In this document: piece by piece, positions 1-64,000 of the stretch
Numbering within the stretch: position 1 is the stretch's first letter
Layout: every line of letters begins with the position of its first letter
DNA from: Thermoplasmata archaeon
Lineage (GTDB): Archaea > Thermoplasmatota > Thermoplasmata > Halarchaeoplasmatales > Halarchaeoplasmataceae
DNA: 64,000 nucleotides
Reading direction: 5' to 3'
Assembly (NCBI GenBank): GCA_003560595.1
Contig: PWKY01000088.1
Coordinates: forward strand, 1 to 64,000
Notes under the pieces: model-generated
Told to the model about the DNA's origin: nothing
Database searches by the model: none
The model's input: the letters and a program-made list of their open reading frames with translations, nothing else
Position numbers and translations under genes: made by a program

Positions 1-61
1 AGAGGAGGTATCTCCTCTCTTTGATCCTCTCCAGCTCTTCCTTGTCGATCTCTTTGCACAT
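1..61 (-). CDS. Partial CDS (N-terminus only, runs off window start), unknown function
   Basis: Reverse strand ATG at 61-59 reads MCKEIDKEELERIKERRYLL..., preceded by GGAGGTG Shine-Dalgarno-like sequence. Confidence 0.45.
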   Translation of the reverse strand, partial: MCKEIDKEELERIKERRYLL

Positions 62-76
62 GCCTTCCACCTCCGT

Positions 77-517
77 TCATGCGTACATCATGGTTTCGTG
101 GGAGTTCTCGTCCCCGTCGGGAGCACTACCCACCTGATACAGCAGCTTGTGGCCGTCCTTCTTCACTATATGCATGAAGTTGTGCATAGGGCATGCAACA
201 GGCCCCTGCGGATAGAAAAGGGCTTTCAACGGCAGTACGCAATCGTGCCGGGAAGCCACTTCTTCGATCTCACCGTTGTTCTCGGAGGTGAACTCGTGCA
301 GATGTGAGTCAACTCCCGCATCTTTGAATAGATGGTGAAGGTTCTTCAACAGATGCCCCTGTACACCTATGGTCTCAACTTTGCCACATTCTTCGGTAGA
401 AGAACATTCGGCACAGTTCTCGAAGAATATATCCACCCGCTCGATCTCGTCCAAAAACTTCTCGTTCAAAAAATTATACCTTTTCTGATATTTCACCAGT
501 ACTTCTATTTCCTTCAT
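77..517 (-). CDS. Hypothetical protein (146 aa, Cys/His-containing)
   Basis: ORF track; overlaps the upstream 304-aa gene stop, same strand. Confidence 0.65.
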   Translation of the reverse strand: MKEIEVLVKYQKRYNFLNEKFLDEIERVDIFFENCAECSSTEECGKVETIGVQGHLLKNLHHLFKDAGVDSHLHEFTSENNGEIEEVASRHDCVLPLKALFYPQGPVACPMHNFMHIVKKDGHKLLYQVGSAPDGDENSHETMMYA

Positions 518-1428
518 TTTATCACCTTCATCACAAAAGCTGCCGAACCATGGTCTAGAGTAACTATCCCCTTTCTCAGGAACGGGTCGTACTCTACCTC
601 ACCGACAGCACCTATCACGGAACGTATGTACTCCGCTTGATTTTCGACGTGCTTAGATCCACCCATGTGAACCAGTATGTTCTTTCCGTCGGAGAAGAAC
701 AGAGCGGGTGCACAGAAGATGTTGAACTCTTCTACTAGTCCGGAGATATCCTTATCTCCAAACATACGCTTGAAGAAACTAACGTCCTCCAACTCGTCCT
801 CAAGAGCTTCTACGGCCTTATCGACCACCTTACATGGTGGGCATCCGTCCATCCCTATGGTCAGCACCTTCAAACCTTCTTCTTTCAGGCATCTAGGAAG
901 GACCGATGACGAAACAGACGGTACCTCATCATGACCACCGAACTGTTCCAGAGTCTCCTTATCTACCTTAGAAAGGTACTCTTCCCGAAGGTCAAAGCCG
1001 AAGTATCCAGCCTCGTCCTGAACGTACTCCGAGATTGGATACCTTCCGAAGTACAAGGCCCGGGATGTCAACACTCTCTCAACATCGGTCTCTCCATAGC
1101 AGTCCTGAAAAACATCTTTAGCGAAGTACAAGCGCGGTACCCCTTTGATATCAACTAGCCTTAAGGGATCATACCGAGGATCAAACCATCGACCGGACCA
1201 CGCCATCAACTGATAGAAGGCCTCTTTCAGTTCCTCGACCTGTTCTTCAAGATCTACAAGGTCCTCTTCCAAGAACCCCATCTCCTTCGATATCTTCCAG
1301 AAAACTTCTGCCTTCGGAGCATACCCTTCTACACCATCCACCACTTTTTCGCAGCTTCTAGTGTTTTCTTCGATCTCTTTACATATCTCAATATATTTCA
1401 ATATCTTTTTCTTTTTCATTGCTTTCAA
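514..1428 (-). CDS. Thioredoxin-like fold protein with CPPC motif and N-terminal unknown domain
   Basis: LKVLTIGMDGCPPCKVVDKAVEALE...FNIFCAPALFFSDGKN. Confidence 0.7.
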   Translation of the reverse strand: MKAMKKKKILKYIEICKEIEENTRSCEKVVDGVEGYAPKAEVFWKISKEMGFLEEDLVDLEEQVEELKEAFYQLMAWSGRWFDPRYDPLRLVDIKGVPRLYFAKDVFQDCYGETDVERVLTSRALYFGRYPISEYVQDEAGYFGFDLREEYLSKVDKETLEQFGGHDEVPSVSSSVLPRCLKEEGLKVLTIGMDGCPPCKVVDKAVEALEDELEDVSFFKRMFGDKDISGLVEEFNIFCAPALFFSDGKNILVHMGGSKHVENQAEYIRSVIGAVGEVEYDPFLRKGIVTLDHGSAAFVMKVIK

Positions 1429-2054
1429 CTCCCTTCTTTTTGATTAAAGAAAGAACGTAAAATCAACTCCGTCGAAACAGAGCTCAAGCTGATCCATAAC
1501 TATTTTCAAACCAGATATTCATCTAGATATAGACAAAAAATACTCAAATTTTTATCAACACATCTTTTTGTCATTCTATCAAACTACATCTTCAATAGTT
1601 AACTACCTATATGGTACAAATTAAACTAATTTTTACCAAATATCATCAAAAAATACGAGTATCATTATCCTGATTTATAGGGAAAAACACCTTCGTTTTT
1701 CACGATAAAAATAACTAAATTAAGTAAAAGCCAGATTCGAGACAAAAAATCGTGTCTGTTGATTTTAAGCGATCCGAGATATTTAAAATTTTCGCCGATG
1801 CGAGACCTTATTTAGGGGGGATCGTAGGATCTAACAACTCGATCATGTAAATTCAAAATCACCGTAGAATTTTCTCAAGATCACTCAAACTTATAGAGAT
1901 ATCTAAAATATGCATTTGAAAGCTTCTCACAAACAATAAAACCTTATCATCCCCTCAACTCTGTAAACCTCTAAGACTATAATTTTCGTAACACCTCTAA
2001 ACAATTAGTAATAGAACCAAAAACTTAATAACGGTCACAGTTCTAGTTATAAAT

Positions 2055-2840
2055 ATGCCTAGATCAGTCCATATAGCGATGGGTACTGCTGATTTCAAAA
2101 CTATCGTAGATCCGATATTCAAAAAGTACCCTTGTGGAGAGATAGTACTCATACGCCCTACTAAGAACGAGGCTGTGAATCATATAAAAACGTATTATGA
2201 TGAAACGGAAAGTAATCGAAGAAAATTTCAGGACCTTGACATGAGAGTACGGGAAGTCACGGTGGACCCAGATGAATACGAACAGATATTCGAGGAATTG
2301 ACAAAGATTGTCAGAGAGTACATCTCTGGTGATCATAATATATTCATCAATATGTCCAGTGCACCAGAACTAGTCATGATCGCCATGATAACAGCCGCCT
2401 ACAGCATGCCAAATACTAAGAAGATCAAATTGTTGATGCATACGCCAAATGCTTACGTCTTACATGAAAGATCCAGGAACAGATGTAGAACCGGTTCCCA
2501 GAAAACCAGTGATTTCGATCCTCGGGTATCGAGCTTGTCTATGAACAAAGCTAGAGCCCATCTAGACGAAAGGTTCGATTATAATATAGAGATACCCATC
2601 TTTCCTACGGAAGAGATCCCTCAGGACCTCTTAAACATCATGAAAGCCCTCTACCGATTTGGAGGTGTTGATTCGATAAAAGAGATATTGGAAGAGATCG
2701 ATACACAGAGGTCAACTCTACAGTATCGTCTGGACAAGTTAGAAGAGATGAACCTCATCCACCGCCAACCAACGACGAACGGTGTGAAACTTCAGCTCAC
2801 TAGGGCCGGAGAGATGTACGTCAAGGCAAATAGCTGCTGA
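2055..2840 (+). CDS. CARF-like/Csa3-like (HFX_2341/DUF6293-like) domain protein with C-terminal winged HTH
   Basis: Rossmann-like N-terminus (VHIAMGTADFKTIVDPI...GEIVLIRPTKNE), NIFINMSSAPELVMIAMITAAYS motif, C-terminal wHTH (ALYRFGGVDSIKEILEEIDTQRSTLQYRLDKLEEMNLIHRQ). Confidence 0.6.
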   Translation: MPRSVHIAMGTADFKTIVDPIFKKYPCGEIVLIRPTKNEAVNHIKTYYDETESNRRKFQDLDMRVREVTVDPDEYEQIFEELTKIVREYISGDHNIFINMSSAPELVMIAMITAAYSMPNTKKIKLLMHTPNAYVLHERSRNRCRTGSQKTSDFDPRVSSLSMNKARAHLDERFDYNIEIPIFPTEEIPQDLLNIMKALYRFGGVDSIKEILEEIDTQRSTLQYRLDKLEEMNLIHRQPTTNGVKLQLTRAGEMYVKANSC

Positions 2841-2954
2841 GGAAATACTTCCATGGCTCGGACCATATCGCGTATAACATCATGATACATTTGCATCGTG
2901 TGAACCATAGAAATGAGGGAATATTAATATGACAGATACACTCTGTTTTATAGG

Positions 2955-3449
2955 ATGAAAGAAAAAAGGTTCCCCAAAATCAAGGTAAAGACACTGTCCG
3001 GCAAAGACCTGGTGCTTCCGGATGATACCAAAGGCAAGGTGGTGCTCATAGGTGTTGCCTTTGTGAGAGAGGCCCAGGGGATGCTTGATTCATGGATGGA
3101 CCACTTTCAGCATCTGTGCAGTGAGAACGAGGTGTACGAACTGCCCATCATCGAAAGCTCCTTCTGGAAGATCTTTTCCGGTTTCATCGACGGAGGTATG
3201 AGGTCTGGAATACCCCAGGAAAAACACGACTTCGTGGGCACCCATTACGGCGATGCTTCGGAATTCGTGGATGCCCTGGATATCAAGGAAAGAGATCACG
3301 GTTACGTGTTTCTGGTGGATGAAGAAGGGTACATACGTTTCAGGGGGAAAGGGTACATCGACGATGAGGGTAAGGATAAGATGCTGGAAAGGGTCAAAGG
3401 CATGTGTACTTACCATGGGATGGTAGCAGATGATCATCAGGCTAGGTGA
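2955..3449 (+). CDS. Redoxin/ATP10-like protein
   Basis: KVVLIGVAFVREAQGMLDSW...FVGTHYGD...GYVFLVDEEGYIRFRGKGY. Confidence 0.5.
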   Translation: MKEKRFPKIKVKTLSGKDLVLPDDTKGKVVLIGVAFVREAQGMLDSWMDHFQHLCSENEVYELPIIESSFWKIFSGFIDGGMRSGIPQEKHDFVGTHYGDASEFVDALDIKERDHGYVFLVDEEGYIRFRGKGYIDDEGKDKMLERVKGMCTYHGMVADDHQAR

Positions 3450-3532
3450 TAAAGAAGATAGAGTCCTCCGCTCTAAACTAGGAAAGCTATACCTTTATTC
3501 ATAGTTTTGTCAATCAATAGTATTCTCTTTTA

Positions 3533-3730
3533 TCAGCTTCGATCGACCTTCCTAACGTTCAAAGCTTGATACCCACGTTCCCCGAAAGTACTGTCGAATT
3601 CAACCCGATCACCCTCATCTAGTGAAACACAATTCAATAGCTCGTTTCGATGAACGAAATGGTCTTTTCTATCGGTCTCTATGAAGCCGTATCCTTTCAG
3701 CGGGTCGAAGAATTTCACGGTTCCTTTCAT
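3533..3730 (-). CDS. Cold-shock domain protein (CspA family)
   Basis: MKGTVKFFDPLKGYGFIETDRKDHFVHRNEL. Confidence 0.9.
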   Translation of the reverse strand: MKGTVKFFDPLKGYGFIETDRKDHFVHRNELLNCVSLDEGDRVEFDSTFGERGYQALNVRKVDRS

Positions 3731-3931
3731 ATGTTCCTCGTTGGTAACTTACTCAATGAGTTTTTACTATTTCTAATTATTCATCCTTACAAAGATATCT
3801 CAAGTTTCTAGATCTGATGGGGTGTAAAAATCTTTATTATATCTATAGTGGAACCTGTAAATTCTGAACACTGGCGAAACACTAGCACTATATGGATATA
3901 CTTTAAATATCTAAAGGCACATATCTAAAAC

Positions 3932-4672
3932 ATGAAGCATAAAATATTCGGTAACAATCTACAGGTAGTTGCTTTACAGCTAGCTCCCTCCGAACTGGTA
4001 TATGCGGAAGCCGGTTCGATGGTATACATGACCGGAAATATGACTATGACGACGGAGTCACGTGGTGGTATCAAAAAAGGGATCAAGAGGAAATTGACGG
4101 GTGAATCCTTCTATGTAACACAATTCCGACCTATGGGGGGAAACGGAGTAGTAGCCTTCGGAGGTAACTGTCCCGGTACGATAAAACCATTGGAACTGGA
4201 TGGAAATAAAGAATATATAGTACAAAAGGACGGATTCCTATGTGCCGAGGACTCGGTAGACTTTGACATCCAACGTCAGAGGGGTTTAGGAAAATCCATG
4301 TTCGGTGGTCACGGTTTCATCCTACAAAAGCTGACAGGAAGAGGCACAGTATTTATCCACGGTGCAGGCGATTTCATAGAAAAGGACTTGAGACCTGGCG
4401 AGATATTGAAGGTGTCAACCGGACATTCTTTAGCATGGGAGAATACTATCTCATTCGATATAGAACGATCTGGGAATCTCAAAAGTATGTTTTTCTCCGG
4501 AGAGGGTATGTTCGTAACTACATTGACCGGTCCTGGAAAAGTATGGCTGCAGAGTATGACCTTACCTCAATTGGCCGCTAGTTTGAGGTCTTATTCACCG
4601 GGATCAGGATCCAGCGGTGGAAATACCAGTAAAGGTATAAGCATAGGCGGTATCCCCATCGGTGGAAGATGA
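3932..4672 (+). CDS. AIM24/TIGR00266 family protein
   Basis: LAPSELVYAEAGSMVYMTGNMTM...GRGTVFIHGAGDFIEKDL; TATA-like CTTTAAATAT upstream. Confidence 0.85.
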   Translation: MKHKIFGNNLQVVALQLAPSELVYAEAGSMVYMTGNMTMTTESRGGIKKGIKRKLTGESFYVTQFRPMGGNGVVAFGGNCPGTIKPLELDGNKEYIVQKDGFLCAEDSVDFDIQRQRGLGKSMFGGHGFILQKLTGRGTVFIHGAGDFIEKDLRPGEILKVSTGHSLAWENTISFDIERSGNLKSMFFSGEGMFVTTLTGPGKVWLQSMTLPQLAASLRSYSPGSGSSGGNTSKGISIGGIPIGGR

Positions 4673-4914
4673 AAAGATCGGATTATCTACTGATAGCTCT
4701 AGGCACGGTATTGATGGTGCTGGGGGTACTATACCTGATGGGCTTGATCGCCCATCTACTAGCCGTAGTTTTCTTCGCATCCTGTATCCTATTTGTGTTG
4801 ATCATGGTAGTGCTAGCGTTGATCGGTGTGATCTCGATACCTTATTACACTATAAAGAAAAAGCCAAAAACACAGGAGCAGGGAAACTACAACCTAGAAG
4901 ATTTCAAGGAATAA
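4669..4914 (+). CDS. Small membrane protein (2 TM)
   Basis: ATGA overlap with AIM24-family gene; hydrophobic segments. Confidence 0.7.
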   Translation: MKRSDYLLIALGTVLMVLGVLYLMGLIAHLLAVVFFASCILFVLIMVVLALIGVISIPYYTIKKKPKTQEQGNYNLEDFKE

Positions 4915-4964
4915 TAGATCGCCAGCATCATAAGGATATCTCAACACCCTTGAAGCATATACTA

Positions 4965-5408
4965 TCATTGATCTGGTTGTTTGTTGATATCAAACCAGTA
5001 GTTTTTGATGGTTTTAGCGATATTTATCAAGTCATCAAATCTCACCGGTTTTATCAGGTACGAGTTAGCCCCTAATCGGTAGCTTTTTAGAATGTCCTTA
5101 TCGTGGGAGGAAGATGACAGTATGATCACCGGGATGTATTTGATCTTTTCTTGTTTCCTTATCCACCGTAGTATATCAAAACCCGATTTACCTGGAAGCT
5201 TTAGATCAAGTATTATCAAGTCAAGCGTCTGTTCTTCAGTCGATCCTATGAACTCAACCAACTTAGTTTTCGCCTCTTCCCAATTTGATGCTGTGTTTAC
5301 CGATATGTTCATATCCAATTTTTCAAAGGCACGTTTTATTAGCATCCTATCATTTTGGTCGTCATCCACTAAAAATATAGATCTTGTAGTATCGTTCATT
5401 CCCAACAT
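4965..5408 (-). CDS. Response regulator, receiver domain only
   Basis: FLVDDDQNDRML...LIILDLKLPGKSG...LIKPVRFDDL. Confidence 0.9.
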   Translation of the reverse strand: MLGMNDTTRSIFLVDDDQNDRMLIKRAFEKLDMNISVNTASNWEEAKTKLVEFIGSTEEQTLDLIILDLKLPGKSGFDILRWIRKQEKIKYIPVIILSSSSHDKDILKSYRLGANSYLIKPVRFDDLINIAKTIKNYWFDINKQPDQ

Positions 5409-5412
5409 ATCA

Positions 5413-8064
5413 TCACCCTGATTTTTTCAATTCTATCCAAAAAGTACTTCCCTCTCCAGGTACAGATTCAACTCCGAATTTACCGCCCAGTTTATCAACC
5501 GCTTTCTTTACTATAGCAAGTCCGACTCCTGTTCCTTTATAACTTTCGATGCCGTGGAGGCGGTCAAACATGTTGAATATCATCTCCTGATCATCCCTAT
5601 CTATACCTATACCGTTGTCCTTAACTTTGATCTTTACATTATCATCCTTTTCCTCTGTCCAAACAGTAACTATAGGTGTTTGATCGTCTGAAACAAACTT
5701 TATGGCGTTAGATATCAGATTACATATTATCTGATTTAATAATGTGCGAGTAGCAATTACAGGATGCAGAGGCTCTTCAATATTTACTTCAGCCTTTTCT
5801 CTGTCGATCTCATTTTCTAGCTCATCTAAAACTCGCTCTAGTGCTTTACCGAGGTCACAGTGTTGTAATTCTACTTCAAGGGCGGATAACCTAGAATAGT
5901 GCAGTAAGTCCTGCATCAAGACATCCATCCTTTCTGCAGCGTTATTCATCCTCCTTATCAGCACTTTTTTATCTTCGCTTATACTATCGTGGTTATCCTC
6001 TAAGAGTATACTTCCAAATCCCTGGATGGCCCTTAAAGGTGCTCGTAGATCATGGGATACGGAATAGGCGAAGGATTCCAGTTCTTCATTTTTTTCTTTA
6101 AGGATCATCTCGGTCTTCTTTCTCTCAGTGATATTACGTATAAGAGCAAAGGCTTCCCCTTCACCAGAAGGAACGATACGTGCTTCGAACCATTTTTTTT
6201 GGCCTTTTATGGGTATCTCATACTCTACTTTTTGTAGAACATCATCATCTATACTCTTCCTCAGGTGTTCCATAACTCGGACCGCTTCCTCTTCTGGAAA
6301 AAGATCAGTTATTTTTTTACCGATAGTTTTTTCCTTAGGTTGGATCAATTCATCCTCTGATTTAGAGATTATCTCCAAGTACTGGCCTTCTCTGTTAGTC
6401 TTGATCATGATGTCAGGTATCAATTCCAGGATTGAGCGTTTATATTCCTCACTTTCACTAAGTTCCCGAGTCTTTTTATCCACCAGTTCTTCGAGGTTGT
6501 TCTGGTACTTTTTAAGCTCTTCTTCCGCCTTTTTTTTATCGGTGATATCTGCATGGGTACCTACGAATCGAATAGGTTTTCCATCTTCATCGCGTTCAAC
6601 TATACGCCCCCTTCCTTTAACCCACATATATTCGCCGTCACTTTTTTTAAAACGGAATTCAACATCAAATCGTTCGATTTCTCCGTTGATATGTTTTTTT
6701 GCTTGGGTGAATACTTTTTCTACATCATCTCTATGAACTCTATTTTTGAATTCTTCCAATCTATGGGGAAATGCGTTGATATCGTAGCCGGCCATCTGAT
6801 AATATCTCGGATCATAATATACCTTATCAGAAGTTAGATCCCAATCCCAGATACCCTCGTTCGTTACTGCCATGGCAAGGTCTAATCGTTCTTTGCTCTC
6901 TATTATGGCATTTTCCATTTTTTTACGTTCAGTAACATCCGTTAAAAGTTCAACAACACCGGTTATCTCTCCGGTTTCACTATCTCTCATCGGATATGAG
7001 TATAATTCCAACCACTCTATATCTGTTCCCGATAACCCCTTAACAACATCCTTTTCAACTGTTCCATTTTTCAAACTTCTTATAGTTGGACAAGGGTCAC
7101 AGGGTTCTTCTGAATTTTGATAACATTCATAACATTTTTTTCCCTCAAGAGGCGTGTTTTCCGAATACCATTCTCTCATTATCGGATTTGCGTATTGTAT
7201 CCTCAAATCCTTATCCAACACACTGATACCGTCACGTATGGCTTCTAAAATAAATTCCAAGAATTGCTCATTTTGATGTAGCTTTTCTTCAGCTTTTTTC
7301 CTATCGGTGATATCCTGTACAAAACCTACGGTCCCGATTATCTCACCATCGTAGTCTTTATGTGGTGTAGTACCGACTGTAACATCTATTACAGGTGAGC
7401 CGGTTATCAACCAATATCTACCATCTGGTGATCGAACTTCCCGCGTGAATTTTCTTCCGTGTTCGAACGCTAGCGTGACGGGACAATCACTACATGGTTT
7501 TTCTTCATCACCCCATATTTTATAGCATTTCCTTCCGATCAGGTCCTCAGGTTGTGCCCCTACCGAATCCGCAGCCGCTCTATTCGCATAGAGAACTTCG
7601 AGGTCTTTCCCATGATAGATTATATGTTCCGCAGCACTGTCAAGTATCTTGCTTTTTTCATCTTTCAACCGCCTCAAAGAGTTCTCTTCGCGGTGTCGTA
7701 AAACTTCTTTATAGATGGCGTCAGAAAGAAGATAATATTGGGTATTTAGGGAACCCGTTTTTTCGATAAAGCGATCCGCACCCAGGTTCAGTGCGTCAAC
7801 GACTACACTTTCATTTCCTGTGAATATGATAAAAGGTATGTCGATGTCTCTTTTCCCCCTAACCTCCTCTAAGAACTCTAAACCGTTCATACCGGGGATT
7901 TCAAATTCCGAAACTATGGCATCAAATTCTTCATCCTTCAATAGATCTAGCGCTTTTTCAGCCGATCTACAGGTTTTGATATCAAAGTCACTACGATCTA
8001 GATCAAAGGAGATTAGACCATCTTCTGGTAGACATGGTTCTTCGTCAACCATCAGTATCCTCAT
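5413..8064 (-). CDS. Hybrid multi-PAS sensor histidine kinase with N-terminal receiver-like domain
   Basis: Receiver-like N-terminus, multiple PAS/PAC units, H-box FAYSVSHDLRAPLRAIQGFG, HATPase N/G boxes NLISNAIKF, DNGIGIDRDD, GTGVGLAIVKK. Confidence 0.92.
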   Translation of the reverse strand: MRILMVDEEPCLPEDGLISFDLDRSDFDIKTCRSAEKALDLLKDEEFDAIVSEFEIPGMNGLEFLEEVRGKRDIDIPFIIFTGNESVVVDALNLGADRFIEKTGSLNTQYYLLSDAIYKEVLRHREENSLRRLKDEKSKILDSAAEHIIYHGKDLEVLYANRAAADSVGAQPEDLIGRKCYKIWGDEEKPCSDCPVTLAFEHGRKFTREVRSPDGRYWLITGSPVIDVTVGTTPHKDYDGEIIGTVGFVQDITDRKKAEEKLHQNEQFLEFILEAIRDGISVLDKDLRIQYANPIMREWYSENTPLEGKKCYECYQNSEEPCDPCPTIRSLKNGTVEKDVVKGLSGTDIEWLELYSYPMRDSETGEITGVVELLTDVTERKKMENAIIESKERLDLAMAVTNEGIWDWDLTSDKVYYDPRYYQMAGYDINAFPHRLEEFKNRVHRDDVEKVFTQAKKHINGEIERFDVEFRFKKSDGEYMWVKGRGRIVERDEDGKPIRFVGTHADITDKKKAEEELKKYQNNLEELVDKKTRELSESEEYKRSILELIPDIMIKTNREGQYLEIISKSEDELIQPKEKTIGKKITDLFPEEEAVRVMEHLRKSIDDDVLQKVEYEIPIKGQKKWFEARIVPSGEGEAFALIRNITERKKTEMILKEKNEELESFAYSVSHDLRAPLRAIQGFGSILLEDNHDSISEDKKVLIRRMNNAAERMDVLMQDLLHYSRLSALEVELQHCDLGKALERVLDELENEIDREKAEVNIEEPLHPVIATRTLLNQIICNLISNAIKFVSDDQTPIVTVWTEEKDDNVKIKVKDNGIGIDRDDQEMIFNMFDRLHGIESYKGTGVGLAIVKKAVDKLGGKFGVESVPGEGSTFWIELKKSG

Positions 8065-8169
8065 ATATCACGGACCTCGTTCAAAATTATTACGGAGATA
8101 TATAGTATATTAATATTTCGTAAATTTTTGAAATTATATGACCGCGGATTTAGCAAAGCCGACAAGATA

Positions 8170-9531
8170 TCATAAGTCGGATACGACTTCTTTGAATGCC
8201 TCGATATGCTCCTCTATCTCTTCTTCATCATGCTGTACCGATATGAGCCATTCCTCGTCGGCTCCGTAGGACATCGGTATTATACCTCTATTCACCATGG
8301 CGATCCAATAGCGGTGGGCTTTTTCTTTGTCAACATCCGTCCATTCCCTGAAGTTGGTGACGGGATGTTCTGTGAACAGTATACCTCCGACAGCATTCAC
8401 ACCCTGGACCACGGCTTTCAAACCAAAGTCCTCTATGACATCTTCGTATCCCGCCATCAACCGTTCACCGAACCTTTCCAGTTTAGGATAAGCGTTCTCG
8501 GTGAGTATATCCTGGAGGGTTATCCTACACGCTTCAATAGACAATGGATTTGCAGAATAAGTGCCGAACAATCCCTCGGGTCCGACTCCGTCTATTATCT
8601 CCCCCTTACCGGCTACAGCACCGATGGGTAAGCCGCCACCTATGGCTTTTGCAAGGGCGATGATATCCGGTTTTACTCCGTAGTGATCACAAGCACCGCC
8701 GGGTGCTATCTTCACACCGGTTTTCACCTCGTCGAATATCAAGAGAACGTTCTGTTCATTGGTGAGCTTCCTCAACTCCGATAGATACCCATCTTCAGGG
8801 GGGATGACACCTTTGTTCATCATCACCGGCTCCACCATCACCGCAGCCACCTCTCCACGGTTATCCTCGAGAATATCCTGCATCGCCTCTATATCATTGA
8901 AGGGAGCGATCAGTGTATCTTTTATGACTCCACTCGGTATCCCTTTACCGTGGGGTACGGATGTGGGTCTCTCTTCAGGACCGACTTTGGAAATATCCGG
9001 CATCTTACTCACGTGCAGCGGATCGGCGACACCGTTGTATCCTCCTTCTATCTTCACGATCTTCTCCTTCCCGGTGTACCTCCTGGCAAGCCTCACCGCA
9101 TAGTGGGTGGACTCGCTTCCGGAGTTGGTGAACCGTACTTTCTCAACTGGAAAGCGCTTGATCAATTCCTCTGCAGCCGCCCGGCTGTTGTCGTGTACGA
9201 AACCATACATCGTTCCCCGGTCTATCTGCTTTTTCAATCCCTCCACCAATTTTGGATGGCAGTGCCCCCCCATCAACACACCCCAGCACAGGTTATAGTC
9301 GCAGTAAACATTACCATCAACGTCCCACAGTTTACTCCCCTCCGCCCTATCTACAAAGAAAGGATACGGTTCGAATGAAGGGGCGGAACCACCGACGCCT
9401 CCCGCAAGTACCTGCTGGGCATTTTTGTAAAGTTCCCTCGAGGTTCGAGTTCTACCTACGTAAGTCTCTTCTTCGCTCATGTTATCAAATCTATGTACAA
9501 TCGTCCTGTAGTACATTAAATTTTTTTCCAT
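8170..9531 (-). CDS. hemL: Class-III PLP aminotransferase, glutamate-1-semialdehyde 2,1-aminomutase-like
   Basis: VRFTNSGSESTHYAVRLARRYTGKEKIVKIEGGYNG; LLIFDEVKTGVKI; ALAKAIGGGLPIGAVAGKGEIID. Confidence 0.75.
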   Translation of the reverse strand: MEKNLMYYRTIVHRFDNMSEEETYVGRTRTSRELYKNAQQVLAGGVGGSAPSFEPYPFFVDRAEGSKLWDVDGNVYCDYNLCWGVLMGGHCHPKLVEGLKKQIDRGTMYGFVHDNSRAAAEELIKRFPVEKVRFTNSGSESTHYAVRLARRYTGKEKIVKIEGGYNGVADPLHVSKMPDISKVGPEERPTSVPHGKGIPSGVIKDTLIAPFNDIEAMQDILEDNRGEVAAVMVEPVMMNKGVIPPEDGYLSELRKLTNEQNVLLIFDEVKTGVKIAPGGACDHYGVKPDIIALAKAIGGGLPIGAVAGKGEIIDGVGPEGLFGTYSANPLSIEACRITLQDILTENAYPKLERFGERLMAGYEDVIEDFGLKAVVQGVNAVGGILFTEHPVTNFREWTDVDKEKAHRYWIAMVNRGIIPMSYGADEEWLISVQHDEEEIEEHIEAFKEVVSDL

Positions 9532-9630
9532 CGGATGAAAATTCTGTAGGCATCGGAGAACAAGTTTTTCACTATAGATTAAACATTTATGAATAGATAT
9601 CCAATAATATAATGTCCATTATTTTCTAAA

Positions 9631-9676
9631 CATTTTTAAATACTAGTCTCTGCTTATCTTAGCAAAAGGTGTTTCT
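9631..9676 (+). promoter_or_regulatory. Promoter/leader with TATA box TTTTTAAATA, conserved with the paralogous gene downstream
   Basis: CATTTTTAAATACTAGT...TATCTTAGCAAAAGGTGTTTCT before ATG 9677. Confidence 0.65.
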
Positions 9677-11881
9677 ATGAAGATAGGAGAAAATAAAGTA
9701 ACTTCTGTTGTGGTATGCGCTTTTTTGATGATAACAGCCATAGGTGGGGTATCAATTTTTACCAATTTTGACGTATTCCAAGCTGCAGAGGCAATAGATG
9801 TAGGGAGCAAACCGATAGTCGGTTTAGCACCGGTCGGATCAGTTCTTGACACGGATCAAGCGGATTTATCTGATATCGCTTGGAATTCAGCAGGAACGAT
9901 AGCTTTAGCTGTAGGATGGTCTACCGCTGATTCAAGAGGAGTGGCTTATAGATTCGAAGCTAGAACTGGAGAATGGTTTAGACTCACACACGAGGATGGA
10001 AACATGATCTATGGGGTTACTTGGTGCGATACTACAGAAGGCGGTTCGTTTATAGTTGTTGCCGATGGAACATCTGGCACGGATAGCAGTGTGGGATATA
10101 CTGATGGTTTTAACGGACTTATGCCCTTGTATGGTGGTTTAAACGGAGAAAACTTGAGATCTGTAGCTACTAATAATATTGACCCAAATCCAGTTGTCGT
10201 TGGTTTAAATGGAGCCTTTATGTATGATGGCACAGATTGGCAGCCCATCGGTGGTCTTCAAGGAGGAGACACTTATAATGATATCACCTACACTGGTGGT
10301 TTTTATTACATCGTGGGGGAGAGGTTCATAGATCCTGATTATAGGGGTGTGTTTTACCGATTAGTCGATGGGGGGCAAAATGCACAGTATATTTCTCCAC
10401 CAGAATACTACGACCCTGCAGAATTAAATGTTTTCATGTTCGATCTTCACGGAGTGGATGCTATAGGCGATGATGTGATCTTGGTGGGGACAAATATTAT
10501 TGATGTATACAACGAAGGTAGTTATATGGGAACACCAGTTCATTTAGAAGATCCAATGGAATATATATTCCGTGGCGTTGTATGGTCCAATGATATAGTC
10601 GCATACATCGTGGGACACGATCTAAGTAATAACGGTTTTTACTACCAATACAATATTGAATTACACAAAGTATCCGAAATACCCGGTTCTTCAGATATTA
10701 GTAACGCTCAACACGGTATTGCAGGGACCAACAGTTCACCCATGATGATTTCTGTTGGAAACTATGCTAGCGACAGCGCCTGGCAGATCTCTCAGACCTC
10801 CAGTTTTAACAACGTGATAACCGACGTAGAAACCCCGGATATACAGTGGATGAGACTTTACGATTTTGAAGATTCAGGTAAAACACAACGATTGAACTCA
10901 CAGATCGATGTGAATCCGGAAGGTCAGATAGGTCGACGATATGTCATCGAAGTAGAAGTGACACACAAAATCCAGGGTTACCTAGATTCTGTGGAAGTAT
11001 ATGGATGGTTTGACGAAGGATTTACTGGTCAAAATAGTAACTTTCCAGAAGTTGGCCCTGATCTCCGGACTCGAGCCTTCTATTTCGAAGCTACTTATGA
11101 TGGTGAACAAACGAACTTCCATCAATGGTTCCCTGATGAAATCATCGGTGACCCGATCATTCACCCAGAGATACGTTTACTGGATTGGGAATCATCTGCT
11201 ACATATGGATGGGACGAGGTCAATGAACAAGACATTTGGACCATAGAATTCGTCTTTGCACCCGGAGCCCAGACGCGTTTCGCTCCTGGAGATAATGGGC
11301 AATTTCACGGCCCCCTCGGTGGTGATCATGATAAGGACTCAGCACTTAATACCCCTAACACATGGGACTTTCACATTCGTGGCAATGACGTTGGAGAAGG
11401 CGAAGACAACATGTGGGGCGAGTTCGGTATATTTAGGTTCACTTCCTTGACCCTTTCCGGCTTACCTGGTTCTTACCATGGAGTCGGTGCACCCGGCCAG
11501 GAGATCGAATTGACAGCCGGCGAAACCGTGCTAAGGTACAGTGCTAATTGTGAACATCTGCTGCACGTTTACGTTGAAACCGACCTAAAAGGCACACTTG
11601 GCCAAAATATTCCAGCTTCTTCTTTAGAAGTGCAGGGTGGTTTTAGAGAACGGGTTGCTATAACCGCTGCGGGATATGGTAATTCCGTTTATCTTCTCGG
11701 CGATAGTACGCCATCATACATCCCACCAAGAAACATGTATGATCACTCACTGACCTCTATCGATACATCTAATGAAGAACCAACTTCATACCAAGATATA
11801 AGGTGGTGGATAACTATACCGTCCGTTCCTGAAGATACATACTCTGCGAACATAGTTTACGTGCTTGAACACAGTGGATGA
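9677..11881 (+). CDS. Secreted/cell-surface protein, beta-propeller-like N-terminal half, paralog of the next CDS
   Basis: Signal-like N-terminus VTSVVVCAFLMITAIGGVSIF; repeats DIAWNSAGTIALAVGW...YRFEARTGEW; shared C-terminus ending YVLEHSG. Confidence 0.75.
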   Translation: MKIGENKVTSVVVCAFLMITAIGGVSIFTNFDVFQAAEAIDVGSKPIVGLAPVGSVLDTDQADLSDIAWNSAGTIALAVGWSTADSRGVAYRFEARTGEWFRLTHEDGNMIYGVTWCDTTEGGSFIVVADGTSGTDSSVGYTDGFNGLMPLYGGLNGENLRSVATNNIDPNPVVVGLNGAFMYDGTDWQPIGGLQGGDTYNDITYTGGFYYIVGERFIDPDYRGVFYRLVDGGQNAQYISPPEYYDPAELNVFMFDLHGVDAIGDDVILVGTNIIDVYNEGSYMGTPVHLEDPMEYIFRGVVWSNDIVAYIVGHDLSNNGFYYQYNIELHKVSEIPGSSDISNAQHGIAGTNSSPMMISVGNYASDSAWQISQTSSFNNVITDVETPDIQWMRLYDFEDSGKTQRLNSQIDVNPEGQIGRRYVIEVEVTHKIQGYLDSVEVYGWFDEGFTGQNSNFPEVGPDLRTRAFYFEATYDGEQTNFHQWFPDEIIGDPIIHPEIRLLDWESSATYGWDEVNEQDIWTIEFVFAPGAQTRFAPGDNGQFHGPLGGDHDKDSALNTPNTWDFHIRGNDVGEGEDNMWGEFGIFRFTSLTLSGLPGSYHGVGAPGQEIELTAGETVLRYSANCEHLLHVYVETDLKGTLGQNIPASSLEVQGGFRERVAITAAGYGNSVYLLGDSTPSYIPPRNMYDHSLTSIDTSNEEPTSYQDIRWWITIPSVPEDTYSANIVYVLEHSG

Positions 11882-12040
11882 TGTTCACTAAATAGGCATC
11901 TTCTATATCCCGGATGGACGAGAGAACATCGATACATGAACCCGATATCATAAATATGATAATAATATACGTAATTAGAAGGTGATCTAATTGATATATG
12001 CATATATTATTCATAAGCAAAAAATACTAGATGTTTACTA

Positions 12041-12089
12041 ATCATTTTTAAATACTAGTGTTTGCATATCTCAACAAACGGTGTTTCAG
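12041..12089 (+). promoter_or_regulatory. Promoter/leader duplicated from the upstream paralog
   Basis: ATCATTTTTAAATACTAGTGTTTGCATATCTCAACAAACGGTGTTTCAG, nearly identical to 9631-9676. Confidence 0.65.
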
Positions 12090-14276
12090 ATGATGGTAGG
12101 AGAAAAAAAAGTAGCCCCACTGTTAGTATGTATCCTTTTGATCATAACCGCCTTTGGTGGTATATCTCTACTTACAGAACAGGGGATGTTAGGAAATGTA
12201 GAAGCGGCCGATACCGGTGCTCAGCCCATAGTAGGATTGACTGCTGGGACTTTTGTCGATACCAATGAGGTAGATCTTCAAGATATAGCATGGCACCCCA
12301 GTGGTAATTTTGCAGTTGCCGTGGGACTCGGTGGATGGGTATTCCGATACGAGCCGAATACAGGAAACTGGATAGACATAGATAGTAGTGCACAAACAAC
12401 TGTGGATCTTCGTGCTGTCACTTGGCATGAATTAACTGATGAATTTATCGTTGTCGGTGGAGAATCTGTTGGAACAACTGTTTGGACTACCGATGGATAT
12501 TCACAACTATCGGAATTTCCTGAATCTCCGGAGGCAGAATTATACGATGTTGCAGCGGACCCGGGTTCGGTTTCTGTCATAGTCGTGGGCCTAGGAGGGG
12601 CTTGCTTTGAATATGATGGGACCTGGAACGAGATCACCGATATAGATGGCTCAAATGATCTTTATGGCGCTATATTTAACGGGCCGGGATTTGGGTATTA
12701 TTTTGTAGGGTATAATACAACCATAAATGAAGGAGTGTTATGGAGATATGATTTAAATACAGCAGAACCAATCGACCCCCCTTTACACCGGGGTTGGGAA
12801 ACTAACATAATTTACGGTATAGATCATGATCCAGCTGGACATATGATAATCGTAGGGCAAAATAACATCGATGTATATGACCCGTTAGCAGAACCGGAAG
12901 GAGAATTCATTACCGATGAGCAGCCACCCAGTGGTATGGTAGGTGGTGAGGTGTTTAGAGGCGTCACATGGTTCGACGATACCGCATACATAGTAGGTGA
13001 AAACTTTGGCGACGGTATCTTCTATCAATTTATAGTTGGGGAAAATAAAGTATCAGAGATACCGGTTTCTTCATCAATAACACAAGAACAGTATGCTATA
13101 GACAGCCTACCGGGACGACCAAACTCAATCATTTCCGTAGGTGACCACGGCAGCGACAGTGCGTGGCAGATATCACAGACCTTTGGTTCCAACGATATCA
13201 TAACCGACACTAAAGTTCCTCATATACAATATATAGACCTTTACGAGACTGATGACCTTGACAAAACTCAGCGGTTGAACACACAGTTAGATGTGAATCC
13301 GGAGGGCTCTAACGATCGTAGATATACCTTGGAGGTCCTAGTAACACATGAGACTCAAGATTACTTAGAATCAGTCGACGTCTATGCATGGTTTGACGAT
13401 GGGGATACGGGGGTAAATAGTGACTATCCTGAAGTGGATGTAGAATTCCGAACAAGGGCTTTTAATTTCCGAGCGGAGTATGATCATGTGGGGAAAGTGA
13501 CATCGTTCTCCCAGGTATTCCCAACTGTCGCTAATGACCCAGAAGGTTATGGTGACCAACAGGAGGTGGTTTTACTCGAAACTGACTCTTCTGCAACTTA
13601 TGAGTTCGTTGGAGATAGAGATGAATGGACACTGGAATTTGTATTCGCCCTCGGCCCTCAGGTAAGATGGGCTGCTGGGCAAGACGGAAACTTCCTTGGT
13701 CCTGAATATTCTCCCGTCAAAGATGAAGCCCTCGCAACACCGAATACATGGGATCTTCATATACATGCACAGGACGAGGGTGGTGGTCATAATGATATGT
13801 GGGGCGAATTCGGGATCTTCCGATTTACCTCGCTTACCATCTCTGGTCTGCCTGGTACTTACGAGGGCATGGGAGCACCGGGACAGAAGATAGAACTTAC
13901 ACCGGTGACCTCTAGTATTGTAAAATACAGTGCTAACTGTGATCATAATCTGTACGTTTACGTACAGGACGACCTGCAAGGAGAAGCAACAGAAGATATC
14001 ATCCAAGCTTCAGATCTATCCGTTGCAGGTGGTTTTATCGGAGAAACTGATATAGGTGGTCCCGGAGAATCTCATCCAGTATATCTGTTGGGTAGTGGGG
14101 ATCCAGCATCATATGTTCCACCCCGAAATATGTATGATTATTCACTGACGTCCGTGAGTACAGTCGATGAAGAACCAACCACACATCCCGAAATAAGATG
14201 GTGGGTAGAAATACCCGCGGTATCGGAGGATATATACTCATCTAACATAGTTTACGTGCTACAACACAGCGGATGA
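12090..14276 (+). CDS. Secreted/cell-surface protein, tandem paralog of 9677-11881 (start moved from 12081 GTG to 12090 ATG)
   Basis: Alignment of MMVGEKKVAPLLVCILLIITAFGGISLL to MKIGENKVTSVVVCAFLMITAIGGVSIF; shared MWGEFGIFRFTSLT(L/I)SGLPG(S/T)Y motif. Confidence 0.75.
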   Translation: MMVGEKKVAPLLVCILLIITAFGGISLLTEQGMLGNVEAADTGAQPIVGLTAGTFVDTNEVDLQDIAWHPSGNFAVAVGLGGWVFRYEPNTGNWIDIDSSAQTTVDLRAVTWHELTDEFIVVGGESVGTTVWTTDGYSQLSEFPESPEAELYDVAADPGSVSVIVVGLGGACFEYDGTWNEITDIDGSNDLYGAIFNGPGFGYYFVGYNTTINEGVLWRYDLNTAEPIDPPLHRGWETNIIYGIDHDPAGHMIIVGQNNIDVYDPLAEPEGEFITDEQPPSGMVGGEVFRGVTWFDDTAYIVGENFGDGIFYQFIVGENKVSEIPVSSSITQEQYAIDSLPGRPNSIISVGDHGSDSAWQISQTFGSNDIITDTKVPHIQYIDLYETDDLDKTQRLNTQLDVNPEGSNDRRYTLEVLVTHETQDYLESVDVYAWFDDGDTGVNSDYPEVDVEFRTRAFNFRAEYDHVGKVTSFSQVFPTVANDPEGYGDQQEVVLLETDSSATYEFVGDRDEWTLEFVFALGPQVRWAAGQDGNFLGPEYSPVKDEALATPNTWDLHIHAQDEGGGHNDMWGEFGIFRFTSLTISGLPGTYEGMGAPGQKIELTPVTSSIVKYSANCDHNLYVYVQDDLQGEATEDIIQASDLSVAGGFIGETDIGGPGESHPVYLLGSGDPASYVPPRNMYDYSLTSVSTVDEEPTTHPEIRWWVEIPAVSEDIYSSNIVYVLQHSG

Positions 14277-14361
14277 TGTTTCCCACCATGGGCATCCGTT
14301 GTATCCCGGGTGTCCATTGGAAACATTAATACATATACTGATAATACAGGTGGAGAATCAC

Positions 14362-15708
14362 ATGCTCAGCAGAATGATGGTAATACTGACGGTATCCCTA
14401 CTGTTCGTTTCATTCATCACGGTAGAAAACACACACGCCAGCGATATCACAGATGTAGAGATGCACCTTTTTGATCATCCCCCTGTACTGGTCGACGGTA
14501 AGCCAAGATTTCTCATCGGCGTGTTGAACGTGATCAATGTTTCAATCGCCGGAGATTCAGGACACTTCAGCGCGGAGATACATCCTGCATCAGGATTGCC
14601 AGAAACAAAGAACGAGACCAATCATTATCTATGGAGTTATACCGGTGCTGACTTTGAATGCGAGTACGGAGATTTTATCGACCTAGGGAGGAGTAAGGCA
14701 TCCCAGGACCGTATCGAGTTCGTGGTGGGTGTGTCGGCCTACGTTGACGTCGGTCTGTGGAACCTTACGGTCAGAACTGAAGATGAGGAGTATTTCACGC
14801 AGTTCTTCATGGATCTTCCTGAGACAGGGATAGGGAGTACTGCACCGGACTTTTACTTCAGCACTTCCCCTTTCAGCGGTGAAAAGTATCACTCTTCTGA
14901 CGACATGATGTACTTCAGGACGGTGAACACCGGTAACATCCCTCTCCGGTTAGATATAAGCTATGATAAATATGACCAATATATCACTACAACTAACAGC
15001 ACAGGCATATTCGATATAGGTGAAGAGAGGTATCACCACCTATCATTTGACACACCTGTGTGGGGGCCGCGTATAGTCGAGATCACAGGTAAGATCACCG
15101 GTGAACCCTTCTATGTGATAACCCCGGACATGGTACGGCTTATACCTGTTCCGGAGCTCACCTTCTCCGTCACTTTAGAGATAGTCAGGCCCGGTTTTAC
15201 ATTGATCGACCGAGGCGATGTACAGATACAATACAGGGAGAGTATTTCAATACAGTATGAAGAGACCATCGATATCGAGGTTTACCTGACCGGTAGCACC
15301 GACGTCACAGTACTGACTTCAGCTGATCTTATATCACTTGAATCTGCGACATATAGAGGTGAAGATATAGACGATAACGTTGAAATCAGCTTATCAACAC
15401 ATACCGAGGAGAGGTTGATATTTAAAGTAAAGGGGATCAATGCCAATGAAGTAGGTGAGCTAAGGCATATGATATCATGGGACGATGATGAAGAGTTGAT
15501 CGTCACCGAGATCACAACAGGTCCGGCTCCTGAAGAAGATGCGTCAGAGAACCGGGAAAGGAATATATTCGGTTTGCTTTTTGTAACTGTTGTCATAGGC
15601 ATAGCATCGTTATTCATACTTAAGTCCGTCAAAGGTAAAGAAAAAGAAAGCGAGAGAGAACGCAAAAGAAGGGAATGGTTGGAACGTCATAAAAGGAGGA
15701 AGGTATGA
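14362..15708 (+). CDS. Exported protein with signal peptide, C-terminal TM and basic cytoplasmic tail (ORF track start 14299)
   Basis: MLSRMMVILTVSLLFVSFITVENTHA; NIFGLLFVTVVIGIASLFILKSVKGKEKESERERKRREW. Confidence 0.7.
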   Translation: MLSRMMVILTVSLLFVSFITVENTHASDITDVEMHLFDHPPVLVDGKPRFLIGVLNVINVSIAGDSGHFSAEIHPASGLPETKNETNHYLWSYTGADFECEYGDFIDLGRSKASQDRIEFVVGVSAYVDVGLWNLTVRTEDEEYFTQFFMDLPETGIGSTAPDFYFSTSPFSGEKYHSSDDMMYFRTVNTGNIPLRLDISYDKYDQYITTTNSTGIFDIGEERYHHLSFDTPVWGPRIVEITGKITGEPFYVITPDMVRLIPVPELTFSVTLEIVRPGFTLIDRGDVQIQYRESISIQYEETIDIEVYLTGSTDVTVLTSADLISLESATYRGEDIDDNVEISLSTHTEERLIFKVKGINANEVGELRHMISWDDDEELIVTEITTGPAPEEDASENRERNIFGLLFVTVVIGIASLFILKSVKGKEKESERERKRREWLERHKRRKV

Positions 15709-16349
15709 AAAGGTTTCTGATCGGTATATGTATCGTATTTACTATCCTTCTGAGTTCACTAGCAGGAGCCCAGGAGGGTGGTGTAGGTGTAGTCAATACC
15801 CCTCCTACTTTTGTTTCGATAGATATAAACGAGACCGACGATTTATATTATATCAATGTGAATGTATCCGATTACAACGGTAGAGGAGATATATATAGAG
15901 TATTCGTGAACATATATGATACTGATGACGAGATGATATCCAACATATCATATCAACAATGGGATTCCACAGACCGGGCGACCGCATCCAGGATAGATGC
16001 TTTCATGGAACACAGGGGAGATTATTTGGTTAGCGGTGAAGTCATAAGATATGTAGGAAATGATTGGTTCCTCGAGAACACCACACTTGAACTACAGTTC
16101 GTCCTGCGGCCGTTGGATGGAAAAACCATCAACATACGTGCTTCCGATTTTAATATGGAAGAGGCCTTCTATGAGGGGCCTATAACGTCCAAAACTTTAG
16201 TTCAACCTATCATCGAGGGAAGGGCTATCCCACTTGTTATATCGATGATGACCGCTGGGTTGGGTACTGCAGCAGTTGTATACGACCGCAGGAACAAGAA
16301 CGTTTTGGCACAGACCGTACGAAAGAAGATGGAAGAGGAGATAGGCTGA
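15705..16349 (+). CDS. Exported membrane-anchored protein (signal peptide plus C-terminal TM)
   Basis: MKRFLIGICIVFTILLSSLAGAQ; IPLVISMMTAGLGTAAVVYDRRNK; overlaps previous gene by 4 nt. Confidence 0.7.
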   Translation: MKRFLIGICIVFTILLSSLAGAQEGGVGVVNTPPTFVSIDINETDDLYYINVNVSDYNGRGDIYRVFVNIYDTDDEMISNISYQQWDSTDRATASRIDAFMEHRGDYLVSGEVIRYVGNDWFLENTTLELQFVLRPLDGKTINIRASDFNMEEAFYEGPITSKTLVQPIIEGRAIPLVISMMTAGLGTAAVVYDRRNKNVLAQTVRKKMEEEIG

Positions 16350-18355
16350 TGGTAGATATTGGTGATCTTTTAGGGGAGCCCTGGGAAAAATTTACGAGAT
16401 ATTACCTTCTCAGTACCATCACTCTTACGTTCTTCGTATTCTTAGCCCTATTCGTTGTCACTGAATTTTCCCTGGCATTCTTTAACATCACCGAATTACC
16501 TCTGAACGCTTTTCTTTATCTTGTACCCTTCTTTGAATCTAATATAAGTTTGAATATTTTATTTTTAGGTGCTATCGTTTCCTCAGCAGATGCACTCCTT
16601 CATATGTTTGATAAAAAATTGAATCTTATCTTATCTTTGGTTCCCACTAGCATCATGATCAGCGGCATGATAGTCCAGATATATATCGGTTCGATGGCGA
16701 TCACCGTGATGGTCCTATTTGCATTATTGGTCTTGATGGGGTTGTTAGATATACTTTGCATATTGGAACATCCCGAAGAGCTGGATATAATCGGGCGTGG
16801 TAATCTGCAGATATTTCTTGAAAAGGAAGCTGAATTAAAAGAGATGGCTGAACAGGAAGAAGAATTACTCAAAACGAAGGAAGAGGAACTTATCACCTTG
16901 TCCCAAGAGATGGAATCTTTAGAAGAAAAGATGCATGAAGAAGAAGAGATGCTTAGGCTTAAAGAAGAAGAAGTCGAAGATATACGTACGGAGATGGAGG
17001 AGGCCAAGAGGCAACTTGAGGAGGAAGAAGAACTACTGAGGGTTAAAGAAGAGAACATCGAGGATACCATCGAAAGCAGATTAGAAGAACGGATAATGGA
17101 GGAGGAGGAACTGTTGAGGACAAAGGATGAGGAATTTACAAAATTACAGGATCAACTTGAAACACAAAGAAAACTATACGAAGAAACGAAAAGGGAGCTC
17201 ATGGAAAAGGAACACAAGGTTCAGAACCTAAAAACAGAGATCGAGGAGAGGATGCGGAGGGAGATGGAAGATGAGATGATGCGAAAACTGCGTGAGGAAA
17301 CAGATATCATCTCCAAAAGAGGTAAGCAGGAAAATAAGATGTTCCCATTCACCGCTATCGTGGGACAGAGAGAAGGGAAGAAAGCGTTGATACTTAACGC
17401 AATATACCCTGAAGTAGGCGGGGTACTTCTTAGAGGTGAAAAGGGTACTGCTAAATCCGTTGCTGTGAGAGCCTTAGCCGAAGTACTCCCAAATATAAAC
17501 GTTACCGGATGCCAATACAACTGCGATCCGGATGATCATGAAAAGCTGTGTCCGGAATGTGATGCAAGGGTAAAACAGGATAAGCTCGATAGTTACGAAG
17601 TTCCTGTAAAGGTGGTCAATTTACCACTTAATGTCACGGAGGATAGACTATTGGGAAGTCTTGACATAGAGATGGTGCTGGGAGAAGGCAAGAGGGCCTT
17701 TGAACCGGGTATCTTAGCTGAAGTTAATAGAGGTATCCTTTACGTTGATGAGATAAATCTTCTTGATGATTACATAGTCGATGTGCTATTAGACGCTGCA
17801 TCTTCAAAAAGAGTCATAGTGGAACGAGAAGGTATCAGTGCATCGTATAGCTCAGATTTTATCATAGTAGGAAGCATGAATCCTGAAGAGGGAGAACTTA
17901 GGCCACAGATACTAGATAGGATCTCCTTGATGGTGAACATGAAAGGCATCGACGACATAAAAGAACGTATGAGTATCATTAAAAATAGACAAGATTTCAC
18001 ACTGGACCCGGAAGTATTTAGATCTAAGTATGCAGGTTCACAGGATGAGTTGAAACGTAAGATAGAAAAAGCTAGAGAGATCATGCATCGAGTTAATACG
18101 TCTACAAGCATGCTCAAGTTGATCGCAGACCTTTGCATGGATTTTGGTATCGCAGGTCACCGGGGAGATATCGCTATAGAGCGGGCCGCTAGGGCGAACG
18201 CTGCGTTCAACGGCCGGTTGGAAACTACCATCGACGACATAATGATCGCATCAAAGATGGCTCTACCACACAGGGTAAAAAGGAGGCCTCTAGAGGAGGA
18301 AGAATTTACAGAAGATGTGCTTGAAGAATGGTTCGAATCTAGGGAGCTGACTTGA
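16349..18355 (+). CDS. Membrane-tethered BchI/ChlI-like AAA+ ATPase: N-terminal TM region, long coiled coil, C-terminal Mg-chelatase-like ATPase
   Basis: Multiple hydrophobic helices aa ~20-140; EEEELLRTKEEE coiled coil; Walker A GEKGTAKS; Cys4 GCQYNCDPDDHEKLCPEC; Walker B ILYVDEINLLDDYIVDVLLD. Confidence 0.88.
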   Translation: MVDIGDLLGEPWEKFTRYYLLSTITLTFFVFLALFVVTEFSLAFFNITELPLNAFLYLVPFFESNISLNILFLGAIVSSADALLHMFDKKLNLILSLVPTSIMISGMIVQIYIGSMAITVMVLFALLVLMGLLDILCILEHPEELDIIGRGNLQIFLEKEAELKEMAEQEEELLKTKEEELITLSQEMESLEEKMHEEEEMLRLKEEEVEDIRTEMEEAKRQLEEEEELLRVKEENIEDTIESRLEERIMEEEELLRTKDEEFTKLQDQLETQRKLYEETKRELMEKEHKVQNLKTEIEERMRREMEDEMMRKLREETDIISKRGKQENKMFPFTAIVGQREGKKALILNAIYPEVGGVLLRGEKGTAKSVAVRALAEVLPNINVTGCQYNCDPDDHEKLCPECDARVKQDKLDSYEVPVKVVNLPLNVTEDRLLGSLDIEMVLGEGKRAFEPGILAEVNRGILYVDEINLLDDYIVDVLLDAASSKRVIVEREGISASYSSDFIIVGSMNPEEGELRPQILDRISLMVNMKGIDDIKERMSIIKNRQDFTLDPEVFRSKYAGSQDELKRKIEKAREIMHRVNTSTSMLKLIADLCMDFGIAGHRGDIAIERAARANAAFNGRLETTIDDIMIASKMALPHRVKRRPLEEEEFTEDVLEEWFESRELT

Positions 18356-19401
18356 TGACGATAAAGGATGATATATTTCCTTTTTCAGCGGTGGTAGGCC
18401 TTCCACTCCTCAAGAAAGCATTGATATTGAATATTGTCAATAAAGATATCGGCGGTGTGCTCATAAAAGGTGATAAGGGTACGGGAAAATCACTTACTGT
18501 AAATTCCTTCAAGAATATCCTTCCCTTCATAAAGGTGGTAGAAGGATGTAAGTTCAACTGTTTAGCTAGCGAAGCAGACCGGTTGTGTTTAGAGTGCAAA
18601 GAAAAAGTAAAGGAAGGTAATTTGAAAACCACCGTTAAAAGGATGGACGTTGTAGAGATACCTTTGAACATAACTGAAGATAGACTCATCGGTACCATCG
18701 ATGTAGAAAAAGTACTACAAGAAGGGGTAAAATCATTTGAACCAGGAGTACTTGCAAAAGCCAATAATAATATCCTATACATAGATCAGATCAATCTTCT
18801 TGATCATCATATAGTGGATCTTTTACTGGATGTAGCGGCTATGAAAGTTGTCACCGTGGAACGTGAGGGGATCTCCACTAATTACATGTCGGATTTTATG
18901 TTGGTAGCAAGCATGAACCCTGAAGAAGGGTTCCTACGTCCACAATTGTTGGACCGTTTTTCTTTACAAGTAGAAACCAGGACATCAACCGATACAAAGG
19001 ATCGGCTAGAGATAATAAAGAAGAACAGGGAATATTTTGAAGATCCCTCGGGTATGGCTAGGCACTACAAAAAACAGGATCTAGCTTTGAAAAAGAGGAT
19101 AGATAGATCACAAAAACGTTTGGAGTCAGTCGAACTCCCCGATGAGATGTTAAATCTTATCTGTAAGATCTGTAGGGAATTCGACATAGATGGACATCGT
19201 GGAGATATAATCATCGCTAGGAGTGCGATTACCAATGCTTCATATCACGGTAGAAATAAAGTGACCGTTGAAGATATAATCCAATCCGCTGAAATGGCTC
19301 TTCCCCACCGTATGCGAAAACAGCCCTTTGAAGTTGGAGAATTTAGTAAGGAACAACTAAGCGAATTGGTTTACGAACGTTGGGGTTACCCTCATCCATG
19401 A
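18352..19401 (+). CDS. BchI/ChlI-like AAA+ protein with Walker B DE->DQ
   Basis: Walker A GDKGTGKS; Cys4 GCKFNCLASEADRLCLEC; ILYIDQINLLDHHIVDLLLD; SMNPEEGFLRPQLLDRF. Confidence 0.88.
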   Translation: MMTIKDDIFPFSAVVGLPLLKKALILNIVNKDIGGVLIKGDKGTGKSLTVNSFKNILPFIKVVEGCKFNCLASEADRLCLECKEKVKEGNLKTTVKRMDVVEIPLNITEDRLIGTIDVEKVLQEGVKSFEPGVLAKANNNILYIDQINLLDHHIVDLLLDVAAMKVVTVEREGISTNYMSDFMLVASMNPEEGFLRPQLLDRFSLQVETRTSTDTKDRLEIIKKNREYFEDPSGMARHYKKQDLALKKRIDRSQKRLESVELPDEMLNLICKICREFDIDGHRGDIIIARSAITNASYHGRNKVTVEDIIQSAEMALPHRMRKQPFEVGEFSKEQLSELVYERWGYPHP

Positions 19402-19495
19402 TGTTATCGGACATCAAAATCCATCCCGACACATTCAACATCTTATAGTCTAACTTTGGTAAATAATATAAAGGTCGTATGAAATATAGCTTCCA

Positions 19496-20977
19496 ATGCT
19501 CGATACTAACTCTGTAGAAAAGATGATCCAAGATTTTAGAGACTCAGGCGGGTTGATCTTGATAGAAAAGGAGGTTGGTGCAGAGGGGGGATTAACTGAT
19601 GTAAGACGGCTATTGGAAGATCGTAAAATTTTCGAGTCCTCCGCTGCAAGCACTCGTGATAATATATTCAGCAGAGCCATGCACAAACATTCAAATATCT
19701 TTAAGATCAGAACCCCTCCGAAGATAATAACTGCCTACCTTTCGGATATGTCAGGAATGTTGTTCTGTGTCGCTACACGTGATAAATCTGACTTGGATCC
19801 AGATATATTTTCAGGTATGTTGAGTGCCGTCAGCAATTTTGTAAACGATTCGATACAGCAGTGGAGTGGAAAGTCGGAAGAACAGGGCAGCGGCGGTTTA
19901 GATGCGCTTTCCTACAAAGACGACAAGCTCGGTAACTTGACCATAAGGATATGCAGGGGTTCTTTTGGAGTTCTCATAGTCACTTACAAAGGTGATATAT
20001 CTAAAGATATAGAAAGGGATATTCAAGAAACAGTGGATTGGGTAGAAGAACATCACAGCGGAGAACTAAAAAATTGGGACGGTGATACAGATGCGGATTT
20101 TTTATATGAAATCAAACGTTATTTATATCGTACTTTTCTAGAGTCAGGCAGATATGATGGAAAATTTGATATGGAAACACTGATGGAAAATAAAGAGGAG
20201 ATAAAAGATAACCTTGTTGAAAAAGTGAATGAACAAACAGGAGAATTTGTGTTCTTATTTGATGATATCCAGTATATCGACCCTTTATCTCTTGAACTAC
20301 TTTCACATCTTTTACACAATACAACCGCCTTGATCATCTGCCAATATGAGATCGACTTGCTGGAGGAGGATCTTGAAAATGAGGGGTTTAAAAAACTGAT
20401 AGAGGATACAGGCAGGTGCAGAAAGATATCCATCCGTTCTAATGTAGATATAGAGGAACTTATACGTTCCAAACTAAAAGGAGTAGACGAGGATTCATTA
20501 AAACTGCTCAAATACGCTGCTGTAGCAGATTCATTTGATACTGAAGTATTGACAAGGGCTCTAAAATCTAAACCTAAAAAAATCAACAAGGTAGTTAACA
20601 ATCTTGAAAACGTCGGTATAGTGAAGAACGATAGATTCGCCAACTCCCGTTTGAGAACTCGAGCCATGGAATATATCTCTAGAAAGGAGCAAAAGATGAT
20701 AGATCTAAGGATCGCGGCGGCGATGATAAAGATAAGAGACGAAAGTAACAACATACGCATAGCTGAACTTTTACTTCCTTACGCAGATAGTAAAAGGATA
20801 ATAAGAAAAAAAGCTGTGAAATATTCCATCGATGCTGGTGACGAATTACTACGCAAGTTCGATATCGATAGGGCTACTGAATTCTATAATCAAGCTATCA
20901 CTCTAGACACAAACGAAAAGAGAAAACATTCTCTGCTGGAAAAAACTCTGATATTGGAAAGTCTTACATGGAAGTAG
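19496..20977 (+). CDS. Degenerate AAA/STAND-like ATPase-domain protein, paralog of the N-terminal part of the 29.1-32.6 kb gene, P-loop lost
   Basis: FVFLFDDIQYIDPLSLELLSHLL aligns to LILFIDDLQWADQTTLNLLHYL; PPKIITAYLSDMSGMLF aligns to PPRVISAYLIHAGGILV. Confidence 0.7.
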   Translation: MLDTNSVEKMIQDFRDSGGLILIEKEVGAEGGLTDVRRLLEDRKIFESSAASTRDNIFSRAMHKHSNIFKIRTPPKIITAYLSDMSGMLFCVATRDKSDLDPDIFSGMLSAVSNFVNDSIQQWSGKSEEQGSGGLDALSYKDDKLGNLTIRICRGSFGVLIVTYKGDISKDIERDIQETVDWVEEHHSGELKNWDGDTDADFLYEIKRYLYRTFLESGRYDGKFDMETLMENKEEIKDNLVEKVNEQTGEFVFLFDDIQYIDPLSLELLSHLLHNTTALIICQYEIDLLEEDLENEGFKKLIEDTGRCRKISIRSNVDIEELIRSKLKGVDEDSLKLLKYAAVADSFDTEVLTRALKSKPKKINKVVNNLENVGIVKNDRFANSRLRTRAMEYISRKEQKMIDLRIAAAMIKIRDESNNIRIAELLLPYADSKRIIRKKAVKYSIDAGDELLRKFDIDRATEFYNQAITLDTNEKRKHSLLEKTLILESLTWK

Positions 20978-20979
20978 CA

Positions 20980-22098
20980 CTAATGACCGATCTCTTTCTC
21001 GAGTAACATCTTATTTCTCCTGGTATTCTCTCGAGAAGGATCTATAGATAAAGCCTTGTTGTAGCATTCTAAAGCTTCTTGGGCCTTACCAGCTTCCTTC
21101 AATGCCACCCCTTTGTTATTCCACAACCCAGCATCATCGGGACGTGCTTCTAAACCTTTATCATAGGTCTCTATAGCTTCGGCTAAACGACCCATGTTTT
21201 TAAGAGCGATCCCAAGGTTGTTCCAAACAGTTGAGTCGTATGGATTGATTTCCCCTGCCTTTCTATAGGCTGATACGGCTTCATCCATCCGTCCAAGCTT
21301 TCGCAGGGCCAGCCCCTTGTTTATCAAACTGTCGATGTCATTGGGATTGAGCTCGAGTAATTCATCATAGGCTTGAACAGATTCGTTCAATCTGTTGGAC
21401 ATCTGTAAGGATACGGCTTTGTTGAAAAGTGCTTTTGTGTTGGTCGGTTCATTTTTTATTATACTATCGTAAGTGTCTACGGCTCTTCTATATTGCCTTT
21501 TTTTCATATGGGTAGATGCTTTCTGGAATAGTTCATCTATATCTTCTACGCCCGGAGCTTCTGTTTTATCATGATTAATTTCTACCGGTGCTTCCTTCTT
21601 GGGGGGCTGCTCGCTCTTTATCTCTAAAAATTTATCAGGTTCACCGGAAAGATCGAAGTCCTTAGAAAGGGCGGCTATGGTCTCGGAATCAAAGGCCGCT
21701 GGATTAACAGATACGATCATGGTCGCTCCATTCATTGAACCATGGTCGTTTACTCGCTTGAAGAATTTTTTCACGCTCTTGAAGTCGTTTTCAAGTAAAA
21801 GGTATTCACAACCTTCGAACATGACCACAGCGTTATCATTCTCAGAGATGAAATTTGTCACACCTCTAGATAGTTCAAAATCCAACCTTTCCGGTCGAAC
21901 GGTGCCTTCACCACCTTCTGAGTCGGTAAGCCATATGATCGCTGCGTCGGTCAAGTTGTACAAATTCTCCACTTTTTTCGGATATATGGTGGTTATGCAG
22001 AGTACTGGATGGTCTTTCACCAGTTTTTCTAGCATTTTAAAGCTCGTATCGGCTCTTTCTTCGTATAGAAGATAATTTAGTCCAGTTTTCATATTCAA
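20980..22098 (-). CDS. DUF835-like N-terminal domain plus TPR repeats
   Basis: GLNYLLYEERADTSFKMLEKLVKDHPVLCIT...VVMFEGCEYLLLENDFKSVKKFF; C-terminal TPRs (ALFNKAVSLQMSNRLNESVQAYDELLELNPND...). Confidence 0.75.
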   Translation of the reverse strand: MNMKTGLNYLLYEERADTSFKMLEKLVKDHPVLCITTIYPKKVENLYNLTDAAIIWLTDSEGGEGTVRPERLDFELSRGVTNFISENDNAVVMFEGCEYLLLENDFKSVKKFFKRVNDHGSMNGATMIVSVNPAAFDSETIAALSKDFDLSGEPDKFLEIKSEQPPKKEAPVEINHDKTEAPGVEDIDELFQKASTHMKKRQYRRAVDTYDSIIKNEPTNTKALFNKAVSLQMSNRLNESVQAYDELLELNPNDIDSLINKGLALRKLGRMDEAVSAYRKAGEINPYDSTVWNNLGIALKNMGRLAEAIETYDKGLEARPDDAGLWNNKGVALKEAGKAQEALECYNKALSIDPSRENTRRNKMLLEKEIGH

Positions 22099-22200
22099 AC
22101 CTTTTATTCGGTATCGATACGGATACAGTACACAAGTAAATAAAAATAACGGAAGTTAAAGGCAGAAATTATAAATCGGGATGCGTCCCTTCTGTTATCG

Positions 22201-23160
22201 ATGGAAGAGAAAAAGATTGTTCCTTTCGTGAAGAGTAAGATAACCAATTTAACCAAAACATCACAAACTATAAAGGAATCATTGAAAAAGAAAGAACAAG
22301 AGTTGAACATAAGGGAAAAAGAGATCTTACACAAGGAAGAGGCTCTTAACAAGCGTCTTTCGATGATACAAAATAGAGAAAGTAAATTACAAGAAGAAAG
22401 TAAAATTATAGATGAACAAAGGGTTGAACTACAAGATAAGGAAAAGCAACTCGTTGAACGGGAGAGTGCTGCAAAAGAGATGGAGAGGCAAGCCCTTGAA
22501 ATCAAAAAAGAAAGTGAAGAAGAGATCGAAAACAACTCTAAGCTCAGAGAGCGCCTGGAGAAGCTTAGAGAGGAGATGACAAAAAGGGAGAACACCTTGG
22601 ACAAGAGGGTTTATACGATCATCGAGAAAGAAGATAAGATAAATCATGAAGAACGCTTGCTAGAAGAAAAAAGAAAGGGCATCGAAAAAAGGGAAAGGGG
22701 TTTGAACGAACTCAAAGATACTCTGGAACGAAGGAGTGAAAACCTGCAGGAGGAAAGTGACGAACTCAAAGAAAAAGAACTCAAATTAGAGATAACGTCG
22801 AAGGAAGTTGATTCAAGGGAGAAGATAATATCTCAGAGAGAACAGGAACTGGAAAATAAATTGACAGATTATGAAGATAAGGTAAAAAAGATGGATGCTG
22901 AGATAGAGAAACAGGGATCCAAGATGGAAGAGATGCAGAAAACCATCGATGCCAGGAGCGATGAATTGACTAAGAGGGAGATAGAGCTAAAGAGAAAAGA
23001 AACTGAATATCAAAATAAGTTAGAGGAATTAAAGAATAAACAGCTGGATATCGAGCAAACGATGTCTGGTATGATAAAACGGAGAGAAGAGTTGGATAGA
23101 GTTGAACTAAGCTTGATACGTAAAGAAAAAAAGTTATTTGGTAAGTATAAAGAATCCTGA
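22201..23160 (+). CDS. Long coiled-coil protein
   Basis: Continuous Lys/Glu-rich heptad-type sequence over nearly the whole 319 aa. Confidence 0.75.
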   Translation: MEEKKIVPFVKSKITNLTKTSQTIKESLKKKEQELNIREKEILHKEEALNKRLSMIQNRESKLQEESKIIDEQRVELQDKEKQLVERESAAKEMERQALEIKKESEEEIENNSKLRERLEKLREEMTKRENTLDKRVYTIIEKEDKINHEERLLEEKRKGIEKRERGLNELKDTLERRSENLQEESDELKEKELKLEITSKEVDSREKIISQREQELENKLTDYEDKVKKMDAEIEKQGSKMEEMQKTIDARSDELTKREIELKRKETEYQNKLEELKNKQLDIEQTMSGMIKRREELDRVELSLIRKEKKLFGKYKES

Positions 23161-23165
23161 TGTTC

Positions 23166-23960
23166 TTATTTTATATATCTCAGGGCGGCCTCAATATCCT
23201 CCCTAGAAACCCATCTACGGCCTTGATAGGCCGCTTCCGCCTTTGCGTACATTCTTGAGCGATCGAATTTTTGTGTAGGGTCGTCTGAAAATTTTGTCAT
23301 GATCTTATCTTTTAACTCAACAGACAAAGTTTCAGCAATATTTACCTCACTGATCATCTTTCGTGCTTTTTTTATCTTATCGGAGTAGTTCTTTTCTACA
23401 TCTCTGAATTCTGCTAAAAATTCTTTAAAGTCCCATTGAAATTCCCGCTCCCTCTTTATCATCTCGATCCTTTGCTCTATGTCTTTTATCGGTCTTACAT
23501 CGACTTTGAAATCGACATCTAAGATATCATCCTCGGGTGACTCTACATTCTTTATCAGGATCAGCGATTGATCTACTCCCTTCTCCGAACGCCAGATGGA
23601 TAATATATCCTTTATCATCTCGATGTCATAATTTTCTATCGAAGGTATAATCAAGTATTGCAGCCGCTTTTCATTTGTTATGGTCCTGATCTTATCCCTA
23701 AGGTTTTCATCGTTATAACTATTCAAAAAAAGAAAGAGCTTATCTCTATCATCGGAGATGTGGTCTGCTATGATGCAAATCGTCTTGACCGTACGTTCTT
23801 TCATGGTATATTTTGGTCCAGATATCAACACATCACCTAAACCTGGACATATCGCAAACATGGTCAAAAATCTTTTCAACATATCTTGCCCAACTACGGC
23901 GTTAAAGGGAAAATAATCCACCTTTAGTTCAGTTACATCTACCATATTAAAACCTCTCAA
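23166..23960 (-). CDS. BchI-like AAA+ domain protein with degenerate P-loop (pseudo-ATPase)
   Basis: YFPFNAVVGQDMLKRFLTMFAICPGLGDVLISGPKYTMKE aligns to [39 protein letters not shown]; no Walker B DE. Confidence 0.65.
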   Translation of the reverse strand: MRGFNMVDVTELKVDYFPFNAVVGQDMLKRFLTMFAICPGLGDVLISGPKYTMKERTVKTICIIADHISDDRDKLFLFLNSYNDENLRDKIRTITNEKRLQYLIIPSIENYDIEMIKDILSIWRSEKGVDQSLILIKNVESPEDDILDVDFKVDVRPIKDIEQRIEMIKREREFQWDFKEFLAEFRDVEKNYSDKIKKARKMISEVNIAETLSVELKDKIMTKFSDDPTQKFDRSRMYAKAEAAYQGRRWVSREDIEAALRYIK

Positions 23961-26518
23961 AACATATTTGCATTTGTTTCACTGAGTACGGGGGCAATAG
24001 AATCAAAACTGTTAGTGATCATTTCTGGATCCAAATCACATCCCTCCCAAGCAGAAAATAACTTGGCTAATTGTTCGATCTTTATTTCAGCGTCGTACCT
24101 ATGTAAACCTAATTCCGCACATGTTCTGGCGATAAGGTCTATATGGGAATCCGTTATATCCATTTGATTTATCAGATTACCTGCATACTTTATTTTCTCT
24201 ACGATCTCTTTATTTTTTACATCATAGTTATCTGTGTCTATGAATGAAGGTAGTAATGATTCGTATCCCTGTTTATTTATCACATATCCCAGGTGATCTT
24301 GTATCAACCTATTGAAATTTTCACCTTCATTCCGAGCGATGATCGATATCCTTACATCTATATCTCTGGAATACTCATTGTTTTTTACAGTGAAAGTGCC
24401 TGTTTTCAGGATATCGGAAATAAATTCAGCCACTTCGTCTTTCATATCCTTGATCGATTCGATTACAAATATACCTCGATTCGCCTTTACCAGAGTGTCA
24501 GAAGTCAAACAGTATTTAACTAAAAGTTCACCTCTGATCTCTTCTAAGCTTTCATCTCCTCTTATGCATACCCAGGGTAACCCAACCGTCTCAGTGCTGA
24601 TGGTTTTTCCCTTATATTTTAATGAACATTCGGGACACAGATCGATATCCGAAGGGTGACAATTCATACTGCATCCAATAGGTACTTGGATGTTTATAGG
24701 TAGGGAAGAAAGCATATCTACAGCTTGTCTAAAAGTCTCAAGAGAATATCCTTTTACAAGGGTCAATTTGATATTTTTCTTGTTTACAAGGGATAATGCT
24801 AGTTTTGTAAAGAGATATTGAGATAACGTTTCGTTATCATCTGATTTATCGATAACGAAATATTCCAATGAATCTTGAAGTACACCTAAGTTTACCGTGT
24901 CCATATCCTTTATCAATGCTTCTGCTCTCATCAAACTAAATAGGCGTTTTGAGGCCTCCTCATCTAATTCGTCTGAGATGATCTCGGTGATATATTCTGG
25001 TATTTCGATTGAAATTTTACCATTTATAAAATCATTTACCGCATTAATCTTTTCAATCCTTCTTTCTTCCAACCATATCTTGAAACGTGATGGATCAGAC
25101 TTCATTTTCTTTTGTGCCATCACTTTCCACATCTTACCCTGGATATCTTCTTTTTTTATCATTCTACGATATTTTACAGGTACGTTCGTGTTGATATCAT
25201 CAAGGAAAAGGAAAACGCCCCTTGGTTTAAAACGATAATATTCGGTGTATTCCTCGTTAGATACCTGACATCGCTGTGATCTAATACATTCTTCCAACAG
25301 ATCTGAAAATTTAGTATAAGCATTATCGTTTTCCACGAAGAGTAAACCATTATCTGCACGCATCAACAAGCCCGGGTCCACTATATATCTAACAAATAAT
25401 TCACCGTTTAAATCTTTTTCACTGTGGTCCTCTGAGATAACTCCATACCCCAAAGGTTTTTTTGAGGTACCAAAGGTATCGTTTTGAGTGTATCTACATT
25501 CTTTACATAGAGTATCGCTATCAGGAGAACAGCCGTAATGACAGTTGTTTTTCACGTCAACTTCTATTGGGGTTTCACTTAAAAGAGCGTTCACATGCTC
25601 TATTGCATTCGAATTGTAACCTGAGAATACGGTAAAGATCGGTTCTTGAGAAGCCAATGAAGCCAGTGCGGTATCAAGGATCTTCTCGATGTCCGCTTCC
25701 ATTTCAAGGTCTATATGTGAACCCTCTTCGTTAAAACCGATGGGGAGGTACTTACCATCAGTCCTCCGTACGATATCCTCACATATTGTGGATCGTTCAC
25801 CAACGTCGATTATAAGGGGACGTATACCCAGGTGATCCATCTCGTCGGATAGTCTAGAAAATTCTTCCTCGATCTTACCTCCCAAAAAAAGAGGAACATT
25901 TGCCCCTCCATCTGTTATGATCACGATGATGGGGACAAGCCAGGGCTCCTTTCTCATTATATCTTCGAGAATGTGAAGTCCGGTTTTGATTCCTGAAGAA
26001 AGAGGTGAGGTACCTCCAAAACCTATTGAATCTATGAGTGTTCTACCCTTTTCAATATTTGATGTAAATGGAAGAAGATAACTCGCATTTTCGCCTCCAG
26101 CGGTGATAACGGCGATCTTATCACGTTTCTTATAGGTATCTAAGAATATCTCGTCTAAACATCTTTTAGCAACGGCCAGTTTACCGCCTTCCATCATAGA
26201 GCTGCTAGTATCTAGTATGATGAGGGTATGCGTGGATATCTTCTTCCTTTTGACTTTGATCCTATAGTCACGTTTAGATATCCTTACATCCCCATGTTTA
26301 GAGTGTGATAGTGCTGAAAGGATAGTAGGTATCAGTGCAATATCTCCGATCTCTTCTGAAGTAGGTATGCGATATCGTATGCACTTTCCTTGCCCGCCTG
26401 TTGTTAATATATCCGTTCTTTTTCCGGAAGGAAGTTCGCAGAAATAAATTTGCCTTCTCTTCTGTTTGGCGAGGGAATCTAGTATATTACCGATGTCCTT
26501 ACTTTTGACTATGTCTAT
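23957..26518 (-). CDS. ChlD-like VWA protein with two P-loop-less BchI-like domains (N-terminus extended from the ORF-track start at 26197)
   Basis: Reverse strand upstream of 26197 reads ...CIRYRIPTSEEIGDIALIPTILSALSHSKHGDVRISKRDYRIKVKRKKISTHTLIILDTSSSMMEGGK (MIDAS DTSSS); two Cys4 motifs NCHYGCSPDSDTLCKEC and GCSMNCHPSDIDLCPEC. Confidence 0.72.
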   Translation of the reverse strand: MDIVKSKDIGNILDSLAKQKRRQIYFCELPSGKRTDILTTGGQGKCIRYRIPTSEEIGDIALIPTILSALSHSKHGDVRISKRDYRIKVKRKKISTHTLIILDTSSSMMEGGKLAVAKRCLDEIFLDTYKKRDKIAVITAGGENASYLLPFTSNIEKGRTLIDSIGFGGTSPLSSGIKTGLHILEDIMRKEPWLVPIIVIITDGGANVPLFLGGKIEEEFSRLSDEMDHLGIRPLIIDVGERSTICEDIVRRTDGKYLPIGFNEEGSHIDLEMEADIEKILDTALASLASQEPIFTVFSGYNSNAIEHVNALLSETPIEVDVKNNCHYGCSPDSDTLCKECRYTQNDTFGTSKKPLGYGVISEDHSEKDLNGELFVRYIVDPGLLMRADNGLLFVENDNAYTKFSDLLEECIRSQRCQVSNEEYTEYYRFKPRGVFLFLDDINTNVPVKYRRMIKKEDIQGKMWKVMAQKKMKSDPSRFKIWLEERRIEKINAVNDFINGKISIEIPEYITEIISDELDEEASKRLFSLMRAEALIKDMDTVNLGVLQDSLEYFVIDKSDDNETLSQYLFTKLALSLVNKKNIKLTLVKGYSLETFRQAVDMLSSLPINIQVPIGCSMNCHPSDIDLCPECSLKYKGKTISTETVGLPWVCIRGDESLEEIRGELLVKYCLTSDTLVKANRGIFVIESIKDMKDEVAEFISDILKTGTFTVKNNEYSRDIDVRISIIARNEGENFNRLIQDHLGYVINKQGYESLLPSFIDTDNYDVKNKEIVEKIKYAGNLINQMDITDSHIDLIARTCAELGLHRYDAEIKIEQLAKLFSAWEGCDLDPEMITNSFDSIAPVLSETNANMF

Positions 26519-27678
26519 GTTTTACTCCCTCCCATATCAGTGCGGTTTCGGATCGAAAGCAAAAGTAAAGCTTTCATCACTTTCTTAGTATAAACCGGTT
26601 CGCCTTCTTTCCGATCCCAAGCTTTAAGCCGATCTCCATCGACACCTTCTATAAGATTTATGGAATTGATTATGACCTTTTTACCGTAATCAGAAATCTT
26701 ATCCGAAACGATAGCCGCTATGAGCAGTATCTTTCCACGGACCAATAAGATTTCGGTCCCGTCCGATGTTTTTATCAATTTAGGTGTGTTCGGCTTGAGT
26801 TTCTTACCACTTCTAATGTGATCACGTATTTCACTGACTATATTTCTAGCAGAGATCACTCCTCTTTTAGGTGAATATTTATGCTTATACCACTTCATCA
26901 AAAGCATCCCTTTACCATGGAATAAAAATAGATCATCTATCGGCATCACCTTTGACATAGTCTTTTCCACTGGACGAGAAACCTTTACACTCTTCCTTTC
27001 GACTTTATCCGAGGCATCCTTAACGAATTCTGAAACGAAGAACTCTTCTTGATATACCCTTTTTAGGTCCTCAACTTCCACTATTATCGGATCAAGATCA
27101 TCTGCCTCATTTATTTGTTCTAGTAGTTCATTGATACTATCTTCCAGCGGTTCGATCCTCATATCCTCAAGTTCATATCTTAGATCACGTGCTTTCAATT
27201 TGTTCAAAAATTCTTGGTAGCGTTTTTGCCATCTGTCTCTTTTTTCCAAGTTGAATGATAGATCAAGAAGTTCTTCTGCTTCATCGACGTATTCCGCTAC
27301 ATTTTGGCATATGATATCGTCTCGTATAGCTCTAGATTCAGTAATCCATTTTTGATACTTATCGATAATTGCCTTTCTATTTTTAGCTTTATCTAGTTCC
27401 TTCTCTAATGGTTTAATATGATAACCTTCGGCAGCCCATTCAAGGACCTGAGACTCGATTTTGTCGTCTTTTCCACTACTCGATATTTCAACGGTATCAA
27501 AATCTTCGAAATATTCAAACACACCATTTATCGCATCTTTACTTAGACCGAGTGCTACAAGATCTTTTTTCTTTAGCTCGGCAAGATCATTCATAGAACT
27601 TATGCCGGAATCTACTAGGGTCTGTGCACGTTTCTCGCCGATACCTCTGATTTTCTTTAGATCATTTTTAACATCCAT
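26515..27678 (-). CDS. Helix-hairpin-helix domain protein, otherwise unknown
   Basis: DLKKIRGIGEKRAQTLVDSGISSMNDLAELKKKDLVALGLSKDAI. Confidence 0.75.
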   Translation of the reverse strand: MDVKNDLKKIRGIGEKRAQTLVDSGISSMNDLAELKKKDLVALGLSKDAINGVFEYFEDFDTVEISSSGKDDKIESQVLEWAAEGYHIKPLEKELDKAKNRKAIIDKYQKWITESRAIRDDIICQNVAEYVDEAEELLDLSFNLEKRDRWQKRYQEFLNKLKARDLRYELEDMRIEPLEDSINELLEQINEADDLDPIIVEVEDLKRVYQEEFFVSEFVKDASDKVERKSVKVSRPVEKTMSKVMPIDDLFLFHGKGMLLMKWYKHKYSPKRGVISARNIVSEIRDHIRSGKKLKPNTPKLIKTSDGTEILLVRGKILLIAAIVSDKISDYGKKVIINSINLIEGVDGDRLKAWDRKEGEPVYTKKVMKALLLLSIRNRTDMGGSKT

Positions 27679-27682
27679 GATC

Positions 27683-28459
27683 TCACCTCTTCAATACCTC
27701 GAAACGACCGTTATCAAATATCAAAGGCATGAAACCTCTTTTATGGTCGGTCTGTCGCATCTTTACCACTTTTAGGTAAATGTTTGTGCCGGATTCCATC
27801 TCTTCTGCTTTTAGGTGTAAGATACCATCTGAAAGGAAGTCTTCTACACCATAGATACCATAAACGTCTTTACCCTTTGGTATCTCGGATATAAGGAAGG
27901 TAGTTAGACCTATGTCCCTAAGACCTTCGAAGAAGTAAAAAAGATCCTTCCTCGGTGTATCAAATTCGTTCACTGCATAAAGTGCGGCCAAGGAATCGAA
28001 AGCGAGTATTTCGCAGCCAAAGGCGTCTTTGTACTTCTTGATCACTTTTAATATCGATCCGAGCCAATCTATATCCTCTTCTTTACCGGCTTTACCTGTA
28101 TCTTTTCTTACCTTTGCCAGGTCGATTATAACAGGATTAGACATGCCTTTCAAAGGCATACCTAGATGTCCGATGTGTGTAATTATGCTCTCTTTACCCT
28201 GTTCTAACGAGATATACATACCCTTTATCTTATGTTTTTTATAAGCGTTGTAGAGTATGCTGAATGAGAGAGATGTTTTCATGGAACCGCTGTTCCCGGC
28301 AACCAACACTATGAAACCTTCTGGAACTCCGCCTTCCATTTTCGGATCCAATCCTTTTACTTCGGTTGGTATCCTTTTAATCCCTATGTCGCTAGAATCT
28401 TTTTTCTTAAAAGTCCTTTTTCTCTTATCCGTATCTGTTTTCTTTGTACTCCATGCCAA
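27683..28459 (-). CDS. KaiC/RadA-like RecA-superfamily ATPase
   Basis: Walker A AGNSGSMKTSLSFSI; ILAFDSLAALYAV Walker B-like; LKVVKMRQTDHKRGFMPLIF. Confidence 0.82.
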   Translation of the reverse strand: MAWSTKKTDTDKRKRTFKKKDSSDIGIKRIPTEVKGLDPKMEGGVPEGFIVLVAGNSGSMKTSLSFSILYNAYKKHKIKGMYISLEQGKESIITHIGHLGMPLKGMSNPVIIDLAKVRKDTGKAGKEEDIDWLGSILKVIKKYKDAFGCEILAFDSLAALYAVNEFDTPRKDLFYFFEGLRDIGLTTFLISEIPKGKDVYGIYGVEDFLSDGILHLKAEEMESGTNIYLKVVKMRQTDHKRGFMPLIFDNGRFEVLKR

Positions 28460-28582
28460 GTGGATCCCCTTATGGGTGAAGCTATAGCAGTATTTGGAAC
28501 TTTTGGTGATATATCCGATTTATAATTTAAGATGTAGGATACCGATCCATAACATATTATTCTCTATATCTTTCTAAGCAAT

Positions 28583-29029
28583 TTAGATCGGTTTGACCTC
28601 TACATCTACACTCCTTCCAAAAGTATCGTCCACAGGACACCTTCTTTGCACCTGCGCGACGAACTCAGGTATCTTATCTTCGGGGATGCCCTTTATATCT
28701 TTTATTTCCACCTCTACCTTCTGAAGGCCCGGCATCACATCAATATCTCCACCGACACCCCTAGGGTCAAGTCCTGCGTTGATCTCTAGTTGAAAATCTT
28801 CTAATTCAAAGCCCATCTCTTTGGCGACTATAGTTCCGGTGAAATCCAAACAACCTCCAAGAGATGCCAGCAGTACTTCGATGGGATTAGGCCCTTTGTT
28901 CGTCCCTCCCATCGCCTCTGGTTCATCGATGGTTATTGAGAAATCCCTCATCTTCGCTTCGCATTCAAATCCGGATTTCTTCCCGACCACTACTTTGAAG
29001 TTTTTTAAGCGTTTCTTATCTCTGACCAT
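28583..29029 (-). CDS. OsmC family protein
   Basis: MGGTNKGPNPIEVLLASLGGCLDFTGTIVAKEMGFELEDFQLEI; RRCPVDDTFGRSVDVEV. Confidence 0.85.
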   Translation of the reverse strand: MVRDKKRLKNFKVVVGKKSGFECEAKMRDFSITIDEPEAMGGTNKGPNPIEVLLASLGGCLDFTGTIVAKEMGFELEDFQLEINAGLDPRGVGGDIDVMPGLQKVEVEIKDIKGIPEDKIPEFVAQVQRRCPVDDTFGRSVDVEVKPI

Positions 29030-29128
29030 TTTATCAGCCTTCTAATGATTTCTTTTTATTTAGTCTCTTTTAGTCTATCCGATCATATTACAAAATCCTT
29101 TTTAATATCCCGAACAATACGATGCTTG

Positions 29129-32100
29129 ATGATAAACGCCCTAGAAGAACCAGAGATGATAGGGAGGGGCCACGAACTGTCAGTTCTGAATGACAAGTTC
29201 CAGTCTACTTTAAAAGAACGGGGTAACACGGTATTCATCGCCGGGGAAGCGGGTATCGGTAAGACTAGATTAGTTTCTGAGCTTATCGGTCATGCTGAAA
29301 AAGAAGGGGCACAGGCGATAAAGGGTTGGTGTCTTGCAGGGAATTTAGAGCCCTTGATGCCGGTTAGAGAGGCCTTACGGAACGCGGGGCTTTATCATCT
29401 AGTCTCCGGAAAGCCACCGCCTAGAGTTATCTCTGCCTATCTAATACATGCCGGAGGTATATTGGTTTCCAAGGCAGAACGGAAAACATCCGAACTTGAT
29501 GGTGATATATTCGCCTCTATGCTGGATGCCGTCGGTAACTTCGTAACAGACTCACTTTCCATGATGGGTAAAGGGGGAACAGGTTTGAACGAGATAGGAT
29601 ATGGGAAGTACACCATATTGATAGAGACTTTAGAAAGTACATCATTAGCCTGCGTTATCGAAGGAACTCAGAATGAGTTTTTAATCGATGACATGCAGCG
29701 GATGTTAAGAGAGATAGGAAGTCGATTGGATGATTGGGATGGCGATACCTCGAAGGTAGAGGACCTAGAAGAAAGCGTATCATGGTTCATCTCGTCTAAA
29801 AAATATGACGGTGAATTCCTCGTAGATGATCCAAAGCTGAAACAGGAAAACCTGTTCGACAACGTGTTGATGGGAATACAAAGAGCGGCGACTGAGAATC
29901 CTTTGATACTGTTCATAGACGATCTTCAGTGGGCGGATCAAACGACTCTTAATTTACTCCATTATCTCGCCAGGAACACTCGTGAAAATAGGGTTCTTAT
30001 CCTAGGTACGTATCGTCCCGAGGATGTTCTGAAGCTTCCAAACGGTCGCTCGCATATGCTTGAACTAACCATGCAGAATATGAGCAGAGAAGATTTGCTC
30101 GAAAACATAAATCTTCAACGCCTAGGTGTTGAACACACGGGCAAAGTGATCAGATCTGCTTTGGGTAGTAAAATATCCGATCTAGAATTCGTGGAAAAAA
30201 TACACGAGGAAACAGGTGGAAATCCTTTTTTTATCCTTGAAGTTATGAAACTATTATCTGAAGATGGATCCATATCCATTAACTCGGAGGATGGATTCAC
30301 GTGCTCTGAACACATCGGCGATCTGAACATACCGTCAAAAGTATACGACGTCATCAAACGACGTTTGAACCGTTTAAAAGAGGAACAAATAGATATACTG
30401 GAGTGCGGTAGCATAGAAGGGGATGTATTTCGATCCGAAGTCGTCGGCAGGGTGTTAGAATTAAATCGTTTGAAGCTTCTCAAAGATCTAAGTGAAATAG
30501 AAAATAAGCATAAACTGATCCATTCTATGGGTAAAAAGTACCACTTCGATCATGCTAAGATATCGGAGGTACTTTACAACGGTATGATGGAGGAATTAAG
30601 ACAAGAATATCATAGACTCGTGGGCGATACCATAGAAGATATCTACCAAGAGAGCATCGAAGAGGTAGTTAACGAATTGGCCCACCATTATTACAAGGCA
30701 AGTGATGAAAAGGCGCCACAGTACTTGATACAAGCAGGTGATAGGGCAAAAGAAAGTTATGCAAACGCGGAGGCTTTACATTTATACGAGCTCGCTTTAG
30801 ATATCTTTGAAGATGACAAAAAGGTCGTTATGGTCTCAGAAAGTATAGGGGATGTTAAAGAGCTGATGGGTTTTTACGATGATGCTATCGATCTTTTCCA
30901 ACGTGCTGCGGAACTCACAAAAGATATAGAGACTAAAGCAAGGAACCTTAGGAAGACCGCCGAGGTATATCATAAGATGGGAGACATAACTCAGTCTGAA
31001 GATGTGATCAAAAAGATCAAAAGTTTTTTCGTTACTAACCGTGCTGCGGAACTCGGAAGGATATCCGTTCTCGAAGGAGATATCAATTATAGAAAAGGTA
31101 ACTTGGATAGAGCTATGAAACTACTTTCCGAATCCATCGATATATTTAACGAAGTAGGAGGAGATAAAGATATGGGTAACGCACTACGTACCGCAGGAAA
31201 CATACACCTCTACAGAGGAGAGGATGATAAGGCACTAGAGCAGTATGAAAAGAGTTTGACCGTTATGAAAAATATCGGAGATATGGCGGGCATCGCTGCA
31301 GCACTGAACAATATCGGGATAATAAGCCTAAATACTAGTGATTGGGAAAGTGCGTTAGAATTATACCAAGGGAGCTTGGAGATCGAGGAAAAAATAGGAA
31401 ACAAATGGGGGATGGCTCGATCTCTAAATAATATAGGTATAGTCTTACGTAATAAAGGAGAATATGACAGAGCGTTGGAACTCTACGGTCGCAGTTTGAG
31501 CATAAAGGAAAAAATAGGCGATAGACAGGGTATAGCAGATTCTCTTAACAATATCGGCCGTGTCCATCGCTCTAAAGGGGATTTAAAAAAGGCCCTCGAA
31601 CTTTATCGTAAGAGTTTGAGTATCTATGAAGTAATAAGCAATATACAGGGTGTGTCAACCTCCCTCAATAATATAGGGGAATTGTTGTTCGATACAGGTG
31701 AGATGGAACAAGCATTGGAATTCCACCAGCGCTGTTTAAAGGTAAGAAAGGATTTAGATAACGAATGGGGGATTGCTCAATCACTCAACCACATAGGATC
31801 GATATTGAGGAATAAGTGTGAGCTAGATAAGGCACTAGAATACTTCGAGAACAGCCTTAAGATCAAAGAAAAGATAGGAGACAAACCGGGTATAGCAACA
31901 TCGGTCACCGATATAGGTAACATATATCTCGATAAAGGGGAGCTAGATAAGGCTTTAAATTTCCATAAGCGTAGTTTAGATATCAAGGAAAGCATAGGTG
32001 ATAAAAAAGGTGTTGCATTGTCAAATGATAATGTGGGTTTAGTACTGTATCATAAAGGTGTGATGGATGAAGCTTTGGATCACTTTGAAAAGAGCTTAAA

Positions 32101-32644
32101 GATCAGAAAAAAGATCGGAGACTGGTGGGGGGTAGCACGAGCTCTAGATAATATCGGTAATTTATATATAATCAGAAACGAATTTGATGAAGCGCTGAAG
32201 GTTTTTAAACGCAGTCTAGATATAGATAAAAACATAGGCGATAAAAGATATACCGTTCACACATTATGTGGGCTAGCCCATGCGAACTTAGGGGTCGGTA
32301 ATATTCAGCGTGCCATGGAATTAGTCGAACAGTCTCTAGATATCTCTTTAGAGATCGGTGCTAAAGCGGAGGAGGGATTAAGTCGTAAGGTGATGAGTAT
32401 GATCTACCGTGAGGATGGTGATTTAAATAAAGCCCAAACCGAGCTTGAAATTACAAAAGAAATAATGGAAGAAGTTGGAGATAAAAAACAGATGGCGATG
32501 TTGGATCACGAATATGGTTTACTTCTGAGGGCCATGGGAGATGAAGTGGAAGCTCGTAAAAAAATACAGGAAGCTTTGTCTCAGTTCGATGCTATGGGTA
32601 TGAAATTGTGGAGTGAAAGATGCGTTAGTTTTTTACAAGAGTGA
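29129..32644 (+). CDS. Large AAA/STAND-type ATPase with inserted sensor-like domain and long TPR array (ORF track start 29045)
   Basis: MIGRGHELSVLNDKF...GEAGIGKTRLVSEL; LILFIDDLQWADQTT; more than ten ~40-aa TPRs of type SLNNIGxVxxxKGexdxALExxxxSLxIxEKIGD. Confidence 0.88.
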   Translation: MINALEEPEMIGRGHELSVLNDKFQSTLKERGNTVFIAGEAGIGKTRLVSELIGHAEKEGAQAIKGWCLAGNLEPLMPVREALRNAGLYHLVSGKPPPRVISAYLIHAGGILVSKAERKTSELDGDIFASMLDAVGNFVTDSLSMMGKGGTGLNEIGYGKYTILIETLESTSLACVIEGTQNEFLIDDMQRMLREIGSRLDDWDGDTSKVEDLEESVSWFISSKKYDGEFLVDDPKLKQENLFDNVLMGIQRAATENPLILFIDDLQWADQTTLNLLHYLARNTRENRVLILGTYRPEDVLKLPNGRSHMLELTMQNMSREDLLENINLQRLGVEHTGKVIRSALGSKISDLEFVEKIHEETGGNPFFILEVMKLLSEDGSISINSEDGFTCSEHIGDLNIPSKVYDVIKRRLNRLKEEQIDILECGSIEGDVFRSEVVGRVLELNRLKLLKDLSEIENKHKLIHSMGKKYHFDHAKISEVLYNGMMEELRQEYHRLVGDTIEDIYQESIEEVVNELAHHYYKASDEKAPQYLIQAGDRAKESYANAEALHLYELALDIFEDDKKVVMVSESIGDVKELMGFYDDAIDLFQRAAELTKDIETKARNLRKTAEVYHKMGDITQSEDVIKKIKSFFVTNRAAELGRISVLEGDINYRKGNLDRAMKLLSESIDIFNEVGGDKDMGNALRTAGNIHLYRGEDDKALEQYEKSLTVMKNIGDMAGIAAALNNIGIISLNTSDWESALELYQGSLEIEEKIGNKWGMARSLNNIGIVLRNKGEYDRALELYGRSLSIKEKIGDRQGIADSLNNIGRVHRSKGDLKKALELYRKSLSIYEVISNIQGVSTSLNNIGELLFDTGEMEQALEFHQRCLKVRKDLDNEWGIAQSLNHIGSILRNKCELDKALEYFENSLKIKEKIGDKPGIATSVTDIGNIYLDKGELDKALNFHKRSLDIKESIGDKKGVALSNDNVGLVLYHKGVMDEALDHFEKSLKIRKKIGDWWGVARALDNIGNLYIIRNEFDEALKVFKRSLDIDKNIGDKRYTVHTLCGLAHANLGVGNIQRAMELVEQSLDISLEIGAKAEEGLSRKVMSMIYREDGDLNKAQTELEITKEIMEEVGDKKQMAMLDHEYGLLLRAMGDEVEARKKIQEALSQFDAMGMKLWSERCVSFLQE

Positions 32645-32646
32645 TC

Positions 32647-33129
32647 TCAACGAAATCGATCGTCCGATTTCTTTTCGTTAACTTCTTTTGCCCTTTTGTT
32701 GAGCCAACCCGTACTAGTCACCTCTCTATGGTCAAATTCGGGAACATACGGCTTGATATCTAGTATAGGTGTTCCATCGAGCACATCGATGTCTTTTATG
32801 TTGATCCTGCTTCCATCGACATCGATCAATCTGACTATGGAAAAGCCGATGGGATTCGGCCGTTTTGGGGCTCTGGTAGAAAAAACACCCCTTCTTTTTT
32901 TATCTAAAAAGGGTTCAACGGTCAAAGAGTAATTCTCAGACTTGTGAAAATGATAGATCAATATTATATGTGAGAAACCATCGAGATCCTTTAGTCCCTC
33001 GGTAAATTCAGGTTTAATTTCTAAAACTCCTTCTATACCTTCGGCACCCGTCGGTTGTATAGGCATTCCTTTTATATCATTGAATGGAGAATGGATGGTT
33101 CCGATGGGTTCGTAGCTGACCTTCTTCAT
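32647..33129 (-). CDS. TrmO/TsaA-like tRNA methyltransferase
   Basis: GTIHSPF...FSTRAPKRPNPIGFSIVRLIDVDG...LDGTPILDIKPYVPEFD. Confidence 0.85.
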   Translation of the reverse strand: MKKVSYEPIGTIHSPFNDIKGMPIQPTGAEGIEGVLEIKPEFTEGLKDLDGFSHIILIYHFHKSENYSLTVEPFLDKKRRGVFSTRAPKRPNPIGFSIVRLIDVDGSRINIKDIDVLDGTPILDIKPYVPEFDHREVTSTGWLNKRAKEVNEKKSDDRFR

Positions 33130-33204
33130 ATTGATATGCTATTCAAAAAAGATATAAAAATTTTCTTGGCGAAAGAGATAAATAATCATCGATAACTCTG
33201 TTGC

Positions 33205-33300
33205 CAAACAGTTTCTTTCGCAAACGGGCTCACTGTTCGGAACTGTGGTTCCAAACGTTCGCAAAGCATAGCTTTGCTCGTAGTCTAGAACTATTCGCAC
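33205..33300. repeat. Hairpin-rich region 5' of the tRNA, including a partial duplicate of the tRNA 5' flank/end
   Basis: GGAAC-TGTG-GTTCC (33239-33252); GCAAAGC-ATA-GCTTTGC (33261-33277); TTCGCAAACGGGCTCA (33217-33232) vs TTCGCACAGGGCTCA (33294-33308). Confidence 0.65.
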
Positions 33301-33301
33301 A

Positions 33302-33375
33302 GGGCTCATAGTCTAGTTGGTTATGACGTCGCCTTCACACGGCGGAGATCGCCGGTTCGAATCCGGCTGAGCCCA
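33302..33375 (+). tRNA. tRNA-Val (anticodon CAC)
   Basis: GGGCTCA/TGAGCCC acceptor, D arm GTCTAGTTGGTTATGAC, anticodon stem-loop TCGCC-TTCACAC-GGCGG, T arm GCCGG-TTCGAAT-CCGGC, discriminator A; CCA not encoded. Confidence 0.95.
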
Positions 33376-33642
33376 CTATAAATCGTCATATTTTAGTGGG
33401 GTAAGAGAATGTGTATGCATTCTTGAGAGCCCACTTTTTTCATAAAAGTGGGTAGTTAGAATCTTTGATTCTGATGAGCCCACTTAAATCGACAGATTTT
33501 AGTGGGGTAAGAGAATGTGTATGCATTCTTGAGAGCCCATTTCTTTTAAAAAATGGTGTTACTAGAAAACGGTAGTTTTCTGGTTGAACCCATTTTAACT
33601 CGCCGATCTAAATGTGGTTACGAAAATGCTTACATTTTGGTT
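33371..33642. repeat. Tandem array of alternating hairpins derived from or anchored on the tRNA 3' end
   Basis: Units start at GCCCA near 33371, 33429, 33478, 33535 and 33588 (spacing 49-58 bp); ~61-bp near-identical direct repeats at 33371-33432 and 33478-33539; each unit has CCCAC..GTGGG-type then AGAATN..NATTCT-type hairpins. Confidence 0.8.
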
Positions 33643-33709
33643 GATTCTACTAAGCCGCGCTTATGTATCCATCGGTATTTTAAAATTGCACTTACTTGTT
33701 AAATATTAT

Positions 33710-33800
33710 AGTGGAAGACATAACTCATGACTAATTCGTTATGTCCTCCACTGCTAGTTAAGGACATATCTAAATTACAGAAAGCATATGTCCTTAACTA
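33710..33800. repeat. Two long inverted repeats
   Basis: AGTGGAaGACATAAC...GTTATGTCcTCCACT (33710-33752) and TAGTTAAGGACATAT...ATATGTCCTTAACTA (33755-33769/33786-33800). Confidence 0.85.
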
Positions 33801-33827
33801 TATTATGGAAAAACAGCAGTTGAAGAG

Positions 33828-34184
33828 TTGGATTCTAAACGACTCGAAGATCTGATAGCTGGAGATAAACTTAGTGTGGTAATGTTTTATTCACCAAAAT
33901 GTTCACACTGTCGATCTATGATACCGGTATTTAATTCGATTTCTGATGAAGTCGATGCAAACTTTGGCAGAGTTAATGTATTGATGAAGCAGCAAACAAG
34001 TTTAAAGCATGGTGTAAAAGATCTACCCACCTTCAAATTTTACTGTAAAGAACAAGAAATCGGTGAGATGATCGGTGAGATATACCCGGCACTCTTAAAG
34101 AACACTATAAAAGATATAATCCGATACAAGAAGGAATGTAATTTCAGACGCTCACGTGTTATCGAGATAGATGGATATGCATAA
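33828..34184 (+). CDS. Thioredoxin-like protein, CSHC active site (TTG start, possibly further upstream)
   Basis: SVVMFYSPKCSHCRSMIPVFNSI...GVKDLPTFKFY. Confidence 0.75.
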   Translation: MDSKRLEDLIAGDKLSVVMFYSPKCSHCRSMIPVFNSISDEVDANFGRVNVLMKQQTSLKHGVKDLPTFKFYCKEQEIGEMIGEIYPALLKNTIKDIIRYKKECNFRRSRVIEIDGYA

Positions 34185-34213
34185 AATAAAACGATAAAGC
34201 TTAATAGAGATGT

Positions 34214-34687
34214 GTGATTCATATTACCATAATGAAAAAGCTAGCATCGTTAGTAATATTGGCTATCATCGTTTCCGTTCTTTTGGCAGGATGTACAGAT
34301 GAAGGTATATCCCCTCCTGCTACAAAATACCCGCGGTTGGTTTTAGACTATCTTGAAACAGAGACCGAAGAAGTTACCATCATATATATCTCCGGAGTGG
34401 AAATGACGAGATATGCGAATATGTCACTTTATATTGATGATGAATTGGTGATTAGAAAAAATGAATCGTATGCAATAGAATACCAAACGGAACTAAAAAG
34501 CTTTAATATCACCGTTTACGCAGATCGAGAAGAAGCGCGATTTTATTATGAAGCTCAAGTTGATGTTATAAACGTTGAAGATATCATCTTTGAACTCTCT
34601 GAACAGGATAAAGATATACAGGAGATAAAAAGAGGTAATTTACCATTTATCCGTAGGATGAATCGTGTACAGGAGGAAGAAGAGTGA
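34214..34687 (+). CDS. Putative lipoprotein
   Basis: MKKLASLVILAIIVSVLLAGCTDEG lipobox-like signal. Confidence 0.6.
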   Translation: MIHITIMKKLASLVILAIIVSVLLAGCTDEGISPPATKYPRLVLDYLETETEEVTIIYISGVEMTRYANMSLYIDDELVIRKNESYAIEYQTELKSFNITVYADREEARFYYEAQVDVINVEDIIFELSEQDKDIQEIKRGNLPFIRRMNRVQEEEE

Positions 34688-34992
34688 AAAAAAAGATACC
34701 ATATCCATTGTTGATTGTCGGTTTTGTGGTCATCGTATTCGGATTGTTTTCCCTTGCCATGATGACAGGTATATTCCCAGTCGGCGATATCCTTACTGAT
34801 TTCTATGTATTTGTGTTTGCCCTAGTAGTTATCTCCATAATGGCCATAATCGGTGCTATATTTTTAGGTATGTTCATCTCCCATAGAGTTTTCTCATCAA
34901 GAGAATTCACATCATTTGAGGAAGAGATGTTAGAGATGAAAAACGATATAGAGATAATACGAGATAAACTAGAAAAAAAAGATGAGAATTAA
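34684..34992 (+). CDS. Small membrane protein (2 TM) with C-terminal helix
   Basis: 4-nt overlap with lipoprotein gene; hydrophobic segments. Confidence 0.65.
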   Translation: MKKKIPYPLLIVGFVVIVFGLFSLAMMTGIFPVGDILTDFYVFVFALVVISIMAIIGAIFLGMFISHRVFSSREFTSFEEEMLEMKNDIEIIRDKLEKKDEN

Positions 34993-36032
34993 ACAAGAGA
35001 TTCTTTACATAGTTCTCTCCTGGAGCAATTTGCGCACTTTCCAGGACGATTATGATTTCGATGAACCTCTCCAGTTTCTAGAAATCCCCTCATCTCTTCT
35101 GTTTTATTTATAAGTAGATCTTTTAGATCGTCGTCATAATCTATCTTGAATTCATTATCTCCATACTTTACTATTCCATAAGGGGGTCTAGAACCCAGAT
35201 CTTCTTCTATCAACATACAGTAAGCTGCCGACTGAAGCACGTGAGAAAAAAATGGTCCTTTTGGAACTCGGCCGGATTTAACTTCGATGGGGATTTGGTC
35301 CCCATTTTTTTTGATTATATAATCTGGCCTCCCTCTGATCTTATATTTCTGTGAGCGAAGCATATTGGTTTTTTTATCCAATTTATCAACGTATTCTATA
35401 TCCCCCTCACTTACTTTATATTCGCTTCTTTTGTATTCGGCATCCTTTTGTAAACTCAAAGATATCTTTAGCCAATAGCTTGCACCAACCAACCATGATA
35501 ATGAAACTAATTGAGTTATCCTAGCGATCTGTGGATCGGTTAAACCTATAGTGAAGGCGAAGAAAGTCAATATAGTTGCGATCATAGCGAATGTTAATAC
35601 TATCTTTTCCACTTTGCGAACGGAATCTTTTAACAAATTTGTTTCACTCATGTACAAGAAAAAGGTAGCGGCGAGTAGCCATATCAATGATGTGATCAGT
35701 AATATTTGCCTAAAATATCCTTCAGGTCGTAGTAATGTGAACCCACCAATAGATAGTATCGTAGCGGCGACCGCTAACCATAAGACCATATTTTCTACTT
35801 TACCTGATTCTTCTTCTTTGATCTTGACTTCCTCAAGGGCTTCCCCCATCTTTTCATGCTCTTTAACCCCCCTCTCCAGACTTTCGTTTAGCACCTCTTC
35901 CTCCTCTAGACTCAACCACCAACTCAAAGGACAGTAGCCAAATTTTTCTATGTCACCTGCGGAAATCCATTCTTCGCCCATTCGGAATTGTATCGGTTTA
36001 AAACAGTTAAAAGCTTTTTGGAATATCATCAC
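34989..36032 (-). CDS. Cas4-like PD-(D/E)XK nuclease with inserted transmembrane helices
   Basis: ISAGDIEKFGYCPLSWWLSLEEE N-terminal Cys; ~4 hydrophobic helices; IRGRPDYIIKKNGDQIPIEVKSGRVPKGPFFSHVLQSAAYCMLIEE nuclease core; C-terminal PGKCANCSRRELC Cys cluster. Confidence 0.75.
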   Translation of the reverse strand: MMIFQKAFNCFKPIQFRMGEEWISAGDIEKFGYCPLSWWLSLEEEEVLNESLERGVKEHEKMGEALEEVKIKEEESGKVENMVLWLAVAATILSIGGFTLLRPEGYFRQILLITSLIWLLAATFFLYMSETNLLKDSVRKVEKIVLTFAMIATILTFFAFTIGLTDPQIARITQLVSLSWLVGASYWLKISLSLQKDAEYKRSEYKVSEGDIEYVDKLDKKTNMLRSQKYKIRGRPDYIIKKNGDQIPIEVKSGRVPKGPFFSHVLQSAAYCMLIEEDLGSRPPYGIVKYGDNEFKIDYDDDLKDLLINKTEEMRGFLETGEVHRNHNRPGKCANCSRRELCKESLV

Positions 36033-36069
36033 CGGTAATTACTTATACTAAATATGAATAGCTGTTCAT

Positions 36070-36351
36070 ATGAACGAAGATTTATTCAAGTGCCTCTCAG
36101 ATCTGAACAGGAGAAGGATTCTATACTGTATAGGCAGACAGGAGATGTGTGTTAACTCTATTTCGGAATGCTTGGAACTTGAACAATCCCTGGTGAGCCA
36201 TCATCTAAAAGAGTTGTACACCTGTGGACTTGTCACGAGAGAGAGAAGAGGAAAGAAGAACTATTACAGAGTTTCACAAAAGCAGGTTATAGCTCTCTTA
36301 GAGAGTGCAAAAGAGCTTGGAGATTCGTTGAAGGTGTGTAAAAGTGACTGA
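36070..36351 (+). CDS. ArsR-family transcriptional regulator
   Basis: [62 protein letters not shown]. Confidence 0.88.
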
Positions 36352-37417
36352 AGAACACGGGCTGGGTTTTTTTGAAAGATACCTTACATTATGGGTAGCT
36401 ATATGTATCGTTCTCGCCATGGTTATCGGATATCTTTACCCCGGGATCACCGATTCTTTTGAAGCCTTTGAGATATCCGGTTACTCGATACCGGTGGTCA
36501 TCGTTTTATTTCTTATGATCTATCCCATAATGGTCCAAACCCCATTCCAGAAGATATTACAGGCCGGAAAAACAGCCAAACCGATCATGGCCACTTTGGG
36601 TCTTAATTGGGGAGTAAAACCGTTCTTAAAAGCTGGTTTAGCCTGGCTCTTTTTTGCGGTGATATGGGCAAGATATCTGACGCCTGAAATGACCAGTGAG
36701 TTGATCGGAGGTATGATATTACTCGGTATAGCACCGTGTACCGCCATGGTCCTTGTCTGGTCGTATCTGTCAAAGGGAAACATGGGCCACACCATAGTCG
36801 TGACCGCCATCAATTCCTTATCCATGCTAGTTTTTTACGCACCACTGGCGATAATCCTATTACCGATAGCCGGAGCTAGTGGAACTGATATAGGAGTTCC
36901 ATTCGGAAAGATAGCCTTCGGGGTTTTAGCATATATCGGAGGTCCTCTAGTAGCAGGTTATATCACCAGAAAGATCATACTGGACAAAAAAGGAGAGGAA
37001 TGGTTCGAAGGGTTTGTAAATAGATTACACTATGTTTCGATCACCGCCCTGTTGATCACCATCGTGGTGATAGTATCCCCTCATTCAGGTACTATAATGG
37101 ATCGACCTTTGATAGTTCTACTGATAGCCATCCCTCTTCTCGTACAGTTCCTGATCATGTTCATCATATCCTATTGGACTGCAAAAAAGATAGGACTTCC
37201 ATATGAAGATGCAGCACCCACAGCTCAGATCGCTACAAGTAATCATTTCGAAGTAACTATCGCTATGTCAGTAACACTCTTCGGCATCGATTCATATGCA
37301 ACCCTGGCCGCAGTTACTGGATTACTCATCGAGGTACCGATCATGCTCGTCATAGTGCATATATGTTTAAGGACCCAACACTGGTTCCCAGCGATCTCGA
37401 GGGAGGAGATGGAATGA
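36344..37417 (+). CDS. acr3: ACR3-family arsenite efflux permease
   Basis: [58 protein letters not shown]; downstream of ArsR. Confidence 0.9.
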
Positions 37418-38088
37418 AGGAATTATTGATCTCCGACGTGCATGGTAACCTTGAAGCACTCGATGAAGTTCTCAGGCTCGAACGTTGGGATAATATATAC
37501 TGCATGGGAGATATCGTTGATTACGGTCCCTCACCCCAGGAATGTATAGGAGTGATAAGAGAAAAAGCGATCACGGTGAAAGGTAATCACGACAACGCAG
37601 TCGTCACCGGGATGGACTGTGGCTGTGGATACGAGATGAAGGAACTATCACAGGAAGTAAGAAAGTATTCCATAGAACAGATCGACCAAAAAGGGAAACG
37701 GTTTCTGGCAGACCTTCCCATGTACGTATCAACCCATGGAAAACTACTCACTCATGCGTCATTGAACGATCTATTCAAATATCTCAAACCGGAAACTCCA
37801 GAAGAAGAATTTCGATCCTTTTCGGATGTAGAAGAAGATATCGTCCTATTAGGACACACACATATACCCATGGACAGAACGATAAATGGAAAAAGATACA
37901 TCAATCCTGGGAGTCTAGGACAGCCCAGAGACGGTGATTGGAGAGGCTCCTACGCCATATTAGAGGACGGTGAACTAATTTTTCAAAGGATCGAATACGA
38001 TATCGATAGAACGATAGAAAAAATGGAAAGAATGGGTTTTCCTGAAAGAGCTGTTAGGATACTGCGTGAAGGTAAGGTAGTCCCTTAG
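37414..38088 (+). CDS. Metallophosphoesterase, MJ0936/YfcE type (start set to ATG 37414)
   Basis: [60 protein letters not shown]. Confidence 0.88.
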
Positions 38089-38089
38089 A

Positions 38090-39424
38090 TCACCATAGTT
38101 CTAAAGAGTCCACCATCTCTTGTGATCTTCCGGTATAATTCACCGGATCCATCATCTCTTCGAGTTCATGCTCATCCAGCAGTTCCATGACCTCACTATT
38201 ACCCAGCAGTATATCTTTGAAGTGTTTATCCTCCGCGCGAGCTACCATGGACGCCTGCCGGATCAATTCGTGGGCTTCCTGCCTACTCATGCCCTTCTTA
38301 GTTAATCCCATCATCACCGATTCGGCCATTATCAAACCCTTGCTCAGTTCGATGTTCTTCATCATGTTCTCCGGGAATACCTCTAGATTCTTGAACACTT
38401 TCTCAGATTTTGCCAGGATATCATCCAGCAATATCAGAGTGTGTCCTAATGTAAAACGTTCAGACGATGAATTGGTCAGGTCTCTCTCGTGCCATGTGAT
38501 CAAGTTTTCGAAGGTGGGTAGGACGAATCCTCGGAGGGTTTTCGCCAAACCGCATATGTTTTCAGCGACTATGGGGTTCTTCTTGTGGGCCATGGTGGAA
38601 CTGCCTACCTGTTTCTTTACGTCGAAAGCCTCGGCGGCCTCCATGATCTCAGGTCTCTGTAGGTTCCTCACTTCTGTAGAGTATTTTTGCAATGAACCGG
38701 AAAGTGAGGCTGCAAAGCATATCAGCTCCGTATATCTATCTCTTCCAACGACCTGACACGCGATCTCTTCCACTCCTAGATCCAATTCATCCATGACTGA
38801 ACGCTGTAACTGTTCGGCATGCTCACCGAGAGCAGCCCCGGTTCCGACGGCACCGCTCATCTTACCGACGGCAATACGTCCCTTCATCTCATCCAAGCGT
38901 TCTATGTAACGTTCTATCTCCTTAACATAGACAGATATCTTTAAACCAAACGTTATAGGGACTGCATGCTGTGCATGGGTCCTACCGACCATAACCGTAT
39001 CTCTGTGCTCTTTTGCTTTTTCCACCAACGTATTGTGAAGTGATACTAGATCTTCCCGTATCAATTCAACAGCTTCCTTCAAGATCAAAGCGGAAGCCGT
39101 ATCGATGATGTCATTGGAAGTTGCACCGAGGTGGATGTATTTCTCAGCATCCCCACAGAAACGGCCGAGAACTCTGACCAAGGCCATGATATCGTGTTTT
39201 GTTTCCTCCTTCTCGACGCGCTCCACTTCACGCCAATCGACCTTTTCGGAGTTTGCGTTCTGAACTATCACCTCGGCAGCCCCTTTGGGTATATTTCCCA
39301 CTTCGGCGTGTGCCTTAGCAAGAGCTGCCTCGACGTCCAGTAATTTCTGTACGTGGTTTTCCTTACTGAAGATCGTCTTCATCCGTTCACGGCCGTATCT
39401 GTAATCGAGGGGACACACTATCAT
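38090..39424 (-). CDS. purB: Adenylosuccinate lyase
   Basis: GATSNDIIDTASALIL; GRTHAQHAVPITFG; GSSTMAHKKNPIVAENI. Confidence 0.92.
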   Translation of the reverse strand: MIVCPLDYRYGRERMKTIFSKENHVQKLLDVEAALAKAHAEVGNIPKGAAEVIVQNANSEKVDWREVERVEKEETKHDIMALVRVLGRFCGDAEKYIHLGATSNDIIDTASALILKEAVELIREDLVSLHNTLVEKAKEHRDTVMVGRTHAQHAVPITFGLKISVYVKEIERYIERLDEMKGRIAVGKMSGAVGTGAALGEHAEQLQRSVMDELDLGVEEIACQVVGRDRYTELICFAASLSGSLQKYSTEVRNLQRPEIMEAAEAFDVKKQVGSSTMAHKKNPIVAENICGLAKTLRGFVLPTFENLITWHERDLTNSSSERFTLGHTLILLDDILAKSEKVFKNLEVFPENMMKNIELSKGLIMAESVMMGLTKKGMSRQEAHELIRQASMVARAEDKHFKDILLGNSEVMELLDEHELEEMMDPVNYTGRSQEMVDSLELW

Positions 39425-39433
39425 ACTGAATCA

Positions 39434-40441
39434 CTACTCGATACCCATACCGGCATTGGTTTTCTCGATACTCTTCATGTTGTCCTCTTCCATCTCCATC
39501 ATGGCTCGGATAGCGTCGATATTTTCAGGAACGATATCGCTCTCTTGATGGATCGCTTGGTAATAGTACAATGTACCGTCCTCCACCTGGGTACCGTCCT
39601 TCCAGACCGCTATCTCGTTTATATCTCCTCTAACGTTACCCCTGTCTTTAGCCCATTCCATGATTTTAGCGGTGGAATCTACTCCCTGTGAAGCCTCAAA
39701 GAACTTGACCCTTGGTGTCCTTTCCCATAGATCCAATATGTGCTCGGTGTCCACATCTTCTTTAAGATCGACGATCACGCTGTGAAGATGCATTATCGTC
39801 GTAGGAACTTTTACCGCGGTGGTTTGTATGTTGATCTCAGGAACTACACTTTGGACATCTGGCCCGTGATGTGATGGTATGTTGAGTACTGGGTTTATCG
39901 AGTTTATCGGTCCTCTTTTGGTATCCCATGGATCCGCGCTTCTCCGTATCATCACTGCGTTCACTCTATCAATCCCTATATCTGTATGTATAGGATACAA
40001 TGTCCTCAGTAGACCGGTGGTATTACAAGAGACCACTCGTACGTAATCCGCACCATATGCTTCGTCGTAGTTTGCCAATGAGTTAAAGGACAGTCCAGTT
40101 AAAGAATGCTTCTCACCACCCTGCCACATAGCTTTGACACCCGCCTTCTCGTATATCGGTTTGTATCCCGCTTTTTTTGGCGTACAATCAACTATTATAT
40201 CGGCGGCAGCTAAGAGGTCATACAGCATGCCCTGAACCTCTATCCCCTTCTCATCGAAGGCGTCTAGATGGTCTTTTGAAGCCGCATAGAATGGATATCC
40301 GAGTTCATTAGCCAATCGTGCCTCATAAGTCGGACTCCTTTTGGATACTCCAACGACTTCCATATCGCTCTGCTGGGCCACGGCGTCCGCGACCCTTTTC
40401 CCTACCGTACCATATCCGTTTATTCCTACTTTTACAGTCAT
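39434..40441 (-). CDS. gap: Type II (archaeal) glyceraldehyde-3-phosphate dehydrogenase
   Basis: VKVGINGYGTVGKRVADAVAQQSDMEVVGVSK; VVSCNTTGLLRTL. Confidence 0.93.
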   Translation of the reverse strand: MTVKVGINGYGTVGKRVADAVAQQSDMEVVGVSKRSPTYEARLANELGYPFYAASKDHLDAFDEKGIEVQGMLYDLLAAADIIVDCTPKKAGYKPIYEKAGVKAMWQGGEKHSLTGLSFNSLANYDEAYGADYVRVVSCNTTGLLRTLYPIHTDIGIDRVNAVMIRRSADPWDTKRGPINSINPVLNIPSHHGPDVQSVVPEINIQTTAVKVPTTIMHLHSVIVDLKEDVDTEHILDLWERTPRVKFFEASQGVDSTAKIMEWAKDRGNVRGDINEIAVWKDGTQVEDGTLYYYQAIHQESDIVPENIDAIRAMMEMEEDNMKSIEKTNAGMGIE

Positions 40442-40540
40442 TTTTTTATCCCCTGTGAAACTCTATCAACATGCAGGATAAGAATATTACGGTCTGTTTC
40501 ACCGAGAATTTTATAAGATAACAGATACTATGAAACTAAC

Positions 40541-41203
40541 ATGAGTGAATATGGCGATACAGAGGTGTTTTGGGACGGCGTCTTCTCACAAAGAACTCCT
40601 GGATTCGATGCATATGAACCACTTCATTATGAATGGATGGAGGATGCTCTCGATTGGATAATAGAACCAGGATTTCGAGTTATAGACTTTGGATGTGGCA
40701 GCGGTAAATTATTACTTCGTGCAGCGGCGAAAGGCGCAGCTTCCATCAAGGGTATAGACATAAGTTCTAATGCCATAGAATTTTGTGAGAAAAACGCTGA
40801 AGGATGCGGAGTTCCACATGAGTTCGTCAAAGGAGGTGTATATGCCTTAAAGGACATTCCAGACTCTGAATTCGACAGTGGAATACTATTCAATATAGTG
40901 GATAATCTATTACCTGATGATTCACATGCGGTGATGAAAAACTTCAAACGGATATTAAAACCAGATGGCAGGATGATAGTAAAATTGAACGATTACATTG
41001 AACCATCGGACATGGAAGAGATGGGTGCAGAAGAGATATCCAACGGTTTGTACTTTGAGCAAACAGGTCTTTACCTATGGGATCTAACAGATGAAGAAGC
41101 CCGACGACTACTGGAAGAATACTTCTATATTGAAGAAGAAAAAAGGGTTCATTATCCTGAACACGATGCTTACAATCGACTATATTATCTGGTGATGAAA
41201 TGA
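40541..41203 (+). CDS. Class I SAM-dependent methyltransferase
   Basis: FRVIDFGCGSGKLLLRAAAKGAASIKGIDISSNAIEFCEKNA. Confidence 0.85.
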   Translation: MSEYGDTEVFWDGVFSQRTPGFDAYEPLHYEWMEDALDWIIEPGFRVIDFGCGSGKLLLRAAAKGAASIKGIDISSNAIEFCEKNAEGCGVPHEFVKGGVYALKDIPDSEFDSGILFNIVDNLLPDDSHAVMKNFKRILKPDGRMIVKLNDYIEPSDMEEMGAEEISNGLYFEQTGLYLWDLTDEEARRLLEEYFYIEEEKRVHYPEHDAYNRLYYLVMK

Positions 41204-41775
41204 AAAAAGATATTTTAAGTAGATTAGAAAGTGTGCTAAAAGATAAAGGCCTAAGATTCAAGGAGGAAGCTCCTGGGCGTATCAAAGGTCACTCTTACGT
41301 TAAATTATATATGGAAAACGATTTCCTGATGTATGTGGGTATATACGATGGTTCACCTCCATATTATTTTCCGTGGATAGAATTATTTGGTATCGAACCA
41401 TATCCGGATAAAGAATACTTTTTTGGATTTGAATTAGAAGAATTTTTAATTAAATCATGTTCGGAAACATTACCTCCCGGCGGAAGATTATTTGTGGACT
41501 ACTCAGAGGATGAAGAAACTCAACGAGAATTAAATGAAGGTGTTCCACCACCGATAAGTAGACTTGGATATCTCATGTTCAAACATGGTTTCACCTGGTT
41601 CAAAGATTGGTACTTTCCAGAGGGTTTTAATGAAGGGGGTTACAAACTACAGGGTGAAAAACCCCTTGATGAAAAAAGGCGTGAAGCACACATCGAAACC
41701 ATACGCCGAGAGGTTGACACATATTTATCAAAAAATGAAAACGATAAACTGTTAAAGCGTGCTGAGAAGTTATGA
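41200..41775 (+). CDS. Hypothetical protein
   Basis: ORF overlapping the methyltransferase stop by 4 nt. Confidence 0.65.
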   Translation: MKKDILSRLESVLKDKGLRFKEEAPGRIKGHSYVKLYMENDFLMYVGIYDGSPPYYFPWIELFGIEPYPDKEYFFGFELEEFLIKSCSETLPPGGRLFVDYSEDEETQRELNEGVPPPISRLGYLMFKHGFTWFKDWYFPEGFNEGGYKLQGEKPLDEKRREAHIETIRREVDTYLSKNENDKLLKRAEKL

Positions 41776-41822
41776 TAAATCTACCTATCGATTAATATAA
41801 CAAACATATTGATGACATAAAG

Positions 41823-42638
41823 ATGCAAGGAGATCCACCATCAGTTTCGATCTTAAAGCGCCTTTTCAGATACAGATTCTGGATCGCTAAGATGACCAAC
41901 ATACCACTGGTTGGTAATATCATAGACGATGCGTTCTTCGAAAATGATGATATGATATACCTACCGATGGACAAAAATATAACCATACAAAGAGAAGTCA
42001 AGATACATCGTCCGTCGGAGATCGTACTCCCATCTCAGGTCGTCGAATATTTCATAGAAAGATCTGAGCATTTTTGGATAATGGATCATTGCATATGCCG
42101 TGAATCTACCGGGTGTGAGGATTACCCTCGTGATATAGGCTGCCTTTTTTTAGGAGAAGCAACAAAAGATATCAACCCTTTGATGGGGAGATCGGTTACC
42201 AAAAAAGAAGCCTTTGAACACGTGGATAAAGCGAGAAAGGCTGGATTGGTCCATCTTATAGGACGAAACAAGTTAGATCCAGTTTGGTTAGGTGTAGGAC
42301 CCGATGATAAATTTTTAACCATATGTAACTGCTGCTCTTGCTGCTGCCTATGGAGGATGATCCCCGATCTATCTCCTGATATCTCTGCTAAGATCAAAAG
42401 GATGCCTGGAGTATCCGTCTCTATCGACCCTCGCTGTGTCGGCTGTGGCAAGTGCGCCGATATCTGCTTTGTAGATGCCATCGAAATAATAGATGGAAAA
42501 GCAACTGTGAGTGATGAATGCAGAGGATGCAGTCGCTGTGTCTATGTGTGTTCTGAAAAAGCGATCAAGTTGACTACAGAGGAGATCAACGTCGATGATT
42601 TTATCTCACGTATCGAATCCACGGTAGATCTTTCATGA
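41823..42638 (+). CDS. 4Fe-4S ferredoxin-domain protein
   Basis: RCVGCGKCADICFVDAIEIIDGKATVSDECRGCSRCVYVCSEKAIKL; additional CNCCSCCCLW cluster. Confidence 0.85.
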   Translation: MQGDPPSVSILKRLFRYRFWIAKMTNIPLVGNIIDDAFFENDDMIYLPMDKNITIQREVKIHRPSEIVLPSQVVEYFIERSEHFWIMDHCICRESTGCEDYPRDIGCLFLGEATKDINPLMGRSVTKKEAFEHVDKARKAGLVHLIGRNKLDPVWLGVGPDDKFLTICNCCSCCCLWRMIPDLSPDISAKIKRMPGVSVSIDPRCVGCGKCADICFVDAIEIIDGKATVSDECRGCSRCVYVCSEKAIKLTTEEINVDDFISRIESTVDLS

Positions 42639-42641
42639 CCG

Positions 42642-43130
42642 TCACTTTAAACGGGCCGTTTTAACTTCCCCACCACAAACCATGCAATCTTCTACAGGTT
42701 CCTTGTACCAGCGTTTGCATTTAACGCATCTGTGACTCCATTTGTATTCTTTCTTGATCTCAGCAAGTGCCAATCCTCTGAAATCGACTCCAAGTGCCTT
42801 AGCAAGATTTTGGATGGAATAATCATCCGTGATCACAGTTGCATCAAGATGAAGTGCAAGAGCTAGTAATTCTATGTCTGTATTCGATAATCGCAAATAA
42901 TCTCCGGTACGTTTGGCGTGTGCTTTTACCTCTTGTATGTACGGACCTGGTGGAGTGACTACCTTTAATCCTCCTGCTAGTAACCGCTGTAATTTGTTAT
43001 ACCATCTGCCTCCTTTTTTAATTTCATCCGTCACCGAGGGAGGTATATACATCTCATTTACCATCGGTAGATCTTTTCCAGATAATATCACAGAGGTGTC
43101 TAATACGTATTTAGAGCGTTTATCGTTCAA
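42642..43130 (-). CDS. NOB1-like PIN-domain endonuclease with Zn ribbon
   Basis: KYVLDTSVILSG...VITDDYSIQNLAKALG...CVKCKRWYKEPVEDCMVCGGEV. Confidence 0.82.
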   Translation of the reverse strand: MNDKRSKYVLDTSVILSGKDLPMVNEMYIPPSVTDEIKKGGRWYNKLQRLLAGGLKVVTPPGPYIQEVKAHAKRTGDYLRLSNTDIELLALALHLDATVITDDYSIQNLAKALGVDFRGLALAEIKKEYKWSHRCVKCKRWYKEPVEDCMVCGGEVKTARLK

Positions 43131-43191
43131 CTTATCAAGGAGTTAAACTTTTCATATCACTTAAATACTTCCTTTTATCTAATCACAAAAC

Positions 43192-43713
43192 ATGGGAATC
43201 TATGCTTTTGAAGGAAGAAAACCCAAGATACATGAGACCGCTTATGTAAGTCCATCCGCCGACGTCATAGGCGATGTGACCATCGGTAAAGAGTGCTTTA
43301 TCGCACCCGGTGCTCGCCTTAAAGGAGATTACGGGACTATAGAGATCGGAGATTATTCTAATGTGCAGGAAAATTGTGTTATACATGCTAGGCCAGATGA
43401 ATACACTATCATCGGAGATTGGGTCTCTGTTGGTCACGGAGCTATAATCCATGGAGCGAAAATCGACGATTGGGCGGTGATAGGCATGGGTTCTGTAGTT
43501 AGCGATTACGCGACTGTAGGTCCCTGGGCCGTAGTCGCCGAGGGGGCGGTAGTGGTCAGTAAATCTCGTATATCTGAAGGTACCATCGTCGTTGGAATAC
43601 CTGCTAAAAGTAAAGGAAAGATAGATGAAGAGTTCAAGGAGAGGTGGATCGAGATAAAGAAAAAGTATAGATCCTTCTCTAAAAGATACAAAGAGGGATT
43701 AGTGCCATTATGA
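43192..43713 (+). CDS. Gamma-carbonic anhydrase family protein (hexapeptide repeats)
   Basis: ADVIGDVTIGKECFIAPGARLKGDYGTIEIGDYSNVQENCVIHA; VSVGHGAIIHGAKI. Confidence 0.87.
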   Translation: MGIYAFEGRKPKIHETAYVSPSADVIGDVTIGKECFIAPGARLKGDYGTIEIGDYSNVQENCVIHARPDEYTIIGDWVSVGHGAIIHGAKIDDWAVIGMGSVVSDYATVGPWAVVAEGAVVVSKSRISEGTIVVGIPAKSKGKIDEEFKERWIEIKKKYRSFSKRYKEGLVPL

Positions 43714-43716
43714 TCT

Positions 43717-45327
43717 TTACTCGGTAAAAGAAACGATCTTAAGGATCTTCTCAACGGTTTTTTCGTCTTGTATGATATTAAGCAATTCAGAAACGTTTTT
43801 GGGTTGAGTTCTAAAAATATCTGCAGCCCTTTTACTACCTATTCCAGGTATCGCCTCTAATTGTTTAAAACTAGCTTCATTTAAAACGAAGGGATGGTGA
43901 ACTCCAGTGACACTTCTGAAACCGTACTCGGTTATCACGATGTCATAAAATCTGTTGTGCTCAAGAGGATATTTGACCCCTACCAAAAGGGGATAAGTGC
44001 CCACCTGCCGACCGAAAGTAGTCTTCCCTTTTTTGACCTCAGTATAAACTTTTTTTAGCACAGTTCCTACTGGAAGCATCTTCTTCAACATCGGTCTATC
44101 TATGTTTTTTCTAACCCTGGATTTGAACTCCTTGAATTCTCTCACATCGTAGGCGTCTCTTTCTTTCCCATGAAGCGATAATTGACGGATGTTGATCCTT
44201 CTCAAAAGCATATCACTTTTCAGTAAATCTTCTAAGAAGGCATAGTTCAATTCATAGGTTTTCTTACTCTCACCAGGTAAACCGGCTATGAAGTTCAAAC
44301 CTGGCAGTAGTTTGGGCATGCCGTTTGACCCCCTATCTCTACCATGTTCGTTGATGATCTCTATAGCTTTACAAACTTCGAAGGGTGTAGCGTTCAAGTT
44401 GTTTTTATCTATGACATGAGGATCAGCGGATTCCATACCTAGAGCCAGTACGTTTCCCGATGTAGTATGCTTTACCAGCACGCCCATCACCTCCCGAGAT
44501 TCTTCTTCATGTTCAGCGATCACTGAAGGATTTGCGTTGTCAACATGGAGGACTTTTATGTCGGGGCACCGTTCCCATATCCCTTGAAATAATTTCTTTA
44601 TCTTCTCAGGAGAAGGAACTGGAACTTCTGTTTTACCCACCCCTTTAGCTCCGTAACTGATTATACATGATTGGCCACCCAGTCGAAAGTTTCTTACCCC
44701 CTCTGAATACAGTCCTTCTATCTCTTCGATGATGGACTCTATAGAACGAAACACCGGTTTGCCGTAGTCGGGTTCACTGCAAAAACTACACCCTCCAGTA
44801 AAATATCTAACACAACCTCGATATGTCTCGATCTCTGCTATCAAAGGTCGATTATACCAGGGATGCTGCTCAACAACCTTTGCACCCAAAGTGGACCATC
44901 GTTTCAGCTCCGACGTATCGCTCCAGCGGTCCTTTGGTGAACCCTGAACTTTATCGTAAAAATAGGCGCTGAGATCTTTTTTAACTACGTGATCGTAGCC
45001 GGTAACAATACCATATCGAGCCAATGGGCCTCCGATATAGGATTCAGCAGAGGATCTGGAGAGATTGTTCGCCTCTTTGATACTCATGGGCCGTCCACTC
45101 AAATAATTACCGGGAACGGTAACTCCTCCATATACCAACAAGATCTTTGCTCTGGGAATACCCTCATCTCTCACGGAATCGATGGTGATATATTTCCACT
45201 CGAATCCCAATTCCTCACAAACACCTGCCAGTATTCGTGGTTCTGGAGATAAGTAAGGAGGAACACCCAACAGAGCCGGTTCGTCAACGTAGCCGTCTAT
45301 GATCAACACGTCGGTATCACTCATCAT
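43717..45327 (-). CDS. Radical SAM protein with C-terminal helix-hairpin-helix (COG1031-like)
   Basis: YRGCVRYFTGGCSFCSEPDYG; LGGQSCIISYG; C-terminal EAIPGIGSKRAADIFR. Confidence 0.82.
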   Translation of the reverse strand: MMSDTDVLIIDGYVDEPALLGVPPYLSPEPRILAGVCEELGFEWKYITIDSVRDEGIPRAKILLVYGGVTVPGNYLSGRPMSIKEANNLSRSSAESYIGGPLARYGIVTGYDHVVKKDLSAYFYDKVQGSPKDRWSDTSELKRWSTLGAKVVEQHPWYNRPLIAEIETYRGCVRYFTGGCSFCSEPDYGKPVFRSIESIIEEIEGLYSEGVRNFRLGGQSCIISYGAKGVGKTEVPVPSPEKIKKLFQGIWERCPDIKVLHVDNANPSVIAEHEEESREVMGVLVKHTTSGNVLALGMESADPHVIDKNNLNATPFEVCKAIEIINEHGRDRGSNGMPKLLPGLNFIAGLPGESKKTYELNYAFLEDLLKSDMLLRRINIRQLSLHGKERDAYDVREFKEFKSRVRKNIDRPMLKKMLPVGTVLKKVYTEVKKGKTTFGRQVGTYPLLVGVKYPLEHNRFYDIVITEYGFRSVTGVHHPFVLNEASFKQLEAIPGIGSKRAADIFRTQPKNVSELLNIIQDEKTVEKILKIVSFTE

Positions 45328-45613
45328 CGAACAACCTTTTCTTCACCTTCTTGATGGTGCCGCTGCTTATCAATGTTTTAACTTTCCCTCCACATATATC
45401 AATTGAATTGAGTATCTCTATAGTACGCTCTTTACCAAAATGCCTGCACCGAATTATACCCTTTTTTCCGTCAAATACAGTAAGCCAGGGTTTTATTTCA
45501 TCATATTCATCTTGGAAAGAACGACGTATTGCGTTGATCATGTTCCTTCTATCTGTTCTAGATCCCTGCAGTACGAAACCGATGTAACGGAGCCTTTCAT
45601 TTTTAACCGCCAT
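45317..45613 (-). CDS. rnp2: RNase P protein component 2 (Pop5/Rpp14 family)
   Basis: RLRYIGFVLQGSRTDRRNMINAIRRSFQDEYDEIKPWLTVFDGKKGIIRCRH...VKTLISSGTIKKVKKRLF. Confidence 0.7.
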   Translation of the reverse strand: MAVKNERLRYIGFVLQGSRTDRRNMINAIRRSFQDEYDEIKPWLTVFDGKKGIIRCRHFGKERTIEILNSIDICGGKVKTLISSGTIKKVKKRLFDDE

Positions 45614-45623
45614 ATGTGCGACC

Positions 45624-46598
45624 TTATTTCTTTCTAGAAACCTTTGGAACAGGTACTTCCTTTAATATCTCCGATATGATGCCTTCAGTTTTAACACCCT
45701 TTATCGCAGGCCCAGGCTTCAATACCAACCTATGTGCCAAGGCTTCTTTTGCGATGAATTTGACGTCATCTGGGACGACGTAATCTCTTCCCCGTATGGC
45801 TGCATTAGCCATGCCTAGTTTCATGAGTGCGAGACTTCCCCTAGGGCTTGAACCGACTTCGACCTGACCGTGTTCCCTGGTAAGATGAACTATGTTAACT
45901 ATATATTTTTTAATATCATCGTCGAGGTGAACGTTTTCAACTACCTCTTGCATTTCTATCAATCCCGGGGCGTCGATCACCTTATTAGTAAATACCTCGT
46001 CGGTGCGACGCTCCTTTCTCCTTAAAAGTATCTCGACTTCTTCTTTTTTAGATGGGTACCCTACTTCAAGTCTCATCAAAAACCGGTCTACCTGTGCCTC
46101 GGGTAACGGATATGTTCCTTCATATTCGATAGGGTTTTGAGTAGCCATCACGATAAATGGAGGCTTCATGTGATGAGTTTCACCTTCGATAGTGGTTTGT
46201 CTCTCTTGCATCGCTTCAAGAAGAGCTGCTTGAGTCTTGGGAGGAGCTCTGTTGATCTCGTCAGCCAAAAGGATATTTGTAAATATCGGACCTTTTCGCA
46301 TCTTGAAATCACCGGTATTTCTATCGTAAACAAATGATCCGGTTATATCTGCTGGAAGAAGATCGGGTGTGAACTGGATACGTTTAAAATCGCAGCCCAG
46401 TGCATCTGCGAAACAATTTGCCATCATGGTTTTTGCCAACCCTGGAAAATCTTCGAACAACAGATTACCGTTCGCTAAAAAACCTATGAGAGTTTTATGC
46501 ATGACCGTCCTTTTTCCAACGATAGTTTGACCGACCTCGTCTATTATGTTTTTACACGTATTCGATACATCTTTTACATCCACATGAATTACCTCCAA
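45624..46598 (-). CDS. MoxR-family AAA+ ATPase
   Basis: IVGKRTVMHKTLIGFLANGNLLFEDFPGLAKTMMANCFA; LLADEINRAPPKTQAALLEAMQERQTTIEG; MATQNPIEYEGTYPLPEAQVDRFLM. Confidence 0.93.
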   Translation of the reverse strand: MEVIHVDVKDVSNTCKNIIDEVGQTIVGKRTVMHKTLIGFLANGNLLFEDFPGLAKTMMANCFADALGCDFKRIQFTPDLLPADITGSFVYDRNTGDFKMRKGPIFTNILLADEINRAPPKTQAALLEAMQERQTTIEGETHHMKPPFIVMATQNPIEYEGTYPLPEAQVDRFLMRLEVGYPSKKEEVEILLRRKERRTDEVFTNKVIDAPGLIEMQEVVENVHLDDDIKKYIVNIVHLTREHGQVEVGSSPRGSLALMKLGMANAAIRGRDYVVPDDVKFIAKEALAHRLVLKPGPAIKGVKTEGIISEILKEVPVPKVSRKK

Positions 46599-46687
46599 GA
46601 TGGGATTTACATCGGTAAAGAAGGGGTGCTGTATAATATATTTTTCATCGCCGACAATACTAAATCATCAAAGTATTATTAACATAC

Positions 46688-47494
46688 ATGGAATTCTACT
46701 TTCCCGGTAAAAAATTCCCAGCCTTGTCTGTTACAGGTGATAAGTGTAGTTTGAACTGCGCCCATTGTGAGGGGCACTATCTACGTAATATGCTTGATGT
46801 TAGCGAACCTAAAACACTATATCAAGCCGCATTAAAGTTAGAAGATCAGGGAGGATTTGGGTTCCTGTTGAGCGGTGGGTCTGATACTGATGGAAAAATC
46901 CCGATCGACGACCACCTCGAAGTTGTCCAAAGGGTGATCGCTAGAACTTCCTTAAAGGTCAATGTACATACCGGTCTCGTGAATCCGGATACCGTCAAGG
47001 ACCTAAAAAAAGTATCACCACATGTAATTTCATTCGACTTGGTCGGTTCAAAAAAGACCATAGAAGAGGTTTATGGGATAAAGGCATCTCCTGAGGATTT
47101 TTACGATGCTTATCGACTTCTAAAAGAAGAATCATTGAACGTTGTACCACACATCACGATCGGTTTAGAAGGGGGTAAATTAAGAGGGGAATATCGTGCT
47201 ATAGATATGGCTTCAGATTCTAATTTGTTGATATTGAACTCATTGATCCCTTCTCATATAGGACGTACCGTTGAAAGAACAGATATACTAGAGACTCTTA
47301 GATATGCCTTAGATACAACTGATGCTAGGGTATATTTGGGATGTATGCGTGAACGTGGGAGGATTTCACTTGAAAAAAAGGCCTTGGAGATCGGAGTCTC
47401 TGGCATAGCTGTTCCTGCTAAAGATACATTAAGATGGGCTAGAGATAATTACGATGTTAAAGTGATGGAATACTGCTGTGCGACTCACCTGTAA
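46688..47494 (+). CDS. Radical SAM protein
   Basis: SVTGDKCSLNCAHCEGHYLRNM (CxxxCxxC); GFLLSGGSD; TIM-barrel-like strands. Confidence 0.78.
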   Translation: MEFYFPGKKFPALSVTGDKCSLNCAHCEGHYLRNMLDVSEPKTLYQAALKLEDQGGFGFLLSGGSDTDGKIPIDDHLEVVQRVIARTSLKVNVHTGLVNPDTVKDLKKVSPHVISFDLVGSKKTIEEVYGIKASPEDFYDAYRLLKEESLNVVPHITIGLEGGKLRGEYRAIDMASDSNLLILNSLIPSHIGRTVERTDILETLRYALDTTDARVYLGCMRERGRISLEKKALEIGVSGIAVPAKDTLRWARDNYDVKVMEYCCATHL

Positions 47495-48321
47495 ATTGCC
47501 TCATCCGAATGTTTTTTCTTTATGGGGAACATAAGAAAAGCAAATACCGAATAGGATATCAAGAAGCCCAGGGAAAGCAATGCAAAGGGATATGTCCTAC
47601 TAGGCGGCAGGTTACTATCTATGGTGTACCTCACAGTGACCGGCTCCTCTGGCTGTAGCACTAGTCTATATTCGTCAAACCTCAGAGCAGGCATGTCATA
47701 TTCGAAGACGTCGTTGTAGGAGGCCTCATTTGGATCACCTGGATTTCGATTTACTTTCATACCGAATAACCTATCTTCATAATTTGATTCAGTTAATATC
47801 GATACATCTACTCTGCCTTCACCATCTAAAACTTCTACGGAGATACTATCTACGATCGTAAAATCGAACCTGTCCCGGGAAGTAAAGTATATCGCTTCTT
47901 CTTCGGTTATAGTTATTTCACCGGTGATCGAAAGCTGTTCTTCTATCTGTTGGGGCATGTACGGTGTGAATAGTAAAAGAAATATCACACCAAAAACAAC
48001 TATCGCTGAATAGGACTTTTTCATGGATCTCGACGCCATCAAAAATTTAGCACTAGCACTCTTTCTAAATCCGATCTCCATCAATCTAAAAACAAAGAAT
48101 TCTATGGCGATCACTAGTATCCATATGATTGTGACCAAAAATGATATGAATATAGGTAAGTAAAATGGTTTTAGCTGTGCACCTCCAAGATAAGTAAAAA
48201 AGGCAAAAACAAGGATGATACCGATCACCTGAGGGATGTATGCAAGCTTTTCTAACCTTTTTATACGTGTTATCTGGTATGTACCTTCTAGTTTGTCATA
48301 TTCCTTTAATCTTTTATCCAT
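47485..48321 (-). CDS. Membrane protein of unknown function
   Basis: Multiple hydrophobic helices flanking an extracytoplasmic beta-rich segment. Confidence 0.65.
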   Translation of the reverse strand: MDKRLKEYDKLEGTYQITRIKRLEKLAYIPQVIGIILVFAFFTYLGGAQLKPFYLPIFISFLVTIIWILVIAIEFFVFRLMEIGFRKSASAKFLMASRSMKKSYSAIVVFGVIFLLLFTPYMPQQIEEQLSITGEITITEEEAIYFTSRDRFDFTIVDSISVEVLDGEGRVDVSILTESNYEDRLFGMKVNRNPGDPNEASYNDVFEYDMPALRFDEYRLVLQPEEPVTVRYTIDSNLPPSRTYPFALLSLGFLISYSVFAFLMFPIKKKHSDEAIYR

Positions 48322-48369
48322 TTTTCTTACCCGTGTTTATTTTTCCTAAAGGGATATGGACTTACATAT

Positions 48370-49605
48370 TTATAGGACTTTCGCTTGATACTTGGTAATA
48401 AAAAAGGGTGCTAGGCACTCGGGAACGTTCATTCTCTCCTCGAATTCGTAAATTTTTCCCTTTAACGTCACAGATCCTTCATCGGGCAATGAATCAAACT
48501 TGATCTCGTAGATCTTATCTTCTGAAGTATTAATGAATGCATCTTCGAGGGGTTCAAAAGAATAGAAGTCTTCTAGTTCTATCGGTTTTACTACCAGAAA
48601 AGAACCCGCATGTATAGAGGTAGGTAATCGGATGAGTCTTTTGGTATCGCCGGTGACTGGCTCATCAGTGGTACCTACAAATTCAAGAGAAAGCTCATTA
48701 ATACTGTGATCTTTTATAACTTCTTCAAATATCATCAAAAAGTGCTTTTGATTTACCATGCCACTTTCACTCAAGTCGTCGAGCCGCCCTTTTTCTATCA
48801 GATGTTTCCATTTCCCTTGTTCATAAAGCTCATCATAAAAACCTACCGCGGTTTTTTTTCCTATCCCAGGTATAGCACTGATCTCTTTGATGACTTCCGC
48901 CTTTGGCATGGTATTCCAACGACGTAATGCATATTTGATTAGATCGATAACTCTACGGCTCCAACCACCTCTATCTGACGGTGGAAAGCGATATGATAAC
49001 TCACTTTTACTGTATTCTTTGAATGTGGATACAGTCACCATTTCAAAGGGAAAGATAGAAGACAAACTTATACCGGTGCCGGTTATGTAATCAACTATCT
49101 CTCTACGTGCACTTCGGGGTAATGAAAGAACCTCTTTTTTCCGAACATGGATATGGTAACCTCTATTTCCAGAAAAAACCAACTTTATATGTTCTTCTTG
49201 AAAACCAAAGTCATCCATCAGAAAATCTTCCAGCAACAATCTCGTCTTCTTTTTTACAAGTTTAAGCTGTTCTTGGTATGGTAGGCCTTCTCCACCAGGC
49301 AGATGATCTGAATCTAGATCAAAAATAAGGTCAGCACCCAACCATTCTTTATCTTTCATGGGCACCCTTGGATCGGAGTAATATGCTGTAGAATAATAAG
49401 TGTGGATAGGAAGTCTGTTTATCATGAATTTTTTGAAGTCCTGATAATTAGAAAAGGATACTGGTCGATGCATACCTTTTGAACCTCTGTAGATAAATGC
49501 AAACTCTCTCAGTGTAAATCGTGGGGGTAATTGGAAATCTGTGTTGGTGTAATAGGACTTCAAGGTGCGATGAAGAAACCTCCGTGTTTTTGTAGTAGGG
49601 TCCAC
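48370..49605 (-). CDS. priS: DNA primase small subunit (PriS)
   Basis: RFTLREFAFIYRGSKGMHRPVSFSN; LGADLIFDLDSDHLPG; LVFSGNRGYHIHVRKKEV. Confidence 0.87.
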   Translation of the reverse strand: MDPTTKTRRFLHRTLKSYYTNTDFQLPPRFTLREFAFIYRGSKGMHRPVSFSNYQDFKKFMINRLPIHTYYSTAYYSDPRVPMKDKEWLGADLIFDLDSDHLPGGEGLPYQEQLKLVKKKTRLLLEDFLMDDFGFQEEHIKLVFSGNRGYHIHVRKKEVLSLPRSARREIVDYITGTGISLSSIFPFEMVTVSTFKEYSKSELSYRFPPSDRGGWSRRVIDLIKYALRRWNTMPKAEVIKEISAIPGIGKKTAVGFYDELYEQGKWKHLIEKGRLDDLSESGMVNQKHFLMIFEEVIKDHSINELSLEFVGTTDEPVTGDTKRLIRLPTSIHAGSFLVVKPIELEDFYSFEPLEDAFINTSEDKIYEIKFDSLPDEGSVTLKGKIYEFEERMNVPECLAPFFITKYQAKVL

Positions 49606-49685
49606 AATGGGTATATGTGTTCGACACTAAAAACATTTTCGAAAAACTTTTTGATCTAGAGAATAAAAAAAGAAAAAAAGGGGGT

Positions 49686-51200
49686 TTATTGGTTTTCTTC
49701 GATCACTGCTCCAGCTAGTTTGGAATGAGGTATGTGTATCTTTCTACCCATATCGGTTTCCAGTTCGATGGAGTATCGTCCGATTGATTTTATCACTCCT
49801 TCGTATTCATCAACCTTGATTTTCTTACCGGGCTTGAGTGTCTGGCTGGATTGTATTGACCCCATCATGTTCAAGAAGACGTCCTTTGAACCATAGGCGA
49901 ATCCGACTCCAAGACCGATGAATACAGCACCCACTGCTATGGCGAATACTATATACAATATCGGCACTTCGATGCCTATTTGGGCAAGGGCCATGACCAC
50001 TGCGATGTAGATGATCAATATCTGTATCCCCTTCGCCATGAAGGATGCAAATGGAAGGTCGAGTTCTTTACCAAGTTTGACTACTTTTTCGTGTGCCCAT
50101 GTTGCTATCCAGAAGCCGATGAGGCCTATGAAAAGAGCAACTATTAGGTTGGGGATCCATAGTATAACTGTATTTACCAGTTCAGCAAGTTGATTGAACA
50201 TGCCTTCTCTGTTTAAAATGCCAACAGCTATCTGGACGAAGATCAGCATGATGAACAGTTTTAGAACATAACCTACTACCTGAAGTGTGATACCCTTGCG
50301 TTCTATCATGGCTTCAACTGGTTCGATCAGTTTGTCTATATCCATCTCCTTCAGTAACTTCATTATAAGTTTGACCACGTACTCGGTTACGATCAAACCA
50401 ACGACTATAACTGCAAGTGCAGCGATCAACAACGGTATCACTAGAAGTACTGGATTGATGAATTGGGTAAGAACATCGATCGCGATTATCGAAAGGGCGA
50501 TGTTAACGAATATCAGTATTATAAAGGCTTTGACGAATATATAGATGATATTCATCAGTGAAAAACCGCCTTTTTGAGTCATCTTGTCGATCTTCAGTAG
50601 ATCTTTAGCCATGGGGCTCTTGCGAATGAGTTGTTTCAAGAACTTTACGACCAATTCAGCGACATATAGACCTATAACTAGTACGATGACAGCTACGATC
50701 AACCGCGGTATGAACAGAACGATAGGTGTTAATACCTCTGTGAGTGTCTGTATACCTGCCATATCAAGACCGATCTGTATGAATATGACGAATATGAACC
50801 AAAACACTAAAAGTCCTATTAGTTTAGATACTGAAGCAATACCCATCTTCCGGACTTGTTTGGTCAATCCTATCCGCTGCATGGCCTTTTCTATGCCAAC
50901 TTTTTTCAACACTTTAGTTACTATGGCTCCGGCGATCTTAGATATTATATAACCTATGATGATCAGGACAACAAAGAATACTAGCCCTGGTATGTATTCT
51001 AAGAATGTGTCCCATAGGTCATTAAATATCTCTTCGACACTATCCATAACGGACAATGTAGATCTTTCAGTTATAGAACTAAACATACTATTGCTTTGTT
51101 CTGTATCAGAACCTACCATCCCCGAAACTGTGCCCATAAACATGGTCAGTACTAGAATTAGAACTAAACCAATCGTTACAAATCTATTTTTAGGTTTCAT
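49686..51200 (-). CDS. MscS-like/conserved TM-helix membrane protein with internal repeats
   Basis: Repeated hydrophobic ~100-aa modules; C-terminal FAYGSKDVFLNMMGSIQSSQTLKPGKKIKVDEYEGVIKSIGRYSIELETDMGRKIHIPHSKL. Confidence 0.82.
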   Translation of the reverse strand: MKPKNRFVTIGLVLILVLTMFMGTVSGMVGSDTEQSNSMFSSITERSTLSVMDSVEEIFNDLWDTFLEYIPGLVFFVVLIIIGYIISKIAGAIVTKVLKKVGIEKAMQRIGLTKQVRKMGIASVSKLIGLLVFWFIFVIFIQIGLDMAGIQTLTEVLTPIVLFIPRLIVAVIVLVIGLYVAELVVKFLKQLIRKSPMAKDLLKIDKMTQKGGFSLMNIIYIFVKAFIILIFVNIALSIIAIDVLTQFINPVLLVIPLLIAALAVIVVGLIVTEYVVKLIMKLLKEMDIDKLIEPVEAMIERKGITLQVVGYVLKLFIMLIFVQIAVGILNREGMFNQLAELVNTVILWIPNLIVALFIGLIGFWIATWAHEKVVKLGKELDLPFASFMAKGIQILIIYIAVVMALAQIGIEVPILYIVFAIAVGAVFIGLGVGFAYGSKDVFLNMMGSIQSSQTLKPGKKIKVDEYEGVIKSIGRYSIELETDMGRKIHIPHSKLAGAVIEENQ

Positions 51201-51270
51201 TTGATCTCACCTTAAAATGTATAAGTTAATAATAGTATTTATAAATTATGTAATGACCGCAGTTAAAATA

Positions 51271-52008
51271 TTACGAATTTAACATATCCTTCAACAGTGT
51301 AAGTGTTTCTAAAGCCCCTCTATGGACTGTTATGTGTGCGATATGTCCTGTTAAAGCAGTTCTTGATGGATTTATCTCAACAACAGTAGCACCTTCGTTT
51401 CTAGCTAAAACCGGCAAAGATGCAGCGGGATAAACAACTGATGAAGTTCCGATTACCAGCATGAGAACACAGTCTTTACTACTTTTTAGAGCTCTATCTA
51501 TGGTATCGAAGGGTAAGGGCTCTCCGAACAAGACCACATCAGGCCTAAGATAGGAGCCGCAGTTACACTTGGGAACTTGGTTTTCCAATATCTCATCGAT
51601 GTGATCTTTAGTATCCTGTTGATAACCGCATTTATCACACCTTAGTGTTGATAGGGTACCATGTAGCTGGATCACGTCACTCGACCCAGCCCTTAAGTGC
51701 AGCCCGTCTACGTTTTGAGTGATAACCGAATTTAAACCAATTTCTTCTAAATCCACTAAAATATCGTACCCTGCATGCGGTTCTGCTCGGAATACTTCTT
51801 CGATTTGCAATTTAAATAATTCCCAGCTCTTTAACGGATCATTCCTGAAAGCAGTTGCTTGAGCGTATTCTTCTGGGTCGAACTTATCCCATAAACCACC
51901 TTCTCCTCTGAAGGGTGCTATGCCGCACTCGACCGACATCCCGGCACCGGTGAGTGCGACTATGGGTTCAGAGTCCTCTATCAACCGTACAAGTTCTTCT
52001 ATCATCAC
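51271..52008 (-). CDS. Sir2-family NAD-dependent protein deacylase
   Basis: IVALTGAGMSVECGIAPFRGEGGLW; ITQNVDGLHLRAGS; ELHGT-like IQLHGTLSTLRCDKCGY; RPDVVLFGEPLP. Confidence 0.92.
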   Translation of the reverse strand: MMIEELVRLIEDSEPIVALTGAGMSVECGIAPFRGEGGLWDKFDPEEYAQATAFRNDPLKSWELFKLQIEEVFRAEPHAGYDILVDLEEIGLNSVITQNVDGLHLRAGSSDVIQLHGTLSTLRCDKCGYQQDTKDHIDEILENQVPKCNCGSYLRPDVVLFGEPLPFDTIDRALKSSKDCVLMLVIGTSSVVYPAASLPVLARNEGATVVEINPSRTALTGHIAHITVHRGALETLTLLKDMLNS

Positions 52009-52592
52009 AAATCTGCTTTTATGCGCTCCAAGTTCTTTTTCACCTTCGCAGCCACATCCTTATGTATACTGTTCCCGTGAGAATCCATGGTCACTAAGAA
52101 AGGACCTGCCTCTTTTACTCTGAACATCCAAAATGCCTCAGGGATACCCAACTCTTCAAGGAAGTAAACATCTTCCACCTCTTCGATGGCCTTTGCCATG
52201 AGAGCACCGGCACCACCGGTGTACTGAACATAAACTGCACCATGTTCTTCCAAGGCTTTCAAGGTCCTATCTCCCATACCGCCTTTGCCGATGATGATCT
52301 TGGTGCCGAACCTTTCTATGAATTCGTCTTCGAAGATCTCCATGCGTATGCTGGTTGTAGGTCCTGCGGAAACGACTTCCCATCTTCCATCTACCTTGTG
52401 TATGGCAGGTCCACAGTGGAACATGGCATATTCCGAAGGATCGAAGGGCAGGTCTTCGTCACTCAATCCCAGTAACTTCTCATGAGCTGAATCACGGGCG
52501 GTGAATATGGTTCCAGATATGTAGAATGTATCTCCGATATTGAGTTTTTTGACTTCCTCACCGTCTATGGGTGTTGTTAGAACTTTCTTCAT
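52005..52592 (-). CDS. Fumarate hydratase class I, beta subunit
   Basis: GDTFYISGTIFTARDSAHEKL; GPTTSIRMEIFEDEFIERFGTKIIIGKGGMGDRTLKALEEHGAVYVQYTGGAGAL. Confidence 0.92.
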   Translation of the reverse strand: MKKVLTTPIDGEEVKKLNIGDTFYISGTIFTARDSAHEKLLGLSDEDLPFDPSEYAMFHCGPAIHKVDGRWEVVSAGPTTSIRMEIFEDEFIERFGTKIIIGKGGMGDRTLKALEEHGAVYVQYTGGAGALMAKAIEEVEDVYFLEELGIPEAFWMFRVKEAGPFLVTMDSHGNSIHKDVAAKVKKNLERIKADL

Positions 52593-53452
52593 CCTTTCAC
52601 CTCCAGTTTTCCATCCTTCAATTCAAGTACTGCTTGACGGTTGGCCCAACACTGTGGAACCACTGCCACGGGGAAAGATGCTGGATGCCTATGTGCATAT
52701 TCTATCTTTATGTCTAGTACCGTAGTTTTACCGCCTACCCCCATAGGTCCGATACCCAACTGATTGACTTTATCTAATAATTCCTCTTCGATCACGGCGA
52801 TCTTCTCCTCCGGATGACGGGTACCAACAGGTCGGAGTAAGGCCTTCTTTGCCAACTCCAAAGCAACATCCGCACCTCCGCCGATACCGACTCCTACCAC
52901 GGTAGGTGGACATGGTTTACCCTCCATAGCGGCGACCTGATCGATGACGATCTCTTTGACACCTTTCAAGCCCTTTCCAGGAGTCATCATCACCAATTTA
53001 CTCATGTTTTCACTGCCACCGCCTTTGGGCATCACGGTTATCTTTAATCCATCGCCTTCTACAACATTCCAATGTATCGGTGGTATGAAACGTCCTGTGT
53101 TATCCCCTGTGTTCGTATGGTCTATAGGGTGAACTGCATTCGGTCTTAAAGGTACCTCTTTTGATGCTCGTTTTACTGCATTATGAATACTCTCTTTTAG
53201 AATTTTGATATGGGGGAAATCAGTACCAACTTCTACAAAAAAAGTGATGGTGCCAGTATCCTGGCAGATCGGAGCACATTCTCCCTTTCCTACACCAATA
53301 TTCTCAAGGATCGCATTCAATTGGACCTTTGGTCCTTCTGATCCTTCTTTATCTACAGCATCACGAAGAGCATCTTCCGTTTCAGAAGTTACCCTGGTGA
53401 CCGCTTTTCTGATCGCTTCTACCAAACCGTCTTCAAGATCGCCTTGGTTCAT
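52589..53452 (-). CDS. Fumarate hydratase class I, alpha subunit
   Basis: [68 protein letters not shown]. Confidence 0.92.
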
Positions 53453-53624
53453 ATTATCGTTGGAACATGGAAATGTATGATATAAATCTATGGTATATGT
53501 AGTACATAGGATCTACTAAGATGAGATCATAATCTGTAGTGAATTTCATAAATTCACCGAAGGTATTATAAACAGCCTGTTGTTCCCCGAAAACAGAATA
53601 TCCATTCCCCGATGGTAGGTACAT

Positions 53625-56600
53625 ATGAAAAAAGATGTTTTAATAATCGGCGGCGGAATCTCTGGCGTTCAGTCCGCACTTGACCTAGCCGAAAAAGGAT
53701 ACGAGGTAGTGCTGGTTGATAGATCTCCAAGTATAGGCGGGAACATGGTGAAACTAGATAAAACGTTCCCAACTAATGACTGTTCTATATGTATATCGGC
53801 CCCTAAGATGGTCGAAGCGAGCAGGAATGATAATATCACTATACTTACTTATTCCGAAATAAAAGATTTGATCGGAAGCGCCGGCGGATTCGATGTAAAG
53901 ATTTGGAAGCGAACGAAATATGTGGATCCCGACATCTGCACCGGTTGTGGTGATTGTGAGACCGCTTGTCCCGTAGAGGTTCCTAGCGAATTTGAACAGA
54001 AATTATCGGACAGGAAAGGTATATACGTAGAATTTCCACAGTCGGTCCCGTTAACATACACTATAGATTATGATAATTGTGTAGGTTGTGCGGCATGTGA
54101 GAGGGTATGCGATGCTGGTGCTATCAATTTTCTAGATACATCACAGGTCATCGACCTTGAAGTTGGAAGTATAATAGTTGCAACCGGCTATCAGATGATG
54201 CAGCCCGACGAGTGGAGGGAAGAGTACGGTTACGGAAAATATCCTGATGTACTCAACGCCATGGAATACGAGAGGCTCCTTTCAGCATCCGGGCCAACCG
54301 GTGGGAAGGTGTTGAAACGTTCCGATGGAAAACCGCCAGAATCTGTAGCCTGGATACAGTGTGTGGGTTCGAGGTGTAAACAGAAGGGCATGCCTTACTG
54401 TTCTAGAGTCTGCTGTATGTACTCTACCAAACAGGCTTCCATAAGTAAGGGCGAAAATCCGGATTTGGATACCGCGGTTTATTACATGGATCTAAGGGCC
54501 TATGGAAAGGACTTCCAACAGTATTACGATAAAGCGAAAGACAAAGGTGTGAGGTATCTTAGAGGTCGTCCTTCAAGGGTATATGAACAGAGTGATGGTA
54601 AACTAGCTATAGAATACGAGGATACCGAAAAGGGAGAGGTGAAAACGGACGTCGTAGACATGGTGGTTCTCTCATCAGCCATCTTACCTTCATCCGGTAA
54701 CGATAAGCTATCAGAGATTTTAGATATATCCTTGGACGAGTATGGATTTTTTGAATCTAAAGACATGCTTACCGCACCTGTAGATTCTACCCGCGACGGC
54801 ATATACTTGGCCGGTTGTGCACAATCTCCGAAAGATATACCTGATAGTGTATCACAAGCCAGCGGTGCCGCGGCTAGAGCGTTGATGCCTTTAAGAGATC
54901 GAAAGAGAAAGGGTAGAGCTGAGAAGAAACCCGAACGTGACGTTTCTAAGGAAGAACCTAGGATCGGGGTTTTCGTCTGTCACTGCGGAAAGAATATCGC
55001 AAATTATCTTGATGTTGAAGAGGTGGCCGAGGCTACGAAAAATATGCCGGGAGTAGTACATGTGGACGACAGTATGTTCGCCTGTTCCGAAGATGCTCAA
55101 ACGGTGATAAAAGACGCGATCAAAGAGCACCATCTTAACAGGATAGTCGTCTCCGCTTGTTCACCACGTACTCACGCCCCCCTTTTCCAGGATACTCTGG
55201 AAGAGGCAGGGTTGAACCGCTATCTCTTTGAGATGTCGAATATAAGGAATCACTGTAGCTGGGTACACAGCGATGATCCTGAAAAAGCTACGGAAAAAGC
55301 AAAGCTGTTGACGAAGATGGCTGTAGCTAAAGCAAAACGATTATCCGCTTTGACGGAAGAGGAGATAGATGTCGGCGACCGTACCCTGGTTATTGGAGGA
55401 GGACCTGCAGGTATGGAAACCGCTCTTTCTCTCTCACGATGCGGTCAGAAGGTGACGTTAGTTGAAAAAGAGGCAGAATTGGGTGGTAAACTCAGAAGGT
55501 TGAATACTTTATTCCCAACCGATATCGATGCTCGTGAATTTGCAGATTCCATGGCTCATCAAGTTGGTGACGAAAAGAACATACGAGTTATCTTATCTGC
55601 TGAGATCGAAGATATCGAGGGATATATCGGTAACTACACTGCTACGGTAAACGGTGAGGAGATCGAAGTAGATACCATCGTTCTAGCCACAGGATTCAAA
55701 GAGATAGAAGCTGAAGAACGTCACGGTTACGGCAAGGATCCACGTGTGATGACACAATTGGAATTCGACGAAGCATTATCTGGAGGAGGGTTGGGCAAAC
55801 CTGAGAACGTTGTTTTCATCAACTGCGTAGGTGCTCTTGAAGAAGAGCGTCCATGGTGTTGCAGAGTGGGATGTGGTAACTCGTTGAAGAACGCAAAGGA
55901 GATAAAACAAAGATATCCCGATGCTAACGTTTACATCCTCTACAAAGATATGCGAGTATTCGGTAAACGTGAAGAAGAGTACTACATGGACGTAGAGGGT
56001 GATGATGGTGTGATATTCCTACGTTATTCCACTGGTCAGGAACCAGAAGTTGTCACCGGTAAGGATAAACTGCAGTTGAAGGTCCACGATAATTTACTGG
56101 ATGAGGATCTAGAGATCGATGCAGATTACGTTGTATTGGCCATGCAGCTTGAAGGTGACGAAAGCGCACCTATATTGAAGAAGATGTTGAAGATATCGTC
56201 GGACCCTGCAGGTTTCTACATGGAGGCACATGCAAAACTTAGACCTCTGGAGTTACCCTCGGAAGGTGTTTATCTAGCAGGGGGAGCACACTATCCGAAG
56301 AATATCTCGGACACCCTGGCCCAAGCTGAAGGTGCCGCTTCAAAGGCCATGGTACCCATGATGCGAGGTTACACCAAGAGCGAAGGTATAATCTCTGTGG
56401 TAGATGATGAACTCTGCAGCGGATGTAAGATGTGCATTTCAGTTTGCCCCTACGGAGCTATAGAACACGATCCCGAAGAGGGCGTTGCCGTGATAACTGA
56501 TGTACTTTGTAAGGGCTGCGGCTCCTGTGCCAGTGTTTGCCCTATAGGTGCTATCGACCAGAAGGGTTACGAGAATGACACTATAATGGCCATGATAAAG

Positions 56601-56630
56601 GCCGCTCTGCTTGAGGACGAGGTGGTATAG
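53625..56630 (+). CDS. hdrA: Double-length HdrA-like protein (heterodisulfide reductase subunit A)
   Basis: Two FAD modules (VLIIGGGISGVQSALDLAEKG and LVIGGGPAGMETALSLSRCG), GVFVCHCGKNIANYLDVEEVAE, four CxxCxxCxxxC ferredoxin motifs. Confidence 0.93.
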   Translation: MKKDVLIIGGGISGVQSALDLAEKGYEVVLVDRSPSIGGNMVKLDKTFPTNDCSICISAPKMVEASRNDNITILTYSEIKDLIGSAGGFDVKIWKRTKYVDPDICTGCGDCETACPVEVPSEFEQKLSDRKGIYVEFPQSVPLTYTIDYDNCVGCAACERVCDAGAINFLDTSQVIDLEVGSIIVATGYQMMQPDEWREEYGYGKYPDVLNAMEYERLLSASGPTGGKVLKRSDGKPPESVAWIQCVGSRCKQKGMPYCSRVCCMYSTKQASISKGENPDLDTAVYYMDLRAYGKDFQQYYDKAKDKGVRYLRGRPSRVYEQSDGKLAIEYEDTEKGEVKTDVVDMVVLSSAILPSSGNDKLSEILDISLDEYGFFESKDMLTAPVDSTRDGIYLAGCAQSPKDIPDSVSQASGAAARALMPLRDRKRKGRAEKKPERDVSKEEPRIGVFVCHCGKNIANYLDVEEVAEATKNMPGVVHVDDSMFACSEDAQTVIKDAIKEHHLNRIVVSACSPRTHAPLFQDTLEEAGLNRYLFEMSNIRNHCSWVHSDDPEKATEKAKLLTKMAVAKAKRLSALTEEEIDVGDRTLVIGGGPAGMETALSLSRCGQKVTLVEKEAELGGKLRRLNTLFPTDIDAREFADSMAHQVGDEKNIRVILSAEIEDIEGYIGNYTATVNGEEIEVDTIVLATGFKEIEAEERHGYGKDPRVMTQLEFDEALSGGGLGKPENVVFINCVGALEEERPWCCRVGCGNSLKNAKEIKQRYPDANVYILYKDMRVFGKREEEYYMDVEGDDGVIFLRYSTGQEPEVVTGKDKLQLKVHDNLLDEDLEIDADYVVLAMQLEGDESAPILKKMLKISSDPAGFYMEAHAKLRPLELPSEGVYLAGGAHYPKNISDTLAQAEGAASKAMVPMMRGYTKSEGIISVVDDELCSGCKMCISVCPYGAIEHDPEEGVAVITDVLCKGCGSCASVCPIGAIDQKGYENDTIMAMIKAALLEDEVV

Positions 56631-57056
56631 ATGGCGGACAATGGATTCGAACCGAAGATCATCGTCTTTCTGTGTAACTGGTGCAGTTACGGTGGTGGAG
56701 ACTTAGCAGGGGTGAACCGTGAACAGTACCCTACCAACGTACTAGGTATCAAAGTGATGTGTTCATCCCGGGTATCTCCGGAACATATCATGGAATCATT
56801 CAACGACGGTGCCGACGGTGTACTCATAACGGGATGCCATCCCGGTGACTGCCATTACATAGACGGAAATTATAAGACGTTCCGCAAGATAGGCCTTATA
56901 TCTAAGATGCTGGAAGATCTCGGCATCAACCCGAAGAGGTTGAGGTTAGAATGGATATCTTCCGCCGAGGGCGGAAAATTCGCTCAGGTGATGAGGGAGA
57001 TGACGGAACAGATACGAGGATTGGGACCCCTTGATTTAAAAGAGGAGGTCGAATGA
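56631..57056 (+). CDS. mvhD: F420-non-reducing hydrogenase iron-sulfur subunit D (MvhD)
   Basis: IIVFLCNWCSYGGGDLAGVNREQYPTNVLGIKVMCSSRVSPEHI...GCHPGDCHYIDGNY. Confidence 0.93.
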   Translation: MADNGFEPKIIVFLCNWCSYGGGDLAGVNREQYPTNVLGIKVMCSSRVSPEHIMESFNDGADGVLITGCHPGDCHYIDGNYKTFRKIGLISKMLEDLGINPKRLRLEWISSAEGGKFAQVMREMTEQIRGLGPLDLKEEVE

Positions 57057-57057
57057 C

Positions 57058-58029
57058 ATGAGTGATAAACTGAAGATAGGTTTCTACTGGTGCGCCGCCT
57101 GTGGCGGGTGCGAGATCAGTGTTTTAGATATAGATGATATGATATTAGATGTTGTTGAAAAAGCCGAGATAGTGTTTTGGCCCTGTGCTATGGACCCCAA
57201 GTACGAAGATGTAGAAAAGATGGATGACGGGGAGATGGATATCGTATTCGTAAACGGATCTATCCGGTCCGATGAAAATCATGAGATGGTCAAACTGCTC
57301 AGACAAAAGGCAAAAAAAGTGGTGGCCTACGGTTCTTGTTCAAGCATAGGTGGTTTATTCGGCCTCGGCAACTTGTATGATAACGATGAATTGATGGAAT
57401 ACGGTTACAACACACCCTCTACCGATAAAGACGGTGTTATGCCGTTAGATGACAATATGGTGCCCGAAGGAGATCTACATCTACCTGGATTAACTCATCA
57501 CGTAAGACCATTGGACGAGGTCATCGACGTCGATGTATATCTACCAGGATGTCCACCTCTACCAAACCAGTTGGAGGAAGCATTCCCGGCTCTACTTTCC
57601 GGAGAGGTGGGAAAATACGACCTGATCTCTCAGAAGAGCGTGTGCGACGTATGCCCATTGGAGAGGGAGGAAAAGAAGATACCCAGGCTGTATCCTATAC
57701 AAGAGAAGAAATTGGAAGCTGAAGAGTGTATACTAGATCAGGGAGTGCTCTGTATGGGTCCCGCCACTTCTGGAATGTGCGACGGACCGTGCCCAGAAGT
57801 GGGGCATCCGTGTATAGGGTGCAACGGTCCGGTAAGGGGCGTAAAAGATCAAGGGGCTCGTATGGCTTCCGCACTTGGCTCTGTGCTGGGTGCTGAAGGA
57901 GAAGAAAGGATGGACGAAGATGAGATAAGTGAGGTCGTAAAGAGTGTAAGAGACCCTACGGGCTCGTTCTACCGTTTTAGTCTACCAACGAGTTACCTCC
58001 GATACAAGAGGAGGGATCTACATGAATAA
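57058..58029 (+). CDS. mvhG: [NiFe] hydrogenase small subunit (MvhG)
   Basis: IGFYWCAACGGCEISVLDID; VVAYGSCSSIGGLFGLGNLY; VYLPGCPPLPNQLEEAF. Confidence 0.92.
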   Translation: MSDKLKIGFYWCAACGGCEISVLDIDDMILDVVEKAEIVFWPCAMDPKYEDVEKMDDGEMDIVFVNGSIRSDENHEMVKLLRQKAKKVVAYGSCSSIGGLFGLGNLYDNDELMEYGYNTPSTDKDGVMPLDDNMVPEGDLHLPGLTHHVRPLDEVIDVDVYLPGCPPLPNQLEEAFPALLSGEVGKYDLISQKSVCDVCPLEREEKKIPRLYPIQEKKLEAEECILDQGVLCMGPATSGMCDGPCPEVGHPCIGCNGPVRGVKDQGARMASALGSVLGAEGEERMDEDEISEVVKSVRDPTGSFYRFSLPTSYLRYKRRDLHE

Positions 58030-59485
58030 AGATAATAAAATCGAGATCGATCCGATAACAAGATTAGAAGGTCATGGAAAGATAACCATATTCTTGGATG
58101 AAGAAAAGAACGTGGATAACGCCTACCTGCAGGTACCGGAGTTCAAAGGATTCGAGAAGTTCTGCAACGGTAGAAGAGCTGAAGATATGCCTAATATAAC
58201 CAGCAGGATATGTGGTGTTTGTCCGGTAGCCCATCATCTGGCTTCTACCAAAGCTCTTGACGACGCTTATGGTGTAACTCCGCCAGAGCCTGCATTAAAG
58301 TTAAGAGAATTGATCTATAATGGTTATATCTACGCAGATCACCTACTTCATTTCTACTTTTTAGCCAGCCCGGACTTTTTGGTCGGTGTTGACGCTCCCC
58401 GAGAGTCGAGGAACATACTGGGAGTGATAGAAAAGGTAGGATTGGATATAGGAAAGGACGTTATCAAACAAAGGGCGAACGGACAGAAGATAATACGTAC
58501 CTTGGGTGGTAAAGCGGTACACCCATGTTTCGGCATACCCGGTGGAGTGACTAAGTCCCTCAACCGCGAAGAGCGTGAGATGATATTGGATATGTCGGAG
58601 AGCATGGTCGAATTCTCTAAATTTACATTGGATATATTCAAAGATAAAGTGCTGAAGCAATACTCTCAACCTATCGAAGAGGACCGTTTAGAAGTATACA
58701 GCATGGGCCTTGTAGAGGACGGAAAGTTGAGCCACACCGGTGGAGAGGTAAATATAGTTGATCCAACGGGTAAATATTTTGCAAGCTTTTCAGGTACAGA
58801 TTATCTTGATGTGATACGTGAGCACGTCGAACCCTGGAGTTATATGAAATTCCCATACCTCAAGGAAGTGGGATGGAAGGGATTTACTGAGGGCCAGGAC
58901 TCGGGTGTTTACCGAGTAGGACCCCTTGGTAGGCTTAACGCTTCAAAGAGTATGAAGACACCTATAGCTCAAAAGGAGTTCGAAGAGATGTTCGACATCC
59001 TAGGTAAACCAGTTCACTCTACCCTTGCATACCATTGGGCCAGGTTGATAGAAGTGATCCAGTCCGCCGAATTGGTTAAAGAGTTGGCTGAGGACGATAC
59101 CTTAGAAAGCGATGAGATACGTGCAGAGACTGGTGAACCCGGAAGAGGTGTGGGTATAGTAGAAGCGGCTAGAGGCACTTTGATCCACGATTACGTGGTG
59201 GATGAAGGCGGCTTGATAGAAGATGTTAATCTTATCGTCGCTACTAACCATAACGCAGCACCGATATCCATGAGCGTAACCGATGCGGCACGTAAATACG
59301 TAGACGGTGGAGATGTGAAACCAGGTATGCTCAACAGCGTTGAAAGGGCTTTCAGAGCCTACGATCCATGCCTTGCTTGTGCAACACACTCCGCCATGGG
59401 CGAAACCCCTCTTGAAGTCACCATCTACGACTCAAAAAATTGTAAATATAAAAAGGTAACACAAGGGCTTGGTGATAACAGATGA
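58022..59485 (+). CDS. mvhA: [NiFe] hydrogenase large subunit (MvhA)
   Basis: SRICGVCPVAHHLASTKALD (L1) and DPCLACATH (L2) Ni-binding motifs. Confidence 0.95.
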   Translation: MNKDNKIEIDPITRLEGHGKITIFLDEEKNVDNAYLQVPEFKGFEKFCNGRRAEDMPNITSRICGVCPVAHHLASTKALDDAYGVTPPEPALKLRELIYNGYIYADHLLHFYFLASPDFLVGVDAPRESRNILGVIEKVGLDIGKDVIKQRANGQKIIRTLGGKAVHPCFGIPGGVTKSLNREEREMILDMSESMVEFSKFTLDIFKDKVLKQYSQPIEEDRLEVYSMGLVEDGKLSHTGGEVNIVDPTGKYFASFSGTDYLDVIREHVEPWSYMKFPYLKEVGWKGFTEGQDSGVYRVGPLGRLNASKSMKTPIAQKEFEEMFDILGKPVHSTLAYHWARLIEVIQSAELVKELAEDDTLESDEIRAETGEPGRGVGIVEAARGTLIHDYVVDEGGLIEDVNLIVATNHNAAPISMSVTDAARKYVDGGDVKPGMLNSVERAFRAYDPCLACATHSAMGETPLEVTIYDSKNCKYKKVTQGLGDNR

Positions 59486-59868
59486 AAGTAAAACGTGATC
59501 TGGAGTTCTTGGATAAAGTCGAAGAACTATCCGGCCAGTCAGTGAACGCATGTATCAGATGCGGTACATGTTCTGCCGGTTGTCCTTTCGTGAAGGACAT
59601 GGACGTACTTCCCGAACGTATATTTAAGAAGATAGTTTTGGGGGATAAAGAAGGCATACTTGAGCAAAACACCATGTGGATCTGTGCAGAATGCTTCACC
59701 TGCAGCGTACGCTGTCCTAGGGATATAGATATAGCAAAGATAATGGAAGCTGTAAGGCAGATAGTTCTGAGAGAAGATATAGATAAGGTGGATCTAGACC
59801 ACATACAGAATTTAGAAGATTTACCACAGTTAGCCGTAGTCGGCTGCTTTAGAAAGGAGACGGCGTGA
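59482..59868 (+). CDS. hdrC: HdrC (4Fe-4S subunit)
   Basis: CIRCGTCSAGCPFVKDM; CAECFTCSVRCPRDIDIAKIMEAVR. Confidence 0.92.
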   Translation: MKVKRDLEFLDKVEELSGQSVNACIRCGTCSAGCPFVKDMDVLPERIFKKIVLGDKEGILEQNTMWICAECFTCSVRCPRDIDIAKIMEAVRQIVLREDIDKVDLDHIQNLEDLPQLAVVGCFRKETA

Positions 59869-60722
59869 TCACCATGGACGGATATTTGTATTACCCCGGT
59901 TGCACGTTAAAAACAAAGGCAAGCGATTACGAGGAGAGTGCTATGGCGGTCATGGATGCTTTGGGTAAACCCTTGGTAGAGATGGAAGATTGGTACTGCT
60001 GTGGTGCGGTACAATCTCTGACCACCGACGATCTGATGCACCAATTAGCACCTATCAGAACAATGTGCTGTGCACAGGAGGAGGGTGAGAACGAGTTGGT
60101 CACCCTCTGCGATATGTGTTATAACGTTCTCAAACAAGCAAATAAGAGAATAAAGGATAACCCGGACGACCTTGAAACTATCAACGAGTTCCAAGATGAG
60201 GATCCCGATTACCTAGGTGATGTAGAGGTTTACCATCTATTCGAAGTATTGAAAGAGATGAAAAAAGAGATAAAGAAAAAAGTGGTAAAAGACCTTAGTT
60301 CCTTGAAGATCGCACCATACTACGGCTGCATGTTACTGCGGCCAACTGAGATCGCTGTCGATGATACTGAAGACCCGAAGATAATGGAAGAGCTAATAGG
60401 GCTCACCGGTGCGGCTGTTATCGATAACCCGAAGAAAACCGAGTGCTGTGGTTCCTACCATACCGTAAATCGTGGAGATATCGTTGAAAAACGTGTGAAA
60501 GAGATTGTCGGTCGGGCCGTGGAAGACGATGTTGATATGATAGTGTTATCTTGTCCCTTATGTCAATTCAACTTAGAATATCATCAACGGGTGACCGATT
60601 TCGATGTTCCCGTACTTTACTTAACAGAGCTTTTAGCGATCGCCTTCGGCCTAGAAGTCGGCCTTAAAAAACATAAGATAGATCCGATAAAAAAACTTAA
60701 AGAAAAAGATATCCTGGAGTGA
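59865..60722 (+). CDS. hdrB: HdrB (two CCG domains)
   Basis: YYPGCTLKTKASDYEES...WYCCGAVQS...LCDMCYNVL; KTECCGSYHTVNRG...SCPLCQFNLEY. Confidence 0.93.
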   Translation: MITMDGYLYYPGCTLKTKASDYEESAMAVMDALGKPLVEMEDWYCCGAVQSLTTDDLMHQLAPIRTMCCAQEEGENELVTLCDMCYNVLKQANKRIKDNPDDLETINEFQDEDPDYLGDVEVYHLFEVLKEMKKEIKKKVVKDLSSLKIAPYYGCMLLRPTEIAVDDTEDPKIMEELIGLTGAAVIDNPKKTECCGSYHTVNRGDIVEKRVKEIVGRAVEDDVDMIVLSCPLCQFNLEYHQRVTDFDVPVLYLTELLAIAFGLEVGLKKHKIDPIKKLKEKDILE

Positions 60723-60727
60723 GATGA

Positions 60728-61429
60728 ATGAGCGATGAAGAAGATAAAAAGATGATAGACATCTATGTGATGGGAAGACGATACAAAGTTCCTGAAGGAC
60801 TTACCATCATGACGGCCCTAGAATATTCAGGTTACAAGTATGTTAGAGGCTGTGGATGCAGAGGGGGCTTTTGTGGCGCCTGTTCTACCGTATACAGAAA
60901 AGAGGGCGAATACAAGTTGAAAATGGACTTAGCTTGTCAAACCGCTGTAGAAGACGGTATGTTCCTTGTTCAGCTACCCTTCGTTCCGGCGGTAAGAAAG
61001 GGGTTCGAGATAGAAGATGTAGATCCAAAACAGAACGACAACGTTTTACTTGAAAAATATCCTGAGATAGCTAGATGCGTCTCATGCAACACCTGTACCA
61101 AGGCATGTCCACAGGACATCAAAGTTATGGACTACGTCCAAGCGTCACTTAGAGGTGATGTTGATAGGGCTGCGAAGCTATCCTTCGACTGCATACAATG
61201 TGGATTGTGTTCCATACGTTGCCCTGCGGATATAAAACACTATCATCTTGCACAATTGGCCCGGAGGATAAAAGGCCGCTACATAGATCTGGAGAGCTCT
61301 GAATTGGCCAAGATGGTGGAAGAGCTCCAAGAGGGAAAATATGACGAGGAACTAAACAAACTATGCAGTATGTCCAAAGAGGAGTTGAAGAAAGTGTATG
61401 ATGAACGAACATTCCAGAAGGAGGGCTAA
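60728..61429 (+). CDS. Fumarate reductase/succinate dehydrogenase iron-sulfur subunit (TfrB N-terminal-like, no CCG domain)
   Basis: CGCRGGFCGACSTVYRK [2Fe-2S]; CVSCNTCTKACPQDI and CIQCGLCSIRCPADI. Confidence 0.88.
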   Translation: MSDEEDKKMIDIYVMGRRYKVPEGLTIMTALEYSGYKYVRGCGCRGGFCGACSTVYRKEGEYKLKMDLACQTAVEDGMFLVQLPFVPAVRKGFEIEDVDPKQNDNVLLEKYPEIARCVSCNTCTKACPQDIKVMDYVQASLRGDVDRAAKLSFDCIQCGLCSIRCPADIKHYHLAQLARRIKGRYIDLESSELAKMVEELQEGKYDEELNKLCSMSKEELKKVYDERTFQKEG

Positions 61430-61431
61430 AG

Positions 61432-63087
61432 ATGAGTGACGGTTATCCCGAATATATGAGGAGATCTATAGAAAAAGTCGAAGCGACCAGGGAAAATCGC
61501 GCGGATATCGATTTTGAACGTATGAAGCCTGAAGAATCTCAGGAGACTTTAGATAATTTCCACCCAGATTACAGAAAGGAGGGAAAACACGAGTTAAAAG
61601 TCGGGCCTAGTAAAGGAGAACTAGCGCCCATAGAACTGGCAGAACTGCTGGAATCGCCCAGCATCATAGATCCTTCTGAGATTGACCTCTCACAAGTGGA
61701 TTACGATGTAGAGATATTGATAGTCGGTGGCGGTGGTGCAGGGACGGTAGCCGCTCTGTGGGCGATAAAAGAAGGTATCGATCCCAAAGATATATTGATC
61801 GCCACAAAGCTGCGCCACGGAGATTCCAACAGTATGATGGCACAGGGAGGGATACAGGCGGCGGATAAAGAGGTCGATTCGCCGGTGACCCATTACCTAG
61901 ATGCCATCGGAGGAGGACACTATACCAACGAACCGGATCTATTGAAAGCACTGACAAAAGATGCACCTGAGATCATCAAATGGCACGAGAAACTGGGGAT
62001 AATGTACGATAGGGATGAGAAAGGAGAGTTCGTAGAGCTACCTGGCGGAGGTACTTCACGTTACAGACTTCATTCGGCAGGTGATTACACCGGTATGGAA
62101 CTGATGCGTGTGTTGATGGACGAATCCCGCAATAAAGGTGTTCCTGTGCTCGAATTCGCACCGGCTGTGGAACTGCTCACGGATGAGAAGGGAAACGTGA
62201 GCGGTGCCCTACTAATGAACTTAGAAACCAACGAGTACTACGTAGTCCGTGCAAAATCTACTATAATGGCCACCGGTGGTTTTGGAAGATTACACGTTCA
62301 GTCTTACCCCACATCCAATCATTACGGTGCAACGGCCGACGGTCTGATCATGGGCTACAGGGTGGGCATCCCATTAAGAGACATGGACAGCGTACAATAC
62401 CATCCTACCGGAGCAGCCTTCCCGGATCAGGTCATAGGACTGTTGGTTACCGAAAAAGTACGAAGCCTTGGAGGCCAACCGGTCAACGCAGACGGTGAGT
62501 TGTTCGTCAACCCCTTGGAACCAAGGGATGTCGAGGCCGCCGCCATCATCCGTGAATGTTATGGTAGAGAGAAGGGTATAACCACACCCACGGGGATGAG
62601 AGGAGTATGGTTGGATAGTCCACTCATAGACTTCAAGGAGGGCGAAGGTACCGTCGCAAAAAGATTACCCGCCATGGTACGGCAGTACGAAAGGTTCAAC
62701 ATAGACATGACGAAGGATCCGATACTGGTGTTCCCAACACTTCACTATCAAAATGGAGGTCTTATGATCAACTCCGATTCTTCCACCGCCGTAGACGGTT
62801 TATTCGCAGCAGGAGAAGTTTCAGGCGGTGTACACGGTAAGAACAGGTTGATGGGCAATTCTCTACTCGATTTCAATGTGTTCGGTAGAAGAGCAGGTAT
62901 CACTGCGGCAATGCACGCCAGGAAGGGACAGAAGCCGTCTAAATTGACTCTGGATCACCTCACCAAGTATAATAAAGAACTCAAAGATGCCGGGATCGAA
63001 AGGAAGAATCCATCTCCCATGTTACTACCTGAATATAGAGGTAAGAGAGTATTAGAAAGGCACCTGGACGTTCAGGTGACACTGTAA
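61432..63087 (+). CDS. Fumarate reductase/succinate dehydrogenase flavoprotein subunit (TfrA/FrdA-like)
   Basis: ILIVGGGGAGTVAALWAIKEG; HGDSNSMMAQGGIQAA; DMDSVQYHPTG; FAAGEVSGGVHGKNRLMGNSLLDFNVFGRRAG. Confidence 0.92.
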   Translation: MSDGYPEYMRRSIEKVEATRENRADIDFERMKPEESQETLDNFHPDYRKEGKHELKVGPSKGELAPIELAELLESPSIIDPSEIDLSQVDYDVEILIVGGGGAGTVAALWAIKEGIDPKDILIATKLRHGDSNSMMAQGGIQAADKEVDSPVTHYLDAIGGGHYTNEPDLLKALTKDAPEIIKWHEKLGIMYDRDEKGEFVELPGGGTSRYRLHSAGDYTGMELMRVLMDESRNKGVPVLEFAPAVELLTDEKGNVSGALLMNLETNEYYVVRAKSTIMATGGFGRLHVQSYPTSNHYGATADGLIMGYRVGIPLRDMDSVQYHPTGAAFPDQVIGLLVTEKVRSLGGQPVNADGELFVNPLEPRDVEAAAIIRECYGREKGITTPTGMRGVWLDSPLIDFKEGEGTVAKRLPAMVRQYERFNIDMTKDPILVFPTLHYQNGGLMINSDSSTAVDGLFAAGEVSGGVHGKNRLMGNSLLDFNVFGRRAGITAAMHARKGQKPSKLTLDHLTKYNKELKDAGIERKNPSPMLLPEYRGKRVLERHLDVQVTL

Positions 63088-63097
63088 GGTGTAAACC

Positions 63098-63340
63098 ATG
63101 ATAGAAGTAAATGAAGAATACTGCAAGGGATGCAACCTTTGTATCCTTTTTTGTCCTCGGGATGCCCTCGAAGAGAGTGAAACTCTCAACAAAAAGGGAG
63201 TTCATCCCCCTATCGAGATAGATGATAGATGTAACGGATGTAGATTATGTGAACTCATCTGTCCAGATTTCGCTATAGTGGTGGAGGAAGAGGACAAAAA
63301 ATTGACTAAAAAACAGCAATCTAAAAAATGCTGCGTTTGA
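63098..63340 (+). CDS. 2[4Fe-4S] ferredoxin, KorD-like
   Basis: YCKGCNLCILFCPRDAL; RCNGCRLCELICPDFAI. Confidence 0.87.
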   Translation: MIEVNEEYCKGCNLCILFCPRDALEESETLNKKGVHPPIEIDDRCNGCRLCELICPDFAIVVEEEDKKLTKKQQSKKCCV

Positions 63341-63352
63341 TAAAGAAGTGAT

Positions 63353-64000
63353 ATGATGACAGATTACCTTGAAAAAGTAAAAAAGGCCTTGGGGCCCAAG
63401 AAACAATTCATCCACGGAGATACTGCAGTTTGCTACGGTGCATTACTAGCAGGGTGTAATTTCTTCGGAGGATATCCCATAACTCCCGCTTCGGAGATAG
63501 CCGAGATGATGGCAAAACTGCTTCCTAAAGTCGGAGGTGTGGTCATACAGATGGAGGACGAGTTAGCCGGGATGGCGTCTATAATCGGTGCGTCATGGAC
63601 CGGTGCTAAAGCGATGACTGCCACCAGTGGACCAGGTTTTTCACTTATGCAGGAGAACATAGGTTTCGCTTTCATGAGCGAGACCCCGGTTGTGCTAGCC
63701 AATGTACAGCGTTCGGGTCCATCCACAGGTCAGCCCACTCTGGGGGCTGAAGGAGATATGATGCAAGCTAGGTACGGCTCCCACGGAGATTACCAATCCA
63801 TAACCCTATCACCCAACACGATACAGGAGACAATGGAATTCACAATTAAAGCATTCAACTTGGCTGAAGAATACAGATGTCCGGTTTTCGTGATGACAAG
63901 TGCGGATATAGGTCACATGAGAGAGATGGTGACTATACCGGAAGAAGTCGAGACCTTCGAAAGAAAGAAACCAAAAGTACCACCTGAAGAGTACGTGCCC
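63353..64000 (+). CDS. 2-oxoacid:ferredoxin oxidoreductase alpha subunit (KorA-like), truncated by window end
   Basis: Translated: MMTDYLEKVKKALGPKKQFIHGDTAVCYGALLAGCNFFGGYPITPASEIAEMMAKLLPKVGGVVIQMEDELAGMASIIGASWTGAKAMTATSGPGFSLMQENIGFA. Confidence 0.9.
   Translation, partial: MMTDYLEKVKKALGPKKQFIHGDTAVCYGALLAGCNFFGGYPITPASEIAEMMAKLLPKVGGVVIQMEDELAGMASIIGASWTGAKAMTATSGPGFSLMQENIGFAFMSETPVVLANVQRSGPSTGQPTLGAEGDMMQARYGSHGDYQSITLSPNTIQETMEFTIKAFNLAEEYRCPVFVMTSADIGHMREMVTIPEEVETFERKKPKVPPEEYVP

What the first reader, a model, noticed from the sequence alone, without database searches (positions are those of the whole stretch)
33371..33642. Tandem hairpin array growing from the 3' end of tRNA-Val
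Immediately after the tRNA, 'GAGCCCA(C/T)T'-type sequence (the tRNA 3' end) recurs about every 49-58 bp. Examples are TGAGCCCACT at 33475, GAGAGCCCAC at 33427 and GAGAGCCCAT at 33533. Each copy begins a unit with two hairpins: CCCACT..AGTGGG type, then AGAATG tgtatg CATTCT / AGAATC ttt GATTCT / AGAAAAC ggta GTTTTCT type. Stems change sequence while pairing is kept between units (CCCACT/AGTGGG -> CCATTT/AAATGG; AGAATG/CATTCT -> AAAATG/CATTTT). That compensatory pattern is expected for RNA structure under selection. It is not explained by a CDS.
Basis: partly seen in the sequence, partly recalled or inferred. Interest (0 to 1): 0.65.

Follow-up and report, generated by a model that had tools for sequence, protein, structure and literature searches.

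The report
Hairpin modules echoing tRNA gene ends
In a group of uncultured salt-lake archaea, and more thinly across their phylum, many tRNA genes are flanked by small multi-hairpin modules that each carry a near-exact copy of that tRNA's own end; this looks like an undescribed, ancient family of tRNA-anchored elements, of unknown function.

Summary
The tRNA-Val(CAC) gene (33302-33375) is followed to about 33640 by hairpin units that each end in a copy of the tRNA 3' end. A second unit lies upstream (33226-33301): it carries the tRNA 5' end and its hairpins lie on the opposite strand. The genome's tRNA-Val(GAC) gene has both arrays too. In this family of halophilic Thermoplasmata (the family that holds Ca. 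Haladaptatiplasma) about 20% of tRNA genes carry such echoes on each side; shuffles predict under 1%, and other families show 0-1 of 33. A covariance model of the core (two hairpins, the first with an invariant GA/GA mismatch) matches 16/16 family genomes and a few other lineages of the phylum. Every match that could be placed but one lies beside a tRNA gene, and 73 of 78 point away from it. Stems turn over by double changes (96% paired). The tRNA-end copy tracks the host tRNA (median 17 nt exact). Selection on folding is supported. An RNA trailer is not shown, and the 5' units carry the motif antisense to the tRNA. Best reading: an ancient tRNA-anchored hairpin element that spreads locally by duplicating the tRNA end. 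Function and enzyme are unknown.

The parts
33302..33375 (+). tRNA-Val(CAC) gene, the anchor
   Evidence: ARAGORN; Rfam RF00005, 68.3 bits
33226..33301 (-). 5' unit: copy of tRNA positions 1-7 (GGGCTCA, 33226-33232), two hairpins, copy of positions 8-15 (TAGTCTAG, 33281-33288), short spacer; the conserved strand is antisense to the tRNA and points away from it
   Evidence: covariance model R1 on the minus strand, 33287-33227, 32.5 bits, E 5e-7; read from the sequence; ssDNA fold z -4.5
33395..33435 (+). 3' unit 1: inverted copy AGTGGG (33395-33400), hairpin AGAATG/CATTCT (33406-33423), direct copy GAGCCCACT (33427-33435)
33436..33484 (+). 3' unit 2: loop, inverted copy AGTGGG (33447-33452), hairpin GTTAGAATC ttt GATTCTGA (33458-33472 core), direct copy TGAGCCCACT (33475-33484)
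   Evidence: weak R1 match 33425-33481, 11.7 bits, E 0.41
33485..33541 (+). 3' unit 3: loop, inverted copy AGTGGGG (33501-33507), hairpin AGAATG/CATTCT (33512-33529), direct copy GAGCCCATT (33533-33541)
33542..33594 (+). 3' unit 4: inverted copy AAATGG (33551-33556), hairpin AGAAAAC/GTTTTCT (33564-33581), direct copy TGAACCCATT (33585-33594)
33595..33642 (+). 3' unit 5, degenerate: inverted copy AAATGTGG (33610-33617), hairpin AAAATG/CATTTT (33623-33638); tRNA copy no longer recognisable

Best explanation
A family of tRNA-anchored hairpin modules. A typical 3' module is: the intact tRNA, a 15-50 nt spacer, an inverted piece of the tRNA's T-arm, hairpin 1, hairpin 2 (with a tandem GA/GA mismatch), hairpin 3, then a copy of the tRNA from the T-loop to its 3' end. 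On the 5' side the same element lies in the opposite orientation and carries the tRNA 5' end up to the D-arm. Shown: this anatomy, the near-exclusive location beside tRNAs, the outward polarity, the covarying stems, the invariant GA/GA, the match of the copy to its own tRNA. Inferred: the module arises and multiplies by DNA-level duplication or insertion at the loops of the tRNA gene. Each event brings a fresh copy of the tRNA end, so the tRNA gene is never broken. The hairpins are selected because they are recognised in single-stranded form, most likely as DNA, by an enzyme not yet identified. On this reading it is an ancient, mostly vertically inherited, selfish or domesticated element.
For: tRNA 3'-end copies downstream in 34 of 169 tRNAs of the family against 0.9 expected, 5'-end copies upstream in 36 of 173 against 1.5, wrong side 1 of 342, control families 0/33 and 1/33 (own totals over its rows). 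Model R1: 16/16 family genomes with 1-29 matches each. In the loci examined 78 matches lie within 450 nt of a tRNA, 13 at contig ends without a visible tRNA, 2 others, one of which sits behind a tRNA-Leu masked by N. Polarity outward: 62 on the 3' side on the same strand and 11 on the 5' side on the opposite strand, against 4 and 1. Stems: 96.4% of cells paired, 16 of 18 pairs with double changes, 362 double-change cells against 104 +/- 14 shuffled and at most 62 when slid. GA/GA in 72 of 74. The tail matches its own tRNA by a median of 17 nt exactly, other isotypes 5. Copies start in the T-loop region (13-22 nt of the 3' end) and nearly all 5' copies stop in the D-arm (13-23 nt). Same architecture in other families and classes. 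Tandem identical copies, e.g. three behind tRNA-Tyr in L013, show recent local amplification.
Against: No enzyme was found: the Y1 transposases present belong to ordinary IS605 elements at scattered places, and tyrosine recombinases were not searched. Copies in one genome are no more alike than copies in different genera (0.50 against 0.50), while the same tRNA in other genera is more alike (0.58), so there is no sign of recent movement between tRNAs. The loci examined were mostly fetched because they matched R1 or a tRNA, so the orientation and location counts are not a random sample of all matches. Hairpins selected as RNA would explain the covariation equally well.
Confidence: 0.45

Rival explanations
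1. RNA-level function. The module is a structured RNA made with the tRNA (or in divergence from it) that acts in pre-tRNA processing, as a decoy for tRNA-binding enzymes, or as a small RNA cut out of the trailer, in the manner of E. coli rtT RNA.
For: Strong covariation with fixed T-G wobble and GA/GA positions on one strand; RNA folds well below shuffles for several modules; most 3' modules lie on the tRNA strand; a tRNA-derived repeat RNA of this kind exists in E. coli (PMC4986893, citing Bosl and Kersten 1991).
Against: On the 5' side the motif strand is antisense to the tRNA in 11 of 12 cases, and a few 3' modules are inverted (e.g. L012, L038). G-T pairs outside the two fixed wobble positions are rare, 1.4% against 3.9% in tRNA acceptor stems of the same family, although these samples are small and not independent. 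No transcript evidence either way.
Confidence: 0.3
2. Micro-cassettes integrated by a tyrosine recombinase that uses tRNA genes as attachment sites; the tRNA-end copies are attL/attR remnants, accreted in tandem.
For: Archaeal integrases use the 3' end and T-loop of tRNA genes and, for pTN3-like enzymes, the 5' half, and rebuild an intact tRNA (PMC8371274); the copies here have matching limits and the right polarity.
Against: Units are only about 50-150 bp, occur at many isotypes in one genome, carry no genes, and are inherited with their locus. Integrase genes were not searched. No match to the pattern in viral contigs, none in plasmids and only a tRNA match in phages.
Confidence: 0.12
3. Neutral slippage and template switching at tRNA genes: tandem duplication plus correction of imperfect palindromes keeps the hairpins paired without selection.
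For: Local tandem copies; arms change together with few one-sided intermediates.
Against: Arm-to-arm correction would erase the GA/GA mismatch, which is kept in 72 of 74 sequences, and would not keep one polarity or the same three-hairpin plan across families.
Confidence: 0.08

Closest known systems
E. coli tyrT tandem repeats and rtT RNA (Rfam RtT)
   Same: Repeats behind a tRNA gene that carry the tRNA 3' end (from my own knowledge: about 19 bp, 178-bp unit); RtT RNAs are reported from several tRNA operons (PMC4986893)
   Different: No Rfam match here; here there is a three-hairpin plan with GA/GA, units at both tRNA ends, many isotypes, another domain of life
Double-hairpin / repetitive hairpin-forming elements of mitochondrial DNA (PMC2800124)
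   Same: Short double or triple hairpin elements, several copies per genome, no known function
   Different: Those are scattered in intergenic regions and genes and are repeats of one sequence; these sit beside tRNAs and each carries a copy of its own tRNA's end
IS200/IS605-derived palindrome elements (PATEs) of haloarchaea (PMC3119063)
   Same: Small, gene-less, palindromic, in halophilic archaea
   Different: PATEs keep IS605 ends and are spread over the genome; no link to the IS605 elements present here was found
tRNA attachment sites of archaeal integrative elements (PMC8371274)
   Same: Partial tRNA copies limited at tRNA loops, with the tRNA gene left intact
   Different: No integrated genes; units too short; present at many tRNAs of one genome

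Membership tests
RtT RNA (Rfam) | match to the Rfam covariance model | tested here: not met
   cmscan of the window: only tRNA at gathering score; with E-values up to 5 over 33150-33850 RtT is not listed
RtT RNA (Rfam) | transcribed and released from a tRNA transcript | not testable with these tools
   no transcript data
IS605/PATE or REP-type hairpins | a Y1 transposase linked to the elements or inherited with them | tested here: not met
   Y1 genes lie in TnpA-TnpB pairs at non-matching places, 96% identical between genera, absent in 4 of 16 genomes at E<=0.001; enzyme activity on the hairpins not tested
Mitochondrial-type double-hairpin elements | copies of one element scattered through the genome | tested here: not met
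   placed matches lie beside tRNAs; copies in one genome are not more alike than between genera
tRNA-integrated mobile element | partial copy of the tRNA bounding the element, tRNA intact | tested here: met
tRNA-integrated mobile element | integrase gene or mobile cargo | tested here: inconclusive
   no genes inside the units; integrases elsewhere in the genome not searched
Tandem duplication of tRNA ends | direct repeats that include the tRNA end and its spacer | tested here: met
   TRF, three near-identical copies in L013, spacer shared by up to 226 nt

The most novel reading that the evidence does not exclude
A kind of genetic element not described before: a conserved multi-hairpin module that lives only at the ends of tRNA genes, on either strand pointing outward, and keeps a copy of its host tRNA's end in step with the tRNA as it evolves, either as a DNA element with its own enzyme or as a regulator of tRNA genes.
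Probability: 0.35. Interest if true: 0.88.

Novelty: new variant of a known kind. Interest (0 to 1): 0.72.

Why it matters
tRNA genes are the commonest landing sites of mobile DNA in archaea and bacteria. A small gene-less element that occupies many tRNA genes of one genome, always leaves them intact and keeps a matching copy of their ends, would show a way of living on tRNA genes that is not in the current catalogues. It also explains a practical fault: 15 of 36 tRNA genes in this assembly lie within 400 bases of a contig end, where about 1.5 are expected, so such genomes break at tRNAs.

Tried and rejected
Known RNA family: none in Rfam. Chance repeat: excluded by shuffles and control families. 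A coding explanation: the array lies between genes and no ORF of 80 aa or more listed covers it. Resident Y1 transposase as the mover: the genes belong to ordinary IS605 pairs. Carriage by viruses or plasmids: no pattern match in viral contigs, no plasmid match, phage match only to a tRNA. Recent spread between tRNAs inside a genome: not supported by identity. Literature searches for tRNA-flanking hairpin arrays in archaea found nothing that describes them, but most subscription journals are not held.

Full report
WHAT WAS CHECKED. tRNA-Val(CAC) occupies 33302-33375. From its 3' end to about 33640 the sequence alternates direct copies of the tRNA end (GAGCCCACT and variants), inverted copies (AGTGGG and variants) and small hairpins (repeats and inverted repeats). 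The stretch folds far better than shuffles as RNA (z -7.7).

A SECOND COPY AND THE 5' SIDE. The other array of this kind in the genome found by DNA similarity is behind tRNA-Val(GAC) on another contig (91% identity over 179 bases). Both Val genes also have units upstream that carry the tRNA 5' end. In the window this unit is 33226-33301: tRNA positions 1-7, two hairpins, positions 8-15, a spacer, then the real tRNA (read).

OTHER tRNA GENES. Reading the flanks of 30 tRNA genes of this genome showed the same plan behind Lys, Gly, Ser, Ala, Met, Arg and Tyr tRNAs, and 5' units before Thr, Ala, Gln, Arg, Ser and Val tRNAs. Counting copies of the tRNA's own 12-base end within 450 bases, same side: 34 of 169 tRNAs on the 3' side against about 0.9 expected from shuffles, and 36 of 173 on the 5' side against about 1.5; on the wrong side 1 of 342. 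In six genomes of other families of the class: 0 of 33 and 1 of 33 (totals summed by me from its rows). Flank folding z-scores below -2.5 were seen in 20% and 16% of flanks against 3% in controls.

WHO HAS IT. A pattern from the core module found 19 stretches in 85,000 species genomes; 14 are Thermoplasmata archaea from soda lakes, the Great Salt Lake and similar places, one of them Ca. Haladaptatiplasma halalkaliphilum, placed by NCBI in Ca. Halarchaeoplasmatales. A covariance model (R1) of 19 aligned cores (A1) matched 16 of 16 family genomes with 1 to 29 matches. Outside the family it matched few genomes: 5 of 23 class members at E <= 0.1, 8 genomes of other families among 150 in the class sample, and, with stricter limits, 2 genomes of other classes. 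Read by eye, several of these show the same plan in full: inverted T-arm, GGTTC, GA-bearing hairpin, third hairpin, copy of the tRNA end.

WHERE IT SITS. In the loci examined 78 distinct matches lie within 450 nt of a tRNA gene, 13 are at contig ends with no tRNA in view, and 2 are elsewhere. Of these two, L304 lies behind a tRNA-Leu partly masked by N and L267 has no tRNA, though its unit carries a tRNA-like end. The matches point away from the tRNA: 62 on the 3' side on the tRNA strand, 11 on the 5' side on the other strand; 4 and 1 are the other way. Most loci were fetched because they matched R1 or a tRNA, so these are counts over what was fetched, not a census.

STRUCTURE. Over 85 distinct matches 96.4% of base-pair cells are standard pairs, 16 of 18 pairs have changes on both sides, and there are 362 double-change cells against 104 +/- 14 in shuffles and at most 62 when the partners are slid. 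The alignment is fitted to the model, which favours it; the independent MAFFT alignment A1 gives 97.9% and 76 against 23. The tandem GA/GA mismatch is kept in 72 of 74 family sequences. Outside two fixed wobble positions G-T pairs are 1.4% of pairs, against 3.9% in tRNA acceptor stems of the same family.

THE tRNA COPY. For 56 modules on the 3' side the tail matches the tRNA's own last 24 bases by a median of 17 bases exactly, against 5 for other isotypes. This holds where the tRNA itself has changed between genera (for example CCCCACAGG, CCCCTCAGG and CCCTCCAGG in Lys tRNAs). The 3' copies begin in the T-loop region and almost all 5' copies stop in the D-arm (the search word of 12-13 bases sets a lower limit).

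INHERITANCE. Core identity is 0.65 for the same tRNA within a genus, 0.58 for the same tRNA in other genera, and 0.50 for different tRNAs whether in one genome or in different genera. Pairs share sequences, so no test was made. Units are thus mostly inherited with their tRNA, with local tandem amplification.

MECHANISM. I prefer a DNA-level element that duplicates the tRNA end at each event and whose hairpins are selected in single-stranded form. The outward polarity on both strands and the kept mismatch favour this over a tRNA trailer and over mere palindrome correction. The step from anatomy to enzyme is inference. An RNA role is the main rival and cannot be excluded without transcripts.

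KNOWN RELATIVES. The nearest precedent I know is the E. coli tyrT repeat with its rtT RNA (details from my own knowledge; rtT family in PMC4986893, PMC2965389). Integrases of archaea use the same regions of tRNA genes and rebuild the tRNA (PMC8371274). Hairpin repeats without known function exist in mitochondria (PMC2800124) and as IS605-derived PATEs in haloarchaea (PMC3119063). None has the combination seen here.

LIMITS. The genomes are draft metagenome assemblies that break at these repeats. The window's 3' array is itself a divergent member: R1 matches it only weakly (E 0.41) while the 5' unit matches clearly (E 5e-7).

Noticed in passing
whole assembly G000: 15 of 36 tRNA genes lie within 400 bases of a contig end; about 1.5 expected, so assembly breaks at these repeats.
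   Followed up: partly
33710-33800: Two further strong hairpins (15-nt arms, 93% and 100% complementary) just beyond the array, with related arms; not part of the tRNA module by sequence.
   Followed up: no
L081 (G027, a control family), tRNA-Met: The one control 'hit': a 13-base copy of the tRNA 5' end with a hairpin upstream, which looks like a 5' unit in another family.
   Followed up: no
L314 (G024): A long repeat array with GAGCAAAG..CTTTGTGAG hairpins beside tRNA-Gln, of a related but different plan.
   Followed up: no
33828-34184: ORF with a CxxC motif (YSPKCSHC), thioredoxin-like by eye.
   Followed up: no
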